Below are positions 1-60,589 of a DNA stretch of 60,589 bases, in pieces; the first letter of the stretch is position 1; the number at the start of each line of letters is the position of its first letter. Source of the stretch: a virus; the IMG/VR virus record IMGVR_UViG_3300033151_000729, positions 1 through 60,589 of that record, one strand, 5' to 3'. A program made the position numbers and the translations under genes. The notes under the pieces were generated by a model. That model searched no databases and was not told the origin of the DNA. It worked only from the letters and a program-made list of their open reading frames with translations.

Positions 1-114
1 GATCCCGAAGAAGGCGGAAAGGCTTTACGTGGTCAGTACGGCACCACTTCCGAAGGTGGTTTTATGGGCTTTGGTGCAGAAGACGTTGAACACGGTGGGG
101 TGCAAAAATACATA
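1..114. repeat. Terminal direct repeat, left copy (circular closure)
   Basis: These 114 bases are identical to 60476-60589. The reading frame of the gene that runs off the right end continues exactly through this copy to its stop at 501. The simplest reading is assembly overlap from a circular or circularly permuted genome of about 60,475 bp. A true short terminal repeat is less likely because the position falls in the middle of a gene. Confidence 0.95.
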
Positions 115-501
115 CAAGATCAAATGGCAAAGTTCCAACCTGCCCAGCTCCCCCAGCCTGCTCAAACCATGGCCCAGCCAGACATGCTACAGGAGTTGCC
201 TCAAATTGGCGGCACTAGAAGTTTCACCACCACCGGGAGCCAAGCACAGACCGTGCCTTCTTTTGGCCAGCAACCTATTCAATCTGTTCAGCCTCCTGCG
301 GTAGCTCCTTTTTCTCAAGTGCAAACAGTGGCCAATCTCCCTCAGTTTCAGCCCTCAAAGTTTACAGCTGCGCCTCAAGGGGCTCAATGGCCACAAGCTG
401 GTACCGGGCAAGCCAAGGTTATTTTGCCATTCAGCCCTGGAACAAGTGGTTTTCTCGGTAGCGTGAAGAAGCCTAAAAAAAGACGTGCTTTAGTTCAGTA
501 A
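1..501 (+). CDS. Q-rich virion-associated protein, C-terminal part (wraps from 60011)
   Basis: This is the 3' part of a 321-codon gene that starts at 60011 and crosses the circular join. Here it contributes Q/P-rich, low-complexity sequence and ends in a basic tail (KKPKKRRALVQ). The stop at 499-501 is followed one base later by the start of the giant virion protein, so both probably lie on one transcript and assemble in the same particle. No enzymatic motif is visible. A small structural or ejection-associated protein is an inference from position and composition only. Confidence 0.8.
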   Translation, partial: DPEEGGKALRGQYGTTSEGGFMGFGAEDVEHGGVQKYIQDQMAKFQPAQLPQPAQTMAQPDMLQELPQIGGTRSFTTTGSQAQTVPSFGQQPIQSVQPPAVAPFSQVQTVANLPQFQPSKFTAAPQGAQWPQAGTGQAKVILPFSPGTSGFLGSVKKPKKRRALVQ

Positions 502-502
502 T

Positions 503-3500
503 ATGCCAATTAATAAAAAGAAAAAAACATTCCTTCCGCAGCAGCCCATCCAGCCGATAAGGACTTTTGCGCCTCTTCCGGCAGGCTCACAGGAGGGTTT
601 AGCCTCTGAGCGGGCATACGAACAGGTGTACGCCGCCACCTTGCCTCAGCCCATCCAGCCGATAAGGACTGAGCAGCCGCAGTTTGCGCCACCTCAGCAA
701 CCTGAGCGAACTTTTGGCGGCACTCTTCGGGATATTGGAGTAACGGCATTAAAAGGAGCTGTTGCTCTGCCCCAAGCAGCTCAAGGGCTGATCGACATTC
801 CCACAGGTGGCCACTTTGGCAAGTTAACCGAGCGATTAGGGTACAAACCTGAAGAAACTCAAAGGATCCTTGCGGGCCAGTTATCCCCAGCTCAGCAGTA
901 CGCCGAACAGCAAGTTTCCGAAGCAAAAGGCTTTGTTCCCACACTCAAGGCAGCATTACAGCATCCGTCAACTATTGCCAGAGCTGCGGCTGAATCAGCC
1001 CCCCTGATGGTAGCTGGCGGCGCAGCAGGTCGAGGTATCACAGCATTAGCCCCACGGATCGCCCCAGTTATTGCAGGGGCGATGGGAGAAGGTTTGGTTT
1101 CTGCTGGACTTGTAGCTGAAGACATCCGGGGCCAAACAGACAACAAATTACTCTCTCCTGCCCAGTCAGCCATTGCCTTGACCGCTGGTATAGGTACAGG
1201 TATTTTCAGCGCAGCGGGTGGGCGGGTAGCTGGTAAACTCGGCATTGCTGACGTCGATACCTTGCTTGTGGGCTCGCCCCTCAAGAAACCATCAAATGTA
1301 GCCAAGGCCATTGTTTACGGCGGCGTATCCGAAGGGCTGTTTGAAGAAATGCCCCAAGAAATGCAGGAGCAAGTCTGGAAGAACGCTGCTACCGGAAAGG
1401 ATCTTATGGACGGCGTACCAGAATCTGCCGCCCAAGCGGTACTAACAGGTGGCCTGATGGGTGCCGGGGCAAATGTTGCGGGTGGGTTACTCCCGCAACC
1501 ACAACTACCCCCACCCGGCCCAACACAAAGAGCAGCCGAAGGAGCCCAACCGATCCAACCTGACCAAGCTCCAGGCGTAACCATTGAGCCAGAAGGATTT
1601 TCCACACAGCTACAGGCTGATGCTGCCGATGCCTTTGACCAAGCTCGTTTTGCCGTCCAACAGGGCCAGATCCAGCCGGGAACTGAGGAGTTTCAGGTGG
1701 TAAAAGAAAGTATTGAGGACATTCAGCAGCGGAATGTCCCTGAAGAACAGGAAGCCTTGAAGAAAAACAAAGATGTGGTTGATTTTTTTACTCAGCCCCA
1801 GCAAGCCCCGCCAAGTACTGTTGAATCGGCTATACAGCGAGGTGTTCGGGCTGCTGGCGTGGAGCCTATCCTTGATGAGGCACTGGCCCGGCCTGTTACG
1901 GCACCAGGGGTAGAGCAACCAGCTACCACGCTACCCAAAACAGAGCAGGTAACAGCTGAGCCTACACCCAGGGCCACCGCCATTGACGTAATGAAAAGAG
2001 ATATGGCCGAAGGCGAAGCAGGATACCGGTTCCAAAAAGATGCACCAGTTGAAGCCGGATATGATCCAGATTCAGGAAAATTTGAGGGCGTGAAGTCAAC
2101 TAATCCTGAATGGATGAAGCAAGACGAACTTCTCCAAAAAGCTGGTAAAAAACGAATCAACCGGGTGCTTGAACTCTCCGAGCAAGGTAAAAAGCTTACC
2201 CCTATCCAATCTGACATCAAAGCTCGTCTTGATAAAGCCGCTGACTGGGTCACTGAAAACGATCCGGGAATGGTTGCCGGACAGCAGGCTAAAACCCTAC
2301 AAGAGGAAGGTTTTGACCTTGGTAAAGACGAAACCATTACAGCGGGTGAGCTTGCTCCTGGTGATGAAATAGTTATTACCGACGATACCGGAATGCCGGA
2401 CAAGCTGACTCACAAAGGTTTTGACGAAGAAGGAAACGCCATTTTACAGGATGGTAAAAAGATTACAGTTGACTCTTTCGAACAGATTGAAACCATTGGT
2501 AAAAAAATAAAAGCTGACCCTGAATTACAAAAAGACGTAACTGATTTTGTGACTCGTATAAATGAAAATACTGATCCGGTAAATATCCAGAGCATGATCA
2601 GCGAAATCCCCGAAGCTACCAAAGGGAAACTGGCTCCTTATCGAGAGATGCTGCAAGGCGTGCTGGAGAGGCGTGCTGCCGAACTTGACGGAGCGCAAAC
2701 CGTCGAAGGAGAAGGTAAAAAAGAATTAGGCACACGGGTGCTCAAAGAGGGGTTAAGTGTCGAAGGCGAACGAACATACCTGAAAGACTTTACTCCAAAG
2801 GAATTTCAAGAAGAGTTTCGCAACCCAAAAGAAATGCCCCGCTTGACGGACAGTTCTGAATACAAGAAAATTCTTCCGAAAAATACTGAAAAAATTGTAT
2901 CTGAAGCTGCTACGATAAAACAAAACTTAAATAATGCTAAAGCTTCTGTTAAGGAGAGTAAACAGCACCTTGTAAAGCTCTTTGATAAGGAAGGTCAGGC
3001 AGAAATAGAAGTCCAGTTTGAAGGCCGACCATACACCATTAAAAAACCCGAAGTAGGTGCAGAAGTAATCATCCTTAATCAAAAAGGTGATGATGCTACC
3101 GAAGCCCTTAAGGCCAAATTTAAGGCTGAAGGCCAAATGGAGTACGATCCTAAGCCCGGCAAAAGGTCTCTATCTATCCAGCCCGTAAAAGTTGGAAAAA
3201 GCCACGCATCGCAATACGGGCCAAAGACGTTGCTTCAAGCAGCTACGGAACATGTTAAGTTAAGTTCGGAACAATACCAATACAGCATTGAAGAAAAGGT
3301 TATAAAAGCCGAAATGCTTGCTGAATTGGTCGACAACCTGAAAGATAAGGGGGTGGGGCACACCTGGCGGAACGAGGCTGGAGATACGAGCTTTAGCGTA
3401 AAGAGAGCCCCTGCGGCGAAAGTATTCGCATCCAAGGAAGCAAAAGCAGAGTATGGAAAAAAATACAAAGAGCTGAAGGAAAAACCCGAGTTTGTGAAAA

Positions 3501-6500
3501 AAGTTAAACCTGGGGAGCTGAAAACGGCTGGGGTTACTCCTGCACAAGCTGGAGGAATCAAGGGCAAAGGCTCCAGAGCTAAGGCGGCAGAGCTGAAAGC
3601 CCGTGTCCAAGCAGAGATTGCCGAACGAGTTAAGCTGTCAAAAGCAGCTGGCGTATTGCCCAAGGCTGGGCAGGCCAACATCCTTGACGAGCTTAACGAG
3701 AGCCTTGGGCAACTGGTTGTCCAAAAGCTTCAGCAGGGCAAGGCTTTTGAACTGGTTAGTAATGAACAAGCCTTGTCCGCAGTCAAAAAAGATGCTGAAG
3801 CAGAGGCAAAGTATTCCAAAGATGGCCAACGAATCGAAGGGCTTACTTTTCCAGATGGTAAGGTTTGGCTGGTCAAGGAGAATATAGCTAAAGGTCAAGC
3901 ACTTACTGTGCTTACCCATGAACTCGGTGTCCATGCTCGCAAGCTTGGTTTTAATGATGGCAAAGTATTTAAGCGAATACTTAAACAGCTCGAGAGTCGC
4001 CTTGGAGCAGGAACAGACAGCGACATCAATGCGGCTTTTGCCAAAGTGCCCGACAGCACCCCCGCTGAACAGGTCACAGAAGAGGGGTTGGCCCGGCTTG
4101 CATCGATGTCTCCTGAGCATGGCTTAATTCGAAAGCTTTTTGCTGCCATAAAGCAATTCTTGATCAATAAGGGATTCTTTCCGAAATACTTTACCAGCAG
4201 ACTGACAACTGCTGATCTTCAGGTGCTGGCTCAGAGTGCTATCAAGGCTGATACTAAGCCCAGGAAACAGAAAACGGATACCAAGGTTAAGTTTTCTCTT
4301 GCCGACCTACCAAAGACCCCCGAAGCCATTCAGCAGCGGTTGAATAATACCGAGAACCTGAACGCCACCGCTCCAGGCGGAACCACTTCGGGGGCAACGC
4401 CGGAGCAGGGCAAGTCCTACATGGCTAGGGTGAGCAAAGCTGTCGGTGAAGCGGTCAGTAAAGTTACAGCAGAGAAGCAAGCCGAAATCAAAAAAGAACG
4501 GGAACTTATCGGGGCTTATTATAAGCTGAAGGCTGTATCTAGAAGCCCAGTAGCATCCATAAAAAAGAAGCAAGAAACTCTTGAGGCATTTCAAGGACTA
4601 GTGCCAGAAGGAGTTCAGGACGTTTTAGCACAAGCACTGAGTATTATTTCCAATCCGAAAGCAGGACTTGAGCGGCAAAAACGAGCGTTTGAAAAGGTAA
4701 AAGGCACCTTGCTTGAAGCCACAAAAGCGGATCTTGACAAAACAATCCGCAGCAACCAACTACCGAGAGTCAAACCTGAACTGAGACAGGGTAAAAGGGG
4801 TAAAAACCTCAAAGCTGACATGGAGCTGATCCGCAAAGCTAAACAAATGGATCGAGGGGCAGTCCTTGACCGACAAGAAGCCCTTGATAAGAAAATTGAC
4901 CGATCAAAGGAAATAATCGGCAGTCCTCAGTCAAGCAAAGAGGGCATTGCTCAAGCCGAAGAAAATCTTGCGGATTATTACTCTGAAAAGCAATTACTCA
5001 CGGTTTTTGGAGATTTTGGCAAGTTGTCATACGCTGAAATCCTCCGTGCTAAAGAAGCTGTTAACGACCTGGTAACAAGCGGTACCGGCGCCTGGCGAGT
5101 TATTCAAGACCAGCGCAATGCACTCAACAATAAGAACGCCTTGATGGTTCGACAGGAAGTCCAAGGTAAACAGGATCCAAAAGATTACTCTCGGGCCGAA
5201 ATGAGTCAGGTTGCCGAGAAAGAAAAAACGGTGACAGGCAGGGCCAAGAAGCTCGTTACTGATGTAGAAAATTCCAACATGATCCTTGGGTTCTACCTGA
5301 ACAAAATTGCGGGGAAATCAGGCAAAGGAATGCTTCAGAGTGATACCGTGAAGCTGTTTGAGGGCATTGCTGCTTGGGGAACAAGACGCGAAGAACAGTT
5401 AAAATTGTCCATCGTCGAGAACACTATTAAGACCAAAGCAGCCGAGGTGTTTGGCTCTGGCAAGAAACTGATGGCCGCCATGGCTCGAATGGCTGAAGTC
5501 TCGACAGATAAGGTCTACAGTTATTCCCAGACCGGGCAAAAGAAAGAACCTTTCCACATTGGTCCTGGTCAAGCGATATATCTCAGGCAGCTAAGTAATT
5601 TTGACGAGGCTCAATCTGGACTGGATGCCATGGGCGTGACTGAGGAAACCCTCAAAGATATAGAAAATTACCTCAGCCCTGAAGAAAAACAGTGGGGAGA
5701 CTGGCAGCAGCAGGAATTTTACCCCAAGCTTCAAGCAGATACCGGGAAAGTCATTCAGAATGTCGAAGGAATCAGCATCCTGAACAACCCGAACGAAGTA
5801 CCCTTACACAGGGAAACAGGCGGTCTTGATATTGGTGTTCAGCGCACCAGGCAGGCAGGATTGAAGCACGGAACTAGTTCGGAAATAGAAAAAGAGGACC
5901 AGCCTTTCCGCCTTATGGATGCCGACCAAGTTATGATGGATCATATGAAGGGTATGACCCATTACCAGGCGTGGGCTGGGCCGATGGGGATTATCACAGG
6001 CACGTTCAATGATCCCCAAGTTCAGTCTAGCATCATTGCCGAATACGGTAAAAACACCATGGACGGGCTAAAGCTCTTCTTTAGAGACATGGCTGAAGTT
6101 CCAGGCGGCACCACCTTCGCTTGGGCCGACAAAGCCCGTGCCAACGTGACTACCGCCTTGCTTGGTGGCTCCTTGATCACCCCTGTCAAGCAGCTGGCCA
6201 GTATTCCAGCAATGTCCGCAGATATTCCTTCTGCTGCTTTTGCTAAAAATTTTACATACGGCGTGGCTCACCCTAGAGAAGTGCGGGAATTTGTAAAAAA
6301 CTGGGATTTCATAGACCGGCGCATGAAACTGGGCTTTGAGCGAGACATGAAAATTGCCAAAACCAAGCAGACCAAAGCTGTTATTGCTGGTAGTAAGAAT
6401 ATTGCAGACTGGATGATGACCCCTATCGGTATTGGTGATGCTGCTGGCGTGATTGGTGGTAGTTTCCCGGTCTTTAAGTACCACAAAGACCAAGGGAAAA

Positions 6501-7198
6501 CCCCGGAAGAAGCCTATTTCCTAACTGAAAAAGCAGCCAGGAGAACTCAGCAAGATTCGGCCATTTACAACCAAACAAATTTTCAGCGCGGGGGGAGTTG
6601 GCCGAAGCTGTTTACGATGTTTTTGAGCAGTAATATTTTATACACAAACCAGCTTCAGGCAAGTTTTCGGGCATTGCTAACCGATCCAAAAAAGAACTAC
6701 AGGACAGCCAGCAAAAGGATTGCTCTGTTTGGAGTTATCTTGCCGGGTATTTTTACTGTCATCGGTGCAGGCGGCCTAGGCGCTTGGCATGGAGATGATG
6801 AAGATGATGAAAGGTTAAAAGAAACCTTACTGAGAGACATTGTTCTGGCGGGGCCGAAAGGGGTGCCTATTGTCGGACAGACAGCAGAAGGTCTCTGGAA
6901 CAGGATGATGGGGTATTATTATGGTAGGAGTATCGCCTACTCCCCTGTTACGGAGATAGGAAAAAGCCTATCAGAGGTAGTCGAAGATGGTAAACGATTT
7001 ATCGTAGAGGACCAAGACGGCGAAGCATTGTTGGCCTTGGCTGATTCTGCGGCTACCTTACTTTCTTACGGGACAGGGGTAGGTTACAAACCAGTAAAAA
7101 GAACACTCGAAGGATGGTATGACGCATCCACAGGTCAAACAAAGCACCCGGTGCTTGCCGCCTGGGGCATGAGTCGCTATGCAAGGGGTGAAAAGTAA
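503..7198 (+). CDS. Giant virion protein with zinc-metallopeptidase motif (2231 aa)
   Basis: A 2,231-residue protein. The N-terminus is P/Q-rich and carries an exact duplication of PQPIQPIRT-type sequence (DNA repeat at 541-564 and 648-671). It continues with Ala/Gly-rich hydrophobic stretches (about 160-330), long charged coiled-coil-prone regions, and a HELGVH motif at residues 1139-1144 that fits the HExxH zinc-peptidase signature. The C-terminal 400 residues alternate amphipathic and hydrophobic segments (near FGVILPGIFTVIGAGG) before an acidic stretch. Podoviruses often encode one very large internal protein that is ejected with the DNA and may act on the cell envelope or host proteins. 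That role is inferred here from size, position beside tail genes and the peptidase motif. The start is the ATG at 503, directly after the upstream stop. Confidence 0.8.
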   Translation: MPINKKKKTFLPQQPIQPIRTFAPLPAGSQEGLASERAYEQVYAATLPQPIQPIRTEQPQFAPPQQPERTFGGTLRDIGVTALKGAVALPQAAQGLIDIPTGGHFGKLTERLGYKPEETQRILAGQLSPAQQYAEQQVSEAKGFVPTLKAALQHPSTIARAAAESAPLMVAGGAAGRGITALAPRIAPVIAGAMGEGLVSAGLVAEDIRGQTDNKLLSPAQSAIALTAGIGTGIFSAAGGRVAGKLGIADVDTLLVGSPLKKPSNVAKAIVYGGVSEGLFEEMPQEMQEQVWKNAATGKDLMDGVPESAAQAVLTGGLMGAGANVAGGLLPQPQLPPPGPTQRAAEGAQPIQPDQAPGVTIEPEGFSTQLQADAADAFDQARFAVQQGQIQPGTEEFQVVKESIEDIQQRNVPEEQEALKKNKDVVDFFTQPQQAPPSTVESAIQRGVRAAGVEPILDEALARPVTAPGVEQPATTLPKTEQVTAEPTPRATAIDVMKRDMAEGEAGYRFQKDAPVEAGYDPDSGKFEGVKSTNPEWMKQDELLQKAGKKRINRVLELSEQGKKLTPIQSDIKARLDKAADWVTENDPGMVAGQQAKTLQEEGFDLGKDETITAGELAPGDEIVITDDTGMPDKLTHKGFDEEGNAILQDGKKITVDSFEQIETIGKKIKADPELQKDVTDFVTRINENTDPVNIQSMISEIPEATKGKLAPYREMLQGVLERRAAELDGAQTVEGEGKKELGTRVLKEGLSVEGERTYLKDFTPKEFQEEFRNPKEMPRLTDSSEYKKILPKNTEKIVSEAATIKQNLNNAKASVKESKQHLVKLFDKEGQAEIEVQFEGRPYTIKKPEVGAEVIILNQKGDDATEALKAKFKAEGQMEYDPKPGKRSLSIQPVKVGKSHASQYGPKTLLQAATEHVKLSSEQYQYSIEEKVIKAEMLAELVDNLKDKGVGHTWRNEAGDTSFSVKRAPAAKVFASKEAKAEYGKKYKELKEKPEFVKKVKPGELKTAGVTPAQAGGIKGKGSRAKAAELKARVQAEIAERVKLSKAAGVLPKAGQANILDELNESLGQLVVQKLQQGKAFELVSNEQALSAVKKDAEAEAKYSKDGQRIEGLTFPDGKVWLVKENIAKGQALTVLTHELGVHARKLGFNDGKVFKRILKQLESRLGAGTDSDINAAFAKVPDSTPAEQVTEEGLARLASMSPEHGLIRKLFAAIKQFLINKGFFPKYFTSRLTTADLQVLAQSAIKADTKPRKQKTDTKVKFSLADLPKTPEAIQQRLNNTENLNATAPGGTTSGATPEQGKSYMARVSKAVGEAVSKVTAEKQAEIKKERELIGAYYKLKAVSRSPVASIKKKQETLEAFQGLVPEGVQDVLAQALSIISNPKAGLERQKRAFEKVKGTLLEATKADLDKTIRSNQLPRVKPELRQGKRGKNLKADMELIRKAKQMDRGAVLDRQEALDKKIDRSKEIIGSPQSSKEGIAQAEENLADYYSEKQLLTVFGDFGKLSYAEILRAKEAVNDLVTSGTGAWRVIQDQRNALNNKNALMVRQEVQGKQDPKDYSRAEMSQVAEKEKTVTGRAKKLVTDVENSNMILGFYLNKIAGKSGKGMLQSDTVKLFEGIAAWGTRREEQLKLSIVENTIKTKAAEVFGSGKKLMAAMARMAEVSTDKVYSYSQTGQKKEPFHIGPGQAIYLRQLSNFDEAQSGLDAMGVTEETLKDIENYLSPEEKQWGDWQQQEFYPKLQADTGKVIQNVEGISILNNPNEVPLHRETGGLDIGVQRTRQAGLKHGTSSEIEKEDQPFRLMDADQVMMDHMKGMTHYQAWAGPMGIITGTFNDPQVQSSIIAEYGKNTMDGLKLFFRDMAEVPGGTTFAWADKARANVTTALLGGSLITPVKQLASIPAMSADIPSAAFAKNFTYGVAHPREVREFVKNWDFIDRRMKLGFERDMKIAKTKQTKAVIAGSKNIADWMMTPIGIGDAAGVIGGSFPVFKYHKDQGKTPEEAYFLTEKAARRTQQDSAIYNQTNFQRGGSWPKLFTMFLSSNILYTNQLQASFRALLTDPKKNYRTASKRIALFGVILPGIFTVIGAGGLGAWHGDDEDDERLKETLLRDIVLAGPKGVPIVGQTAEGLWNRMMGYYYGRSIAYSPVTEIGKSLSEVVEDGKRFIVEDQDGEALLALADSAATLLSYGTGVGYKPVKRTLEGWYDASTGQTKHPVLAAWGMSRYARGEK

Positions 7199-7234
7199 CT
7201 TGCTGAATAATGGAATCTTTGCTATTAATAAACT

Positions 7235-7681
7235 ATGAATTACTGTAATCCTTGCGGTTTGCCTGCGGGCATTAAAATAGAAGATTTAAAGGTGTCGAAC
7301 TATTCTGGTGAGTTCGTTCGCCCCATGATGACTAAAGGTTTAAATACCGTTGGTTTCCTGCTAAGCAGTACCGTGCCTGTGAAAATAAACAGGTTTCGGA
7401 ACACAAAGGTTGACCCTGTTGAGTACTTGAATCAGCCCGGAGTCCAGATCTTTGTAAGAGCTGCGGAAGATCTGGATATTGATACCAACCCATTATTCAA
7501 TGTCGAGATCCCCCAATTTGATCCAGGATTAGAAACTGAACGATGGGAAGGTATAATCACCTTGGAGAACATGGCCTTGCTTAAAGCTTCGTCTGTTATT
7601 TATGTAGGCTTATATACAGTTTCCGGCGAAAATGAATACTTGCAAGATGCTGCTGGATTTTATAACCAGGGGGGCATATGA
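7235..7681 (+). CDS. Hypothetical virion-module protein (148 aa)
   Basis: Soluble 148-residue protein without a recognisable family. It starts at ATG 7235 and its stop overlaps the start of the tail fibre gene (ATGA at 7678), so the two are probably translationally coupled. It lies between the giant virion protein and the fibre, which suggests a fibre-attachment or minor tail protein, but nothing in the sequence proves this. Confidence 0.7.
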   Translation: MNYCNPCGLPAGIKIEDLKVSNYSGEFVRPMMTKGLNTVGFLLSSTVPVKINRFRNTKVDPVEYLNQPGVQIFVRAAEDLDIDTNPLFNVEIPQFDPGLETERWEGIITLENMALLKASSVIYVGLYTVSGENEYLQDAAGFYNQGGI

Positions 7682-10600
7682 GCTTTGAACCTGAAGTTGT
7701 CATTAATGAATTCAGCCCTGAAGTTGTTGCCACTGGCCCTCCTGGTTCAGGAGGTGGTACAGGAACCAACGATCACAATACTGCCTTAAACCGTGATTTA
7801 CCCGACCAACACCCTCAATCAGCTATCACAGCCCTGGTTACAGACCTCCTCGCTATTGTAGCGGCTATTCAGGGCCTCACAGATAGCAAGGAGGATGAAG
7901 GTGTTGCCGCTGGACTTATTACCGACCTCATCAACGCCTCCGACCCTTTTACTCAGTACCTCTTAGATTCTGAAGCAAATACTGTAATTTCAGAAAATAC
8001 CGATGTTGCCGCCAACAAAACACACAGGGAGATAACCAGCGGAAACCCTCACGGCACTGTCCATTCCGACCTGTCAGACAAAGGAACTAATGACCATGCT
8101 GTAATTGACACCGCATTAACTGTTTTGGCTAACTTGCTTGATCGAACGACTGGCGAAAACACCGGTGACCAAGACCTCGGCCCCTATGCCTTGATAGAAA
8201 CTGTCCTCCTAAAAGGCAACACCGACGATCCTGTTTTTATGCCTGCTCTGGATAATGACCCGGCCAATAAGAAGTTTGTCGAGGACAACGCTGTTGCACC
8301 GGGCGTGCTTGACGATTACCTGAAGCTTTCTGGACGGGCCGCTGAACAAGTTGTCACTGGCGATATGGCTATCCAGGCCGGTGAATTGCGGGTAATGACC
8401 TTTGATACCGATCCGGTATGGAAGGTCACTGAAGATTTCATGGAAAACGAGGGTTATCACCGGCGTTCCGGGGTATGGCCCAGGCAACAAGTGATAACTT
8501 CCGGGGGGATACATGGTGGCTCAAAGTCCAAGGACGTTATTACCGTTGACCTTACCGGGGCAAATAACGGGGGCCTTAGCCTGCACGGCCCTGCAACGGC
8601 CTATGATCCGACTGGCAAGTTTGGTCAAATAATCCAGTTGTCCCGAAGCGTGGACGATGAAAGTGGATACCAATTTGAGGTTACTGGGACTGGCTCAGGG
8701 CTTCCATTTTACCTTGAACCTGGGGATCTTGTTATTATTGTATCTCACGATACGCATTGGCAAGCGCATTTTATCCGGCAAAGTACCATCCTCCCTTCCG
8801 GGACAGTAACTGAGTTCCCTCACGCTGAGGGATTAATCTATTACGACCAAGATGCTAGGGCTTTTATAGCTTATAACGACGAGTCCGCGTTGGCTCCAAA
8901 GATAGGCCGTGATTTCCACATCCGTGTGTATAATGATACCGGCTCCGCCTTGCTCAAAGGCAAGGTTTGTTACTTATCAGGCGTACATACTGACGGGGTC
9001 TTCACCGTGTCACTTGCTAAATCAGATCTAGCAACAACGTGCTTGGCCACGATAGGTTTTACCGATCACGAAATAGGTATCGGGGAGCACGGGTATATCA
9101 AAACCTTGGGGGTTGTCGAGGGTCTGAGCAATACCGGACATACAACAGCGGCAGCGCTTTGGTTGTCTGACACCACAGCAGGCGGATACACGGAAACAAA
9201 ACCTGATAGCCCGTCTTACTGCATATTACTGGGTACTTGCGGAAAAGTAGGGGACTCGGATGGGTCTATTGATGTTAAAGTTGATGATGAAGGAAATACC
9301 GATGGGTTAATCAAGATATACAACGGGCTGATTTTAGAGAGTTACACGGTCACCGTGCTCAGTGACGAAGGGGTTGTGACAGTATTGACCGAGCGCACTG
9401 GCGGCGGGGATCTAAACTTGATTTTTGACGGAGATTTTACGCATTTCGACAGTACGCCAGCAGCATCTATCGCCATTAACCACGGAACAGACACAGTACC
9501 CGTGCTTAACTATGTCTTTATCCCTAAATCAACTAGAGATTTAACCGTCACGACAACGGGTTTCCCAGCCAAAGACACCGGACAATACGTTCCGATCGGT
9601 ACATTTCTCTGCCAAAGCCCGGAAACGGTGGAAACAGACGGGTTACTTAAATTCCACGCCTGGAGTGACCATCTGGCACACACTAATGGGGAAGGTCATT
9701 TTCAACATTGGAACAGGTGGATAAGAGAGCAACCGGCAACCTACCTCAAAGGTATTACTTTTAATGCGATTGTCGGCGTTGGGCAGTTTGATGTCACGGC
9801 CACGGTCGGCTCCATGCTGCAGCTGCACGAGCATCCCACCGATCCGTTTGACACGACTGGCCTTAGTGTTGTTTACGTGTTCAACGACCCGGTCACGAGT
9901 TATAAAAAAGTCGGCGACCTCACCGCCGAACTGACAGACAGCTCGGGCGGCAGCCTGTCTGGCAGGATGTATTCCTTCGTTTTCTGGATTGCTGGTAACG
10001 AGGGGTCAGGCAACGATAAGCTATTTTGCAATCTCCCGTCCGATAGTTATTCCGTGGCCGCCAGTGCGATCCGGGACACAGACGGGTATACCGACAGGTC
10101 TATCCCCAAAGAGTTTAAAGGTGTTGGCGTCTTAATATCCCGTGTCACCGTTCGGCACCAGACTACTGGCGGGGGCACCTGGACTCTCCTTGATCTGGAA
10201 GACTTGAGGGAAGGGGCAGGTGGTGGCACGGGCGGTACGGGCGGTGGTGGGGTGGATAGTTATTTGGAGTTGACAGATACCCCTAATAGCTTTACCGGGC
10301 AAGCAGCTAGGACTCACATCGTGAACGCTGGAGAAACAGGGTTGGAATTCGCCTACCCGACTGGGTACCGTGGCAACATGACCACCGCCCAGCGGGACGC
10401 TCTATCCGATCCGGCTCTTGGCGACTGGATACTAAACACCGAGTTCCGCCTACGTAGAGAGACCTACCAGGGGTTAGCATGGGTTCCGGACAAATACGGC
10501 TGGGCCGAACGACTGGAGGATTACTGGGAGCCTCATGTTTTTACAATAGACCCCACCGGGCCGGATGGCTGGACTTATGAAGTTGCCGGATCTCCTGCCG

Positions 10601-11169
10601 GGATTACCGCTGTACTCACTGCAACCGATATATACTTAGAAGCGGTTATTACGCCCGGATCGGCTGTGATAGTCAAGAAAACTTTTGACTTGTCTCCGCT
10701 GTTAATTACCCAAATAGCAGAAATGCGTGTGTCTTACCGAATGGACGCAGCCCATGATTCCGGGGTTGTCGATGGGGGCATATCTGTTGGTGTCGAGATG
10801 GTAAGTGGAACGGACTATGCAAGGGCCGTGTACGAGACCGGAGACTTTGAGTACGTAGGCATACAAAAGCATATAGGTAACGAGGGAGAGGTTCGCACCA
10901 TGGTTCCCGAAAACTGGATATCTGGATCTGGAATGATTACAACATACTCAACGCTGACTTGTGATAGTGGGGATGGTATCCTGCTGACCTTCGGGGAAGA
11001 GGGAGAGGGGCAGAATGGAGAGGTGAATAAGGATAGTAGCTACAGGTGGGCAGATGGGCCTACCAGCGTAGATCTGATATTTAAATTATACGCTGAGCCA
11101 GATGTGATTACCTCGGCCCGTAAATTAATGGTAAGAATTAACGAGATAACCTTCAAGGCAGCGATATGA
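7678..11169 (+). CDS. Tail fibre / tail spike protein (1163 aa)
   Basis: Long protein rich in G, T, D and N. The N-terminal 200 residues contain the fibre-type pattern NPHGTVHSDLSDKGTNDHA, and a glycine-rich hinge (GGTGGTGGGG) lies near residue 855. The C-terminal third is beta-rich, as expected for a receptor-binding part. No catalytic depolymerase motif or chaperone-release site was recognised. It follows the giant virion protein and precedes lipoprotein genes. Its likely role is host attachment, inferred from composition, length and position. Confidence 0.75.
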   Translation: MSFEPEVVINEFSPEVVATGPPGSGGGTGTNDHNTALNRDLPDQHPQSAITALVTDLLAIVAAIQGLTDSKEDEGVAAGLITDLINASDPFTQYLLDSEANTVISENTDVAANKTHREITSGNPHGTVHSDLSDKGTNDHAVIDTALTVLANLLDRTTGENTGDQDLGPYALIETVLLKGNTDDPVFMPALDNDPANKKFVEDNAVAPGVLDDYLKLSGRAAEQVVTGDMAIQAGELRVMTFDTDPVWKVTEDFMENEGYHRRSGVWPRQQVITSGGIHGGSKSKDVITVDLTGANNGGLSLHGPATAYDPTGKFGQIIQLSRSVDDESGYQFEVTGTGSGLPFYLEPGDLVIIVSHDTHWQAHFIRQSTILPSGTVTEFPHAEGLIYYDQDARAFIAYNDESALAPKIGRDFHIRVYNDTGSALLKGKVCYLSGVHTDGVFTVSLAKSDLATTCLATIGFTDHEIGIGEHGYIKTLGVVEGLSNTGHTTAAALWLSDTTAGGYTETKPDSPSYCILLGTCGKVGDSDGSIDVKVDDEGNTDGLIKIYNGLILESYTVTVLSDEGVVTVLTERTGGGDLNLIFDGDFTHFDSTPAASIAINHGTDTVPVLNYVFIPKSTRDLTVTTTGFPAKDTGQYVPIGTFLCQSPETVETDGLLKFHAWSDHLAHTNGEGHFQHWNRWIREQPATYLKGITFNAIVGVGQFDVTATVGSMLQLHEHPTDPFDTTGLSVVYVFNDPVTSYKKVGDLTAELTDSSGGSLSGRMYSFVFWIAGNEGSGNDKLFCNLPSDSYSVAASAIRDTDGYTDRSIPKEFKGVGVLISRVTVRHQTTGGGTWTLLDLEDLREGAGGGTGGTGGGGVDSYLELTDTPNSFTGQAARTHIVNAGETGLEFAYPTGYRGNMTTAQRDALSDPALGDWILNTEFRLRRETYQGLAWVPDKYGWAERLEDYWEPHVFTIDPTGPDGWTYEVAGSPAGITAVLTATDIYLEAVITPGSAVIVKKTFDLSPLLITQIAEMRVSYRMDAAHDSGVVDGGISVGVEMVSGTDYARAVYETGDFEYVGIQKHIGNEGEVRTMVPENWISGSGMITTYSTLTCDSGDGILLTFGEEGEGQNGEVNKDSSYRWADGPTSVDLIFKLYAEPDVITSARKLMVRINEITFKAAI

Positions 11170-11816
11170 TGAAGAGAATATTCATTGCAATTCCTTTAGT
11201 TTTACTGACTGGCTGCGCTCCTAGTCCTGGTGAAATAAATCTAGCCATGTATAGAGAGTACCAGAAAGGAAGAACAGACCGCCTTATAATTCAGCAAGGT
11301 CAAAGCGCAGATCCGCTCCCACAAGGCAGTGGTGAAACCCCCTGCGGCCTAATATGTGAGAATGAATGCACTCAAGACTGCCTTGATCAATGCCCCGATA
11401 ACCTTGTTTGCACAGGCGAGTCGGATCAGAATTTTGACATAGCTATCAAGACCCCTGAAAGCATGTCCTCAAAAATAACAGCAAAAGGTGACGTTTATGT
11501 TGTTCAGGGGTCATCAAACGTGAATATACAAGTCGGCCCGAAAGTAATCGACCCTATGCAGCAGGCCAAGGCCGATCTATTGAGGTACCATTACCCAGGG
11601 TTAAGAACGTGGGATGACAAGTGGAATACCGTTATATCCCCCTGGGTGGAGCCCTTGGTGTCACTGGGGAAATGGTTCATAGGTGGCGACGTAGTTAAGG
11701 AATTCATTCGGAGGCCACACACTGACCAGTATAACTTATCTGATTCTGACATGGGGACTACCGGGCACCTCCAAGATTCAGCCAATCCGATCATGATAAA
11801 AGGAGAAGAACAATGA
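11166..11816 (+). CDS. Lipoprotein with Cys-rich segment (216 aa)
   Basis: Begins with a short basic N-terminus, a hydrophobic core and a lipobox (LTGC near residue 17), so it is predicted to be lipid-anchored to a membrane of a Gram-negative host. A Cys-rich segment around residues 58-83 (CGLICENECTQDCLDQCPDN) could form disulfides, as expected for a periplasmic protein. Overlaps the tail fibre stop by 4 bases and the next lipoprotein gene by 4 bases. May belong to a lysis or superinfection-exclusion cassette; function unknown. Confidence 0.7.
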   Translation: MMKRIFIAIPLVLLTGCAPSPGEINLAMYREYQKGRTDRLIIQQGQSADPLPQGSGETPCGLICENECTQDCLDQCPDNLVCTGESDQNFDIAIKTPESMSSKITAKGDVYVVQGSSNVNIQVGPKVIDPMQQAKADLLRYHYPGLRTWDDKWNTVISPWVEPLVSLGKWFIGGDVVKEFIRRPHTDQYNLSDSDMGTTGHLQDSANPIMIKGEEQ

Positions 11817-11938
11817 GAATCATACTTTATATAATAGTCGTTTGTTGTCTTGGTGGCTGCGCTTCACCACCTCTCACCCCAAGTGGTGACCCAATTGAAC
11901 GGGAAGATATCCCATATATCGCCGAAGGAGTCCGATGA
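11813..11938 (+). CDS. Small lipoprotein, Rz1-like candidate (41 aa)
   Basis: A 41-residue peptide (starts MRIILYIIVVCCLGGC) with a hydrophobic signal and an LGGC lipobox, followed by a short proline-containing tail. It overlaps both neighbours by 4 bases and has AGGAGAAGAAC before its ATG. Size and lipobox fit an outer-membrane spanin subunit, but the proline content is modest and the partner assignment is uncertain. It could be any small lipoprotein. Confidence 0.65.
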   Translation: MRIILYIIVVCCLGGCASPPLTPSGDPIEREDIPYIAEGVR

Positions 11939-12339
11939 AAAAAATCATATTCAGTATAGTGTTTGGTATTTTTTTACTGCATGAACCTCCCGCCGTTGGC
12001 GCTGCTAATCAGGACTGGAAGACCATAATGTATGAAATGGTCACAGAGATCAGAGCAGATGTAAAGGAGCTTCTTGCCTTGACCCCACGAATGGAGAGGG
12101 CCGAAAAAGACATTCAGGATCTTTGGGAAGTCGGGGATGCTCTCCGTGAAGAGGTTATTCGTGTTGAAGAAGAAGTTGCAATTATCGAGCACGAAAAAAA
12201 AAAAATGGCAGGGGATCTCTGGAACCATATCACCAATGACAAACAACGTGTTGCCGATAGAAAAGCATTAGTTGGCTCTGCACTGTCAGTGATACTTGCT
12301 ATGATGTCCCTTTGTGTTGCATGGTTTAAAAAGAATTAA
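11935..12339 (+). CDS. Membrane protein with signal, coiled coil and C-terminal TM segment (134 aa)
   Basis: An N-terminal signal-like segment (IIFSIVFGIFLLH) is followed by a charged helical region with coiled-coil character (about 25-105), a transmembrane helix near 112-128 (ALVGSALSVILAMMSLCVAW) and a basic end (FKKN). This fits an envelope protein whose coiled coil lies outside the cytoplasm. Together with the two preceding lipoproteins it could be part of a lysis or envelope-spanning set. No endolysin was recognised nearby, so this remains inference. Confidence 0.65.
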   Translation: MKKIIFSIVFGIFLLHEPPAVGAANQDWKTIMYEMVTEIRADVKELLALTPRMERAEKDIQDLWEVGDALREEVIRVEEEVAIIEHEKKKMAGDLWNHITNDKQRVADRKALVGSALSVILAMMSLCVAWFKKN

Positions 12340-12365
12340 AATAACTTTAAAAAGGAGTAGTTCCA

Positions 12366-13292
12366 ATGAGTGAAGCAAAACCCCAATACGAAACAGAAGC
12401 AGTATTGGACATTAACAGTCTCCCATGGGTAAAAAACATCGGTACTAAAATTGTGGACTTAGTGCCAATGAGCGCCACAGAAGCAGAGCGGTACATGTCC
12501 CACAAGATCTGTATGGATGATGCTATTAAAGATAACGGAGAAGGTTATCTGGTGAGATATAAAGATGGTTATGTTTCCTGGAGTCCAAAGACTCCGGCTG
12601 ATGAGGCTTATCGGCCTATTAGCACCAGATGCGAAACAAAAGCACCCAAAACAAGATCAAGTATCCCCCACTCCAAGACGGGCGTAACTATGATGCGACC
12701 TTATGCCGAAGGGGAGGATCTGGACGGAATTACGGTAAGCGAGCATGGTTCGCCGGTTAAAGGAGGCATGATTTGTCATGCCGAAGATAACGTGCAAGAC
12801 CAGTGGTATATTTCTCCTGAATACTATCGTGAAAACTATGTATCTATTGGCGCTACACAGACACTCGGATTAAACATCGGCCAAGCTTTACAGTCCGCTA
12901 AGGCGGGGAAGAAATTCTCCGCTGCCGGGTGGAATGGTAAAGGGATGTTTGTATACCACGTTACTGGCCACTTCGATATGAAGATGGCAGGTGGGTCAAT
13001 CATGATCGGGTGGACTCCTAATCAAGCCGATATGGAACGAGAGGATTATTATATTGTCGCTGAGCCTGATGAGGGCAAGGACAAGGTAGACGACTATCAA
13101 AGCCGAGTCGTCTACGAAAAGAACGAGTTGCAAGTCAAAATAGCAAAACTGATACCGTTCAACGAGTCCGCCAAGTTCAGGGAATTGCCCCCTGAGGATC
13201 AGGCTGACCTGAAAGAACAGCTATCCTGTATGGTTAAATACGTAGAAATTCTCAGTCGAAGAATTAAAAACTTTCCCAAGGAAGATAATTAA
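12366..13292 (+). CDS. Candidate anti-defence sponge: Tad2-like (DUF2829) + Acb2/Tad1-like fusion (308 aa)
   Basis: Three parts can be seen. Residues about 30-85 hold a phage-common segment ending in GYVSWSPKTPADEAYRP. Residues about 169-235 resemble DUF2829/Tad2: NIGQALQSAKAGKK, then AAGWNGKGMFV, then IMIGWTPNQADMEREDYYIV. Residues about 244-303 resemble the Acb2/Tad1 helical hairpin: QSRVVYEKNELQVKIAKLIPF, then Q..CMVKYVEILSRRIKNF. Known Tad2 proteins sequester the Thoeris signal, and Acb2 proteins sequester CBASS cyclic nucleotides. A fusion would be a cytoplasmic signal sponge against two defence systems. Family assignment is by eye from motif patterns. RBS AAAGGAG precedes ATG 12366. Confidence 0.72.
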   Translation: MSEAKPQYETEAVLDINSLPWVKNIGTKIVDLVPMSATEAERYMSHKICMDDAIKDNGEGYLVRYKDGYVSWSPKTPADEAYRPISTRCETKAPKTRSSIPHSKTGVTMMRPYAEGEDLDGITVSEHGSPVKGGMICHAEDNVQDQWYISPEYYRENYVSIGATQTLGLNIGQALQSAKAGKKFSAAGWNGKGMFVYHVTGHFDMKMAGGSIMIGWTPNQADMEREDYYIVAEPDEGKDKVDDYQSRVVYEKNELQVKIAKLIPFNESAKFRELPPEDQADLKEQLSCMVKYVEILSRRIKNFPKEDN

Positions 13293-13293
13293 T

Positions 13294-13926
13294 ATGGATA
13301 CCGCTAGTTTAATCACGCTAACCGCAGCCGGATCACTTGCATTCATAACCGGACTCCTGAAGGACGAGATAAAAGCCGCAAGGAGTGATTATAAAATTTA
13401 CAAGAATCGCTTTCTTGATACCAATGGCGACCCAAAAGACCCAGATGTTGGTTTGATGTGCAATCCCTCGACCGGAGTGTGGGGGCCGATTATCGTAGAC
13501 GAGTATTCTTACAGTCTGTTTCATGGATCCGAGAGGTTCGTGAGGTTCCGCCATATTGACCTTGCGAAGGGCACCGGGAAGCAGCGGCAATTATCCCTGG
13601 CAAAATTCGAAGCGGCAGCACGGGCCAAGCCAGAAAAACCCCTATCTGGTTTTGACTGGACAATGTTAGCGAACCATGGGTTCACGGCTTCCCCTGAAGA
13701 ACAAGACAAACCCGCACCTTTGGAAGATCTGTTAGAGCTGGTTCTTCTCGGTGAGGAGGGTTTAACCACTCAGCTTAAGAATGCAGCAACTTCTTATAAT
13801 TCAATGGCAACCTGCGTAACCAAATTGCGCAAGACGCTGGAGAATGGTGGCTCTGATCTCCAGATTGGGTTGTTGACCGAGAGCGTGCTGAAGAATCTCC
13901 AGGCTGCTGAGCGGAAAGAGAAATGA
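13294..13926 (+). CDS. Hypothetical protein with N-terminal hydrophobic segment (210 aa)
   Basis: The first 20 residues (SLITLTAAGSLAFITGLLK) form a hydrophobic helix that could be a membrane anchor; the rest is soluble and charged. It follows the anti-defence candidate by one base and is the last gene before a strong terminator at 13949-13978, so the two are probably co-transcribed. No family was recognised. Confidence 0.65.
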   Translation: MDTASLITLTAAGSLAFITGLLKDEIKAARSDYKIYKNRFLDTNGDPKDPDVGLMCNPSTGVWGPIIVDEYSYSLFHGSERFVRFRHIDLAKGTGKQRQLSLAKFEAAARAKPEKPLSGFDWTMLANHGFTASPEEQDKPAPLEDLLELVLLGEEGLTTQLKNAATSYNSMATCVTKLRKTLENGGSDLQIGLLTESVLKNLQAAERKEK

Positions 13927-13948
13927 CTAGTACCGTTGCCAAGTATCA

Positions 13949-13978
13949 AGCCAGTCCTTTGTTGGGCTGGCTTTTTTT
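13949..13978 (+). terminator. Rho-independent terminator
   Basis: AGCCAGTCC pairs with GGGCTGGCT across a short loop and is followed by a run of T. It closes the accessory transcription unit that ends at 13926. Confidence 0.9.
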
Positions 13979-14085
13979 ATGCACAACACATGCCAGGTTA
14001 GCAACTATAAAGAAATAGTTACATCTCCAGCACAGCTAGTACAAACAATAGACGTAACAAACCCTTGTTACCACACGTCTTTGCC

Positions 14086-14114
14086 TTGTTGATATCGTTT
14101 TCTAGCCCTATAGT
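14086..14114 (+). promoter_or_regulatory. Sigma70-type promoter for the 14180-15082 unit
   Basis: TTGTTG at 14086-14091 and TATAGT at 14109-14114 with 17-bp spacing. It lies in a 253-bp non-coding stretch after a terminator and upstream of the 14180 gene, which fits an independent transcription start. The same stretch holds a small hairpin (AACTAT...ATAGTT near 14000). Confidence 0.6.
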
Positions 14115-14179
14115 TCATCCAGAAACATTAAGAATAAATTATGGGGATTTTTATGAACGAAGAATACAAGGAGAAGGAT

Positions 14180-14686
14180 ATGGGTACTGGTTTTACTACA
14201 TCTGATGCAATTTTGACTCAGGCGATGTCAAGTGGTAATCTTGCAGGTGGGCGTAATGCCCTTTGGAATCAGGGCGGAGGTTCTATTGCTACCCCGTGGG
14301 CCGTGGAAGATGTTAAAGATACCGTTAACCAGCAGGCTGGCTGCATCAACGGTACACTTGAAAGCCTTACCAGGACTCTGTCCAACGACGCAACCAATGA
14401 TCGGATTACCGCTGGCTTTAGCCATGCTTGCGATAAAGCTGAAGCAGTAGCAGTTCGCAACTCTGAGCAGCTTTTCGCTTTGTCCCGTGACATTGACAAC
14501 AAGTTCGCCCTGGTAACGGCTCAGAACCATGGCCTTGAAATGACCATGAAAGATACCGAAATCTCTCGCTTGAAAGATGATCTCGCCGTATCCCGTGACA
14601 GAAATAACATCAGCGAGACTGTAGAGCGGACTTTGGCTACTTTCAAAAACTGCGGTTGTTGTGGCAATGGCAAACACCACGGTTGA
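14180..14686 (+). CDS. Hypothetical protein with Cys cluster, possible TGA readthrough (168 aa)
   Basis: Starts at the ATG at 14180 behind AAGGAGAAGGAT, the best ribosome site; in-frame ATGs at 14141 and 14153 are weaker alternatives. The body has a helical charged segment (about 95-155) and ends CGCCGNGKHHG, a Cys cluster. It ends with TGA followed by C, and the same frame stays open for 132 more codons with a Gly/Ser-rich linker (see 14687-15082). Its own function is unknown. It may be a small structural or host-interacting protein whose longer form is made by readthrough. Confidence 0.7.
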   Translation: MGTGFTTSDAILTQAMSSGNLAGGRNALWNQGGGSIATPWAVEDVKDTVNQQAGCINGTLESLTRTLSNDATNDRITAGFSHACDKAEAVAVRNSEQLFALSRDIDNKFALVTAQNHGLEMTMKDTEISRLKDDLAVSRDRNNISETVERTLATFKNCGCCGNGKHHG

Positions 14687-15082
14687 CTTCCTGGCGGAGG
14701 CTCCCGTGAAGATAGCGGGAGCCAAGGCGGAAACGCCGGGAGCGTGGAAGCCGCACCGGAAGGTGGAAGAGGTTTTGGTAGCTGTTATGATGACACCGCT
14801 GCTGAGATAGTAAATGACAATGACAATGACAATGACAATGACAATGACACAGAAGTAAACGTTAACGTCAACGTCAACAGTGATGATAGTGACGATGGTA
14901 ACGGCGGCGGAGGTAACGAAAAAGTTGTAATCTGTCACAACGGACAGCCCTTAGAAGTTGATACCTCTGCTCTCTTTGCTCATTATGGGCATGGTGACAC
15001 GTTAGGCCCATGTCCTGAACCTGCTGCTGAGGAGCCTGCTGCTGAGGAACCTGCTGCTGAGGAACCTGCTGCTGAGGCATAA
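14687..15082 (+). CDS. Low-complexity Asp/Asn-Pro/Ala repeat extension
   Basis: The frame immediately after the TGA at 14684-14686 remains open to 15082. It encodes a Gly/Ser linker (LPGGGSREDSGSQGGNAGS), an (ND)n repeat, an (NV)n repeat, a short globular-looking part (EKVVICHNGQPLEVDTSALF) and four PAAEE repeats. There is no ATG start and no good RBS; the only internal candidate is a GTG at 14744 with poor spacing. Either it is made by TGA readthrough of the upstream gene or it starts at the weak GTG. VICHNGQ...HYGHGD resembles a small His/Cys motif found in surface-displayed repeats, but no function can be assigned. Confidence 0.55.
   Translation, partial: LPGGGSREDSGSQGGNAGSVEAAPEGGRGFGSCYDDTAAEIVNDNDNDNDNDNDTEVNVNVNVNSDDSDDGNGGGGNEKVVICHNGQPLEVDTSALFAHYGHGDTLGPCPEPAAEEPAAEEPAAEEPAAEA
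14815..14850 (+). repeat. Six tandem TGACAA hexamers
   Basis: Six hexamer units (the last is TGACAC) encode the alternating Asn-Asp run. Slippage would change length by two residues per unit without breaking the frame. Confidence 0.95.
15020..15079 (+). repeat. Four tandem 15-bp repeats (PAAEE)
   Basis: Four copies of CCTGCTGCTGAGGAR (the last varies) encode PAAEE units at the end of the extension, a typical flexible spacer. Unit number could vary in frame. Confidence 0.95.
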
Positions 15083-15094
15083 TAGCTTTTTACA

Positions 15095-15126
15095 TGCAAA
15101 GCCGGGTCTGCTTTTCCGGCTTTGCA
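15095..15126. repeat. Perfect inverted repeat, 11-bp arms
   Basis: TGCAAAGCCGG and CCGGCTTTGCA are separated by 10 bases, between the stop at 15082 and the start at 15145. There is no clear T-run, so it may be a weak terminator, an mRNA-stabilising hairpin or a protein site. Confidence 0.75.
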
Positions 15127-15144
15127 TTAAGGGAAAATATCGAC

Positions 15145-15639
15145 ATGAATCAACAGACCGTAACTTTGTTATTGTCAATAGCAAATGAGTTAGACAAGGC
15201 CGCAAGGCAGTGCAACATTGCCAAGATATGGTTAAGGTCAAATTATTGCCCTGGACTAGCTATTAAAGCGAGGGTTGAAGCAAAAGAACGGTGGCGCTAT
15301 TCAAACATGATCCATGATCGCATTATCGACAGAGGTGGTGTAGTAACTGCGATTCCTGCTGTTCCAGCCATGCCTGCGGCTGGAACGGGATGGACAACTG
15401 AATCTGTTTTCGGCCTACTGGCACGGGCTGACCAAGCAGTTTTAGTTTTAATCGAAAATTGTATAACTCGACTAGCCAAAACACCGGACTATGTGACTAT
15501 GGCTTTTGTTGTAGGCGTTCAGGAAAAATTCTGGAAAGACGTTAACGAAATTAAAGAGATAGTTGACCAGACAGGACAAGCAGTCCCGTCTGGATTGCTT
15601 ATTTTGGATAACAAATACCTCAAAATGTATGAGGAATAA
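15145..15639 (+). CDS. Ferritin-like four-helix protein with degenerate metal site (164 aa)
   Basis: The pattern from about residue 50 on (helix, DRGG, Ala/Pro-rich VVTAIPAVPAMPA loop, long helices with AKTPDYVTMAFVVGVQEKF) resembles non-haem ferritins, where the second helix normally carries EExxH and the loop reads RGGRVVLPAIPAPP. Here the region aligned with EExxH reads KERWRYSNM, so the ferroxidase ligands look lost. Length (164 aa) is typical of the family. It may form a shell or bind a partner without oxidising iron. Start is ATG 15145, preceded by AAGGGAAAA. Similarity is by eye and could be convergent. Confidence 0.5.
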   Translation: MNQQTVTLLLSIANELDKAARQCNIAKIWLRSNYCPGLAIKARVEAKERWRYSNMIHDRIIDRGGVVTAIPAVPAMPAAGTGWTTESVFGLLARADQAVLVLIENCITRLAKTPDYVTMAFVVGVQEKFWKDVNEIKEIVDQTGQAVPSGLLILDNKYLKMYEE

Positions 15640-15864
15640 ATGAGCGATAACCAGCTATACTGGTCAGCACTACCTAAGCATAAAAAGGTAATTGTTGAAT
15701 ACGCCACTAAGAAGCATTGGAGCGGAACAGTATCAGGTTGTTTGAAGATTTATGGGTGCATTATATCTAGGATATGCGAGGCAGGTATCGGCCCGGAAAG
15801 AATACTTGATCGTCTTGACAAGATAATTGAAATATGCCGAGACGATCAAGATGAGGAGGGCTAG
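15640..15864 (+). CDS. Hypothetical small protein (74 aa)
   Basis: Directly follows the ferritin-like gene and ends convergently with the leftward gene at 15861, their stop codons overlapping in CTAG. Mostly helical and charged at the C-terminus (CRDDQDEEG). No family recognised; co-transcription with the upstream gene is likely. Confidence 0.6.
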   Translation: MSDNQLYWSALPKHKKVIVEYATKKHWSGTVSGCLKIYGCIISRICEAGIGPERILDRLDKIIEICRDDQDEEG

Positions 15865-16193
15865 GGTCTCTTGCCCTGTGACTGTTGTTGAGCCGCAGGA
15901 TGATGCTGCTGCGGGGCTTGTTGGTCTTCCGTTTTTCGGAAGTATTGTTGGTACATCTGCCCCACCAGCTTGATGAAACCCATAATAGCAAAGCCTCGCT
16001 CTGTGTCCGTCATCTGCCGAAAAATCACAGCAGGTACTTCAGGGTTACCTGCTGTGGCTTTTGCCTGGATAGCCTGCTCTATAGCTAACCCTTGGGCATG
16101 GATGTCAGCTGCTTTCGCAGGGGTGAGCGGATCACTGTCGTTCATTCTGTCCAGAATTCTTGATACCATGTCTGGTACATTGTTGTTACTCAT
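15861..16193 (-). CDS. Hypothetical protein with Q/H-rich tail (110 aa)
   Basis: Helical N-terminal body and a glutamine/histidine-rich C-terminus (QQAPQQHHPAAQQQSQ). The start overlaps the stop of the upstream leftward gene (ATGA), with AGGAGAAG as ribosome site. Last gene of the leftward block. No function recognised. Confidence 0.6.
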   Translation of the reverse strand: MSNNNVPDMVSRILDRMNDSDPLTPAKAADIHAQGLAIEQAIQAKATAGNPEVPAVIFRQMTDTERGFAIMGFIKLVGQMYQQYFRKTEDQQAPQQHHPAAQQQSQGKRP

Positions 16194-16465
16194 GCGATCT
16201 TCTCCTGTTTAATCTTTCTCTTTAACGGAGCGGCTACCCAGCTCCGCCACATTGCGGCCCGGATGACACAATACAGCTTATCATCCAAACCTTGTCCATA
16301 AAAGTGGGCAATAAACACCTTTTGAAAAATATCCACCTCATCTCTGAGGTCTTTAATAGCGTCGTAGCAATCGCACTCTGGGAAACCTTCATATACCCAT
16401 TCCTTTAGCACCCAATCCCCCTTTAGTGCCTTGAAACCGTAGGGGCAGGTTACTAGGGCTTTCAT
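16190..16465 (-). CDS. Hypothetical phage protein (91 aa)
   Basis: Good ribosome site (GGAGGATTGAGA) before ATG 16465. Contains two clustered cysteines (PECDCYDAIKDLRDE) and a basic C-terminal tail (LKRKIKQEKIA). Coupled to the next gene by a 4-base overlap. Function unknown. Confidence 0.65.
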   Translation of the reverse strand: MKALVTCPYGFKALKGDWVLKEWVYEGFPECDCYDAIKDLRDEVDIFQKVFIAHFYGQGLDDKLYCVIRAAMWRSWVAAPLKRKIKQEKIA

Positions 16466-16491
16466 TTCTCAATCCTCCGGTTATCGCTTTG

Positions 16492-16525
16492 AACCACCTG
16501 GGTATTGTGTGATACCTAGGTGGTT
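16492..16525. terminator. Hairpin between antA and the 16465 gene
   Basis: AACCACCT-GGTAT pairs with ATACC-AGGTGGTT with one mismatched position. A T-rich run follows on the + strand only, so as a terminator for the leftward antA transcript it is imperfect. It may act as an mRNA end-stabilising or attenuating hairpin. Confidence 0.6.
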
Positions 16526-16537
16526 TTTGTTTATTTA

Positions 16538-17317
16538 TTATTGCGCTGTTGCAAGAGCGAAGAGCTCCATGAAGGTATCTTCAAACCAGTGCGGTTGGGT
16601 ATGGGTAGGATGACCTCGGTAAGCATCGTTCTGTCCGTATTTTAGGCCTTTTTCTGTAATAGATTTGTAAGGCCTCGTCTCGCCCTTTGATCCTAATCGG
16701 GTCTTTGGCTCAAGGTATCCTATATTGACCAAGAGCTTGTTGAACGCTATTGATGACATACCGCAATTGTTCTTTTCGAGCAGGTCTTTCGCTGGACAAG
16801 GAACCCTGACTTTTTCAGTAAACTGCGGCAGCGCCCTGGTTGGAACTCCATTACCACTGTACACTTCGTGAATACCCACCAATAAACTATTTTCGGAAAA
16901 CTTCATCATCTTTGAAACGTGATCCAGCCCGACAAGTTCCATCTTGAATGCCCTTATCTCTACGTCCTCAACAACTGGAACCAGCCCGCCCTTTCCGATC
17001 TTCTCCCACTTGATGAAGTAGAGCCGGGCTTCTTTGCCTCTGACGGTATGTTCCATCATTGAAAGTTCTTTTGCGGTGTCTAAGGTTATGGCGTAGTCGA
17101 TGCGATTGTGACCGCCGCTGCCGGTTTGCTCAACATCTATGTTGAGCAAAATATAGTCCTGTCCTTCCGTGAAAAAAGGACTGTCGATAACCTTATGCTT
17201 CATCCAGTTGGAGAAATCCCGCTTGCTCTCAAGATAAGCGTGGAGCTGTCGGGCATCAGTAGCGGGAATTTGTTCACCTTGAAAGGTTCTCTGCTTGACG
17301 GGAATTAATTCTTGCAT
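16538..17317 (-). CDS. antA: AntA/AntB-type antirepressor (259 aa)
   Basis: Residues about 20-115 fit the AntA domain: DARQLHAYLESKRDFSNWMK, FFTEGQDYILL, then GGHNRIDYAITLDTAKELSM and ARLYFIKWE. The C-terminal part (about 170-255) resembles the second domain of phage antirepressors (CGMSSIAFNKLLVNIGYLE, then KGLKYGQN). Such proteins typically counteract a phage repressor or rewire host and phage transcription. Two oddities: a perfect 12-2-12 inverted repeat lies inside the gene at 17125-17150, and the leader upstream is shared with the KilA-N gene at 39277. Start is ATG 17317 with TTGGAGTT. Confidence 0.85.
   Translation of the reverse strand: MQELIPVKQRTFQGEQIPATDARQLHAYLESKRDFSNWMKHKVIDSPFFTEGQDYILLNIDVEQTGSGGHNRIDYAITLDTAKELSMMEHTVRGKEARLYFIKWEKIGKGGLVPVVEDVEIRAFKMELVGLDHVSKMMKFSENSLLVGIHEVYSGNGVPTRALPQFTEKVRVPCPAKDLLEKNNCGMSSIAFNKLLVNIGYLEPKTRLGSKGETRPYKSITEKGLKYGQNDAYRGHPTHTQPHWFEDTFMELFALATAQ
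17125..17150. repeat. Intragenic perfect palindrome in antA (12-2-12)
   Basis: TTTGCTCAACAT, two bases, ATGTTGAGCAAA. It encodes residues just after the GQDY segment of the AntA domain. See the matching elements in rha (27030-27056) and kilA-N (39448-39474). Confidence 0.95.
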
Positions 17318-17330
17318 CGTGGAACTCCAA

Positions 17331-17456
17331 ATAAAAAAAGGGTTTTACCGACATCTGTCCTGAAAGTGAGGTACGTAAGAACCCCGAACAGATGAACGAT
17401 AAAACCCTTTAATCAAAACTATTTGTTACGTTTTCCCGGCCTTTCAAACCGCTCCC
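17331..17456 (-). promoter_or_regulatory. Structured leader with terminator-like hairpin before antA
   Basis: Read leftward, AAAGGGTTTTA (17410-17400) pairs with TAAAACCCTTT (17347-17337) and is followed by a T-run directly before the TTGGAGTT ribosome site. Inside it, ATCTGT (17393-17388) pairs with ACAGAT (17358-17353), and the loop holds a CGGGGTT and a CCTCACTTT block. The whole element, including about 45 bases upstream (GGGAGCGGTTT, AGGCCGGGAAAA), recurs before the KilA-N gene at 39136-39267. This looks like a transcription attenuator or a small terminated RNA. Confidence 0.8.
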
Positions 17457-17526
17457 CACGTCAATGGGTATGGCTAGACCTTAGCCTCTTTTTGCTGGCT
17501 TGGCAATAAAAAACCTCACAGGCTCC

Positions 17527-18849
17527 CTAAAAGTCAATATTATTTGCATCGTTATAAATAAAAGTTTGTTCTTTAGGCATTTTACTCTCGATAATAGGAA
17601 TAAGCCGTTTTGTCTCATTCAAATCCCCTTTAGAGCGCTGAAGTAGTCCGCCAATATCACACCCACGGATAGGTTTTGTAAACCCATCTGTATGGCAAAA
17701 ATCTTTTATCCTGTCCTCTAACCAAGGATTGACCGTTTCGGGTTTAATCCTTGGTAACTTAATCACATAGTCAGTCCGTCCTGGTCTCATTATAGCCGGA
17801 TCTAAGTCATCTAGGTAGTTTGTTGTCAAGATTATTACATGACCGTTAAGCGGAACTGAACCGTTTAGTACATTCAGGAATTCAGACAACTGAATAGACA
17901 GCGTGAATGCTGTGTCGTTATCGCTTTTGTTGCTATCTCCCACCTCGGTATCCTTTAATAATTGACGTTGTTTGGTTGACGTGAAAGCACTTACTGAGTG
18001 TATATCCTCCAGTATGTGTACCTGGTCAGTATCAACCAACGCTTGTTGAAAGTCACCGGCAGATGATAAACCAGCAGCATTGATATTGTTGACATCTTTT
18101 TCAAGGTAGGCAGCTATGGCCGGTATTAATTTTGACTTTCCGTTCCCCGGCTCACCATGCAGCATGATAACAAGTTTATCTGGAATGCCTAGAGATCTAT
18201 TAGCTTTCTTATTGTCCTTAAACGTATCAAGAATACGTTTAATACAAGCTCTGGTGTCGTTATCCAAGCAAACTTGATCCAATGTTTGAGTGGTCATTGT
18301 CCCTATATAAACCTTACTAACATCATAGCTAAAAAAGGACATGCCGAAAGGAGGTCTTGGCCTCTCTAATGTTCTCAAGAAATTATCTAGCACCTCCCTG
18401 GTAAAACCAAAACACCCTATAGTAATGCGCTGTTTTTGATTTGAAACCCCTGCACTATCCAAGTCAGATATCGTGTACCATATCAGATTTTTATCATATA
18501 GAAAGAAATGGGAGCCTATACCGCTGATTGCAATAAAGGCGTTAGTAAATTTGTGGCTGCGCTTATCGTTGTATCCTACTGAAAAGTCCCTTGAACCAAT
18601 ATCTCCAGCGTGTTTTTGTAATTCGACAAGTAGTGGGCAATACGCTTCATGTGCGTTTTCTACCGTTAAAGTCAAGGTGATGCGCCTTTTAATAGCGTTA
18701 TATATACCATTTGGTACTGACCTCCCTATGTAGGCTATCAAACCAAAGCCACCGGCCACAATTGCGCCACCTACAAACTCGTTCGAACCTGATATACTGT
18801 TTGCCCACTCTATAAAAACAGTAGGCACCTTGGTTATAAGTTCAAGCAT
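17527..18849 (-). CDS. BCS1-like AAA+ ATPase with N-terminal membrane helix (440 aa)
   Basis: A hydrophobic helix near residues 25-43 (FVGGAIVAGGFGLIAYIG) precedes a BCS1-specific middle region and an AAA+ domain: Walker A GEPGNGKS (232-239), Walker B ILEDI (279-283), then the BCS1 signature VLNGSVPLNGHVIILTTN and LDPAIMRPGRTDYVI. BCS1 proteins use ATP to remodel or translocate folded substrates at a membrane. In a phage this could remodel a host or phage membrane protein; the substrate is unknown. The start chosen is ATG 18849, which has GGGAGGAAT at ideal spacing and overlaps the upstream stop; an ATG at 18870 lacks such a site. Confidence 0.85.
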   Translation of the reverse strand: MLELITKVPTVFIEWANSISGSNEFVGGAIVAGGFGLIAYIGRSVPNGIYNAIKRRITLTLTVENAHEAYCPLLVELQKHAGDIGSRDFSVGYNDKRSHKFTNAFIAISGIGSHFFLYDKNLIWYTISDLDSAGVSNQKQRITIGCFGFTREVLDNFLRTLERPRPPFGMSFFSYDVSKVYIGTMTTQTLDQVCLDNDTRACIKRILDTFKDNKKANRSLGIPDKLVIMLHGEPGNGKSKLIPAIAAYLEKDVNNINAAGLSSAGDFQQALVDTDQVHILEDIHSVSAFTSTKQRQLLKDTEVGDSNKSDNDTAFTLSIQLSEFLNVLNGSVPLNGHVIILTTNYLDDLDPAIMRPGRTDYVIKLPRIKPETVNPWLEDRIKDFCHTDGFTKPIRGCDIGGLLQRSKGDLNETKRLIPIIESKMPKEQTFIYNDANNIDF

Positions 18850-19135
18850 CTTTATTCCTCCCAGCATCAACCGCTTCCCTCAACCCCTTCCCCACCTTAA
18901 AGACCGGGAGCTTCTTAGCCCCAACCTTAATCTTTTCCTCGGTCTTAGGATTGCGACCAATATAAGCATCATAACTTTTAACGGCGAAGCTGCCGAATCC
19001 ACGGATTTCAATACCGTTACCTTCTTCCAGGGTCTGAGCCATGATATCCAGGATCGTTTGCACCACGGCGGCTGTTTCCTTCTCCGGGCGGCTAGTTTGT
19101 TCGGCCATCTTTTCTGTTAATTCTGATTTATTCAT
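18842..19135 (-). CDS. HU/IHF-family DNA-binding protein (97 aa)
   Basis: Full-length HU/IHF fold: N-terminal helices (MNKSELTEKMAEQTSRP), GFGSFAV strand signature and the GRNPKTEEKI arm that intercalates into DNA. Together with the related gene at 19419-19721 it could form a phage-encoded heterodimer that bends DNA, organises the genome or supports replication or packaging. Coupled to the zinc-finger gene and to the BCS1-like gene by overlaps. Confidence 0.92.
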   Translation of the reverse strand: MNKSELTEKMAEQTSRPEKETAAVVQTILDIMAQTLEEGNGIEIRGFGSFAVKSYDAYIGRNPKTEEKIKVGAKKLPVFKVGKGLREAVDAGRNKDA

Positions 19136-19428
19136 TTTTTCCTCTTGGCTATAATTTCACGATCTAGATCGGCAGGATCAACCTCAAACTTTTCAAGCAG
19201 AAACTCAACCCGCTGGGAATCCGATACTGAATCACCACTGCAAAAAGGGCAGTGCTTGCTTTCTACTTCCCCTTCTATTGTGACCTCATCAATATAAGGA
19301 TGGTCAGGCAGCTTTGCGGTTATGCAGTTAGAACACAGCATATTCCCACATTTTTCACATGACGCTATGCACTTTTCGTATACTCCTGACCGGTCACAAT
19401 TGTCGCAATCATAATGGTCTACCGGCAT
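19132..19428 (-). CDS. Zinc-finger protein between the two HU/IHF genes (98 aa)
   Basis: Contains CDNCDRSGVYEKCIASCEKC...CSNC and a later CPFC, enough cysteines for two to three zinc sites of a B-box or RING-like cross-brace. Overlaps both neighbours, so the three proteins are likely made together. May modulate the HU/IHF pair or bind host proteins; unknown. Confidence 0.7.
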   Translation of the reverse strand: MPVDHYDCDNCDRSGVYEKCIASCEKCGNMLCSNCITAKLPDHPYIDEVTIEGEVESKHCPFCSGDSVSDSQRVEFLLEKFEVDPADLDREIIAKRKK

Positions 19429-19721
19429 TTTTTCACCTCATTAAACCGCCCCCGCAAAATCCCCGAAGGCTTAAAGGTAACCACCCTCCGAGCGTCTAGA
19501 ATCAGATCTTCCCCGGTTTGAGGATTTCGCCCCTTCCTGGGAGCCTTATCCTTCACGCTAAATTTACCAAAACCACTCAAGAGGAGATCGTCCCCGCTGA
19601 TCAGGGCCTCTTTTGCCGTGGTCAGGAAAACTTCCACGGCTGCCATAGACTGGGATCTAGTCAAGTGGGGGTGATTCTTGTAGATAGCCTGATCTAGATT
19701 TGATTTTGTTAATGTGGCCAT
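19419..19721 (-). CDS. IHF/HU-family DNA-binding protein (100 aa)
   Basis: IHF-alpha-like features: LTKSNLDQAIYKNHPHLTRSQS helix region, LLLSGFGKFSV, and the DNA-intercalating arm APRKGRNPQTGEDL, ending RRVVTFKPSGILRGRFN. Distinct from the second copy at 18842-19135, which fits an alpha/beta pair. Start overlaps the upstream stop by one base. Confidence 0.92.
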   Translation of the reverse strand: MATLTKSNLDQAIYKNHPHLTRSQSMAAVEVFLTTAKEALISGDDLLLSGFGKFSVKDKAPRKGRNPQTGEDLILDARRVVTFKPSGILRGRFNEVKKCR

Positions 19722-19930
19722 CAGTCTTCCTCCACGATTATCACCGGGACATCGTTAATATCCCTTGGTGCCGGTGCCGGTTCAGCCTCGTCATCCACTA
19801 TTAATACCTCAATCTTTATCACTGGTATTTCTGCTGCGGCAGATTCATCAGGCACGCAGGAGCACGCAATGATTGAAAATGCGGTAAAAATCCCTACGGC
19901 AAACAAAAAGTCCTTGGTCAAGTCGCTCAT
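19721..19930 (-). CDS. Small lipoprotein (69 aa)
   Basis: Hydrophobic N-terminal segment with lipobox IIAC (cysteine near residue 23), then a Pro/Glu/Asp-rich tail ending PVIIVEED. Overlaps the 77-aa membrane gene upstream. Predicted lipid-anchored envelope protein; whether the pair is a spanin-like set is uncertain. Confidence 0.6.
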   Translation of the reverse strand: MSDLTKDFLFAVGIFTAFSIIACSCVPDESAAAEIPVIKIEVLIVDDEAEPAPAPRDINDVPVIIVEED

Positions 19931-20160
19931 TTCCCGTCCTCCTTGGGTCCTTGGTCTTTAGGTTCCTGTTTAGGCTCTTCCTCTTCCTGACTGTTAACAG
20001 ATGCTACAATACGCTTTGCAGCATCTCTGTATATCTGGTCAGTAGGGCCAGCTCCGCCGTTGACATCAGAAGAAGCCAAGGCCTCTCCGTAGATGATACC
20101 CAGCGCAAAGCCAGTGGCCATCAATATAAGTGTGGTTATAAGTTTCTTGATCATTTTCAC
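19927..20160 (-). CDS. Small membrane-anchored or secreted protein (77 aa)
   Basis: Basic N-terminus and one hydrophobic helix (LITTLILMATGFALGIIYGEALA) that could be a signal anchor or cleaved after ALA, followed by an acidic, KEP-rich low-complexity tail. Coupled to the 69-aa lipoprotein. Position within a leftward regulatory block is unusual for lysis genes. Confidence 0.6.
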   Translation of the reverse strand: MKMIKKLITTLILMATGFALGIIYGEALASSDVNGGAGPTDQIYRDAAKRIVASVNSQEEEEPKQEPKDQGPKEDGK

Positions 20161-20193
20161 TCGTTCCCGTGGCCCAAGTGGGCCTTTTGGTGG

Positions 20194-20763
20194 TTAAATC
20201 CGCCTCGCTATTCCATTACCCAGGCACTTCCGCTCCCATGTGCCCCCGCTTGCCATCCCGGCAAATCTGTCGGCCTGCCCCCTTGTCCTTACGCCGGTCA
20301 AGTCACCCCAGCCAGAGTCATCGCCATTTTCTCTCTGCGCCTCCCTTTTGACATTTGGGGACAGCACCTCCTTTGCCCCTATCGCCCCGCAAGTAAACAG
20401 TGGCAACCTGGTCCTGCCAACGTCACGACCAACTGTCTTTTTGACTTCTGGGCTGGTTATAACAAAACCCCCATGGATGCCAAACGTTCCACCCTTGGGG
20501 ATGCTTATCAGCCCCAGGGAACACATGTACCTAGCAGTTATAACGTCCTCTATGGCCGATTTAGCAGGATATTCATGCTTTTTCATCTGCCAAACCCGCC
20601 CAGATAGGTGGGATCCCAGCATGGCAACGCCAAGTATCTCATATACCCTTATCGCAATCTCCTGGTAAGAGAGCTCCTCTCCTTGGAGGGTCTTTTTTTT
20701 ACCCTTGACCCTGATGTCCAGGGCAGCGACCTGGTCAATTAGCTCCTGTGGTATTTTTGCCAC
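20194..20763 (-). CDS. Hypothetical DNA-binding-like protein (189 aa)
   Basis: The first 75 residues (IPQELIDQVAALDIRVKGKK, then YQEIAIRVYEILG) could form a helix-turn-helix. The remainder is Gly/Arg-rich. Start ATG 20763 shares its last bases with the stop of the upstream gene. No family recognised. Confidence 0.6.
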   Translation of the reverse strand: MAKIPQELIDQVAALDIRVKGKKKTLQGEELSYQEIAIRVYEILGVAMLGSHLSGRVWQMKKHEYPAKSAIEDVITARYMCSLGLISIPKGGTFGIHGGFVITSPEVKKTVGRDVGRTRLPLFTCGAIGAKEVLSPNVKREAQRENGDDSGWGDLTGVRTRGQADRFAGMASGGTWERKCLGNGIARRI

Positions 20764-21482
20764 TACCCCTCCTCGTCCAGGTTAGCAGCACCCTGGAGGT
20801 CAGGATACTGCCCCCGTGCCAGCATGATCAAAAATTCCCTGGTTTGTTGAGCTCCAGACTCAACGCGCAAAGCGTCCGCAGCCTCAGAAATAGCCGTGGT
20901 AAGCGCCGTTTTCCGCATGTTCTTGTCATCCTCCTTGTCAATCAGACAAAGAAACGAATAAAAATAACCTGCGGCCTGCTCGTCCATCTCAGTCAATGGC
21001 CGAGCCGATAAAACGCTGGCAGCATCACGGATCACGGATTCCATGCTCTCGGCTGCTTTTTTCGCATCATCCCATGACAAATTGTCATGGAAAACATGGT
21101 TATACATAGTGATACAAAACACCTCGCCGCCTGGGTCAGTGGCTTGGATACCTATCTTTGCGCAGATGTTATGCACAATCTCGTCTGCGGTAAAAAGCGG
21201 CGCAGATGCGAGCTTGCCGTCTGGTTGCAAACATGGACGGTGCGAATCCCCCCCAAACGACATTGTGCCTGAATTGGTGACCACCTCAATATCTCCCCGC
21301 TGCACAAAGATGCTCAGTGAATCCTGAATAACGACCTTCACCCTGTCGTTATTGTCAAAAAACACCTGATTAGTAGGGATGGACACCGCCGCCCTAGGGG
21401 CCGTTGCCAGTATCGCCAGTGCCTTAGTAACCGCTCTCTTCTTCATGCTTCGCTTCCACTTCTCAATCATTTTTCTTATCAT
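20763..21482 (-). CDS. Hypothetical protein (239 aa)
   Basis: Basic N-terminus (KWKRSMKKRAVTKAL), a central region with scattered Cys/His (GGDSHRPCLQPDG...VHNICAKIG) and an all-helical C-terminus. Overlaps the upstream 96-aa gene by 20 bases. Function unknown. Confidence 0.6.
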   Translation of the reverse strand: MIRKMIEKWKRSMKKRAVTKALAILATAPRAAVSIPTNQVFFDNNDRVKVVIQDSLSIFVQRGDIEVVTNSGTMSFGGDSHRPCLQPDGKLASAPLFTADEIVHNICAKIGIQATDPGGEVFCITMYNHVFHDNLSWDDAKKAAESMESVIRDAASVLSARPLTEMDEQAAGYFYSFLCLIDKEDDKNMRKTALTTAISEAADALRVESGAQQTREFLIMLARGQYPDLQGAANLDEEG

Positions 21483-21753
21483 TTTTACGGGGCCTCCCTC
21501 GCCCCTTGGTGTTTATTTCCGGGCAGATCCTTACGACCTCCCGCATGAACCCTATTGAGCTAAGTATAATTACCGGGTCTATCAATGCGCCCCGAGGTTC
21601 TGCGTTATTTTTACGGATGTCCCATATTGCAAGCATGTGGGCAACCTCGTAAGACTTTGTAGCACTGCAACCTCGCCGCTTGTACTTCTTGAACGTCTCA
21701 TAATTAATGCCGCTATCTAGTGCGGCCTGCTTCATTGTTTTTTTTTCCATCAC
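21463..21753 (-). CDS. Small regulator: HTH plus AT-hook-like tail (96 aa)
   Basis: The N-terminus (MKQAALDSGINYETFKKYKR) has the spacing of a helix-turn-helix, and the C-terminus carries GRGRPRKND, which matches the AT-hook core. A transcription factor of the leftward block is likely. Which promoter it acts on is unknown; the divergent region at 22103-22363 is the nearest candidate. Confidence 0.6.
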   Translation of the reverse strand: MMEKKTMKQAALDSGINYETFKKYKRRGCSATKSYEVAHMLAIWDIRKNNAEPRGALIDPVIILSSIGFMREVVRICPEINTKGRGRPRKNDKKND

Positions 21754-21808
21754 TCTCCTTTCTTCTTAATCTGTCCCAGCGTGTGGCTAGTCCATCCGCT
21801 CGAAGAGG

Positions 21809-22102
21809 TTAAGATTGGATATGATTGTCGTGACTTTCCCGGTGCAGGATTTCGCTCATCCTCCCCTCTTCCTTGTCTCTACCCGCTGCAACCACAGCGG
21901 CAAACTCTTCTTCGTAGCTTCCGGCCTCCAGTAAAACGGAGGCCTTTGCAAGTATCTCGACGCACCTTGTATAACTATAGCAGCAGGATATCTCTCTAAC
22001 TAACCCCCCAATTTTGTTTTTAATTATATCACTACCTATTATTTCGCCGGCAGCCCAAATATCTTCCTTTTTCATTCTCGGTGCCATCTCAGCTTCTACC
22101 AT
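21809..22102 (-). CDS. First gene of the leftward block, hypothetical (97 aa)
   Basis: Start set to ATG 22102, preceded by GGGAAAAAATT. A longer frame from a TTG at 22183 overlaps the likely -35 element and is less credible. Charged, helical, Cys-containing (ISCCYSYTRCVEIL). Because it lies next to the divergent promoters, a regulatory role is possible but not shown. Confidence 0.55.
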   Translation of the reverse strand: MVEAEMAPRMKKEDIWAAGEIIGSDIIKNKIGGLVREISCCYSYTRCVEILAKASVLLEAGSYEEEFAAVVAAGRDKEEGRMSEILHRESHDNHIQS

Positions 22103-22363
22103 AATTTTTTCCCGTGTTTTATTATTTCTTATCTCGATCGGTATGCCTGAACAATAGCCCCCCTGTTTATCAAAGTCAAGCAAAAAGTTTTAGTATACAA
22201 CTTTTATTTTAAACGCAAAGCCATCTGGTTATATACAGATAGAGTGCTTTTTTAATAAATAGTTGCAAAATGAAACTTTTAATTGACACCACCGGCCAAT
22301 CGGTTAAGATGGATTTATTGGCAGGTTGTTTTAAGCCTTAAAATTCCAGGAGACGAAAAAGAC
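22103..22363. promoter_or_regulatory. Divergent early promoter region
   Basis: Rightward: TTGACA 22283-22288 and TAAGAT 22305-22310, spacing 16. Leftward: TTGACT (22179-22174) and TATTGT (22156-22151), spacing 17. Between them is very AT-rich sequence with an inverted repeat ATCTG...CAGAT near 22230-22250 that may be an operator. This is the best candidate for the decision region between the two early blocks. Confidence 0.7.
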
Positions 22364-22684
22364 ATGAAGGAAAATACAAAGAAGCTAAGGCGGCGTGCGA
22401 ACAACAGCTCGAAAGATAGATTCTTCAACTCTCTGTCAGTTTTGGAGAGTGATGAAATACTTGAGGATATAATCCTGACACTTAAGCCCGGGCATTACAA
22501 CGTAACGGGCGATTATGAAAACACTATTGACCATTTCATTATAGACAAGTTCGGGGTCTACGCCTGGGCGTGGTGCAGCGAAAAAATAATAAGAGGGTTA
22601 GCGATAAGATATCCAGATAAAATCCAGATATGCTTTACACACGGTCTACAGCAATTCACCGTCACAAAGGTTAGAAAATACTAA
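22364..22684 (+). CDS. First rightward early protein, hypothetical (106 aa)
   Basis: ATG 22364 is preceded by AGGAGACG at good spacing. Basic N-terminus (KENTKKLRRRANNSSKDR) and mixed alpha/beta body. The stop codon sits inside a 13-bp hairpin (22662-22693). First product of the rightward promoter, so possibly a host-takeover or regulatory protein; no homology recognised. Confidence 0.65.
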   Translation: MKENTKKLRRRANNSSKDRFFNSLSVLESDEILEDIILTLKPGHYNVTGDYENTIDHFIIDKFGVYAWAWCSEKIIRGLAIRYPDKIQICFTHGLQQFTVTKVRKY

Positions 22685-22693
22685 CCTTTGTGA
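22662..22693 (+). terminator. Hairpin over the stop of the first early gene
   Basis: TCACAAAGGTTAG and CTAACCTTTGTGA are perfect 13-bp arms around AAAATA. There is no T-run, so it may be a pausing or mRNA-protecting hairpin, an antitermination target or a protein site. Confidence 0.7.
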
Positions 22694-22788
22694 GCCGTAA
22701 CCAAAAGCCGGGGTAACCCGGCCCACAAACCCAAGGTTACCATTATGGCAATCTTGGATTTGCGGTAAAATTCAGCTAGGGGAACGAT

Positions 22789-23628
22789 ATGGCACAAGGA
22801 AAGATTGATAACGTAAAGAAAGCAGAAGTCCACGTTACCGATCAGGATAATGTGGAGATTTTCGGCGGGAAACTGCCGACCAAGAAACAAGGATTCTGTT
22901 TCATTGCCCGTACAATATACGGGATCAAGAGAAGCGGGAATAACTACACCGGACTGGTCGCCAGGCGTGGAAAATCAGCCATGAAGGTTAGCTCCTCTAA
23001 TCTTACAGACTGGGATATTGACACTCAAAAGGAGCAGCCCATGACATTACCTGACCACCCGGCCCAGCCACCAGAAGACGAAAAGCAAAACACCTGCCCA
23101 CAGTGCAAGTCGGAGGCGGTTAACCTTGACGACCATTTTAAGTGCGATTCTGTGTTTTGTCAGGCTGAGTTTATCGAGACCGGCACGGGGCCGGAGTTGG
23201 CCCCAGGGGAGTTTGAGGTAGGCCGGGAGTTTGAGGCCTATTGGATGGAAAGCAAGCACGAAATGCATGCAACCGTCCGCATCTTGTCCAGATTTGAGGA
23301 CAATATGACGATAGAGATAAACGGGGCAGAGGTTGCGGGTGTGGAGGTGTACGCAAGCGGATCAGCGGAGGCATTCCGCAATCCTAGTAATGAAAGGGCC
23401 TGGATACACCCATGGAACAAGCGGGAACTGCACATCAAGTGCAACCCCCTGCAAAGATCCGCACTAAAAGCCCATGCGAACACCAGGAGTTGGCCATTGA
23501 GACGTAGCCCGGACCAGGTCAAGGCTATGGCAAATTATCCATGGAGCAGTATCATCGGCATGCTGGCGGCCAGCGTCCTGAATGATTTGCGCAACGATCC
23601 CGGCCATGATGAGGTGGTGTTTTGGTGA
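22789..23628 (+). CDS. Zinc-ribbon protein, hypothetical (279 aa)
   Basis: Has a small beta-rich N-terminal part, then CPQCKSEA...FKCDSVFCQAEF (about 100-125), a zinc ribbon. The C-terminus ends with helical sequence. An ATG at 23041 preceded by GGAGCAGCCC could give a shorter second product beginning with TLPDHPAQPP; such nested starts occur in phage early genes. Function unknown. Confidence 0.6.
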   Translation: MAQGKIDNVKKAEVHVTDQDNVEIFGGKLPTKKQGFCFIARTIYGIKRSGNNYTGLVARRGKSAMKVSSSNLTDWDIDTQKEQPMTLPDHPAQPPEDEKQNTCPQCKSEAVNLDDHFKCDSVFCQAEFIETGTGPELAPGEFEVGREFEAYWMESKHEMHATVRILSRFEDNMTIEINGAEVAGVEVYASGSAEAFRNPSNERAWIHPWNKRELHIKCNPLQRSALKAHANTRSWPLRRSPDQVKAMANYPWSSIIGMLAASVLNDLRNDPGHDEVVFW

Positions 23629-23987
23629 GGCGAAACAAGTACGGTGCAAAAAAGATCGTTATAAACGACCACACCTTTGCCAGCAAGGCGGAGGTCAGGC
23701 GGTATTGGGAACTCCTGCTACTGGAAAAAGCAGGTGAAATAACCGGACTGGAACTCCATCCATCATACAAAATCAGCAAGGGCGGGGCAATCGACCCGGT
23801 CACTGGGCGCAAGATGCCAGCGGCAAAATATACCGCTGATTTTCGGTACTATGATAAGGAGGAGGGTTTAGTGGTTGAAGAAGTGAAATCAAAGCCCACG
23901 GCCCGTGAAACCTCGTACCGACTCAGGAGGAAGCTTTTCCTTGAGCAGTATGGTGAGGATCTTAATTTTGTAGAAACGATATATTAA
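23625..23987 (+). CDS. DUF1064-type endonuclease-like protein (120 aa)
   Basis: Matches the small phage DUF1064 pattern: NKYGAKKIVINDHTFASKAE near the start, then ELHPSYKI, YTADFRY and VVEEVKSKPT, the acidic and lysine residues typical of PD-(D/E)xK-type nucleases. Such proteins are predicted to cut branched DNA. GTG 23625 overlaps the previous stop; a TTG one codon earlier is an alternative. Lies upstream of the recombination genes. Confidence 0.75.
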   Translation: MRRNKYGAKKIVINDHTFASKAEVRRYWELLLLEKAGEITGLELHPSYKISKGGAIDPVTGRKMPAAKYTADFRYYDKEEGLVVEEVKSKPTARETSYRLRRKLFLEQYGEDLNFVETIY

Positions 23988-23996
23988 GGGGATAAC

Positions 23997-24272
23997 ATGC
24001 CGGCACAAACCAACACCACGCCAACCACCAGAGAGATCCAAGGAGTTTTATGCAGTTTCTTCCGGGCCAGATCAGTCCCGGAAAAGATTGAGACAACCCA
24101 AGCCCCGCTATCCGAGCAGATAACCGGGGCCAGAGTCAGGCTGTACCGTGCTGGTCGATGCGGCCTCTGGGCGTTTGGGGCATCACCACGGCAGGCTAGA
24201 CGACATCTCCGGATCATTGAGATGAACCGGGGACGGTGGTCATTATGCCCAACCTGTGGAGAGGAAAAATGA
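23997..24272 (+). CDS. Hypothetical Arg-rich protein with C-terminal CxxC (91 aa)
   Basis: RBS AAGGGGATAAC precedes the ATG. Central ARVRLYRAGRCGLWAFG and terminal CPTCGEEK. Overlaps the next gene (ATGA). No function recognised. Confidence 0.6.
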   Translation: MPAQTNTTPTTREIQGVLCSFFRARSVPEKIETTQAPLSEQITGARVRLYRAGRCGLWAFGASPRQARRHLRIIEMNRGRWSLCPTCGEEK

Positions 24273-24577
24273 ATAAACACGAATACAAGGTTAAATTAGA
24301 GGCAATAAAGCGAGAGGCCTCTGAAGCAGAAAGAGCACTGATGACCGAATATGCGACCTCTAATTCCACGGTAAAGATTGGCGATATAGTAGACGACACC
24401 CTGGACAGGGTAAAAGTGGACACCATAGAAACCTACCTGCCATCTGTCGCTAACCCGCACCCGTCATGCGTGTATTCTGGTGTCAAATACACCAGAAGTT
24501 TGAAGCCATTTAAGAACGGCGAGAGGATAAGGATTTTTCAGAACAATATGACCAGTACCATTAAGGGGAATATATGA
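24269..24577 (+). CDS. Small protein, paralogue of the C-terminus of the 37304 gene (102 aa)
   Basis: ATG 24269 has GGAGAGGAAAA and overlaps the previous stop. The segment NSTVKIGDIVDDTLDRVKVD, then PSCVYSGVKYTRSLKPFKNG, is clearly related to the C-terminal part of the protein at 37304-37813 (VKIGDIVRD, PSCQYSGPKYTGKNKPHKNG). This is an internal duplication 13 kb apart. The shared part looks like a small beta-barrel; role unknown. Confidence 0.65.
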   Translation: MNKHEYKVKLEAIKREASEAERALMTEYATSNSTVKIGDIVDDTLDRVKVDTIETYLPSVANPHPSCVYSGVKYTRSLKPFKNGERIRIFQNNMTSTIKGNI

Positions 24578-24756
24578 CAGCGGCAGGATTGATCAAGAAG
24601 TTACAGAAGTGCAACCCGAGAGCAAAGGTATCCGTAAGGGACACAGAAGGTTTCCATGGAAAAGTAGTTATGGTTATAGCGGACAGCAAGAGTGCCTGCA
24701 TCGAGTCGGTAGATGTCCCGGCTCACTATGTCCTTGATGACTGGGAAGAGGTTTGA
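24574..24756 (+). CDS. Hypothetical small protein (60 aa)
   Basis: Overlaps the previous stop (ATGA). Compact alpha/beta sequence beginning MTAAGLIKKLQKCNPRAKV, a pattern seen in many small phage proteins of unknown function. Confidence 0.6.
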   Translation: MTAAGLIKKLQKCNPRAKVSVRDTEGFHGKVVMVIADSKSACIESVDVPAHYVLDDWEEV

Positions 24757-24810
24757 CCTCAAAAACCTATAAAAATTAACCTGCCCGCGCATCGGGCCAA
24801 CGAGGAGAAT

Positions 24811-25656
24811 ATGAGCAAGAAAGAGGCTGGCAGCACTGATACTACCATTGCAGAAGTAAAGGTCAAGGGGCTTGCGTTACTGCGAAAACCCTTTGAGCAG
24901 AAGCACATCAACCGCCTTCCGAAGCCAGCAAAGTGGCAGACTGATGCCCTGAAGGCCAATAAAAAACTCGGCATCAAATGCAAGCAATGCGGCGGATGGC
25001 ACCATAAAGACGTTGTCCATCTGGACTATGTAGGCCACGCTGCCTTGACAAGCAGACTACTAGACGCTGACCCCGACTGGAACTGGGAACCACTAGCAAA
25101 GACCCCCGAAGGTCTACCGCTATTTGACTCAGCTGGTGGGCTCTGGATTAAGATTACGATCCTTGGTGTCACCCGTATGGGCTACGGGTCTGCCGATGGG
25201 AAGAAAGGCGGGGATGCCGTGAAAGAGGTGATTGGTGATGCTCTGCGAAACGGCGGGATGCGATTTGGGGCTGCGCTTGACCTCTGGCACAAGGGGCAGG
25301 AGCCTCTTTACCATGAGGAGCAACCGGATACTGACCTAGAACCCAAGACAGCAGAGGGACAAGCAGCGCCTAGCAGCGAAAAGAAGAAAAAAAAGGAACA
25401 GTCTGGGAAAGAACAGCTGACCCCAGAAAACAAGCAACGGTGGTTCGTTGCCATGCACCGGTTCCAGGAAAATGAGTTCGAAAAGGTCACTGCTCACGTT
25501 TCGGTTAGTGCTAAAACAAAGGCTTTGTTGGAAAAAGACGCACTAAAGCCGCATATATACAAGTGCCCAGAACTCGACGGGCAGGAAGTTGGGCTAGTGG
25601 AGTGCGGCATCTCCTGCCCAACATCCAAATTTAACGGATGCCCGGTGCATAACTAA
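24811..25656 (+). CDS. Rad52-like single-strand annealing recombinase (281 aa)
   Basis: The core (about 15-170) follows the Rad52/ERF-like annealase pattern: LRKPFEQKHINRLPKP, CKQCGGWHHKDVVHLDYVGH, LLDADPDWNWEPLA, GLWIKITILGVTRMGYGSAD and KEVIGDALRNGGMRFGAAL. A Lys-rich linker and a Cys-containing C-terminus (CGISCPTSKFNGCP) follow. Anneals complementary ssDNA during phage recombination. The exonuclease gene starts at its last base, forming a classic two-gene module. Confidence 0.85.
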   Translation: MSKKEAGSTDTTIAEVKVKGLALLRKPFEQKHINRLPKPAKWQTDALKANKKLGIKCKQCGGWHHKDVVHLDYVGHAALTSRLLDADPDWNWEPLAKTPEGLPLFDSAGGLWIKITILGVTRMGYGSADGKKGGDAVKEVIGDALRNGGMRFGAALDLWHKGQEPLYHEEQPDTDLEPKTAEGQAAPSSEKKKKKEQSGKEQLTPENKQRWFVAMHRFQENEFEKVTAHVSVSAKTKALLEKDALKPHIYKCPELDGQEVGLVECGISCPTSKFNGCPVHN

Positions 25657-26291
25657 TGCCCTGGCTCAGTATTAAACAAAAATCCCCAGAATGGTGGCAA
25701 GCCAGACTGGGGAAAGTAACCGGATCAACCATTGCCTGCGTCATGGCCAATTACGGCAAACCGTTCGGGAACCCTGCCAGAAAGTTAGCGAGGAAATTGG
25801 CCAAGGAGATCGTTACCGGCGTACCGATAATTGAGGATGGGTTCGCCAACGCCCACATGACCAGGGGGGTAATTGAGGAGCCACTAGCAATTGCCCTTTA
25901 TGAACAGCAGCGCATGGATATTATAGAGCCTGGCGGGTTCTACGATTGCGGAATATATGGGGCCAGCCCGGACGGGAGATCCCTTCCAGGTGGAGTAATC
26001 GAAGCAAAATCTGCCATACTATCAATGCACCAAAAGCGGCTTAAACGGACGGGGCCTGATCCATCGTACAAGTGGCAACGGTGCCTTGAGTTAATGGCCG
26101 CAAACGAGTGCGAGGGGACTGAGTGGCTGGATTTTATGTCTTATTGCTCTGAGCTTGAAGGCGACGACCGGCTGAAGGTGTGGCGGATAAACCTTTGCGA
26201 CATTGAGGAAGACATATCCAAGGCTTACATCAGGTTAGGCAAATTTAAGGAGCTGCTTGATGATGAAGTTGAGGAGGTACGGTGGCGATGA
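25656..26291 (+). CDS. YqaJ / lambda-exonuclease-type recombinase nuclease (211 aa)
   Basis: QKSPEWWQARLGKVTGS near residue 8 and the catalytic core GASPDGRSL...GVIEAKS (D106, E116, K118) match the YqaJ viral recombinase family. It resects dsDNA 5' ends to give ssDNA for the annealase encoded immediately upstream. Length is normal for the family. Confidence 0.9.
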   Translation: MPWLSIKQKSPEWWQARLGKVTGSTIACVMANYGKPFGNPARKLARKLAKEIVTGVPIIEDGFANAHMTRGVIEEPLAIALYEQQRMDIIEPGGFYDCGIYGASPDGRSLPGGVIEAKSAILSMHQKRLKRTGPDPSYKWQRCLELMAANECEGTEWLDFMSYCSELEGDDRLKVWRINLCDIEEDISKAYIRLGKFKELLDDEVEEVRWR

Positions 26292-26461
26292 GACCATGCA
26301 AGGCATTTCCGACCGGCGCAGACATGAAAGAGCCAAGAAACGCAGAATGGTGCGAACAAAACATGCACCGGTCGATGTGCCAAAAATGCGGAAGATTTCC
26401 GGCTGATGGGCCGGAAGTCTCTGTTTACCAGAGGAAAACGAGATGCACAAGGAAAAAATAG
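26288..26461 (+). CDS. Small zinc-finger-like protein (57 aa)
   Basis: Starts at ATG 26288 overlapping the exonuclease stop. Cysteines at MRPCKAF, EWC, MCQKCGRF and TRCT suggest one zinc site. Overlaps the next gene by 19 bases. Typical small phage regulator or host inhibitor, unproven. Confidence 0.6.
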   Translation: MRPCKAFPTGADMKEPRNAEWCEQNMHRSMCQKCGRFPADGPEVSVYQRKTRCTRKK

Positions 26462-26625
26462 AAGCAGCGGCAAAGGCTCTGTGGGAATCAGATTCCCACG
26501 GGCTCCTTGAAAGAACAGGGCACCAGACAGACTACGAGTCAACGCCCGAAATAATCAAAATAGGACTGAGGCGAAAGGTCAGAATCGTACTGGAGGCAAT
26601 GGGGATCAAAAAGGATAATAGCTGA
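26443..26625 (+). CDS. Hypothetical small protein (60 aa)
   Basis: RBS AGAGGAAAACG before ATG 26443. Helical, charged, ending IVLEAMGIKKDNS. Last gene before a terminator at 26764-26795. Confidence 0.55.
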   Translation: MHKEKIEAAAKALWESDSHGLLERTGHQTDYESTPEIIKIGLRRKVRIVLEAMGIKKDNS

Positions 26626-26679
26626 ACATTGGCCAGAGCTGGCCGGATTGATCGGGCTGATAATCTCAGCCATTTTTGA

Positions 26680-26725
26680 ACTAAAAAGCCGGACTCCAAA
26701 GAGCCACCGGCCACGGGAACGAACT
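26680..26725 (+). repeat. Direct repeat flanking rha, upstream copy
   Basis: About 46 bases starting ACTAAAAAGCCGGACTCCAA that recur almost exactly at 27588-27632, where they encode the C-terminus of Rha. Here the copy is non-coding, which suggests a remnant of a former rha-like 3' end. Confidence 0.9.
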
Positions 26726-26763
26726 GGATCTTAATTCTTAATCATCGCTGCTAACCGTAGTTG

Positions 26764-26795
26764 AGCCCCTTCTTTTGGAGTTGGGGCTTTTTTTT
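26764..26795 (+). terminator. Rho-independent terminator
   Basis: AGCCCC...GGGGCT stem followed by eight T. Ends the recombination transcript before the separate rha promoter. Confidence 0.9.
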
Positions 26796-26836
26796 ATCAA
26801 ATTTCACTGAATTGTTTTCCAATCACGCTTTACTGA

Positions 26837-26889
26837 TTGACTCCTACCTAAGAGAGGGTTACAATACTACCAGTATAACATTAACCCTC
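26837..26889 (+). promoter_or_regulatory. rha promoter with nested inverted repeats
   Basis: TTGACT 26837-26842 and TACAAT 26860-26865 with 17-bp spacing. GAGGGTTA (26854-26861) overlaps the -10 and is mirrored by TAACCCTC (26882-26889), with ATACT-ACC-AGTAT nested between. The layout is that of an operator controlling rha, possibly by its own product. Confidence 0.75.
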
Positions 26890-26903
26890 AATGAAGGAAA
26901 AAT

Positions 26904-27650
26904 ATGGAATTGGTAATAGCAAAAAGCGGCAGCGTATTTTGCGACAGCAAGATGGTTGCGAAAAAATTCAACATGAAACATGCATACGTGGTGCGTACCA
27001 TTATTCAAGTGGCGGATGATATTTCAGACATCAGGGTGATTGGTTATCACCCTGATTTTTTCCCTGAAAAACGTGAATATCAGGGGCAGGATTACACTGC
27101 CTACCTGATGAACAGGGATTTCTTTTCGGCGTTGGTAATGAGGTTCAGAGGCAAGGGTGCCCTGAAATGGCAGCTTACTTTTATAGCAGCGTTTAACGCT
27201 ATGGAACAGCGTCTACTCCTTGGTACCACCAACAAGACTGACCAGCAGTGGATTGGGCAGCGTGAGCAAAGTAAGTTGGCCAGAAAAGAAGAAACGGACG
27301 TGATTAAGGAATTCGTTGAATACGCAACTGAGCAAGGGAGCAAATCGGCTAAATTTTACTATAAACATATCACTAACGCTGCATACAAAGCGCTGGATCT
27401 AATGGCAGCTAAAAAGCCAAAGCTTAGGGATACTCTCGACCTATATCAGCTTGCAGAGTTAACCTTGATAGAGAGGGAAGCAAGAGCGAAACTGAAGCTA
27501 TACATGGATCTTGGTCGCCACTACAAGGATATTTATTCATCCGTTAAGGATGATCTTCTCAGATATGGATCTGGGCTGCGCCTTGAAACTAAAAAGCCGG
27601 ACTCCAAAGAGCCCGGCCACGGGAGCGAGCTGAAGGGAGTCAGGTCGTAA
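26904..27650 (+). CDS. rha: Rha-family phage regulatory protein (248 aa)
   Basis: The N-terminal domain fits Rha: VFCDSKMVAKKFNMKHAYVV, RTIIQVADDI, then the DYTAYLMNRDFFSALVMRFRG...LKWQLTFIAAFNAME signature. The C-terminal half is helical and charged and ends with the repeated DNA that also lies upstream of the gene. Rha proteins regulate temperate-phage growth and can block it in IHF-deficient hosts; this phage brings its own IHF/HU-like proteins. A perfect 11-5-11 inverted repeat is embedded at 27030-27056. Confidence 0.85.
   Translation: MELVIAKSGSVFCDSKMVAKKFNMKHAYVVRTIIQVADDISDIRVIGYHPDFFPEKREYQGQDYTAYLMNRDFFSALVMRFRGKGALKWQLTFIAAFNAMEQRLLLGTTNKTDQQWIGQREQSKLARKEETDVIKEFVEYATEQGSKSAKFYYKHITNAAYKALDLMAAKKPKLRDTLDLYQLAELTLIEREARAKLKLYMDLGRHYKDIYSSVKDDLLRYGSGLRLETKKPDSKEPGHGSELKGVRS
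27030..27056. repeat. Intragenic perfect palindrome in rha (11-5-11)
   Basis: ATCAGGGTGAT, TGGTT, ATCACCCTGAT. It encodes the junction (DIRVIGYHPDFF) between the N-terminal part and the NRDFF core of Rha. Confidence 0.95.
27588..27632 (+). repeat. Direct repeat flanking rha, downstream copy
   Basis: Partner of 26680-26725, here encoding TKKPDSKEPGHGSEL at the Rha C-terminus. The pair brackets the rha promoter and gene as a cassette. Confidence 0.9.
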
Positions 27651-27756
27651 TATGTAAAGCCTCGGTCATTTGGCCGGGGCATTTTTGGCAAACCCGACCC
27701 CACGACGGGGCCGGTTGCATGAAGTAAATTTGAAACCTTTGAGAGAGTATATTACC

Positions 27757-28203
27757 ATGAGCATAGCAGATGTGCAAGCAACAGTTATCCTCAGTATTGC
27801 CACGGCATCAGTAATCACGATAGCCGAAAACGACATGGCAGGAGATGCAGGTCCAGTTATCCTCTACGCTGCGGAAGCGTGGAAAGGATCGGTTGCGGCT
27901 TGGCCAGAAACTGGAAACTGGGTAAAGAATACCCGGAAGGCAGCGGTAATCTGCAAGGATCTTACGGCCACGCTGGAAGGGGCTGCGGATCTCGGGCCGT
28001 GCCTCTTGATTATGCTGGCCCAGGCGGTCTTAATTAACCTGCGGGATAAAATCAAGAGCCCGGTGAAAATCGGTATCCTTGATGAACTACTGGAATCGGT
28101 CAACTCGGCTTTGGATATTTTTGACCCAGATGAAAAAGATTTGACCTCTAGAGCTGAAGCTGATCGTCTTTGTGGATTGATAAATAAGAGGATTAGAGCA
28201 TGA
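27757..28203 (+). CDS. Hypothetical helical protein (148 aa)
   Basis: Start at ATG 27757; the frame is open upstream but lacks a ribosome site there. Ala-rich helices (VQATVILSIATASVITIAEND) and an acidic end. Overlaps the HTH gene by 4 bases. The length and repeated amphipathic helices are compatible with a small helical-bundle protein. No function recognised. Confidence 0.6.
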   Translation: MSIADVQATVILSIATASVITIAENDMAGDAGPVILYAAEAWKGSVAAWPETGNWVKNTRKAAVICKDLTATLEGAADLGPCLLIMLAQAVLINLRDKIKSPVKIGILDELLESVNSALDIFDPDEKDLTSRAEADRLCGLINKRIRA

Positions 28204-28505
28204 AAAAAGCTAAAAAACAGCACTCCGCCACCCAGCGGGTGGTTAACTCCAGAGAAATCAGGGGAAGCATGACCCGCCAGGAGCTCGCAGAAGTGCTATC
28301 GATCGGCACCGGCAGGGTAAGTAAAAGGTCAGTGGAGAACTGGGAACTCGGCAAGCGGAAGCCATCCGGGACATCAGAATCTCTTCTTTGCCTGGTCCAG
28401 ATGATCTTTGAAAAGGGAAAGGTTACCAGAGAGGAGCTAATCGGAGATATTGTGCTCATGGAGGACATCGGAGACGACCTGACCAGGGGCCTTGTCGGTC
28501 TCTGA
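28200..28505 (+). CDS. XRE-type helix-turn-helix regulator (101 aa)
   Basis: MTRQELAEVLSIGTGRVSKR followed by SVENWELGKRKPSG is the standard HTH_3 pattern (helix 2, helix 3 and the WE.G.R.P end). A probable transcription factor, possibly the repressor counterpart of the antirepressors. The hairpin CCACCCAGCGGGTGG near its start recurs at 38091-38105. Followed by a bidirectional terminator. Confidence 0.8.
   Translation: MKKAKKQHSATQRVVNSREIRGSMTRQELAEVLSIGTGRVSKRSVENWELGKRKPSGTSESLLCLVQMIFEKGKVTREELIGDIVLMEDIGDDLTRGLVGL
28228..28242. repeat. 15-base hairpin CCACCCAGCGGGTGG, copy 1
   Basis: Lies inside the XRE-type gene near its 5' end; the identical 15-mer is at 38091-38105 between two replication-module genes. 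Could be a shared protein-binding site or coincidence. Confidence 0.6.
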
Positions 28506-28530
28506 ATTTGTTTGACAGGAAACAAGAAAT

Positions 28531-28574
28531 AATCCCCAAAGACGACCAATGAACGGTTATCTTTGGGGATTTTT
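28531..28574. terminator. Bidirectional terminator between convergent units
   Basis: AATCCCCAAAGA and TCTTTGGGGATT form a perfect 12-bp stem with T-runs usable on the + strand; A-rich sequence on the other side helps the leftward transcript. Confidence 0.85.
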
Positions 28575-28701
28575 AATTGATTGGGTTTTGATTATTCCTC
28601 CCCTGGCGGGTGCCCAACCTCACCCCACGCGGCAAAATTAGTATCATCAATCTCGTAAACCTCTTTTTCCTGCGCTTCAGCTCGTCTAATTTTCTAGCCA
28701 T
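28573..28701 (-). CDS. Small basic peptide (42 aa)
   Basis: MARKLDELKRRKKRFTRLMI start with GGAGGAAT just before the ATG. Very basic first half, so perhaps nucleic-acid binding. Its stop abuts the terminator at 28531-28574. Start overlaps the last base of the upstream gene. Confidence 0.5.
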   Translation of the reverse strand: MARKLDELKRRKKRFTRLMILILPRGVRLGTRQGRNNQNPIN

Positions 28702-28925
28702 TATTCCTCCTCAATCTCAGCAAGAGCCGACTCAACACAAGTGCCATTAACATCCTCAAAGGCAGCAACAGCCATGTTCCACATCATTATTTCTTGCGGA
28801 TGACTTGACTCTCTAAAAACAAACCCCTCCGGTGAGGTATATCCAAATATCAAATAAAGCCTCCTGGCCAGCTCGTTACAATCCTGGACTACTTCTTCGT
28901 TGGTTCTTCCGGTCTCCACATTCAA
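28701..28925 (-). CDS. Hypothetical protein (74 aa)
   Basis: Helical, acidic at the end (SALAEIEEE). Overlaps the zinc-ribbon gene by 4 bases. Part of a five-gene leftward set of small proteins; no function recognised. Confidence 0.6.
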   Translation of the reverse strand: MNVETGRTNEEVVQDCNELARRLYLIFGYTSPEGFVFRESSHPQEIMMWNMAVAAFEDVNGTCVESALAEIEEE

Positions 28926-29209
28926 ACCTCCAGCCGATCAACAACAAATTCCTGCTTGCAACGACAGCAGGTGTATTCCAACTTCAGCCCACTCCACTTC
29001 GCCGGCTTACTCGGTCCACCGAATAGCGGCGACCCGATGCTACAACTAGGAGCATAGTCACCATCAGCATTATACGGAGCCTGCGTCAGGTTCAGATCCC
29101 ATTTGCAATCAGGATTTGGGCACTGTACCCGTACTTCATAGGTAACTATTCCTGCTACTGTTTTCACGTCACGCTCCTGTTGATCTTTCCAGCGCAAATC
29201 TGCAACCAA
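28922..29209 (-). CDS. Zinc-ribbon protein (95 aa)
   Basis: CPNPDCKWD (about 30) and CCRCKQEF (about 80) could form one zinc ribbon around a beta-rich middle. The annotated start overlaps the upstream gene by 46 bases; a later non-ATG start is possible. Confidence 0.6.
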   Translation of the reverse strand: MVADLRWKDQQERDVKTVAGIVTYEVRVQCPNPDCKWDLNLTQAPYNADGDYAPSCSIGSPLFGGPSKPAKWSGLKLEYTCCRCKQEFVVDRLEV

Positions 29210-29421
29210 AGCGCATCAAAGCCAATATCCTCGGCCATAGAGCAAAAGAATTCCATATCCGCATCGACCTTCACAGGCACCTCCCCGCCGTCCTGATTAT
29301 GCATAATCACACCCAGCTCTCCTTTTTCGCCCATGGCAAAAATTTGATCATCATAGGCCACCCTCCCGCCATTGCACAGTATCTGCATCAGGAGCTCTTG
29401 GGGCTTTCTTAATTTCGGCAT
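29164..29421 (-). CDS. Hypothetical protein (85 aa)
   Basis: Alpha/beta sequence, beginning MPKLRKPQELLMQILCNGGR. Overlaps neighbours at both ends. Function unknown. Confidence 0.6.
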   Translation of the reverse strand: MPKLRKPQELLMQILCNGGRVAYDDQIFAMGEKGELGVIMHNQDGGEVPVKVDADMEFFCSMAEDIGFDALWLQICAGKINRSVT

Positions 29422-29651
29422 TCTTCCTCCTCAGCCTGATAAAACCCACAGGCAGGATTCTTGCATTTAATCTTCAGCAGTCCATTCCTGGTCCTGCCAC
29501 TCCTTCTGGTTCCGCAATACTGGCCAACCTTCTCGCTCCAGTCATTCCGCCATCTCTGGCGGTGCTTGCAGGTCTTGCAAGTATTCTTGGCCACGTTTCC
29601 TGTTGCCGGTAGCGTGTTCACCTTTCCGGATAGCTTGATTTGCTCCATCAT
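29409..29651 (-). CDS. Small zinc-finger protein (80 aa)
   Basis: Start chosen at ATG 29651, which overlaps the upstream stop (TAATG). CKTCKHRQRW, QYCGTRRSGRTR and CKNPACGFY give four to five cysteines for a zinc site with Arg-rich surroundings. Likely nucleic-acid or protein binding. Confidence 0.6.
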   Translation of the reverse strand: MMEQIKLSGKVNTLPATGNVAKNTCKTCKHRQRWRNDWSEKVGQYCGTRRSGRTRNGLLKIKCKNPACGFYQAEEEECRN

Positions 29652-29959
29652 TACGCCAACTCGGCCCAGTCGGGGCAATCTTTCCTTCCGGCATATGTTG
29701 CCCCGAAAATATCGAACTCTAGTTTTATGCACCACCTGGTTTTATAAGTAGTGTGTTTAATTTCCGCAGCCCCTGTTGATTGGCAGTAATCCTCATAATC
29801 TTCACCATCAAGCTCGACCTCCTTATTGCTCTTGCAAGATGCGCACGCCTTCTGTTGAGGATTCCAGAGACAGTTCTTTTCATGCTGTCTCATTCCCGAC
29901 TTGGTTCTTAGATATTTCTTACACCCATACTCACACAGGTATGCCTCTATTATCTTCAT
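29651..29959 (-). CDS. C2HC zinc-finger-like protein (102 aa)
   Basis: An N-terminal finger (CEYGCKKYLRTKSGMRQHEKNC) resembles a C2H2/C2HC module, followed by CASCKSN. First gene of the leftward cluster; its leader carries a copy of the start-associated repeat. Zinc-finger proteins of this size often act as host-takeover factors, but no target can be inferred. Confidence 0.6.
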   Translation of the reverse strand: MKIIEAYLCEYGCKKYLRTKSGMRQHEKNCLWNPQQKACASCKSNKEVELDGEDYEDYCQSTGAAEIKHTTYKTRWCIKLEFDIFGATYAGRKDCPDWAELA

Positions 29960-29969
29960 CTGGTCACCT

Positions 29970-29989
29970 AGTTAAATTCTTGACATACC
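29970..29989 (-). repeat. Start-associated repeat, copy 1
   Basis: Leftward reading GGTATGTCAAGAATTTAACT, a diverged copy of the GGTATGTCAATTAAATTTAAC element found before four other leftward genes (32077, 32671, 32911, 33546-33662). Confidence 0.7.
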
Positions 29990-30008
29990 TATATGTATCA
30001 TGTATTTT
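29980..30008 (+). promoter_or_regulatory. Promoter for the 30051-31531 genes
   Basis: TTGACA 29980-29985 and TATTTT 30003-30008, spacing 17. Overlaps start-associated repeat copy 1, so both directions may be controlled here. Confidence 0.65.
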
Positions 30009-30050
30009 ATATTTAATCAAACAGTTTATTAATCAAACAATGGGAGCAGC

Positions 30051-30320
30051 ATGGATCACAAAGAATTCTTAAGCAAAATAGGGAAATCAAGGTCCCCTAA
30101 AAAACTAGCCGCCATCAGGGAAAACTGCAAAAAGCCGAGATTCTCCAGGCGGGCGATACTGACCCATCTAGACGGCCTACTTGACGAGCTAGAGGATTTC
30201 GAAGGCATGACCCCGGCAGAAGTCAAGGAACAAGGCAAGGCGACAAACGAGGCTTACGGCAGATGGTCTGCGCTTAGTTCGCTAATGGGCGATATCAAAA
30301 ACAACAGAATCAAGAGGTGA
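30051..30320 (+). CDS. Hypothetical helical protein (89 aa)
   Basis: GGGAGCAGC precedes ATG 30051. Basic N-terminal half (KIGKSRSPKKLAAIRENCKK), then acidic helix. First gene of the ssb-containing unit. No family recognised. Confidence 0.6.
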   Translation: MDHKEFLSKIGKSRSPKKLAAIRENCKKPRFSRRAILTHLDGLLDELEDFEGMTPAEVKEQGKATNEAYGRWSALSSLMGDIKNNRIKR

Positions 30321-30322
30321 TC

Positions 30323-30706
30323 ATGTTCCGAGATATAAAGGCAGGGGATACCGTGCTTGTCAAGTCGTCACTGTGGGTAACCACGTTTAAAGTTGAAACA
30401 TTCTGGCTACCAGCGACCGTAACCAGAACCACAGAGACGCAGTTCCTGGTCGGTAACGACAGGCACCGCAAGAGCAACGGAAGCATGGTTGGCGGCAAGC
30501 CTTACGACCGTTGCTACCTGGAAAACGAGGAGCACAAGGATGAGTCCGAGAAGTACAAAAAGAGGAAGGAGGATGTGGAAAACCGTTACGAAATCACAAA
30601 CCACCTCAGCCATATAAAGGAGATAGATTTTCTAAATCATCCGCATCAACATGCGGTGATCGCCTTGATGAAGCAAATTTTAACGCTTAAACCAAAGGAG
30701 AAGTAA
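30323..30706 (+). CDS. Hypothetical protein (127 aa)
   Basis: ATG 30323 with AGAGG five bases upstream; a GTG at 30317 is an alternative. N-terminal beta-rich stretch (DIKAGDTVLVKSSLW) and helical, charged C-terminal half. Followed directly by the 44-aa gene. Confidence 0.6.
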   Translation: MFRDIKAGDTVLVKSSLWVTTFKVETFWLPATVTRTTETQFLVGNDRHRKSNGSMVGGKPYDRCYLENEEHKDESEKYKKRKEDVENRYEITNHLSHIKEIDFLNHPHQHAVIALMKQILTLKPKEK

Positions 30707-30841
30707 ATGAACAAATGGTTTTGGAAAATGGCTTACTGTAAACGGCGAGCTATCCCTCCAGCTCAGCTCTGGGCATGGGGCTGGGCTGAGGCTGCCTGGG
30801 AACTGGTAAATAAACTACCCGTGAAGGGTACAAAGAGGTGA
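30707..30841 (+). CDS. Trp-rich small peptide (44 aa)
   Basis: MNKWFWKMAYCKRRAIPPAQ, then LWAWGWAEAAWELV. AAAGGAGAAGTAA before the ATG. Amphipathic and Trp-rich, compatible with membrane association. Its end carries a hairpin repeat shared with the next gene. Confidence 0.55.
   Translation: MNKWFWKMAYCKRRAIPPAQLWAWGWAEAAWELVNKLPVKGTKR
30812..30830 (+). repeat. Hairpin repeat before a start codon, copy 1
   Basis: AAACTACCCGTGAAGGGTA; TACCC and GGGTA can pair. It is followed by an AGAGGTGA ribosome site and the TTG start at 30846. Copy 2 sits in the same place before ssb. Confidence 0.8.
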
Positions 30842-30845
30842 TAGA

Positions 30846-31070
30846 TTGAAGCTAGCAATAAGTATAGATGATGATAAGTTTTGCATTTCCATCACAGGCG
30901 AAAGCGATTGGTCGACTGATGGAGGTTATACCTTTGAAGACGTAACAAACACGCATAAGCTCGAGGAAGCAGAAGCGCGAGACTTATTATCTAAGCTTGA
31001 GGAATATTTCCGTCCTGCCGCTGGATATAAAAACAAACTACCCGTGAAGGGTATAGAGGATGAAGCATGA
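30846..31070 (+). CDS. Hypothetical acidic protein (74 aa), TTG start
   Basis: Starts with TTG 30846 behind AGAGGTGAT; no nearer ATG. Beta-strand-like N-terminus ([17 protein letters not shown]) and acidic helix. Overlaps ssb by 4 bases, suggesting coupled translation. Confidence 0.6.
31035..31053 (+). repeat. Hairpin repeat before ssb, copy 2
   Basis: Identical to 30812-30830, again followed by an AGAGG-type ribosome site. The encoded NKLPVKG tail is shared by the two upstream proteins, so the repeat may act at RNA level. Confidence 0.8.
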
Positions 31071-31531
31071 TAAATAAAGTAATCTTACTCGGTAATCTAG
31101 GTAACGACCCAGAGCAACGCTCTACTCAGGGAGGGGTCGCAATGTCCACCTTCAATGTGGCAACAACAGAACGCTGGAAAGGGCAAGATGGCCAGCAACA
31201 GGAGCAGACCGAATGGCATCGGGTCATTGCCTGGAAGCAACTGGCCGAAATATGCAACAAGTACCTGAAAAAAGGCTCCAAGGTCTACATTGAAGGGAAA
31301 CTCCAAACCAGAAAGTGGCAGGATCAGGAAGGCAATGACCGCTATACCACTGAAATTGTAGCCCGTGATATGAAAATGCTTTCTCCGCAGGGCGATGGCG
31401 GCGGGCAGGGCGGAAGGCAAGGTGGAAGACAAGGCGGTTATGATCCCGACCCAGGTACCTCTAATGATGATGGACATGACAACCCCAATACAACAGGGTA
31501 TGGTGGCGGGGGGAGTGACGTACCCTTCTGA
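31067..31531 (+). CDS. ssb: Single-stranded DNA-binding protein (154 aa)
   Basis: OB-fold at residues 1-105 ([50 protein letters not shown]), a Gly/Gln/Arg-rich linker and a SDVPF tip similar to the bacterial SSB end that recruits replication partners, though less acidic. Coats ssDNA during replication and recombination. Confidence 0.96.
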
Positions 31532-31568
31532 TATTATTTAGTAGCCGTCCGAAAATCCCGGACACCTC

Positions 31569-31598
31569 AAAGCCCGTCCAGAAATGGATGGGCTTTTT
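31569..31598 (+). terminator. Terminator after ssb
   Basis: AAAGCCCGTCCA and TGGATGGGCTTT around GAAA, followed by T-rich sequence. Strong stem-loop. Confidence 0.9.
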
Positions 31599-31622
31599 AA
31601 TTCCCTCGAATTCGAGGGAATT
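31599..31622. repeat. 24-bp perfect palindrome after ssb
   Basis: AATTCCCTCGAA directly joined to TTCGAGGGAATT. It carries the CCCTC/GAGGG half-site also seen at rha and kilA-N, abuts the ssb terminator, and is a candidate regulator-binding site. Confidence 0.9.
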
Positions 31623-31677
31623 GGAACAGCAACCCAGTGGCAAAAAACTCACTGAGTTGCAACGGAAGAGTGGTTAT

Positions 31678-32067
31678 CTAAAATATTTTATCAAAAAAAT
31701 CACTGATAGCCGCCTCTACCTGCTTCTCGCAAAACTCACCCCCATCGCCGTCCCCGTTGCCATCAGCGATCCAGATAGAGCCTTCGCTTTGCCGACATAT
31801 AACGAACTTTCCGATATTGACCTTGTGAAACGTGGGGTCATCGTCATGAAGGCGATACATTCCGGCTTGCTTGCTCTTACCCTCACTTTCCAGGCATTCT
31901 ATACACCTCTGGTCGTTGATAATTTCTACACCAAAACAAGTACAGTAATCGTCCCCGTCCTCGCTACCCTCTGGGTTAAAAAGCTTGCACGACTCTATCT
32001 TGTGATTGACCACTCTCCAACATCTTGCCCTATCCACCATTTTCACGGTAACTTTAATTTCTGACAT
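31678..32067 (-). CDS. Cys-rich hypothetical protein (129 aa)
   Basis: CKLFN, DYCTCFGVE, RCIECLES and CRQSEG place four to six cysteines in the first two thirds, compatible with a metal site. CTGGAGCAAAC before the ATG. Leader carries the start-associated repeat. Confidence 0.6.
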   Translation of the reverse strand: MSEIKVTVKMVDRARCWRVVNHKIESCKLFNPEGSEDGDDYCTCFGVEIINDQRCIECLESEGKSKQAGMYRLHDDDPTFHKVNIGKFVICRQSEGSIWIADGNGDGDGGEFCEKQVEAAISDFFDKIF

Positions 32068-32076
32068 TGTTTGCTC

Positions 32077-32107
32077 CAGTTAATTTAATTGACATACCGC
32101 TTTATAG
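32077..32107 (-). repeat. Start-associated repeat, copy 2
   Basis: Leftward reading begins CTATAAAGCGGTATGTCAAT and ends TAACTG, 10 bases before the ATG at 32067. A hairpin CCCCGG...CCGGGG-type stem precedes it. Confidence 0.85.
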
Positions 32108-32136
32108 CCCCGTCCGTAAGGCCGGGGCGTGCCGGT

Positions 32137-32661
32137 TTAATCCTCTTTGGCAAACTCAATATCAACCAACTTGCCACGCTCAATCACGACTTTTACAGGC
32201 CGGTCTACCAGGACAACATGCCCCCCGTAGACGTAAATTGCAAAACAGTGTTTTACAACTTTTCGCCACGCCTTAAGGGTTGCGGAACCCTTTGGGCTGT
32301 ATTCGACCAGCCCTGCTTTTTCTGGGTAGCTGTAAAAAGCTATCCATGACATGTCCCCCAAGGGTTCCCGCAAGGAATCCCGCAAGGAATCCCGCAAGGA
32401 ATCCCGCAAGGAATCCACCAAGGAATCTCGCAAGGAAGCCCCCAGGGAAGCCGGATTACCAATCGCCCGAACAACTTCGCTCACTTGCTCAGGCGATTGG
32501 CACCAATGGTACTGATACTCGCCTATCTTGTCACCAATAAGCTTCTTTGACCATTTCTCCGCCTTTGGGCGGTTGGTGGGCTTGGTATCGGTTGCACACC
32601 AAAACATCTTGTCCCTGTAGGCTTTTATTGCTTTCTTGCTGTGCTTGATTCTTTTTGGCAT
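32137..32661 (-). CDS. Protein with tandem SLRD repeats, DUF6745-like (174 aa)
   Basis: The middle (about 75-100) is a run of SLRDSL units coded by 12-bp DNA repeats (near 32365-32430). The flanks, CQSPEQVSEVVRAIGNPA, GDMSWIAFYSYPEKAG and KHCFAIYVYGGHVVLVDRP, resemble bacterial and phage proteins with SLWDSL-type pentapeptide-like repeats. Repeat number may vary. Function unknown. Confidence 0.65.
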   Translation of the reverse strand: MPKRIKHSKKAIKAYRDKMFWCATDTKPTNRPKAEKWSKKLIGDKIGEYQYHWCQSPEQVSEVVRAIGNPASLGASLRDSLVDSLRDSLRDSLRDSLREPLGDMSWIAFYSYPEKAGLVEYSPKGSATLKAWRKVVKHCFAIYVYGGHVVLVDRPVKVVIERGKLVDIEFAKED

Positions 32662-32670
32662 CCGCTTCCT

Positions 32671-32695
32671 CAGTTAAATTTAATTGACATACTAG
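32671..32695 (-). repeat. Start-associated repeat, copy 3
   Basis: Leftward TATGTCAATTAAATTTAACT followed by GAGGAAGCGG and the ATG at 32661. Confidence 0.85.
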
Positions 32696-32711
32696 CTATC
32701 AACCCTGCATG

Positions 32712-32900
32712 TCAGTTTGGAACCGTCTTTAAACCGTCTGGAGCGATCGTCCATACATCGTGACCGCTTTTCGACAGCTGGTGCATAACGACGTGTATGT
32801 CGTCAGGATTACCCCAGCCTATCAATACTTCCTTGCCCGTTTCCTGGTCACGGGAAAATAGCTTCCAATCCCTGCGGCCTATCCTTCCAGATACCTTCAT
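32712..32900 (-). CDS. Hypothetical small protein (62 aa)
   Basis: GRIGRRDWKLFSRDQETGKE and DIHVVMHQLSKSGHDVWTI; compact alpha/beta. GGGGAGGGTC before the ATG and the repeat element upstream. Confidence 0.6.
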   Translation of the reverse strand: MKVSGRIGRRDWKLFSRDQETGKEVLIGWGNPDDIHVVMHQLSKSGHDVWTIAPDGLKTVPN

Positions 32901-32910
32901 GACCCTCCCC

Positions 32911-32940
32911 GGTTAAATTTAATTGACGTACCTCTTTACA
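32911..32940 (-). repeat. Start-associated repeat, copy 4
   Basis: Leftward GGTACGTCAATTAAATTTAA, preceded by a CAGCCC...GGGCTG hairpin and followed by CCGGGGAGG and the ATG at 32900. Confidence 0.85.
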
Positions 32941-32957
32941 GCCCCGGCTAGGGCTGT

Positions 32958-33533
32958 TCAATCATCCGCCAATCCATCCAGCAACTCCACTGTCTCGGAG
33001 TAGGTTAATATATCCTTATTGCCAAGCTTGGTTATGAGCTTCCTGATGACTCGCTCTGCCCTTGATTCGGGTGCCGGCTCCTTGGTTGGAACTTCGCAGT
33101 GCGGAAGTACCCCATGCTTGGCGCTGGATAGCAGCTTGCAGCGTTTATTTTTATTATTCCTCCTAGGGGTCGCTATCACTGGTCGATCTAAGTCGAAAGT
33201 CAGCGTTGCGCTTTTTTTCTGCATCTTAACCACAAACCAGATGTTTACAGGCCCTTTATCTTGTGGGACATGCTCCATGACCCATCCTGCAAGAATGTCG
33301 CTTACGAAAGTCCTAGCCCCGTTATCGTGCTTCTGGCTATGGACAATCAACTCCGACGTGTGCTGATTACCCATAGCGTAATCGTTATGGAATTCCAGTG
33401 AAACAAGCTCTTTACCGTTTCCTGATACAGAAACGAGCCCGTACTTCTTGAGCTGTAAAGATTCCCCGATTTCCTTGCCGAGATACCACCTATTGGTGGA
33501 ACTGTAATACGCTATCCGCTGTTGCCTGATCAC
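32958..33533 (-). CDS. Hypothetical protein, GTG start (191 aa)
   Basis: Starts at GTG 33533 behind GAGGGG; begins MIRQQRIAYYSSTNRWYLGK. Mixed alpha/beta with a basic stretch RRNNKNKRCKLL. First gene after the leftward promoter at 33656-33684. No family recognised. Confidence 0.65.
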   Translation of the reverse strand: MIRQQRIAYYSSTNRWYLGKEIGESLQLKKYGLVSVSGNGKELVSLEFHNDYAMGNQHTSELIVHSQKHDNGARTFVSDILAGWVMEHVPQDKGPVNIWFVVKMQKKSATLTFDLDRPVIATPRRNNKNKRCKLLSSAKHGVLPHCEVPTKEPAPESRAERVIRKLITKLGNKDILTYSETVELLDGLADD

Positions 33534-33545
33534 TATCTATTCCCC

Positions 33546-33662
33546 TCAGTTAATTTTCCCCGCAGCACATGCCAGGATACTCAGCGCTGAGCTTTCAACC
33601 CGTGGCCCGAATCCTGGTAGGTACTGGGCTTTTGATTTTCCAATTGACATACCGCTTTATAG
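33546..33662 (-). promoter_or_regulatory. Start-associated repeat 5, split by a structured insert
   Basis: The outer parts (CTATAAAGCGGTATGTCAAT at the far end and TTAACTGAGG next to the start) match copy 2, but about 85 bases lie between them. The insert holds CCAGGAT...ATCCTGG and a CTCAGCGCTGAG palindrome. A structured 5' leader of the leftward mRNA. Confidence 0.75.
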
Positions 33663-33684
33663 CATGTAGTTTAATTACAGTCAA
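33656..33684 (-). promoter_or_regulatory. Leftward promoter
   Basis: TTGACT (33684-33679), 17 bases, TATAAA (33661-33656), with TGC before the -10 (extended -10). The strongest sigma70-type promoter among the repeat copies; the others keep the TATAAAG block without a clear -35. Confidence 0.7.
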
Positions 33685-33727
33685 TAAAAATCAATAAACA
33701 TAGATAACAATCAAAGGAAATACACTA

Positions 33728-33898
33728 ATGGCAAAGAGCAAAAGAAAGGGCACTTGCGTATCTGTGGAACTAAATAATGAAATATTCAGGTTTCTGGAAG
33801 GCCACTGCGAACGCACAGGGAAGACCAAATCCGCAGTCTTGCGGGTTCTGATCGTTGACTGGAAGAGAGATGAGGAATCCAGAGAGAGGCAGCCTTAA
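33728..33898 (+). CDS. Ribbon-helix-helix regulator (56 aa)
   Basis: GTCVSVELNNEIFRFLEGHC, then ERTGKTKSAVLRVLIVDWK matches the CopG/Arc type (strand, helix, GKTKS turn, helix). Likely autoregulates the replication transcript. Ends one base before the initiator start. Confidence 0.7.
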   Translation: MAKSKRKGTCVSVELNNEIFRFLEGHCERTGKTKSAVLRVLIVDWKRDEESRERQP

Positions 33899-33899
33899 G

Positions 33900-34838
33900 A
33901 TGCAGCGGGGAAATTGGGTTCCGGTAAACAAAAAATTGGTATCTAGTCTTCCAAAAAGTGGAGAAAGACCATACACCGAACTCGAAGCCGCATTTTGCCT
34001 TACATGCGATTTTGACAACGAAAGCTTGGTTTCTGAAAATGGATACTCAAAACTTTGGAGCTGGAGCAGGGGGAAGGTTTCAAGATTTGCCAAAAAGCAA
34101 GGCTGGGAAATATCAAAGGAGGTAAAAAGAGGGTTGAATCAAATACTTATCAACAGGAATGCCAAAGGGAGCGTGATTCACGATCCAACGTGGACAAAGC
34201 GAACAACTGACGATACAACCGGCGAACAACCAGCGAACAACCAGCGAACAACCGGCGAACAACCTAGACCACTTGGAAACAGTGACTTAAGAGGCACGGC
34301 GAACAATTGGCGAACAATTGGCGAACAACCAACGGTACAACCGGCGAACAACCAACGGTACACTACTAGTTATCCTGATCCTGAACCTGATCCTAATCTA
34401 AAAGATAAAAAGCCTTCTGCACCAAAGGATGCAGGGGAGGGGAGCCAAACCCCAGAAGAATCCTACATGACGCACCGCAAGAGGAAGCTTTCGGGAAAGA
34501 GGCTTGAGACCTTCCTTTTATTCTGGGAAGCTTTTAATTACAAAAGAGGCAAGGCAACGGCAGCAGATGCATGGTTAGACATCCCAGGCCTCACAGATAG
34601 TATTGTCGCCACGATTTACAAGTCGGCCAACGCAGAAGCCACGTTGCGAACCAAAACCGTCACAGACGGCAAAACGCCACAAATGGCACAGGGATGGATA
34701 ACTCAAAAGCGTTGGGAAGATGAGTTAGAGCAAACGCACGTATCAACACCGGTGCCAAACGGAAAGAAATTCGACAAAGAAAAATACCTCAACGGGGGCA
34801 TGAACCCTATGCTTGGGGATGACGAGGGAGCGGAATGA
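33900..34838 (+). CDS. Replication initiator, O-protein-like, with iterons (312 aa)
   Basis: ATG 33900 behind AGAGAGAGGC. N-terminal winged-helix-like domain (NWVPVNKKLVSSL, YTELEAAFCLTCDF, WSWSRGKVSRFAKKQGWEI), a linker made of NNQRTTGEQP-type repeats coded by DNA iterons, and a C-terminal domain (FLLFWEAFNYKRGKATAADA) resembling helicase-recruiting parts of phage initiators. The DnaB gene lies just downstream. Predicted to bind the iterons inside its own gene and load the helicase, as lambda O does. Confidence 0.8.
   Translation: MQRGNWVPVNKKLVSSLPKSGERPYTELEAAFCLTCDFDNESLVSENGYSKLWSWSRGKVSRFAKKQGWEISKEVKRGLNQILINRNAKGSVIHDPTWTKRTTDDTTGEQPANNQRTTGEQPRPLGNSDLRGTANNWRTIGEQPTVQPANNQRYTTSYPDPEPDPNLKDKKPSAPKDAGEGSQTPEESYMTHRKRKLSGKRLETFLLFWEAFNYKRGKATAADAWLDIPGLTDSIVATIYKSANAEATLRTKTVTDGKTPQMAQGWITQKRWEDELEQTHVSTPVPNGKKFDKEKYLNGGMNPMLGDDEGAE
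34198..34365. other. Candidate replication origin: nine iterons in the initiator gene
   Basis: Copies of RGCGAACAAYY begin at 34198, 34221, 34232, 34243, 34254, 34298, 34309, 34320 and 34343, mostly at 11-bp spacing; two AACGGTACA blocks are interspersed. The AT-rich sequence following near 34366-34420 could melt. Arrangement resembles lambda ori inside gene O. Confidence 0.75.
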
Positions 34839-35059
34839 GCGAAAGGAATAGAGCAAGACCCACAGAAGGCGGTGTTATTGAGGAGGAGGGAGAGCTTTTG
34901 ATTTGGGTTAAAGACAGAAAGCGTAAGCGTTATGGCCCATGCAGATGCTGGATCCGGAATCCGGACAGATGTAAATTTATGAATTGCGGAAATCTGCATC
35001 TTGAATCGCTGAACGGGGAAATATATCTGATACGAAAAGTAAACGAGGGTAAAAAATGA
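34835..35059 (+). CDS. Hypothetical Cys-containing protein (74 aa)
   Basis: CRCWIRNPDRCKFMNCGN suggests a small metal site; overlaps the initiator and helicase genes by 4 bases each, hence part of the replication operon. Confidence 0.6.
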   Translation: MSERNRARPTEGGVIEEEGELLIWVKDRKRKRYGPCRCWIRNPDRCKFMNCGNLHLESLNGEIYLIRKVNEGKK

Positions 35060-36396
35060 TTGAACCGCCACCAGAACAGCAAGCCCAACCGGTACCGCCC
35101 AATTGCACCGAGTTGGAAAAGGATCTGCTCGGCACAATCCTGATTGCTGAGGGAGCAATGGGTAAGGTCGCCCACAAGATCGATGCCGAAGATTTTTATG
35201 TCCCTGCTCACCGGGTTATATTTGAGGCCGCTGTTGCGCTGCATGAGGAAAACCAGCCTTGCAACCTGGTCACCGTCACCAGCTCAATGAGAGATGCTGG
35301 AACCCTGAAAAAATGTGGAGGGGCCGCTTACCTCACATCCCTCACCGATATTATCCCTTTTGCGGGAACTCTGGGCCACCATGCCAAACAGATCAAGGAA
35401 AAGGCCAACCTGAGAAAGCTGATAGCCCTGTGTGATGACGTGAGGGGCCGTTGCATGTCAGGGGCCGCAGGCGGTGAAGAATTGATTACACAGGCTGAGG
35501 AAAGCATTTTTGAGCTATCTTCCCAGCGGAACTCAGAGGGTTTCGAATCCGTCGGTCCTGTTGCTGAACGTGTTTTTGATCGCATCGAAAAAATGAGCAA
35601 TACCCTTGGCACCATTACTGGGGTGTCCACCGGGTATGGCGATATCGACCAGATGACATCGGGTTTTCAGTCGTCTGATTTGATTATCTTGGCTGCCCGT
35701 CCGTCCATGGGTAAGACGGCATTAGCCATGAATATTATCCAGTACGCCGCCATGCAGTCCGGTGTCCGTGTGGGCATGTTCAGTCTCGAAATGTCCAAAG
35801 ATGCTCTTGTGACCCGTTTGTTTTCATCCGTTGGTATGATTAATTCTCACGGCCTGCGTAATGGGCAGCTCAGGGATGATGATTGGCCGAAAATGGTAAA
35901 CGCTGCTGGGAAGATCAAAGGTGCCCCTGTCTGGATTGATGATACTGCTGGGATAACCGTCACGGAGATGCGGGCCAAGGCCAGGAGGCTGAAGGCAAAG
36001 CACGGCATCGGGATGATTGTGGTGGATTATCTCCAGTTGATGCAAGGGAGGTCAAGAAGTGAGAATAGAACTCAGGAAATCAGTGATATTTCCAGGTCGC
36101 TGAAGGCAATGGCCAAGGAACTGAATATTCCTGTAGTGGTCCTGTCTCAGCTCAACCGGATGCTTGAAAATCGTCCAGATAAACACCCGCAACTTTCTGA
36201 CCTGCGGGAGTCGGGTGCGATTGAGCAAGATGCAGATGTTATTATGTTTATCTACCGTGACGAAGTTTACAACAAGTCGGAGGACAATCCGAACATGGGG
36301 ACAGCGGAGGTGATTGTCGCAAAGCAGCGGAACGGGCCTACCGGCACGGTTCGTTTGGGGTGGGTGGCTGAAACTACTACTTTTGTTAATTTATAG
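35056..36396 (+). CDS. dnaB: Replicative DNA helicase DnaB (446 aa)
   Basis: N-terminal helical domain (NCTELEKDLLGTILIAEGAM, HRVIFEAAVALHEEN), linker, and RecA-like C-terminal domain with Walker A RPSMGKTAL (K220), Walker B MIVVDYLQLM, SQLNR and ESGAIEQDADV...FIYRDE. Hexameric 5'-3' helicase that unwinds the fork. Length normal for DnaB. Loaded probably by the initiator encoded upstream. Confidence 0.97.
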   Translation: MIEPPPEQQAQPVPPNCTELEKDLLGTILIAEGAMGKVAHKIDAEDFYVPAHRVIFEAAVALHEENQPCNLVTVTSSMRDAGTLKKCGGAAYLTSLTDIIPFAGTLGHHAKQIKEKANLRKLIALCDDVRGRCMSGAAGGEELITQAEESIFELSSQRNSEGFESVGPVAERVFDRIEKMSNTLGTITGVSTGYGDIDQMTSGFQSSDLIILAARPSMGKTALAMNIIQYAAMQSGVRVGMFSLEMSKDALVTRLFSSVGMINSHGLRNGQLRDDDWPKMVNAAGKIKGAPVWIDDTAGITVTEMRAKARRLKAKHGIGMIVVDYLQLMQGRSRSENRTQEISDISRSLKAMAKELNIPVVVLSQLNRMLENRPDKHPQLSDLRESGAIEQDADVIMFIYRDEVYNKSEDNPNMGTAEVIVAKQRNGPTGTVRLGWVAETTTFVNL

Positions 36397-36406
36397 GGTG
36401 GGGATT

Positions 36407-36580
36407 ATGGCAAAGCAAAAGGATGACAAACCGGAGGCGGAGCAAGTCAAGGCTGCCCTGGGCGTGATTACAAAGGATTTCCGGCTTTCCGAATCGTTTG
36501 AATTTGGGGCCGGGGCGTACGATGCTGAACAGGCCGGGGAGGATTACCATATCACGGTGATCAAGAAGCCTGGGGCGTGA
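36407..36580 (+). CDS. Hypothetical small protein (57 aa)
   Basis: GGGTGGGGATT precedes ATG 36407. Acidic, begins MAKQKDDKPEAEQVKAALGV. Part of the replication unit; no function recognised. Confidence 0.6.
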   Translation: MAKQKDDKPEAEQVKAALGVITKDFRLSESFEFGAGAYDAEQAGEDYHITVIKKPGA

Positions 36581-36644
36581 TGGCCACTGGAATGCCGTCT
36601 AGGTGAAACAGGGCGGGTATTTTGAATTTAACTGGAGAATAGCG

Positions 36645-37307
36645 ATGCCTGAAGTAAAAAATATCAGAGAGATAGCAAAGGCCTTAAAAGATAAGCTTGA
36701 TAGGGAGAAATATCCAAACAAACAACCTAAGCAATTCACTTTTACACTGGTGCTGGCGCCTAATACGCCAAATGGCCTAGATAGCTGCGAACAATGCTAT
36801 TGCTCAGAAGTTCTAGGTGTGTGCCAGGACTGCACAGGTCCTCACTATGGCACACACTACGAGATAGAGAAAGAGGTGGTATTGTGCAAGGAAACCGTAA
36901 GAATGCCAAGAAAGCTGACCGCCGAAAACGGCGCAAAGTATCATTTGATAGGCGAATTTTTTGAAGTTGTCGAGCTGGAATGCACGGCCTGTGATGACGG
37001 AGATGAAGGCTGCGAGGTCTGCTCTGGATACGGAACCTTTACCTACCGGGTGCCCATTACGTGGACATCCATAAAACGCATTTATGATATGGCGGCGAGT
37101 TTCCTTGGAGAGCAGCAAATTGATCAGACGGGAGGAGTTGAGCAGCAAGGAGGCGACCGGCAAAAGGTCGCTGTGCTCTGTAACCAGTGTGGTTGGCATG
37201 GGCAGGACAGTATTGTTCGGGGCGAGGATCCGCTGGAGTATAATTTTAACTGTCAGGGTTGTGGGTCTCAGGATCTGCACCGTGTTGTAATTGGGGGTGA
37301 AAAATGA
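36645..37307 (+). CDS. Protein with several zinc motifs (220 aa)
   Basis: ATG 36645 has GGAG at good spacing. CEQCYCSEVLGVCQDC, CTACDDGDEGCEVC (DnaJ-like CxxC pairs) and CNQCGWHG...CQGCG make three metal sites. Possibly a DNA or chaperone-like binder in the replication operon; target unknown. Confidence 0.65.
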   Translation: MPEVKNIREIAKALKDKLDREKYPNKQPKQFTFTLVLAPNTPNGLDSCEQCYCSEVLGVCQDCTGPHYGTHYEIEKEVVLCKETVRMPRKLTAENGAKYHLIGEFFEVVELECTACDDGDEGCEVCSGYGTFTYRVPITWTSIKRIYDMAASFLGEQQIDQTGGVEQQGGDRQKVAVLCNQCGWHGQDSIVRGEDPLEYNFNCQGCGSQDLHRVVIGGEK

Positions 37308-37813
37308 GCAGTTTAGGCAAGGCGATGCTGCTGGCAAAGGAAACTCTGCCAGCCGGGTACTCCATCCGCTTGGCAGTGAAGAGGGGGTTTTTTATCGTAT
37401 TGATGAAGGGGCCAAACGGCCAGATTACGAGAGCTGAGGACCAGGGGCTTTTGGTTCCTGGCCAGATTGAGGAGCTGATCCGGGCTGCCGTTGAGATGGA
37501 GGCAAATGGCGGTGGCAAAATGCCCGAAGCAGATTACAAAAGCAGGCTACAGGAGCTCGTCAATCAGTACTGGGTAAGCAAAAAAGACCTTGCCGAAGAG
37601 TGCGCCTTATCAAATAATAACGTAAAGATTGGTGATATAGTACGGGATCGTAACGGGCGGGTGATGGTCGAAAAAATTACCGTGCTTGTCTCGCTAGGCG
37701 TGCCATCTTGCCAGTATTCTGGCCCCAAGTACACCGGTAAAAATAAGCCGCACAAAAATGGGGATACTGGGACTGTTTACCAGTCGAATTTGATTGAGAT
37801 TAAAGGGATCTGA
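37304..37813 (+). CDS. Two-part hypothetical protein, C-terminus paralogous to the 24269 gene (169 aa)
   Basis: Residues 1-75 are a distinct alpha/beta module; residues about 85-169 share VKIGDIVRD, PSC.YSG.KYT and KPHKNG with the stand-alone protein at 24269-24577. A domain fusion or split following duplication inside the genome. Function unknown. Confidence 0.65.
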   Translation: MSSLGKAMLLAKETLPAGYSIRLAVKRGFFIVLMKGPNGQITRAEDQGLLVPGQIEELIRAAVEMEANGGGKMPEADYKSRLQELVNQYWVSKKDLAEECALSNNNVKIGDIVRDRNGRVMVEKITVLVSLGVPSCQYSGPKYTGKNKPHKNGDTGTVYQSNLIEIKGI

Positions 37814-38074
37814 ATGATGCAGAAATCAGGCGGAACAAAGCGGCCACTGCCGAAAAGTGATTTTGAGGGTATCCATCACGTACATATTGTGATTGCGGAT
37901 GCGCTGTGTTGGCCCGACGAGAGGCTTTCTGGTTTCCTGAGCGACGACAACAGGGAGCTTTCTGCCCAAGAGGCGAGGGATGCTCTTTTTGCCTGCCAGG
38001 CTAAAGGGCACGATTATTTTTGCAGTTGCGATAACCCCGGACCAGATGGCCGGTGCGCCGGTCATGAAAAGTGA
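37814..38074 (+). CDS. Hypothetical protein with C-terminal Cys pairs (86 aa)
   Basis: HVHIVIADALCWPDERLSGF, ending YFCSCDNPGPDGRCAGHEK with three cysteines and a histidine. Follows directly on the previous stop. Confidence 0.6.
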   Translation: MMQKSGGTKRPLPKSDFEGIHHVHIVIADALCWPDERLSGFLSDDNRELSAQEARDALFACQAKGHDYFCSCDNPGPDGRCAGHEK

Positions 38075-38090
38075 AAGTCTGAACTAATGA

Positions 38091-38105
38091 CCACCCAGCG
38101 GGTGG
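38091..38105. repeat. 15-base hairpin CCACCCAGCGGGTGG, copy 2
   Basis: Identical to 28228-28242. Lies between 38074 and 38138, followed by GTTTTAATTT, so it might also act as a weak terminator. Confidence 0.65.
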
Positions 38106-38137
38106 CGTTGGGTGTTTTAATTTAACGAGAGCGTGAA

Positions 38138-38665
38138 ATGAAAAAATCTATAACATTCAAAGGGCGACTTTACGTCAAAACCCCAAGTGATAAAGGGACA
38201 TGCCGCGACTGTGATATATGGGGTGTGCCTGACGAGGACGGAGAGCTTGATTGCTCTGTTGTGTCGATAGGGTGCCATGAGCAAGGCTTTGTGTATCGGG
38301 CAAAATGGCCCCCGAGAACGTACCTTATGCAATGCGGACCAGAGCTCGAAATACTGTATTATGTCGATCACTTTAAGGGGATGAGATACGTCCATGACTG
38401 GAGCGATTTACGGAAAGCTGAGGCTAGGGGAGTGATGCAGGCGGCGTTTGCTGCGTGGGGACTGGCCAAGAGGGCAAGGAGAGTGCTTGATAGGGTGTTT
38501 TACGCTGCGCCGGAGGAGGGGTGCGGAGGTTGCGAGGGGTGCGCCCTGAACGAGGAAGGAATGGAGGTATATTGCGCAGCTGCGGAAGGGTGCCTGTCGG
38601 ATGCGGTTGATGGGGTTATTTTTAAGGGGGAATACCCGGGTGACAATGATGCCGGTTGCACCTGA
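38138..38665 (+). CDS. Cys-rich hypothetical protein (175 aa)
   Basis: CRDCDIWGVPDEDGELDCSV near the start and CGGCEGCALNEEGMEVYC near the end give at least two Cys clusters. GAGAGCG before the ATG. No family recognised. Confidence 0.6.
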   Translation: MKKSITFKGRLYVKTPSDKGTCRDCDIWGVPDEDGELDCSVVSIGCHEQGFVYRAKWPPRTYLMQCGPELEILYYVDHFKGMRYVHDWSDLRKAEARGVMQAAFAAWGLAKRARRVLDRVFYAAPEEGCGGCEGCALNEEGMEVYCAAAEGCLSDAVDGVIFKGEYPGDNDAGCT

Positions 38666-38713
38666 TGGATCCAAGACTTGCGATGGTTGGCAAATTTACA
38701 AGCTGGAGGCATT

Positions 38714-38896
38714 ATGAGTAAAAAAGCATATTACATAAGTCCAGTAATTGATGAGCTTCACTCCAATTTGTCCGACGAGTCACTGCGGCGGATCGGGTTT
38801 CCGGTTGGGCGGCGGGTTGCTATCCCTGTGCGGCGTGTTAAGGTTGAGAAAAAAGGGAAGGTCAAGGGAATTAAACAGCTTACTCTGTGGGGCTGA
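38714..38896 (+). CDS. Small basic protein (60 aa)
   Basis: ATG 38714 with GGAGGCATT. Basic C-terminal half (VGRRVAIPVRRVKVEKKGKV), perhaps nucleic-acid binding. Last gene before the non-coding island. Confidence 0.6.
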   Translation: MSKKAYYISPVIDELHSNLSDESLRRIGFPVGRRVAIPVRRVKVEKKGKVKGIKQLTLWG

Positions 38897-38902
38897 ATGG
38901 CC

Positions 38903-38931
38903 TTGACAAACCAGAGCGAATCAAATAACAT
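38903..38931 (+). promoter_or_regulatory. Strong promoter of the non-coding island
   Basis: TTGACA 38903-38908, 17 bases, TAACAT 38926-38931. There is no coding frame for the next 345 bases, so it most likely drives the structured RNA described next. Confidence 0.8.
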
Positions 38932-38937
38932 AGATAG

Positions 38938-39083
38938 GCGTGAGGGGGGAGCTGTTGATAGTCTTGGTTGGTCATCTTGATGTTCTCGGCAGCTGTCCCC
39001 TGAAGCAGGAGAGTGTAGCTCAAATGGATAGAGCGGCCATGCGGATGGTGCGTGCAGGTTCGAGTCCTGCTGCTCTTTGTTTT
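38938..39083 (+). ncRNA. Putative structured RNA ending in a tRNA-like fold
   Basis: Starts just downstream of the promoter. A 5' hairpin pairs GGGG and AGCTG with CAGCT and CCCC (about 38946-39001). A tRNA-like domain follows at 39009-39078, then TTTGTTTTG. No protein is encoded. Possible roles are a modified or defective tRNA, a decoy for tRNA-handling enzymes, or a signal for processing by RNase P. All are inference. Confidence 0.6.
39009..39078 (+). tRNA. tRNA-like element with shortened anticodon arm
   Basis: Acceptor GAGAGTG/TGCTCTT (7 pairs, three of them G-U), D arm GCTC...GAGC with GG in the loop, and a textbook T arm GCAGG-TTCGAGT-CCTGC. The anticodon arm GCCAT-GCGG-ATGGT closes on only 4 bases, so no normal 7-base anticodon loop is possible, and no CCA is encoded. 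It may be a pseudo-tRNA or a deliberate mimic rather than a decoding tRNA. Confidence 0.6.
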
Positions 39084-39135
39084 GATTGACTTTCCGGCTT
39101 GTGGTGGTTATGGTCTGTTCATCCTGCTTGATGGC

Positions 39136-39267
39136 GGGAGCGGTTTTCATAGGCCGGGAAAAGTACAAAAGCAGTTTTGATTAAAGGGTTTTATCGCTTA
39201 TCTGTTCGGGGTTTAGTACGCCTCACTTTGAAGTTCAGATTGCGGTAAAACCCTTTTTTTATTGGAG
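39136..39267 (+). promoter_or_regulatory. Structured leader before kilA-N (second copy)
   Basis: Same element as 17331-17456. AAAGGGTTTTA (39183-39193) pairs with TAAAACCCTTT (39246-39256), followed by T and then GGAG (39264-39267). ATCTG (39200-39204) pairs with CAGAT (39236-39240). Loop blocks CGGGGTT and CCTCACTTT are conserved between copies while the surrounding bases drift, which suggests a selected RNA structure. Confidence 0.8.
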
Positions 39268-39276
39268 TTTTACGAA

Positions 39277-39951
39277 ATGAGCAAGAAGTACGAAGTAGCC
39301 ACCATTAATGATACTAAGATTACGATTGATATATCATTACTGGCAAGCGACAAGCTGTTCTTCAATGCTACTGAGATTGCGAAGCAGTTTAATAGGCGGC
39401 CAGCCGATTTTTGGAAGCAAGAACAAAACCGTGAATATCTGTCAATTCTCGTTACCCTCTCAGAGGGTAACGAGGAAGACTTTGTTTTTACAAAGAAAGG
39501 TGGAAAATATCAGGGTACGTGGCTCCATAAAGATCTGGCTATTCAGTTCTCAAGATGGTTGAGCCCTGAGCTAGCGATACGTCTTGACAGGTGGACAGTA
39601 GAACGACTCGCCCAAGAGCGAAGCTATAAAAAAGAACGCTTAGAAGCAAAAACCGGGTACCTGCCCATGTCTAATGCTGTTCTTCGTGCTCATGACAGTG
39701 TCAAATTCTACCATTTCAGCAATGAAGCAAACATGATTAACCATATCATGTTCGGGATGTCTGCTTCTAAATTTCGAGAAAAGCACGAGGTGCCGAACGT
39801 TAGGGATGCCCTTGACGCTGCTCAATTGAAAGAGATAGCCCGGCTCCAGATGATCAACACCGGCTTGATTGAGGTGGGTATGGAGTACGAGGAGCGTAAA
39901 ACGAAGCTGACTATTTGTCACGCTGAGGGGTTGAAGAGGCTGGAGAGGTGA
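39277..39951 (+). CDS. KilA-N domain protein (224 aa)
   Basis: KilA-N DNA-binding domain at about 20-115: LFFNATEIAKQFNRRPADFW, then GGKYQGTWLHKDLAIQFSRW and LSPELAIRLDRW. C-terminal region is helical (about 130-224) and may bind a partner. Start is ATG 39277 with GGAG; a TTG at 39262 would lie too close to the ribosome site. Antirepressor-like regulator. A perfect 13-1-13 palindrome lies within the gene. Confidence 0.85.
   Translation: MSKKYEVATINDTKITIDISLLASDKLFFNATEIAKQFNRRPADFWKQEQNREYLSILVTLSEGNEEDFVFTKKGGKYQGTWLHKDLAIQFSRWLSPELAIRLDRWTVERLAQERSYKKERLEAKTGYLPMSNAVLRAHDSVKFYHFSNEANMINHIMFGMSASKFREKHEVPNVRDALDAAQLKEIARLQMINTGLIEVGMEYEERKTKLTICHAEGLKRLER
39448..39474. repeat. Intragenic perfect palindrome in kilA-N (13-1-13)
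   Basis: CTCGTTACCCTCT, C, AGAGGGTAACGAG. It encodes LVTLSEGNE between the W..E and GGKYQGTW segments of the domain. Confidence 0.95.
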
Positions 39952-39955
39952 CTCA

Positions 39956-40147
39956 ATGCAAAAAATGACCCCAAAGGATAAAGCAGCAGTCTTCATGTTG
40001 GCCCGAAAGTTACTCCGGGTAGGGAGCACTAAGCGTGCTGCGCTCCATCTGAAGCGTTCGAGGATCTTTGCTGACACGCTTCCACGGGCTTCTATTGTGG
40101 CTCTTTCGACTTCTGTATTTCACAGGGAGCAGAATACATTGCAATAA
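39956..40147 (+). CDS. Small basic protein (63 aa)
   Basis: GAGAGGTGACTC before ATG 39956. Basic helix (KDKAAVFMLARKLLRVGSTKR). Coupled to kilA-N by closeness and followed by two terminators. Confidence 0.55.
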   Translation: MQKMTPKDKAAVFMLARKLLRVGSTKRAALHLKRSRIFADTLPRASIVALSTSVFHREQNTLQ

Positions 40148-40149
40148 AA

Positions 40150-40178
40150 AAGGCCCTGGGGTATTATCCCAGGGCCTT
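40150..40178. terminator. Terminator, usable in both directions
   Basis: AGGCCCTGGG and CCCAGGGCCT stem. On the leftward strand it is followed by TTTTTTATTG, ending the small leftward genes; rightward it ends kilA-N. Confidence 0.85.
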
Positions 40179-40193
40179 ACCAGAACGGCTATA

Positions 40194-40227
40194 GCCCCTG
40201 AATCCGTTGTGGATCAGGGGTTTTTTT
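40194..40227 (+). terminator. Second rightward terminator
   Basis: CCCCTGAATCC / GGATCAGGGG stem followed by seven T. Confidence 0.9.
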
Positions 40228-40421
40228 ATTCCTTCCATGACTGTTGTTATGAGTTAAACAGCCTCTCGAGAGCTGACCTGTTTGCCTTGCTGGTAATATC
40301 CTCTCTTGCTCTCAGCCCCGAAAGACTGTATGTTGATTTTACCCTCTCCTCAAACTTTAAGTATCATCCGGAGAGGCTTTTCCCTTGGTTGCCGCCCGGC
40401 TATTGATACGCCGAGCGGTTC
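40228..40421. other. Weakly coding stretch between terminator and small genes
   Basis: On the leftward strand two open pieces lie in different frames (near 40317-40400 and 40252-40370), the latter with protein-like composition (STYSLSGLRAREDITSKANR, then SALERLFNS) but no start codon. Possibly a decayed gene or one with a frameshift. No other feature seen. Confidence 0.4.
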
Positions 40422-40511
40422 TTAAGGTGTTGATTCCAGTATAGCGCCTAAGTAACAAATCCATCCACAAAGCCCAACCCATCCAGCCAATAAAAATCTT
40501 CCTGTTTTCAT
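40422..40511 (-). CDS. Putative transmembrane micropeptide (29 aa)
   Basis: MKTGRFLLAGWVGLCGWICY start behind AGAGAGGGAAA; one hydrophobic helix with a basic N-terminus. Third in a tight leftward row of very small genes. Could be a membrane micropeptide; low certainty because of its length. Confidence 0.4.
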   Translation of the reverse strand: MKTGRFLLAGWVGLCGWICYLGAILESTP

Positions 40512-40524
40512 TTTCCCTCTCTGT

Positions 40525-40671
40525 TTAGTATGTGATAAAGTTCACAAGAATGAGCAATCCTGTTGCCCATCTTCGCAACTCTTCAGCTGTCACCTTTACG
40601 GGGTCACAGCTGAAATTCTTCCGACAAAAGATTCTGAACGGCCTTTTATCGGGGTTTCTGAATCGGTTCAT
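40525..40671 (-). CDS. Small basic protein (48 aa)
   Basis: AGAGGAGGAGAGC before the ATG is a strong ribosome site. Sequence begins MNRFRNPDKRPFRIFCRKNF and ends in a hydrophobic helix (ATGLLILVNFITY). Probably real; function unknown. Confidence 0.6.
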   Translation of the reverse strand: MNRFRNPDKRPFRIFCRKNFSCDPVKVTAEELRRWATGLLILVNFITY

Positions 40672-40684
40672 GCTCTCCTCCTCT

Positions 40685-40858
40685 CTATCGTTGCCGGAAG
40701 GTACGATCTTCCCACCAATAACGGCCTTCCCCGGATAAGAGCCGACCGCCGAAGGCTCTTTGTTTTACAAAATCCGTGTTAGGTAGTGAGGCCCGCTTAT
40801 TAATCAGGGTTTTATTAAACGCCCTGGTATTATTCCTTGGTGCTTTGATTGCTTTCAT
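40685..40858 (-). CDS. Small basic protein (57 aa)
   Basis: CCGGAGAGGGATCC precedes the ATG at 40858. Begins MKAIKAPRNNTRAFNKTLIN, Arg-rich with a GRYWWEDRTF end. First gene under the leftward promoter in repeat copy 1 (40957-40984). Confidence 0.6.
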   Translation of the reverse strand: MKAIKAPRNNTRAFNKTLINKRASLPNTDFVKQRAFGGRLLSGEGRYWWEDRTFRQR

Positions 40859-40960
40859 GGATCCCTCTCCGGATTGTAGGTGTATATTATTTTTTGACAG
40901 TCGTTAAAACAGAACTCTCTAATAATTACTGATTTCAACGAGATACCGTAAACTCCATAA

Positions 40961-41022
40961 TACCACACTCAACAAATTTGACAACCTATTTTATACTCTT
41001 TTATTAAAATAAATTGAGTGTG
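40961..41022. promoter_or_regulatory. Promoter/operator repeat, copy 1
   Basis: About 62 bases nearly identical to 41707-41768. Leftward promoter TTGTCA (40984-40979), 16 bases, TATTAT (40962-40957). CACACTCAA and TTGAGTGTG lie at the two ends as an inverted pair, one of them inside the promoter spacer, as expected for a repressor-controlled promoter. Confidence 0.75.
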
Positions 41023-41033
41023 CTGCTAAGTAC

Positions 41034-41474
41034 CTATAATTCTATCATTCTTTTTGTACCCTGGAATGTCAGGATGGCAAAAGACATGTTCTCCGCTGCC
41101 AAAATCTGTGAGATTTTACCGGACACTCCAGCTGACGAGCCGGGGAATAGGCTCACGTTGCGTACCTGATTGCTAATCAGGTTGGTGAGCGGGTAAGGCT
41201 GGTCGATTTCCACCAACTCATGCAGGATCTTTTCTACAGCCACAGCCAAAGCGCACAGCTCTAGCCGTTCGGCCTCTGGTAGGCCGTGGAGGCTGTTAAA
41301 TGCCCACTGTGCAGAGGCTGGTAATAGGTCGATCAGCTTGCAAAGTTTTGCTGCTTTGGCCCCGTTTAGTTGGGTCTTGTTTAGCTTGCGCAGGGACTCT
41401 GCTGCCCCACTAAGGATCATTTCGGTTATGATTTTCAGTTGTCGGTCGGTTAGGTTTTTTTTGTTTGGTAGCAT
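41034..41474 (-). CDS. Hypothetical helical protein (146 aa)
   Basis: Helical throughout: LTDRQLKIITEMILSGAAES, KAAKLCKLIDLLPASAQWAF, LPEAERLELCALAVAVEKIL. GGAGAGAAACC before the ATG. It sits between the two promoter/operator repeats and is probably transcribed from copy 2. Function unknown. Confidence 0.65.
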   Translation of the reverse strand: MLPNKKNLTDRQLKIITEMILSGAAESLRKLNKTQLNGAKAAKLCKLIDLLPASAQWAFNSLHGLPEAERLELCALAVAVEKILHELVEIDQPYPLTNLISNQVRNVSLFPGSSAGVSGKISQILAAENMSFAILTFQGTKRMIEL

Positions 41475-41509
41475 GGTGGTTTCTCTCCGGTTTCGCTTTT
41501 TATTGGGGG

Positions 41510-41655
41510 TTAATCAATCCTTCCAATGTCCATCAAGTCGTCCCAGTAGTAATAACAAATACGATGGGTGGCTTCTTCGGCACTTACCTTGTCTACTGTA
41601 GCAAGCAAGTGTAACTCCCATACTCAGCAGCTCTGTTGGTATTTTCTTCGCTCAT
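41510..41655 (-). pseudogene. Short reading frame with apparent -1 shift
   Basis: ATG 41655 gives MSEENTNRAAEYGSYTCLLQ and stops. A second frame continues ATVDKVSAEEATHRICYYYW, DDLMDIGRID to 41510. Joining them by a -1 shift near CTTGCTTGC yields one 48-residue acidic protein. It is either a broken gene, a sequencing slip or a recoded small gene. First gene after the copy 2 promoter. Confidence 0.45.
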
Positions 41656-41706
41656 AATATTTCTCGGTTTAAGTCAGTCTCTATCGTTTGCCTTCAGGTG
41701 TAGTTA

Positions 41707-41768
41707 TACCACACTCAACAAATTTGACAACCTATTTTATACTGTTTTGTTAAAATAGTTTGAGTGGT
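41707..41768. promoter_or_regulatory. Promoter/operator repeat, copy 2
   Basis: Partner of 40961-41022. Leftward promoter TTGTCA (41730-41725), 16 bases, TATAAC (41708-41703). The end inverted repeat is reduced to CACTCAA / TTGAGTG. Confidence 0.75.
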
Positions 41769-41803
41769 GTAAAATTGCTCTAGTCGTAAAATATTTGACA
41801 CGG

Positions 41804-41874
41804 GAAAGAAAGTTAGGTACAACGAAAGAAAGTTGCAGCGGTTTAAACAAAGTTTCATCAACCTGAAGAAAGTT
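41804..41874 (+). repeat. GAAAGAAAGTT direct repeats before terS
   Basis: GAAAGAAAGTT at 41804-41814 and 41824-41834, and GAAGAAAGTT at 41865-41874. Short direct repeats next to the small terminase gene are candidates for a packaging recognition site, which is an inference from position. Confidence 0.5.
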
Positions 41875-41895
41875 AGTTATGGCTAAGAAAACCCC

Positions 41896-42513
41896 ATGGT
41901 GAAAGGAACCAAAAAAAACAGTTTTGATTGGGACGCGATAGAAAAATACTATTGCCTAGATTGGACTCTTTCGGCCCTGTCTGATAAGTTTGGCCCAGGC
42001 AGAGCAACCATAAGCAAGAGGGCTAAAAGAAAGGGCTGGGTAAAAGACAAAACTGCTGAGATTAATACAAAAACCAAGGCCGCATTAGTCAATGGCAACA
42101 GCAATGGCAACAGCAATGGCAACACCCCAACGCCAGAAGATATTGAAGTTCAGGTTGCAACGAATGTATCAATTATCCTTGGCCACCAGAAGCGGATTGA
42201 AACCGGCTGGGAGATAGTGAAAAAGCTTGAAGCACAGCTGCTCGAAGTCGTGGACGGTAAGGAAGAGCTTGAGGAATCTATCAAGGGTGACCAAAAAGGC
42301 GGCTCTAAGCAGTGTGCTAAGATGTTGCGAGCAATTGCCTTGCCTGGGAACATTAAGGCCCTAAAAGAGATGACAGACATCTATAAGACGCTGATACCTC
42401 TTGAGCGTCAAGCCACAGGCATAGATCAGTTGCCCCCGCCAGACAGCCAAGCGGATTCCCTGCTTGAAACCCTAATGCAGAACTGCGACCAGGGCGGATT
42501 ACCCAAGCGATGA
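41896..42513 (+). CDS. terS: Terminase small subunit (205 aa)
   Basis: N-terminal helix-turn-helix (DWDAIEKYYCLDWTLSALSD, then RATISKRAKRKGWVKD) as in phage small terminases, an NGNSNGNSNG linker, and a helical oligomerisation region (QKRIETGWEIVKKLEAQLLE). Overlaps the large subunit by 4 bases. Recognises viral DNA for packaging. Confidence 0.85.
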   Translation: MVKGTKKNSFDWDAIEKYYCLDWTLSALSDKFGPGRATISKRAKRKGWVKDKTAEINTKTKAALVNGNSNGNSNGNTPTPEDIEVQVATNVSIILGHQKRIETGWEIVKKLEAQLLEVVDGKEELEESIKGDQKGGSKQCAKMLRAIALPGNIKALKEMTDIYKTLIPLERQATGIDQLPPPDSQADSLLETLMQNCDQGGLPKR

Positions 42514-44111
42514 ATCAAGCCGAATACAACGAGCTCTTGCCGCTGCTCTCCGACATTGAATGGAGACTTGATAATCTTTATTATATCAAGGATAAGCATG
42601 GTAAGATTGTAAAATTCGTCCGCAACGAATCACAGCTTGAGCTCTGGAATAATCGGCACACCCTGAGCATCATCCTTAAGGATAGGCAGAGAGGGTTTTC
42701 AACATTTATCGCCATCCTAATTCTTGACACCTGCATATTCAACAGCAATCAAGAGTGTGGAATTATTGATATTACCTTGCCTGATGGTAAGAAAAAGATA
42801 GCAAAGATTAAGCTTGGTTATGACCGATTACCCGAACAAATCAAGGAAGAACGTAAGCTTATCACAGATAACAAAGAAACCCTTGAGTGGTCTAACGGAT
42901 CAACTGTTTATACTGGCACCTCTCACCGTGGCGGAACGCTGCAAATACTCCACATTTCTGAGCTTGGTAAAATATCTGCACGCAACCCTGAAAAGGCCCG
43001 TGAGATCCGCACAGGAGCAATGAACACCCTGGCCCCTGGTCGTTTTATTTTTATTGAATCAACCGCTGAAGGCAAAGCTGGGGAATTTTACGAAAACTGC
43101 CAGACAGCCATTAAGTTAAAAGAAGAAGGGGCCTTTCTTACTGACCTTGATTTCAAGTTCTTCTTTTTCGGCTGGTGGATGGACGGCAACGAGAATGAAC
43201 TAGATCCTGAACATGTCACGGTACCGGCAAAGCTCACCAAGTACTTTGATAAGCTGGAAGACTCTCTTGGTATCACGATTAACGCACGGAAACGGGCATG
43301 GTACACGAAAAAATCAGCTCAACAGAAAGGGGACATGTTCCGAGAGTTTCCGGCCACACAAGAAGAAGCTTTTGACGCGTCAATCGAAGGGGCTTACTTG
43401 TCGAGCATACTCCTGAAGATGCGTAACAATAACCAGATAGGTTTGTTTTTGCATGATCCTGAACACCCGGTCAATTCTGCCTGGGACTTTGGCGTTTCCG
43501 CATCTGGACTCATGGCCATTTGGTTTCATCAGTATGTTGCCTTGCAACATCGGCTGATAGGCTATGTTTCTGGTTACGATTTAGATATTGATTATTATTG
43601 GAGGCAAATGCAGGCTTTGCCTTACACCTGGGGCAATCATTTTATGCCCCATGATGCTAAAAACAAGCGTATAGGTACCGCTCTGCCAGGGAGACCTGAG
43701 CCTAGAACGCTGGAAGATATAGCCAAGGCCCAAGGGATGAGAAATATTCAAACCGTTCCCAGGGTCGCCCATAAAGGCACCGCAATTACCGAGGCAAAGC
43801 TACTCCTGCCGCAATGTTTTATCTCTACTGTCTGTGATGTACAACCGGGTTGGAGTACCGAGAAAAAGGATAAGTACCATGGTGGTATCCAGTGTCTAAA
43901 AAACTTCAGACGCAAATGGAACGAGGATTTAGGGTGCTACGATAACCGCCCAACAGAAAACTGGGCTATGCATGGTTATGATGCTTTCGAGACGCTGGCA
44001 CGGGGAATTAACGAATTTGGCCTGAGACGGCTGGCTCCAGTGCAGAAGGAATCTTGGCGGGATAAGCTAAAGAACAGGGGCGGCTCATCTAACGGGTACA
44101 TGGCGGCATGA
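42510..44111 (+). CDS. terL: Terminase large subunit (533 aa)
   Basis: ATPase domain with a variant Walker A KDRQRGFST (57-65), Walker B-like ILHISELGK (E151) and IESTAEGK coupling motif; nuclease domain with WDFG (D326), MPHDAK (D382) and HGYDAFE (D491). Packaging motor and headful/cutting nuclease. Length typical. Confidence 0.95.
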   Translation: MNQAEYNELLPLLSDIEWRLDNLYYIKDKHGKIVKFVRNESQLELWNNRHTLSIILKDRQRGFSTFIAILILDTCIFNSNQECGIIDITLPDGKKKIAKIKLGYDRLPEQIKEERKLITDNKETLEWSNGSTVYTGTSHRGGTLQILHISELGKISARNPEKAREIRTGAMNTLAPGRFIFIESTAEGKAGEFYENCQTAIKLKEEGAFLTDLDFKFFFFGWWMDGNENELDPEHVTVPAKLTKYFDKLEDSLGITINARKRAWYTKKSAQQKGDMFREFPATQEEAFDASIEGAYLSSILLKMRNNNQIGLFLHDPEHPVNSAWDFGVSASGLMAIWFHQYVALQHRLIGYVSGYDLDIDYYWRQMQALPYTWGNHFMPHDAKNKRIGTALPGRPEPRTLEDIAKAQGMRNIQTVPRVAHKGTAITEAKLLLPQCFISTVCDVQPGWSTEKKDKYHGGIQCLKNFRRKWNEDLGCYDNRPTENWAMHGYDAFETLARGINEFGLRRLAPVQKESWRDKLKNRGGSSNGYMAA

Positions 44112-46234
44112 AAGACGATAATAAAACTATCCAAAATAACTGGCAACGGTACCAATACGCAAAGGACAGAGGCCACGAAGCTTATATTATCGAGGCCAGG
44201 AAGAATGAGGATATGTATCTTGGCGGTGGGCTCCAGTGGGACAAGCAGGTAAAAGCTGAACTCAATATGTCCGGTCGACCAGTGGTAGAAAAGAATTATA
44301 TCTGGCCAGTTATTAATACCGCTGATGGGCTCCAAATCCAGAGCCGGGTGCAGATGTCTTTCAAGCCCCGCCGCAATGGGGCGAATGATGAAACCGCCGA
44401 AGTCCTTAGCAAGCTTGTTAGGCAGATCTGTGACGATACAATGTACTCCTGGCAGGAGTCTACGGTCTATCAGGACGGATTAATCCAGCAAAGAGGTTTT
44501 TTTGAATTTCGGATGGACTTTGACACGAATCTGTCAGGGGATATTAAATTAAGAACCCTTGATCCGCTGGATGTGATTCCAGACCCAGACGCAAATAGCT
44601 ATGACCCCGAAGATTGGCAAGACGTTGTCATTGTTAAGTGGTTAACGATAGATGATATTTCTCAGTTGTATGGGCAGAAAAAAGCTGATGAAGTTGAAAA
44701 CGTTGTCCAGGGGGCCGTATCCGATCCCGAAGATGATTACAGCCATCGGTCAAGGTTTGGGAGCGAAGACACTACTTCCTACCTTGAAAGTTATACCGAA
44801 GAATCAGGCATTAAGCGGGTGTTGGTAATTGATCGCCAGAGCCGTAGGCTTGAGAGGCAAAAGGTGCTTGTGTATCCCCTTGGTGATGTGGTTCAGGCCG
44901 AGTCGATGACAGACGAGGCTATCCAGGGGGCAGTTGCTGAAGGGGCGTTTGTAACAAAACGCATGGCTAAACGAATACGGTGGACGGTATCAACAGCGGA
45001 CGTGTTGCTACACGATGACTGGAGCCCTTACAGATCTTATACAGTGGTACCGTTTTTCCCTTATTTCCGCAGGGGGCGTACCCGTGGCATGGTAGATAAC
45101 CTGCGTTCGCCACAGGAGATGAACAATAAGCTCGAGAGCCAGATTATCCATATCCTTAACACCACAGCAAATAGCGGATGGTTAATCCCCACGGGAAGCT
45201 TGGTAAACATGGCTCCAGGCGACATGCAGAACATAGGCGCAAAGACAGGTCTTTGCGTGGAATATGATCCCAAGGTAGGCAAGCCCGAAAAGATAAACGC
45301 CAACCAACTACCAACAGGGCTTGACAGGCTTGTTGAACGATCAGAACACAGCATTAAACAGATTTCCGGTATAACTGATGCCGTACAGGGCCAGGAGTCG
45401 GCAGAGGTCTCTGGAAAGGCCCGGCACGCTGCTCAGTATGCTGGGCAGACTCAGCTCGCACGGCCTATAGATAATCTTGCAAGAACCCGGCATTTTGCTG
45501 CAAGGAAATACCTAGAGCTTATTCAAGATTTTTACACCGAAGAGCGGGTCTTTATGATATCTGGGGACGAGATCAATGGTACCGAGTACAACGAGTTAAC
45601 CGTCAATCAGTCAATGATAGGCGGCGAAGTGCTCAACGATTTAACACTCGGTGAATACGATGTTGTCATTACCGACCAGTCGTCTAGTGCCACCTTTATG
45701 GACTCGCAGTACCAGCAAGCTATGGAGATGCGTAAAGAAGGTGTAATTATACCTGACGAGGTAGTCATAGAGGTATCCTCACTCAGTAAGAAGCAAGAGG
45801 TTAAGGAAGCTATTGCCAATCAGGTTCAGCAACCTGACCCGGAAGCGGAAGCGAGAGCCGGAGAGATAGAGTCTAAGGCAGAGCTAAATCGGGCGAAAGC
45901 AGATGAGAGTGCTTCCAAGGCTGGGTTAAACCGAGCTGATACGGTGGGCACAAATATTAAAACTCAATTTTCCGCCGTACAGTCAGCAGGTGCGATTGTC
46001 CAGCAGCCTGGAATAGCTCCAATAGCGGACACATTGCTTAAAAGCGGGGGTTACATTGACCATGACTTACCGCCTATCGTCCCCACAACAGTCGGTACTG
46101 TTGATCCTGGAACGTTGCCGCCATTACCCGCAAATACAGACCCACTGTCGCCTGCGCCCTTGCCCATGCCAGTTAGTCCGGCGACAGGGCAAGCCCAGGG
46201 GATAGAAACCAAAAGATTTAATGATAATATTTAG
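44108..46234 (+). CDS. Portal protein, P22-type (708 aa)
   Basis: Long portal with LDPLDVIPDPDANSYDPEDW, RVLVIDRQSRRLERQKVLVY, a RGMVDNLRSPQEMNNKLESQ core and a helical C-terminal barrel-like region, ending in a Pro-rich tail. The family forms the dodecameric DNA gate. Size is close to P22 gp1. Confidence 0.9.
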   Translation: MKDDNKTIQNNWQRYQYAKDRGHEAYIIEARKNEDMYLGGGLQWDKQVKAELNMSGRPVVEKNYIWPVINTADGLQIQSRVQMSFKPRRNGANDETAEVLSKLVRQICDDTMYSWQESTVYQDGLIQQRGFFEFRMDFDTNLSGDIKLRTLDPLDVIPDPDANSYDPEDWQDVVIVKWLTIDDISQLYGQKKADEVENVVQGAVSDPEDDYSHRSRFGSEDTTSYLESYTEESGIKRVLVIDRQSRRLERQKVLVYPLGDVVQAESMTDEAIQGAVAEGAFVTKRMAKRIRWTVSTADVLLHDDWSPYRSYTVVPFFPYFRRGRTRGMVDNLRSPQEMNNKLESQIIHILNTTANSGWLIPTGSLVNMAPGDMQNIGAKTGLCVEYDPKVGKPEKINANQLPTGLDRLVERSEHSIKQISGITDAVQGQESAEVSGKARHAAQYAGQTQLARPIDNLARTRHFAARKYLELIQDFYTEERVFMISGDEINGTEYNELTVNQSMIGGEVLNDLTLGEYDVVITDQSSSATFMDSQYQQAMEMRKEGVIIPDEVVIEVSSLSKKQEVKEAIANQVQQPDPEAEARAGEIESKAELNRAKADESASKAGLNRADTVGTNIKTQFSAVQSAGAIVQQPGIAPIADTLLKSGGYIDHDLPPIVPTTVGTVDPGTLPPLPANTDPLSPAPLPMPVSPATGQAQGIETKRFNDNI

Positions 46235-46242
46235 GAGAAAAA

Positions 46243-47268
46243 ATGTCTGAGGAATTTATTGATGTTGAAGAGACCGAAGAGATTGATATTGAAGATACCG
46301 ACTCTACTGAAGGCGAACAACCCGACAGGGGTGATGAAGTAACCGTTCCAGATGAAGAAACAGAAGGAGTTGACAGTCCCGAGGCTGATGAAGACAGCGC
46401 AGAAGAGGGGGCTAAAAAGGAAGAAGATAGCTCCGAGGAAAGCGAAGAGACCAAGGAAACTCCCGAAGAGCGTAAGGGTGTCCCGTCTTCGAGGGTTAGC
46501 CAGATAAGCAGACAGAAAAGTGCGCTCCAGGATATATCTGATGGGTTGATGAATGACTCCGTGGACAAATCTGTAATTAAAGACCTTGGAGGAGTTAAGG
46601 CGGTTGCACTGGCTATCGCTAAAGGGGAGTTGCAGCTTTCGGAGATATCCGTAGTCAAGTCAGGGTCGAAAGATGTTTCTAGCGATCCTTCTGCTGACGA
46701 TCTGTGGGATAAGTACAATATTGCCTTGGAAAACCTGGACACTAATGAGGCCAAGAAACTGCTGAAAGCCGCAAGGGCTGCGGATAAAAAGGAAACCTCG
46801 GATTTAGTGACCAATGCGGTTACTGATAAAATGAAGGAAGCCGAGACAGCCCGTGATGCAAAATCAGATTACGACAAAGCAAACGAGTTTTTTACCAGCT
46901 TACAAGATGAGCACCCGGATTTAAAAGATGCCGAGTCAGAGACTTACCTTGATTTTATAGCCATGACGAACGGGCTCTCCCAGAGAATGCCTTATAGTGA
47001 GGCAGTGCAGCACGCTGCCAAGAAATTGCTGAAAACTGAATCTCCATCAATTGAGAAAGAGAATAAAACCACGGTAACAACCAACAAAAGAAAGGCCGCT
47101 GCTCTTAAGAAAAACGCAGAGGCGGCGCAACAGCAACCCCCATCTTTAGCGGATAATACCGGCACTAAGCATAACAAAAAGACTTTGAAAGCCACCGCTC
47201 TCACAGAGGACGAGTTCGACAATCTTTCTGATGCAGAAAAGAAAAGAATGCGTGGCGACGAGCTGTAG
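46243..47268 (+). CDS. Scaffolding protein (341 aa)
   Basis: Very acidic N-terminal third (VEETEEIDIEDTDSTEGEQP), long helical middle and basic C-terminus (KKRMRGDEL end, KNAEAAQQQP). Composition, location between portal and capsid, and TAGGAGAAAAA ribosome site fit an internal scaffold. Confidence 0.8.
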   Translation: MSEEFIDVEETEEIDIEDTDSTEGEQPDRGDEVTVPDEETEGVDSPEADEDSAEEGAKKEEDSSEESEETKETPEERKGVPSSRVSQISRQKSALQDISDGLMNDSVDKSVIKDLGGVKAVALAIAKGELQLSEISVVKSGSKDVSSDPSADDLWDKYNIALENLDTNEAKKLLKAARAADKKETSDLVTNAVTDKMKEAETARDAKSDYDKANEFFTSLQDEHPDLKDAESETYLDFIAMTNGLSQRMPYSEAVQHAAKKLLKTESPSIEKENKTTVTTNKRKAAALKKNAEAAQQQPPSLADNTGTKHNKKTLKATALTEDEFDNLSDAEKKRMRGDEL

Positions 47269-47424
47269 CAGGACAATAAGGGCCGCACTCTCTAACATGC
47301 GAAATCGTTTTTCGGTACGGAACCGAACGTTCTTTGACGTAATCACTGTTATCGCCCACTGGTGCGACAACCGGCATAAAAAGGCTGATAAGCAGTCTTT
47401 GTAAACAATATTAAGGAGCGATAA

Positions 47425-48537
47425 ATGGGACTCACTAATTTTGCCGGCCTGACATCAGAACAAAAGACAGTCTGGTCAAGGGATCTCTGGTCTGCCGCCC
47501 GAGACAAGATGTTCATTAAGAAGTTTCTGGGCAAAGGCTCAGGTACTATGATTCAACGCATTACCGATTTAACCAAGACAACAAAAGGTGAAAAATGCCT
47601 TATGTTTCTGGTTGCTGACTTGGTTAGTGATGGCGTTGTAGGAGATAATGAGCGCGAAGGTAATGAGGAAGAGCTGAAAGCTTATGACCAAGAAATTGTA
47701 ATCGATTTAGTTAGTCATGGTGTGCGAAATAAAGGTAAGCTCTCTGACCAGAAAACGGTTATCAACTTCCGCCAACAAGCTAAAGACAAGCTGGCTTATT
47801 GGTTAGCTAATCGTCTTGACCAGTTAGCTTTTCTCACTATGTCCGGGATATCTTACGCTCAAATGTGTAACGGTGCAGCAAGGGTTAATTCCTCGTTCCC
47901 AGATCTTTCGTTTGCTGCGGATGTTTCAGCCCCTACCGCAAATCGTCATTTAAATTGGACAGGTTCGGCGCTTGTTGCCGGGAACACCGCAACTGTTGCA
48001 GCTACTTACCTACCCACTTACAAGATGATTGTGGATTTAGTCGCCTTTGCTAAAGACCATTATATCAAGCCTTTGAATGGTGGCGGGAAAGAGTATTATG
48101 TACTTTTGGTCAAGCCAGGAACACTGGCCCATCTCAAAAAAGACGCTGATTATCAACGGGCAGTTACCACGGCCTTGCCACGGAATTCCAAAAATCCTTG
48201 GTTTACAGGCGCTACAGTCACTATTGACGGCGTGGTTATACACGAGCATAACCTTGTCTATAGCACCACCGGACGGGCTGCTGATGCCCTATGGGGTTCT
48301 GGTTCGGATATCGAAGGCACCCGAACCTTACTTTGCGGAGCGCAGTGTTTAGGGATGTCAGATCTTGGGGCACCTGAATGGGCAGAGAAGGAGTTTCAGT
48401 TCGATAGCCAAAAAGGTATCAATATTGATAAGATGTTTGGTTTTTTAAAGCCTAAATATCATTCTATTCATGATGACAATGTGGAAGATTTTGGCATTGT
48501 GGCTATTGACCATTATCTGCCTAACGGAAGATCTTAA
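47425..48537 (+). CDS. Major capsid protein, N4-gp56 family (370 aa)
   Basis: Pattern typical of N4-gp56 capsids: SRDLWSAARDKMFIKKFLGK, IVIDLVSHGVRNKGKLSDQ, RQQAKDKLAYWLANRLDQLA, and late LVKPGTLAHLKKDADYQRAV. AAGGAGCGATAA before ATG. Expected HK97 fold. The 155-bp gap upstream holds a small TTCGGT/ACCGAA hairpin. Confidence 0.92.
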   Translation: MGLTNFAGLTSEQKTVWSRDLWSAARDKMFIKKFLGKGSGTMIQRITDLTKTTKGEKCLMFLVADLVSDGVVGDNEREGNEEELKAYDQEIVIDLVSHGVRNKGKLSDQKTVINFRQQAKDKLAYWLANRLDQLAFLTMSGISYAQMCNGAARVNSSFPDLSFAADVSAPTANRHLNWTGSALVAGNTATVAATYLPTYKMIVDLVAFAKDHYIKPLNGGGKEYYVLLVKPGTLAHLKKDADYQRAVTTALPRNSKNPWFTGATVTIDGVVIHEHNLVYSTTGRAADALWGSGSDIEGTRTLLCGAQCLGMSDLGAPEWAEKEFQFDSQKGINIDKMFGFLKPKYHSIHDDNVEDFGIVAIDHYLPNGRS

Positions 48538-48558
48538 TAATCCTTACAGGAACATATC

Positions 48559-48996
48559 ATGACAATGAACAGTAACGAAAAAGTAGGTCGCCAAGAAGTC
48601 ATTGCGGCGTACTTTGATTTTGACATTGAAGATTTCAAGAATGCGGCGGGCACTGTTGTGAGCACCCCAGTGCCTATCGAAGGCTCCTTACCTTCGGGAG
48701 CGTGCATACTGCCCTACGGCAGTTTTGTCATGGTGACAACTGACTTTGACGGCACAACTCAGACTCTTGATATTGGCGACACGTCCGAGGATACTCCTGA
48801 TGTGGACAAGTATCTTGACGGGGGGAGCCTAGCAACTGCTGACACTATGGTTGCTATCTCGAACGCTACGGGGTACGAAGTGCCGAAGGCTTGCAACTTA
48901 ACCCTTAAACTGTCAGCCACAGATTCGACAGAAGGTGTTGGGCGTATTTGCATTCTTTATGTGGTCAACGGGCGATCAGCTTTCAGTCAGGGATAA
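48559..48996 (+). CDS. Capsid-associated protein, decoration candidate (145 aa)
   Basis: Beta-rich, begins MTMNSNEKVGRQEVIAAYFD; follows the capsid gene by 21 bases. A decoration or minor capsid protein is inferred from position and size. A GAGCGGC...GCCGCTC hairpin follows at 49003-49023. Confidence 0.65.
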   Translation: MTMNSNEKVGRQEVIAAYFDFDIEDFKNAAGTVVSTPVPIEGSLPSGACILPYGSFVMVTTDFDGTTQTLDIGDTSEDTPDVDKYLDGGSLATADTMVAISNATGYEVPKACNLTLKLSATDSTEGVGRICILYVVNGRSAFSQG

Positions 48997-49002
48997 TAAA
49001 AC

Positions 49003-49023
49003 GAGCGGCTGTCCAGGCCGCTC
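49003..49023 (+). terminator. Possible weak terminator after capsid genes
   Basis: GAGCGGC and GCCGCTC stem, followed by TTACATTT rather than a full T-run. May attenuate transcription into the connector genes. Confidence 0.5.
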
Positions 49024-49039
49024 TTACATTTGGTGAATC

Positions 49040-49399
49040 ATGCGCTATAAAAAAATAGGAAACACAACCGCTCGTTTGGCTTCGACATCTGGTCATGTGA
49101 TTATCGTTGGCCCGGAATTCATCGAAGTCCCTGTCCATCTTGAGCCGGAAGCGCACGCTCAAGGTTGTCTCTCGGAAGAAATGTATGAAGCTGTACAAGG
49201 AGAGGTTACAGTTGGATTGACGGTAGAGGATGCTATCCGTAATATGATTTCAATCCCTGAGCAGAATGATTTCACGACACAGGGGTTACCAGACTTGCGG
49301 AGGCTGAAAAATCTTTGCAATCGTCCAGTAACAAAAGAAGAAATGATGGTTGCTTGGGACGTAGTGTCTGCCGAAAAAGACGCTGAAGAAAAGTCGTGA
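49040..49399 (+). CDS. Hypothetical head-module protein (119 aa)
   Basis: Alpha/beta; VIIVGPEFIEVPVHLEPEAH near the start, charged end. Overlaps the connector gene by 4 bases. Role unknown, head completion likely. Confidence 0.6.
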   Translation: MRYKKIGNTTARLASTSGHVIIVGPEFIEVPVHLEPEAHAQGCLSEEMYEAVQGEVTVGLTVEDAIRNMISIPEQNDFTTQGLPDLRRLKNLCNRPVTKEEMMVAWDVVSAEKDAEEKS

Positions 49400-50025
49400 A
49401 AAACAGTAGACTTATACAGCGGGTAATGACAGCCCTGAATTCGATGATGTGCCCCGAGGACGTGATTGAAGAGCTGAACATCGGCATGAGTCAAGTTTCG
49501 GCTCTTGTTCTCTTCCCCGAGCTGATCACATCGACCGGCGTAACTTTGGTTCCAGATTCTGACAGTATACCGTTGCCTGTTAACTTCCACCGGAATCTTT
49601 TTTCCTGTAGCAACTCTGAGCAGACTATTACCGTGCTGAACAGCAGGAAGCAACTCCTAGCCGAAACAAATGGCATGATCAGGGGGAGTAATGGGCCTTT
49701 TGCTGTGGCCGTAGAAGGCCGGAATTTGATATATTATCCGGCACCTGTTGAGGAAACAGCTTACGACATTAAATACTACCGTAAACCTACTGAGATAAAG
49801 GACGATGCCAGTGAAACGATCATACCTGTGGAGTTTCAGAAAGTTTTATTCCATTGGGTTCTGTTTTCGTTGTATGATGAGATCGAAGACGGACTGGAGG
49901 GTAAGAAAGTGAACACTATCCATCATGAAAGCAAGTATAACCAATACATCTCGGACTTGAAGTCCTATTACCGGGAAGGGGTGTCTATGTCGCCTGTACC
50001 AATCGTCAAAGGGGAGTTCTACTAG
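49396..50025 (+). CDS. Head-tail adaptor-like protein (209 aa)
   Basis: Helical N-terminus (RLIQRVMTALNSMMCPEDVI), beta domain, then IIPVEFQKVLFHWVLFSLYD, a pattern seen in podovirus adaptor proteins that sit below the portal. Position between capsid and nozzle genes supports this. Confidence 0.65.
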   Translation: MKNSRLIQRVMTALNSMMCPEDVIEELNIGMSQVSALVLFPELITSTGVTLVPDSDSIPLPVNFHRNLFSCSNSEQTITVLNSRKQLLAETNGMIRGSNGPFAVAVEGRNLIYYPAPVEETAYDIKYYRKPTEIKDDASETIIPVEFQKVLFHWVLFSLYDEIEDGLEGKKVNTIHHESKYNQYISDLKSYYREGVSMSPVPIVKGEFY

Positions 50026-50029
50026 AATT

Positions 50030-50575
50030 ATGAAAAAAATACCTACGATCTTTAAAAGAAACCCAGATAATCTAAAAGAAATCACAAGAGAACACCACGC
50101 TAATTGCGAGTGGGTGTTTAACGGCGAAGGAGTGCCAACTCGCAAATACGACGGAACCTGTTGCAAGGTGAGTGGCGGGGTACTTTTTAAGAGGCGGGAG
50201 GTAAAGTGCGGGAAAGAGCCCCCTTGCGGCTTTATCGAGGAGCAACACGACCACGTAACCGGAAAACGTGTGGGTTGGTTACCAGTTGTAGACGGAGACC
50301 CGCAGGATAAGTACCATACAGAGGCGTTCTCGGATCAACCAGACGGAACTTATGAGCTAATTGGCCCCAAGGTACAGGGGAACCCAGAGAGCGTTGATAG
50401 CCATGTCCTCATTTCGCACGCAGCTGCTTTTGTATTCGACCATTGTCCAACTAGCTATGATGAGCTAGAGCAGTGGTTACGGTTAATATGCGGAGAAGGA
50501 GTTGTGTGGCATCATCCAGACGGCAGGATGGCAAAGATTAAAAAGCGTGACTTTGGGATAAAGCGGGTAGTCTAA
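50030..50575 (+). CDS. RNA ligase-like nucleotidyltransferase (DUF5565-like, 181 aa)
   Basis: Motif I KYDG at 39-42 (K39 predicted AMP-lysine), a following KRREVK, motif III-like TYELIG (E109), motif IV EGVVW (156-160) and motif V AKIKKRDF (K169, K171) match the minimal ATP-dependent nucleic-acid ligase fold. Lacks an obvious extra domain, so it is a compact enzyme. May seal RNA broken by host defences (for example tRNA cuts). Odd location inside structural genes. Confidence 0.75.
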   Translation: MKKIPTIFKRNPDNLKEITREHHANCEWVFNGEGVPTRKYDGTCCKVSGGVLFKRREVKCGKEPPCGFIEEQHDHVTGKRVGWLPVVDGDPQDKYHTEAFSDQPDGTYELIGPKVQGNPESVDSHVLISHAAAFVFDHCPTSYDELEQWLRLICGEGVVWHHPDGRMAKIKKRDFGIKRVV

Positions 50576-50719
50576 ATGACAAAACAAACCCAACCAGGAT
50601 CCGCCCTAACAATGGCTGATGCGCTATCACCCGAAGACAGCGAAAAAATGAAGAAAATCCGAGAGAGATCCAGTGCAAAAAGAGATAAAAGAGAAAAGTC
50701 CAAAAGAACCCTGTCCTGA
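50576..50719 (+). CDS. Small charged protein (47 aa)
   Basis: Starts right after the ligase stop; ends KMKKIRERSSAKRDKREKSK, very basic and probably nucleic-acid binding. Overlaps the next gene by 47 bases in another frame. Confidence 0.5.
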   Translation: MTKQTQPGSALTMADALSPEDSEKMKKIRERSSAKRDKREKSKRTLS

Positions 50720-50804
50720 GTGCCAGAGATGGCCGGTAGGGATTGGAGTTGAGTTGAGTAACCCAGTAACCTGTAAAGGTTGCTCTAAGATGGAAAATGA
50801 ATAG
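50673..50804 (+). CDS. Small zinc-ribbon protein, GTG start (43 aa)
   Basis: CPECQRW...CKGCSK gives a clean CxxC pair. GTG 50673 has GAGAGAG upstream and lies within the preceding gene in a different frame. Confidence 0.5.
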   Translation: MQKEIKEKSPKEPCPECQRWPVGIGVELSNPVTCKGCSKMENE

Positions 50805-50809
50805 TCACC

Positions 50810-50944
50810 ATGCCCCAAACAAGAATATACAGCGGCTCTTCCGGGATCGCAAACACTGTTGACCCTGAACTGATCCCTTTTAACCCGAAAACAGGTGTCG
50901 CTGGTCTCCAGGTACATTATGGCAAACAAACGCACCATATATAA
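50810..50944 (+). CDS. N-terminal nozzle-like peptide (44 aa)
   Basis: Begins MPQTRIYSGSSGIANTVDPE, then FNPKTGVAGLQ. This resembles both the usual start of P22 gp10-like stabilisation proteins and the start of the gene at 50919 (TIYNGTFGQSNRV). It is thus either a duplicated N-terminus or a gene fragment separated by a frameshift. Confidence 0.5.
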   Translation: MPQTRIYSGSSGIANTVDPELIPFNPKTGVAGLQVHYGKQTHHI

Positions 50945-51914
50945 CGGCACATTTGGCCAGTCAAACAGGGTTGCATCCGAAAGGCGGCAGCAGGATGTTA
51001 AGTCGGGCTTTGTGGCCTTGGACTGGTCTAAAAATGTCACTATTGATCAGTCTGGGGCTCTAGAGGCTTTGCGGGGTACAGAGCTTGTAGCGGCTGGTAA
51101 CTGGCATTCCATGACCATAGGGCAGGATGGTCAAACAGAAACAGCTTACGTGGTTAAGGAAGGTGCCAACACCGCTTCCGTCGTCAGGCTTGATGCCGAT
51201 AATGGTGCCGTGATCCAGACAACCGTCCTTGAAGGGCTCACAGCCAATCGGCGAATGTCTTGGGCCTGGGCTCCTGCTCCAGGTGGGTACCAGTTATTTT
51301 TCACAAACGGTATCAATTACGGGTGGGTCGAAAAGAGCAATTCGTTCCTGAACAATTGGCCACTGACTGAAAATAATCCCGATCCAGATGCGAATGATGG
51401 CTATGTTCAGTTGCGAGATTTTTTCAAAAAAGTTCCACCGCAAAAAGTAGGCTGGAATGGTTATCGTCTCGTGTTTAGCTTTAACGATTGTGGTAATCAC
51501 TGTGTAGGATTTACAATGCATGGTGCCTATGGCCTTTGGCGGCGTACAGATTGGCTCCAATTTCCTGACAGAGTCATCGAGTACGTGCCCGTGGCTGACG
51601 GTCATTACATAGGGACAGAGATCGCAATATACTTTGTCACGGGACTTTCCGTTACTTCAGAGAGCATGGTAACTCAAATGGCCGGGTTCCCGCTCATTGA
51701 GCACGGGGTGTTGAGCAAGCTTGTTGACCCTTACGACTTTGGCATAGAATCATCCGTGCCTTGCAGGGTCGCCGCCACCCGGGTCGGCCCTTGTTTATTG
51801 ATGGCCGGGGGAAATATTGTACCTCTTATCAAGAAGAGTATGAAGCTTCCTATCATTGATAAAGCTGGTATTGGTGTTTTTGACGAAACAACGATCTTTC
51901 AAACATATAATTAG
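50919..51914 (+). CDS. Tail nozzle / DNA stabilisation-like protein (331 aa)
   Basis: Starts at ATG 50919. Beta-rich, with SGALEALRGTELVAAGNWHS, LTANRRMSWAWAPAPGGYQL and YDFGIESSVPCRVAATRVGP, compatible with the nozzle or gp10-like propeller proteins of short tails. Position after the adaptor supports this. A longer GTG start at 50895 is possible. Confidence 0.65.
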   Translation: MANKRTIYNGTFGQSNRVASERRQQDVKSGFVALDWSKNVTIDQSGALEALRGTELVAAGNWHSMTIGQDGQTETAYVVKEGANTASVVRLDADNGAVIQTTVLEGLTANRRMSWAWAPAPGGYQLFFTNGINYGWVEKSNSFLNNWPLTENNPDPDANDGYVQLRDFFKKVPPQKVGWNGYRLVFSFNDCGNHCVGFTMHGAYGLWRRTDWLQFPDRVIEYVPVADGHYIGTEIAIYFVTGLSVTSESMVTQMAGFPLIEHGVLSKLVDPYDFGIESSVPCRVAATRVGPCLLMAGGNIVPLIKKSMKLPIIDKAGIGVFDETTIFQTYN

Positions 51915-51922
51915 GTGTTTTC

Positions 51923-52642
51923 ATGGCAATCCCCGTCTTTTCAACAGGTCTTAAAGCTGCCGTATCAGGTCGAAGATTAACCGGGTCGAACAAGCTCTTA
52001 ACGGATACAGTGGAATTCACGGCGAATCAGATTCTTGATCCAGGAAAATTGGCAGCATTCAGAGCTGGTGATTTCGTCCATGCTTCTCTTGGGAGTAATG
52101 ACGATATTGAAAATCAGGTTATTACTGGGGATGTCGATCAGCTCACTTTCACAGCAGATGCTTGGACACCTCAAGCATCTGGAACTTCTACCTTGATCCA
52201 GAAACCATCCAGCGGATCGTTACTCGAAGTGATGAAAAATGGAACTTTGCATATTTACGGCTCGCCAATGGGCAGCTCTGCTGATGAAGCGGAGGGTGTA
52301 GCGACACTCCTGGCCATACTTACAAAAAACGGAGGAGCATTCACGCCGGGAGAATCTTCAGCAGGGTTCAGTATGGAGTTAAGCGGTGCTGGTTTAGTTA
52401 AGGCAATAGACCCCTTGACCGGAGTTGAGGAAACTGTGAGTGGTGCTGGGCTAGTAGAAGGTACCCCAACATGGGGTCGTTGGTACGATAATGTAGCTGT
52501 GCAAGGCGCATCTACGACCGCCGTAAGGATGGATGGACAGGTAAGTACTTCTTCATCTGCCTTTTTTACTATCTCAACCTCGATAATCAAGGTGGGTTCT
52601 CCTATATCGTTAATCAGTATCAATCTTGACGTGTCAAACTAA
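51923..52642 (+). CDS. Structural protein, beta-rich (239 aa)
   Basis: Thr/Ser/Gly-rich, no charged tail; GVEETVSGAGLVEGTPTWGR near the end. Overlaps the WGWQG-repeat gene by one base. Minor tail protein inferred from context. Confidence 0.6.
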   Translation: MAIPVFSTGLKAAVSGRRLTGSNKLLTDTVEFTANQILDPGKLAAFRAGDFVHASLGSNDDIENQVITGDVDQLTFTADAWTPQASGTSTLIQKPSSGSLLEVMKNGTLHIYGSPMGSSADEAEGVATLLAILTKNGGAFTPGESSAGFSMELSGAGLVKAIDPLTGVEETVSGAGLVEGTPTWGRWYDNVAVQGASTTAVRMDGQVSTSSSAFFTISTSIIKVGSPISLISINLDVSN

Positions 52643-53472
52643 TGTTGGCTATCTGGAGTTCGCCTGCCACACCGTTGGGTGTTTCTAATGCTGGCTCCTG
52701 GGGCTGGCAGGGTAACGCAGAAGTCCAACAAAGCAATGCAATTACAGTATCTGGTTTATGGGGTTGGCAAGGCGGCTCGTCCGTTATTGTCACAGAACAA
52801 ATTGCAGTATCTGGCTCATGGGGCTGGCAAGGGAGGGTAGGCCTAGATAACACTTCGGTGAAGGCTTTCGCAGATGGGCGATGGGGCTGGCAAGGGAGAG
52901 CGGCGCTAAGTATTACAAGTGAGTTGTTTTTAACCTGTTCATGGGGCTGGCAAGGCGGAGCAGAACTTCATCTGCAAAAGATCATCCCGGAGTTATCCTG
53001 TTTAGCAATTCAGGGCGCTGTTGGGGATATAGGCCGCAAGGCCGTGACGCTCATTCCTGGTTATGGATTCAATTCGCTTGGTGAAATTAATGGTGTAAGA
53101 ATAGGCGCAAGCGACACTGGGCTTCATAAGTTAGACTCTGGAGACTTACTCAATAGCACTGAATTTGAACGCTCCTTCTCTTTGAAGAAAACTGATTTAG
53201 GTTATCCTCAAAACCTAAAAAAAATGCTCTATGTATATGTTACCTGCGATGGTGACATATCAAAAATGTCTGTTCATTTAAAAGCTGATGATGGCGACTG
53301 GTATGCTTTTCACAGGTGCCACGCTTGGGGGAGGGGTTTCAGGGCCGCTGTTGGCACTCCGACACAGGGTATATACTGGACACTAAAAGTTTCATCAACT
53401 GGATGGTTTCGTGTTGATACTGTCCAAGTCCGTTTCGTTGTCAGATCTTCAGGAATTCAAAAAATAGGCTAA
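52642..53472 (+). CDS. Structural protein with five GxWGWQG repeats (276 aa)
   Basis: The first 115 residues are five units of about 24 residues, each with (S/R/L)WGWQG, separated by alternating beta-prone sequence (NAEVQQSNAITVSGLWGWQG). The C-terminal part is a separate beta domain (RIGASDTGLHKLDSGD). Tandem Trp-rich hairpins could form a small propeller or binding surface. Repeat DNA is conserved around GGGGCTGGCA. Confidence 0.75.
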   Translation: MLAIWSSPATPLGVSNAGSWGWQGNAEVQQSNAITVSGLWGWQGGSSVIVTEQIAVSGSWGWQGRVGLDNTSVKAFADGRWGWQGRAALSITSELFLTCSWGWQGGAELHLQKIIPELSCLAIQGAVGDIGRKAVTLIPGYGFNSLGEINGVRIGASDTGLHKLDSGDLLNSTEFERSFSLKKTDLGYPQNLKKMLYVYVTCDGDISKMSVHLKADDGDWYAFHRCHAWGRGFRAAVGTPTQGIYWTLKVSSTGWFRVDTVQVRFVVRSSGIQKIG

Positions 53473-53474
53473 TC

Positions 53475-54164
53475 ATGTCAGAAACTTATGTACTAAAAGC
53501 CGATGAATCAGGCGGTAAAAGCTTCGGTACCTCCAAGCAGAGGAATTTAAACACAGTGGGGGAAGATAGTTTCTCGCAAGACGTAAATGCGGTTTCTTTA
53601 CCTGTTGAATTCAACCCTTTTTACTCCGAAACAGGTGCGGTACGGGTGGTAAGTTCGTCTGATAATACAGGGACAGATTTTGATCTAACAGCTTTCCCGG
53701 CTGATGTAGTTAGTAGCGCTGTTGATGTGTCAGATGCAACGGGTGTTTTTATCTACGGAGCGGTGGAAGTGGCAAATCCACCCGGTGAAAATATTGAGGT
53801 GGTTATATCCCCATTCGCACTTACTTCAGACGGCAAACCCGGAGCACCATTGCCAAGGTTTGTCCTGAGACCTATTTCGCCCTATGTTGGTATATATAGT
53901 AGCGTTTCAACACTCCCTGAGCATTTCTTCAGGGAAAAAGACGCTTCCTTTGTCAGGTACGCTTTTGACACTACCTGGATTCCAACATTCGGTGCGGACA
54001 GGATCGGGCTTTATGTGACGTTTTCGTCAGGACAAACCACGGAGAAATTGATCATCCACGCCGCCAAAACATCGTTTATTGGGAGTATGCAGCAACTTTA
54101 TACTGACGCTCTTAGCGGTAAATGGGGTGAATCGCAGTTCGGCGAGTTTGACGGGGAGTCTTAA
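53475..54164 (+). CDS. Structural protein (229 aa)
   Basis: Beta-rich, VFIYGAVEVANPPGENIEVV, no catalytic motifs. Tail module position; exact role unknown. Confidence 0.6.
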   Translation: MSETYVLKADESGGKSFGTSKQRNLNTVGEDSFSQDVNAVSLPVEFNPFYSETGAVRVVSSSDNTGTDFDLTAFPADVVSSAVDVSDATGVFIYGAVEVANPPGENIEVVISPFALTSDGKPGAPLPRFVLRPISPYVGIYSSVSTLPEHFFREKDASFVRYAFDTTWIPTFGADRIGLYVTFSSGQTTEKLIIHAAKTSFIGSMQQLYTDALSGKWGESQFGEFDGES

Positions 54165-55517
54165 ATGTCTGGCGTACTTGGTATAGAAAATGTCCCTTAT
54201 AAAGCGTCAGATATAAATGCCTATGCTGCTAGAGAGCTTGTCGAGAGTCAGCTAGATTACTCCAACGCGAAAGCTGATTTCTTCGTTGGGCAACTTGATA
54301 CAGCGATTACCCATTTGGGCGATGCGCAGTCCTTTGTGCCTGATTTCGGCCCCCTGGAAGACCCGCTAGGCAACCTGAAAAAAAGACCATTAAATCTTAT
54401 CCTGCCTGCGCTTCCGAATGCCCCAGATTTAACGGTCAAGCTCAATAACAAATGGCCGGTTTGGGCAGAAGGCGACCCTCACATCAGGACAGTTGACCCG
54501 AGTGTTCCTTACGACGACCCCATCGCCCCGAATCCTCTCGATCAAAGTTTCATCTATACTGCGGGAGAATACTCTTCTGACCTGATAGAACCACTCCAGA
54601 AAGCTTTACTTAAGGATTTAGTTGAAGGTGGAACAGGGTTTACTGAGATGGCTTATGATGCTGTCTTGAGCAGGGAGTCCGAATCCCGCAGGAAAATAAA
54701 CAATCGGCGAAGGGTGGCTGTAGATCGGATCTGCGGGGCAGGCTCCTTGATGCCCTGCGGCTTTACCACTGAGTTAAAACTACAGGTGGAAGAGGATATT
54801 TTCAGGGCAGACAAAGATTCATTGCACGCAGTTCTGATCAAAGATTTTGAAATAACTGATCAAAATACCCGATTAACCAAGGAGCTGATAACTCGTCTTG
54901 AAGAGATGCTTCGGTCTCATTATATCAATGAAGAGAATCTTCTTTTTAACATTGCGTCAACGACTAAAGAAATAGTATTAAAAATATATGATTTCAACCT
55001 CCAGAAATATCTCGCTGACTGGGAGGGGGTTAAGCTGAAATTAGAAGCAAAGCGATTAGAAGTTGAAAATATCATAGCCATAAATAAAAATGAGACTGAT
55101 GTTTATATAGCAAAGGCGGATATATTCGACTCCAGAATAAAAGCTATTGCTAGCGAAAATGAAGCAAGAACCGATAGCGCAAAAGCTAAAGCATCAATAT
55201 ATAATTCGCAGGTGAATGGTGTTGTTGCCCAAATCAATGCATTAATTCAAGAGGTTGACATACACCTGAAAGACCATTTGGCTGACCTCCAAACTGTACT
55301 CGGAAAGGAAGGGTTAAAGCTGGACGCTTTTACATCTGAACAAGGATTGAGGGCGAATGTCTCCACAGCAACAGGTCAGATACTGGCTCAAGCCGTTGCG
55401 TCAGCCTTCGGCATGGTCAATACCGCAGCAAGCTACTCTGGTAGCAATAACCATAGCATGGGGCACTCTTACCACTTGTCAAGTTCGCAAAGCGATAATG
55501 TGAGTACCTCGTTATAA
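54165..55517 (+). CDS. Coiled-coil virion protein (450 aa)
   Basis: Residues 155-380 are nearly continuous helices with coiled-coil spacing (KELITRLEEMLRSHYINEEN, KLEAKRLEVENIIAINKNE). Could be an internal ejection or tail-needle-like protein. Ser/His-rich tail. Overlaps the next start by one base. Confidence 0.65.
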   Translation: MSGVLGIENVPYKASDINAYAARELVESQLDYSNAKADFFVGQLDTAITHLGDAQSFVPDFGPLEDPLGNLKKRPLNLILPALPNAPDLTVKLNNKWPVWAEGDPHIRTVDPSVPYDDPIAPNPLDQSFIYTAGEYSSDLIEPLQKALLKDLVEGGTGFTEMAYDAVLSRESESRRKINNRRRVAVDRICGAGSLMPCGFTTELKLQVEEDIFRADKDSLHAVLIKDFEITDQNTRLTKELITRLEEMLRSHYINEENLLFNIASTTKEIVLKIYDFNLQKYLADWEGVKLKLEAKRLEVENIIAINKNETDVYIAKADIFDSRIKAIASENEARTDSAKAKASIYNSQVNGVVAQINALIQEVDIHLKDHLADLQTVLGKEGLKLDAFTSEQGLRANVSTATGQILAQAVASAFGMVNTAASYSGSNNHSMGHSYHLSSSQSDNVSTSL

Positions 55518-56200
55518 TGGATGCATGGGAACAGTTTGGCCTTTTAGGTAACAGGAAAAAAAAACCTACTACCTATACATTTTCGGGAAACATGCCCGAA
55601 GCCCTAAGCCGGAAAGGAATAGCTGACAAGTACCTTGAAGAGCTGTTGCGAAGCATGAAGTACTCAAAAATTCAGGCCGGTGCTGCTGCAAGCAGGGAAT
55701 ATACCGATGATGCTGGCTCAAAGATAACTATAAATGTTAACTATGGGATTTCTAGAGTTCATATTTTTGTTCCGAATGTTCTTCCAGTAGCCGAAGAAGA
55801 AGGGAAAAAATGCCCCCCAGGTTTTCCATGCTTTGTCTTTGCGACAATAGAAAAAGTTTGGGATGAAGGAGACACCCCTACTGATATACAGGAGCGTATC
55901 AGTGACGGAATTCGGGCGCATTATGACATCTCATTTTGTTATTTCAATAATTATGTCTTGCTTAAGTATTATGTTGTTGAATCAGCCGGGCATGAGATTT
56001 ACGAACCTGGGCAGCACGTCTTACTTGGCCCTACCCCGGACTATCTATTTCAACCTCTTTGCTGTATTGATAAAAAAGACCTTGCTCTTGCTGTGCCTAA
56101 TGATCCGTCAGTTAAGATGAACCATGGGTACCTTACCGCTTATCCCTTGCATATATTCGAAGACATGGCAAAAAAACCTCTGGTAGGTAGCAATGGCTGA
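55517..56200 (+). CDS. Structural protein (227 aa)
   Basis: Alpha/beta, KKCPPGFPCFVFATIEKVWD in the middle, PLCCIDKK near the end. Overlaps its neighbour at 56193. No family recognised. Confidence 0.6.
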   Translation: MDAWEQFGLLGNRKKKPTTYTFSGNMPEALSRKGIADKYLEELLRSMKYSKIQAGAAASREYTDDAGSKITINVNYGISRVHIFVPNVLPVAEEEGKKCPPGFPCFVFATIEKVWDEGDTPTDIQERISDGIRAHYDISFCYFNNYVLLKYYVVESAGHEIYEPGQHVLLGPTPDYLFQPLCCIDKKDLALAVPNDPSVKMNHGYLTAYPLHIFEDMAKKPLVGSNG

Positions 56201-58001
56201 ATATGACATTATAGAACCAAGTTTCCCGCCTCCAGTTACAGATCCACCAACGACAAGTTACCCGTACCTTGGCAGTATCGGGGTTCCTAATATGGATTTA
56301 CGTAACAGCTGTATAAAAGAAGTGGAAGTAATTAGTGTGGATGCCTTAGCGAATACTATAGGTATTCGCCTTGATTCAGTAGAGCATCTTGATGTCCCAG
56401 TATGGATACATACCGATTATGGGTGCAGGAGGCGGTACATACAAGGAAAAGAGGCTACCAATCCAGTTGACTACTTTGAGAGAGCGGCCTGCTTGTTCCC
56501 CTTTACAGGTGGTGTGAAGATAGGGGCTGGTATTTATGATACTACCCTCACGCCCAAAGCCTTAGCGTTGGTGCATATTGATCCTGTGACACTACTTGTC
56601 ACTATCAAGGGCATTGTATCCGTTGTGCAGAGTGTGGAAAAAAAACGGGATACTATCGATAATGTGTGTTTTTCAACGTGGAGACCTTATGTAAAGATTA
56701 GATTTCAGGGTTTCAGGTACACCGTGGCAGCTGGGGAGGAATATAAATACAACGCCTCTTACACCTATATTGTTAAAAAATCTGACGGAGTAACCATATA
56801 TGCCCCGTCAACGGTATCGTACAGAACGATTGTCTGGGATCTTCTCGAAGATGCTATTGCGGTTATTCCAAACGCAGCACGGGATGGATATGTTAACGCG
56901 GATACCGAAGACATAGGAGGCAATCCGGCGACAGTGGAAGAAATAAACTCCTTCACTGTTAATTCGGTAAAGGAGTACGATCCTCGCCCGGTTAGTTTCT
57001 TGGAAGCTCAACCGTGGTGTACGACAACTATCGTTGATCCTCAGTCTTCCCCATTCGGAACCTATGTTGACTACGATGGCTCTACACATGGTGATGCTGC
57101 ATGGAATGGCACCACCTCCGGCTCCGCTAACTGGTCAGAGGTGGTTGGGAGTTATTCAGGGTCGTGGTCGGGGGAATTAAACTCGGTATCCACACAACTC
57201 GATAAATGGGCAACACACCCTGATACGTTCTGGCCCCTGCGCGGCGCTTTTAGCTCTCGCTGGTATTACGACACCAGCGACACAGGGTACATCCTGGGGA
57301 GCCAGAACCGCCTTAGCAATGGTGGAAATTACCGAGCAACCTTCACCCTTGACGGAAAGGGGTACGTTGTTAATAGGTATGTTAAAGATTTTAATTTTTC
57401 TAGTGTGGAGACAGATGAAGGGGAACTTGGCTGGCGTAACTACAAGGTTAATGTAGCATACAATTATTCCTTTTACCTGGACATTGTAACGGATGGGGTA
57501 AGTGGCACGGGTTATGACATTCAATGTTCTTCTTCTTTAATGTTTGATGGTGGTGAATCAAGCGAATCGTTGCTAAAGGACTCAGCATACCAGGTAATAA
57601 CAACTAGGCAAGAACCATCTATCACTTTCTCCAGTTCATTTCTTACAGGGGAAACAGGGATAATAACAAGCAGTGTATCATCTGTTATTGCAACCACAAG
57701 CGAATCGGGCGAGAACGTGACACTAGGTATCCAGGACAGGCTGGATACAAATTATACTTATATATTCGGGAAAGATATAATGGGTACGGGGTTGTTTGTT
57801 GATTTTCTAGATTCCGTTCATGATGTTTTTCATGAACCAGGAAACGACTCAGAAAACAATCCAGCAATCTTAGTGGAACTCGGTGAAATTACGGGTATTT
57901 TTACCAATGACTGCTTATATACCCCGGATAGTATACATGTTAAAGATATGGACTACTTGATGATCCCCTACAATTTAAAAGACGCTGAAATTCTTGCATG
58001 A
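56193..58001 (+). CDS. Tail structural protein (602 aa)
   Basis: Beta-rich with Pro-rich start (IIEPSFPPPVTDPPTT), many Tyr/Ser/Thr stretches, and a Gly/Ser/Trp segment (GSANWSEVVGSYSGSWSGEL). Probably a baseplate-like or tail-hub component; unproven. Confidence 0.6.
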   Translation: MAEYDIIEPSFPPPVTDPPTTSYPYLGSIGVPNMDLRNSCIKEVEVISVDALANTIGIRLDSVEHLDVPVWIHTDYGCRRRYIQGKEATNPVDYFERAACLFPFTGGVKIGAGIYDTTLTPKALALVHIDPVTLLVTIKGIVSVVQSVEKKRDTIDNVCFSTWRPYVKIRFQGFRYTVAAGEEYKYNASYTYIVKKSDGVTIYAPSTVSYRTIVWDLLEDAIAVIPNAARDGYVNADTEDIGGNPATVEEINSFTVNSVKEYDPRPVSFLEAQPWCTTTIVDPQSSPFGTYVDYDGSTHGDAAWNGTTSGSANWSEVVGSYSGSWSGELNSVSTQLDKWATHPDTFWPLRGAFSSRWYYDTSDTGYILGSQNRLSNGGNYRATFTLDGKGYVVNRYVKDFNFSSVETDEGELGWRNYKVNVAYNYSFYLDIVTDGVSGTGYDIQCSSSLMFDGGESSESLLKDSAYQVITTRQEPSITFSSSFLTGETGIITSSVSSVIATTSESGENVTLGIQDRLDTNYTYIFGKDIMGTGLFVDFLDSVHDVFHEPGNDSENNPAILVELGEITGIFTNDCLYTPDSIHVKDMDYLMIPYNLKDAEILA

Positions 58002-58136
58002 CAAGTATTTTGGCTGCGGATTGCTTGGAGTTGAGATATAGTTAGTTTATCTGACACGGCAAGCCTGTTAACGGGTGGCGGCTCTCCACCGCCTGCTGTA
58101 CTTTTTATTACGGAGAGCTCAATAGGAGTTGAGATT
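58002..58136 (+). other. Intergenic stretch with weak hairpin and open frame
   Basis: GGCGG...CCGCC followed by TACTTTTTATT looks like a weak terminator. The frame of the next gene stays open through it (SLSDTASLLTGGGSPPPAVL) back to about 58032 without a standard start, so the gene may once have been longer. Confidence 0.5.
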
Positions 58137-58358
58137 GTGAACGAGCCAGATAGATCAGATTATCTGACAATAGGCAAGCTGGTAAACCAGATAGCAGAAA
58201 GTAAGCCAGGGCTTATCAGTATCGATATCACGCACGAGAATAGTTGCCAATTAAAAACTGATAAAGAGTTCTTCCTATATAATCGGCATAACCCCAAAAT
58301 AAAGGGTATTGTTTGTGTTATTGACAGTGTTAATATAATAGAACAAGGCATCCCTTGA
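58137..58358 (+). CDS. Hypothetical protein, GTG start (73 aa)
   Basis: GTG 58137 with AGGAG at good spacing. Alpha/beta: LTIGKLVNQIAESKPGLISI, then IKGIVCVIDSVNI. Overlaps the next start (TTGA). Confidence 0.6.
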   Translation: MNEPDRSDYLTIGKLVNQIAESKPGLISIDITHENSCQLKTDKEFFLYNRHNPKIKGIVCVIDSVNIIEQGIP

Positions 58359-59968
58359 CAACCTGCACCCCTCTACAGCTCAACGCCGGTGACATGCCAC
58401 TACTTCACATCGGTGAAGTAGTGGCTGTTTCGTTTTCAGGGCCAGAAATGGCAATCCGAATTATCACCAAGTCCCCCGCCCAAGAAGTCACCGCAAAGAT
58501 CTACTACCACCCCGCAGTTCCTTACGACACAGAAACCGAATCCTATCCATGCCAACTAGTTTCCGCCCGGTACATAATGGTCGGGGAAAAAGTATCAGTC
58601 TTTAAAAACGGAACTGATTATTGGGTGGTTGGCTCCTTAGTGCCCGCTTCTAGCCCGTACACTTCACTGGTTTCGAACAAGTTTTACACCGGTAGGGAGA
58701 TTGACAATGCTCAATGGGTTGACCTGCTAGACAACCATTCCGCAGGGCCTATCTTATGGATAAAGGATGATGCCCGCCGTTTTTTGCTGGATGATTTCAC
58801 GGTTGTCGAGCTGGAGGAACCTGTCTCCCCTTACGACAAAGGTACTTATGCTAATGATTTTATCAACCTCAATTTATACTGGCCAAATTTCCACCTACCC
58901 CAAATAACCTTGACACCTGGCCTCCTGAATCAGTCGTACCCGAAGCAGACCTGTTCAACCTGTAAATCGTATGGAAAGGAAACCCAAACCGAGACAGGGG
59001 GCGTATCTCTTTGTTCTGAAAAAGAAGTGAATGTTCCAGGTATTAGCGAGAATATGCCTTGCTATAACCCACGGCCTGTTAGAAAAACGGTTGTCCTTGG
59101 CCTGCCTGAGAAAACAAGCCAGTTTGAAAGGTATTTCAAGGAGGTTGACAAAGCGAAGAAACAATTATGGTCATTGGTTACTGTTCCCTCTTTGGTCACT
59201 GGCAGAGATGCCATGGAGCCAGATCCTGCTGAGTCTCGGGAGATTATCGAACATCTCGAACATGAACTAAAATCTTCCATGGCGGATTGTAATAACCTGA
59301 AAGAAAAACTGAAGGAAACTGAAGCAACTAGGGATCGCATCCTGAAAAACCAAAGCGAGTGTGCGGACGAATTCTACACCTTACATGAGAAGTACCGTGC
59401 TCAGGTCGTTAAGTATAGCGCCTTAGCTAAGGAGTATAAAATTCTCAAAGAGCGGCTTGCTGCTAAAACGACAGAACGCCCTGAGTATGCAGCGTTGCTC
59501 AAACTACGAGATGATGCACGCCGTGACGAAATCACAAACCTCAAGGCGAAACTTACCAATGCCAATGCTCATGCAAACTCATGGAAGATCGGCTTCACTC
59601 GTCAGGTAGAGAATTCCAAGGATATTGGCGATAAACACGCTGTCTTGGTTGAGGAGCATGATGCCTTAGCTGATCCTTTCCTTGAATCAATCGGAGACAA
59701 TGCCCAACTGGAAGCCGAATGTGATGACTTAAGAAAAAGATTGGAGCAAGCTGAGGTTGACCTGAACAATGCTCTCGAAAGGCATCGTAATTACGGGGAC
59801 TATCGACTGAACGACAATCCTCCCCTTAATCTCCATTGTCCCCACTGTGACAGGACTATCTCTTCCGTGAAACACCCTTACGTGGCCCACAAAGAAGATT
59901 GCACGGGTGTTGATTTATTCTGCACCGAACTGCATTGGAAACTCTACCAAAAACGCAACAACAAATAA
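58355..59968 (+). CDS. Coiled-coil virion protein with zinc-finger-like end (537 aa)
   Basis: TTG start overlapping the previous stop; the next in-frame ATG is at 58394. N-terminal 250 residues are beta-rich with CSTCKSYG, followed by a long charged coiled coil (about 285-480: REIIEHLEHELKSSMADCNN, KEYKILKERLAAKTTERPEY) and a C-terminal CPHCDRTI...HKEDC motif. Tail-associated by position. Confidence 0.65.
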   Translation: MTTCTPLQLNAGDMPLLHIGEVVAVSFSGPEMAIRIITKSPAQEVTAKIYYHPAVPYDTETESYPCQLVSARYIMVGEKVSVFKNGTDYWVVGSLVPASSPYTSLVSNKFYTGREIDNAQWVDLLDNHSAGPILWIKDDARRFLLDDFTVVELEEPVSPYDKGTYANDFINLNLYWPNFHLPQITLTPGLLNQSYPKQTCSTCKSYGKETQTETGGVSLCSEKEVNVPGISENMPCYNPRPVRKTVVLGLPEKTSQFERYFKEVDKAKKQLWSLVTVPSLVTGRDAMEPDPAESREIIEHLEHELKSSMADCNNLKEKLKETEATRDRILKNQSECADEFYTLHEKYRAQVVKYSALAKEYKILKERLAAKTTERPEYAALLKLRDDARRDEITNLKAKLTNANAHANSWKIGFTRQVENSKDIGDKHAVLVEEHDALADPFLESIGDNAQLEAECDDLRKRLEQAEVDLNNALERHRNYGDYRLNDNPPLNLHCPHCDRTISSVKHPYVAHKEDCTGVDLFCTELHWKLYQKRNNK

Positions 59969-59976
59969 CCAAGGAT

Positions 59977-60000
59977 CAGCCCTGATCATGATCAGGGCTG
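59977..60000. repeat. 24-bp perfect palindrome before the Q-rich gene
   Basis: CAGCCCTGATCA joined to TGATCAGGGCTG. AAATAATAATATG follows; it may be a hairpin setting expression of the Q-rich and giant proteins, or a weak terminator. Confidence 0.85.
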
Positions 60001-60010
60001 AAATAATAAT

Positions 60011-60589
60011 ATGCCTGAATCTCCGTCTCAATTACGTTCCCGATGGGCCAAAGAGAAAGCTAGAAAAGAATATCTAACCCTTCCGAAGCCCCCCCGCTCT
60101 ATGGATACTGCACCGGGATACTCTGGCGCAATTGGTAAGGCCCTGGTGGCCCGGAACAAGCGGGAATTCATGAAGGATGCACGCTCTCAGCAAGCACGCA
60201 GAACAGAGCAGCTTGTCGGGGCGGGCCAACAGCAACAGCAACAACGTGCGTCCACTGCTGCTCAATCTGGTCTCCAGAGGCAGCAAGGCCAGCAGGCTCT
60301 GCAACGGCAGCAAGCAGCAGGCAGGCAATCTCTTGCCGAGATAGGAGCCAAGGGGCAGCAGGCTATCCGGCAGCAGCAAGGCAAAATTAAGGCCGTAGGG
60401 GCGAAGAGTGTTCCGGGAGCCATGTCCAGCAAACAGCGGGCTGACGTGGCAAGCCGTTTATGGAAACAGTATTACGATCCCGAAGAAGGCGGAAAGGCTT
60501 TACGTGGTCAGTACGGCACCACTTCCGAAGGTGGTTTTATGGGCTTTGGTGCAGAAGACGTTGAACACGGTGGGGTGCAAAAATACATA
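60011..60589 (+). CDS. Q-rich virion-associated protein, N-terminal part
   Basis: Starts at ATG 60011 and continues through the circular join to 501 (321 aa in total). Charged N-terminus (RSRWAKEKARKEYLTLPKPP), a Gln/Ala/Arg-rich coiled-coil-like region (QQQQQQRASTAAQSG), then AGAMSSKQRADVASRL-type helix. Upstream of the giant virion protein, so a partner or scaffold for it is possible. Confidence 0.8.
   Translation, partial: MPESPSQLRSRWAKEKARKEYLTLPKPPRSMDTAPGYSGAIGKALVARNKREFMKDARSQQARRTEQLVGAGQQQQQQRASTAAQSGLQRQQGQQALQRQQAAGRQSLAEIGAKGQQAIRQQQGKIKAVGAKSVPGAMSSKQRADVASRLWKQYYDPEEGGKALRGQYGTTSEGGFMGFGAEDVEHGGVQKYI
60476..60589. repeat. Terminal direct repeat, right copy
   Basis: Identical to 1-114; shows the sequence is circular or circularly permuted. 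Confidence 0.95.

Follow-up and report, generated by a model that had tools for sequence, protein, structure and literature searches.

A transcription attenuator-like leader upstream of two unrelated antirepressor-type genes in a phage genome

RNA control of antirepressor genes in described phages

Antirepressors must be silent in the lysogen and fast when they are needed, and known phages solve the silencing with upstream RNAs (isrK-C4 and sar). IsrK RNA has its own promoter and ends at an intrinsic terminator, and read-through leads to the anrP transcript; a trans effect of the short IsrK RNA on the long isrK transcript is also possible (PMC4825925). The C4 antisense RNA (RF01695) and its a1b1 target (RF03163) in P1/P7 provide RNA control of antirepressors from a position directly upstream. 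In P22, the small sar RNA (RF00262) controls an antirepressor by antisense pairing with ant mRNA (review PMC12197685).

We surveyed about 110 loci with AntA and KilA-N genes. AntA genes were found behind RNAs of the isrK / C4 / sRNA-Xcc1 group in L043, L046, L053, L085, L094 and L099, with C4 directly before AntA in L043, L085 and L099 and near AntA in L046. The L085 prophage carries two isrK-C4 leaders, one before AntA (2756-2942(+)) and one before Bro-N (5488-5669(-)); hence it is not unprecedented for the same leader to stand, on opposite strands, before antirepressors of two kinds. A further leader with a C4-like layout and no Rfam match was observed about 200 bases before the KilA-N gene of L012 (start near 4990); GGAGCTTCGAA lies close to the leader's 5' end, and its complement TTCGAAGCTCC follows downstream.

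The leader reported here is new in sequence and known in role and layout, and so far it is found in two related phages. Judged from its sequence, it shares with isrK (RF01394; Gifsy-1 and relatives, before anrP) a terminator layout upstream of an antirepressor gene, and like isrK in L085 it precedes two different antirepressors. In isrK loci, however, C4 RNA or orf45 lies between the terminator and the gene, whereas the terminator of our leaders abuts the ribosome-binding site. Similarly to C4, the leader lies directly upstream of its gene; like sar, it is proposed to control an antirepressor, but sar is an antisense RNA and the present one would be a sense leader. No Rfam family matched the leader, sar included. 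The isrK covariance model gave no match to it even at E up to 10, while the same library found isrK in L085 and L099, and the C4 and a1b1 models did not match it either, with L043, L046, L085 and L099 as positive controls. A search of the phage genome for C4-type complementarity of the loops to an antirepressor ribosome-binding site gave no outstanding duplex.

Two copies of one leader and their anatomy

The window, i.e., the whole stretch of 60,589 bases that was analysed, is the virus record of the phage. Since it has a 114-bp direct end repeat, it is probably a complete circular genome. The phage looks temperate and tailed, and its other genes include terminase large and small subunits, portal, a DnaB-like helicase, a single-strand annealing protein and an exonuclease. 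Three antirepressor or regulator genes were found: antA, kilA-N and a Rha-type gene (26904-27650(+)). A 48-bp direct repeat (92%; 26679-26726 and 27587-27632) flanks the start and end regions of the Rha-type gene, and two closely spaced genes for HU-type DNA-binding proteins (18842-19135(-) and 19419-19721(-)) lie upstream of an AAA ATPase gene and antA.

The two leader copies, 17317-17464(-) and 39128-39275(+), are 82.2% identical over 152 columns (E 4e-30) and form the strongest internal repeat of the genome, the end repeat aside. They directly precede antA and kilA-N in the same orientation relative to the gene, on opposite strands, and no BLASTP similarity was found between the AntA and KilA-N proteins. 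The sequence-only reading had proposed just this, the same leader before two unrelated antirepressor genes, and the comparison confirmed it; its repeat length of about 130 bases was corrected to about 150 bp, with a promoter-like block farther upstream. The copies differ at 35 of 147 columns and their identity is patchy: the longest stretches without a mismatch measure 24, 18, 14 and 12 (permutation p about 0.0015). A third candidate at 29421(-) was rejected, as its hairpin lies inside a coding sequence and does not align to the leaders. The features of the two copies are as follows.

16538-17317, minus strand: antA antirepressor gene (Pfam AntA PF08346, E 8e-20)
17325-17328, minus strand: ribosome-binding site GGAG of antA, from sequence
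17333-17339, minus strand: T-run of the antA leader, from sequence; 3 nt overlap with the stem base
17337-17410, minus strand: predicted terminator hairpin of the antA leader; closing stem of 14 bp, ATCTG/CAGAT, conserved loop blocks
17437-17451, minus strand: 5' hairpin 2 (CGGUU..GGCCG) of the antA leader, predicted in both copies; stem invariant
17453-17470, minus strand: predicted 5' hairpin 1 of the antA leader; compensatory pair changes relative to the kilA-N copy
17478-17506, minus strand: promoter-like TTGCCA-17-TAAGGT of the antA leader; weak (8/12), aligns with the kilA-N copy, 98% conserved in the sister phage
39086-39114, plus strand: promoter-like TTGACT-17-TATGGT of the kilA-N leader (9/12)
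39122-39139, plus strand: 5' hairpin 1 of the kilA-N leader, from the fold and comparison with the antA copy
39141-39156, plus strand: 5' hairpin 2 of the kilA-N leader; present in the predicted folds of both copies, with an unchanged stem
39183-39256, plus strand: predicted terminator hairpin of the kilA-N leader; closing stem of 15 bp in the fold
39254-39260, plus strand: T-run of the kilA-N leader, from sequence
39264-39267, plus strand: ribosome-binding site GGAG of kilA-N, from sequence
39277-39951, plus strand: kilA-N antirepressor-type gene (Pfam KilA-N PF04383, E 8e-16)

Each leader thus reads, in the direction of the gene, promoter-like pair, hairpin 1, hairpin 2, unpaired stretch, long hairpin, T-run and GGAG. 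The promoter-like pairs sit at matching positions in the two copies and their -10 elements are weak; the antA promoter is putative, since its element fell under the threshold of the promoter scan. Placed by these blocks, the expected 5' end of the RNA would coincide with the beginning of hairpin 1 in both copies. The long hairpin closes an apical domain of about 45 nt with the loop blocks CTGTTCGGGGTT and CCTCACTTT in both leaders. Its closing stem, first read as 11 bp, is longer in each copy, and the motifs reported with it (ATCTG/CAGAT, CGGGGTT and CCTCACTTT) were all found and are identical in the two leaders. The hairpin cores have predicted energies of -35.2 and -30.9 kcal/mol (z -7.3 and -6.0), and none of 200 shuffles was as good. 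A T-run adjoining the ribosome site was present as described: it consists of 7 T, the first three in the stem, and GGAG follows 5 nt on from the last T in antA (spacer 4) and 4 nt on in kilA-N (spacer 3). From these elements, both leaders have the stable stem and T-run between putative promoter and gene expected of an intrinsic terminator or attenuator.

An open frame ending in ...GRE....SFD* right at the stem was found in both copies. It could represent a leader peptide whose stop codon, GATTAAAGGG, lies at the terminator base, where a stalled ribosome would open the stem. We consider this ribosome-mediated attenuation scarcely credible, because no start codon or ribosome site is common to the copies, the four middle residues all differ, and a frame this long often arises by chance.

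Among 819 gene starts scanned in the surveyed loci, a strong hairpin with a T-run within 45 nt was found in 10, and five of these were judged genuine: the two window copies, the antA leader of the sister phage, and the AntA leaders of L049 and L050. All five lie before antirepressor genes, a result biased by the choice of loci around such genes, and they fall into two sequence-unrelated families. The remaining matches were rejected, being in coding sequence or ordinary terminators before a doubtful TTG start. The L049 leader (IMG/VR 3300028218_000171; also in L050) has a promoter-like element and a 62-nt terminator hairpin with its T-run 19 nt before the start codon. Its terminator-against-RBS layout is that of our leaders, while its sequence is unrelated and the covariance model R1 gave no match to it.

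Conservation in a sister phage and search for further copies

A sister phage (IMG/VR 3300033148_005420, here G001; 59,460 bp) aligns with the window in blocks of about 73-97%; a search with the portal protein brought up no further relatives. The antA leader is 98.4% identical between the two phages over 193 bases, whereas the antA ORF reaches 69.2% and the sequence ahead of the leader about 42%. The leader is therefore a sharply bounded conserved island, which ends at the antA start. This island is the best evidence, at the sequence level, for the leader as a functional unit, and recent exchange between the sister phages could contribute to it.

The kilA-N copy of the leader is absent from the sister phage, where a different ORF occupies the same place between the same flanks, indicating that leader and kilA-N form one replaceable unit. 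The cassette spans about 38896-40147 and contains a second promoter-like element, a degenerate tRNA, the leader, kilA-N and a 63-aa ORF. This second element (TTGACA-17-TAACAT, 38903-38931(+)) is stronger than the leader's own, and the degenerate tRNA-like gene (39008-39079(+); Rfam E 1e-4), which has no proper anticodon, lies directly upstream of the leader promoter. An inverted repeat, GGGGAGCTG/CAGCTGTCCCC, was also observed upstream of the tRNA-like gene.

Between the antA and kilA-N copies, two pairs of hairpin 1 change on both sides and remain paired (C-G to G-C and A-U to C-G), and a third is altered in one partner only. These compensatory changes are suggestive of an RNA fold; the covariation score was reached by 64 of 500 shuffles, and covariation is confined to this one helix because only three copies are available, two of them nearly identical. 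The long closing stem gives no covariation since it is invariant between the window copies, i.e., its sequence is kept and not just its pairing. Such conservation of the arms would also fit a role at the DNA level, as an operator bound by a phage repressor or antirepressor, in place of an RNA structure. We regard an operator as very unlikely, since its half-sites showed no convincing enrichment elsewhere, and a T-run at the correct end followed immediately by the ribosome-binding site fits a terminator.

Further copies before AntA or KilA-N genes, whose absence the sequence-only reading had named as one part of its refutation, were found once, as the antA leader of the sister phage, and none appeared beyond it in viral, phage, plasmid and genome collections, which may omit records very near the window. 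A blastn search of phages and plasmids with the leader returned nothing. Pattern scans of viral contigs recovered the sister phage copy only, the rest being chance or unrelated matches when checked with R1. In genome contigs, the strict leader pattern gave nothing, and 16 matches to the stem pattern were rejected because their contents and context were unlike the leader. R1 found nothing in 369 genomes of one class, a weak negative because little can be concluded from an empty result in that survey. Among 88 AntA/KilA-N loci it gave no credible match (a single hit, A+T-rich and 41 nt long, had E 0.02).

Two loci picked by the stem pattern carry a leader of about 97 nt with a hairpin and T8 before a Phg_2220_C-type gene (L020 5013-5109(-) and L021 1931-2027(+)). 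A strong promoter-like element lies directly ahead, and TTGGCCG at the 5' end of the RNA is the complement of CGGCCAA in the loop. They were rejected as relatives of our leader, their weak R1 score not being independent evidence because the stem pattern had selected both. L020 and L049 raised the possibility that the 5' part pairs with the loop, and such pairing was not significant for the two window copies.

Proposed attenuation and its possible trigger

We propose that the leader is probably a self-contained transcription attenuator of the antirepressor gene behind it, which gives a terminated RNA by default and expresses the antirepressor upon read-through. RNA polymerase would start at the leader's own promoter and transcribe about 140 nt, comprising the two small 5' hairpins and then the long terminator hairpin, and would stop at the T-run, a few nucleotides short of the ribosome site. 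The default product would be a short structured RNA and hence no antirepressor; AntA or KilA-N would be produced only when polymerase reads through. Since a strong stop signal lies right at the ribosome site, antA and kilA-N are probably off by default. The experimentally studied IsrK layout can work in this way (PMC4825925), which supports the proposal. An attenuator or terminated small RNA, one of the options first suggested from the letters, fits the promoter-like block, the 5' structure, the terminator abutting the ribosome-binding site and the sister-phage conservation. Another of them, a metabolite-type RNA switch, lost support because no mutually exclusive anti-terminator fold is common to both copies: folds without the terminator stem were 20-25 kcal/mol weaker and differed between the copies.

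The terminator could, on the other hand, simply end an upstream transcription unit and have been copied with the promoter, with no regulatory role; in the antA copy, transcripts coming from the upstream AAA/HU operon would likewise end at the hairpin. This explanation is unlikely, as the hairpin sits downstream of the leader's own promoter-like block, a plain terminator needs neither the 5' hairpins nor the apical sequence that both leaders keep, and conservation of the leader, at 98%, exceeds the 69% of the gene.

A base-pairing role is possible but doubtful. Modelled on the short IsrK acting on the long isrK transcript, or on C4 acting on its targets, either the terminated leader RNA itself or a partner RNA would pair through CTGTTCGGGGTT and CCTCACTTT as the contact site, and one RNA would set both genes. 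Neither the loop blocks nor the two stem arms differ between copies that vary elsewhere, and pairing alone would allow compensatory change; CCTCACTTT looks by sequence like an anti-Shine-Dalgarno stretch, and trans action is known for IsrK (PMC4825925). Against this, no complementary site outside the leaders stands out in either phage genome, the best duplexes forming a continuous background. The earlier suggestion that one RNA controls both genes keeps its basis in loops conserved beyond the needs of pairing, and the search of the two phages brought out no prominent complementary RNA to complete it. Base pairing is compatible with the attenuator, for which it would provide the trigger.

A sequence-unrelated leader with the known layout before two unrelated antirepressors suggests that phages have found this solution on more than one occasion, with the RNA module, a compact switch, moving independently of the type of antirepressor protein. 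We tentatively raise a further idea, to which we give rather low confidence: the leaders may belong to an undescribed phage RNA family that acts as a portable control module for antirepressors of different fold, with loops read by a shared trans-acting RNA or protein. If so, the two antirepressors would be released together. Possible triggers of the attenuator are a partner RNA from the host or another phage, a loop-binding protein, and a phage or host antitermination factor. A weak Phage_ProQ_C_like match below the cut-off (E 2e-4) was observed in the window at 30317-30706(+); it may encode an RNA-binding protein, which could be a candidate partner of the leader.
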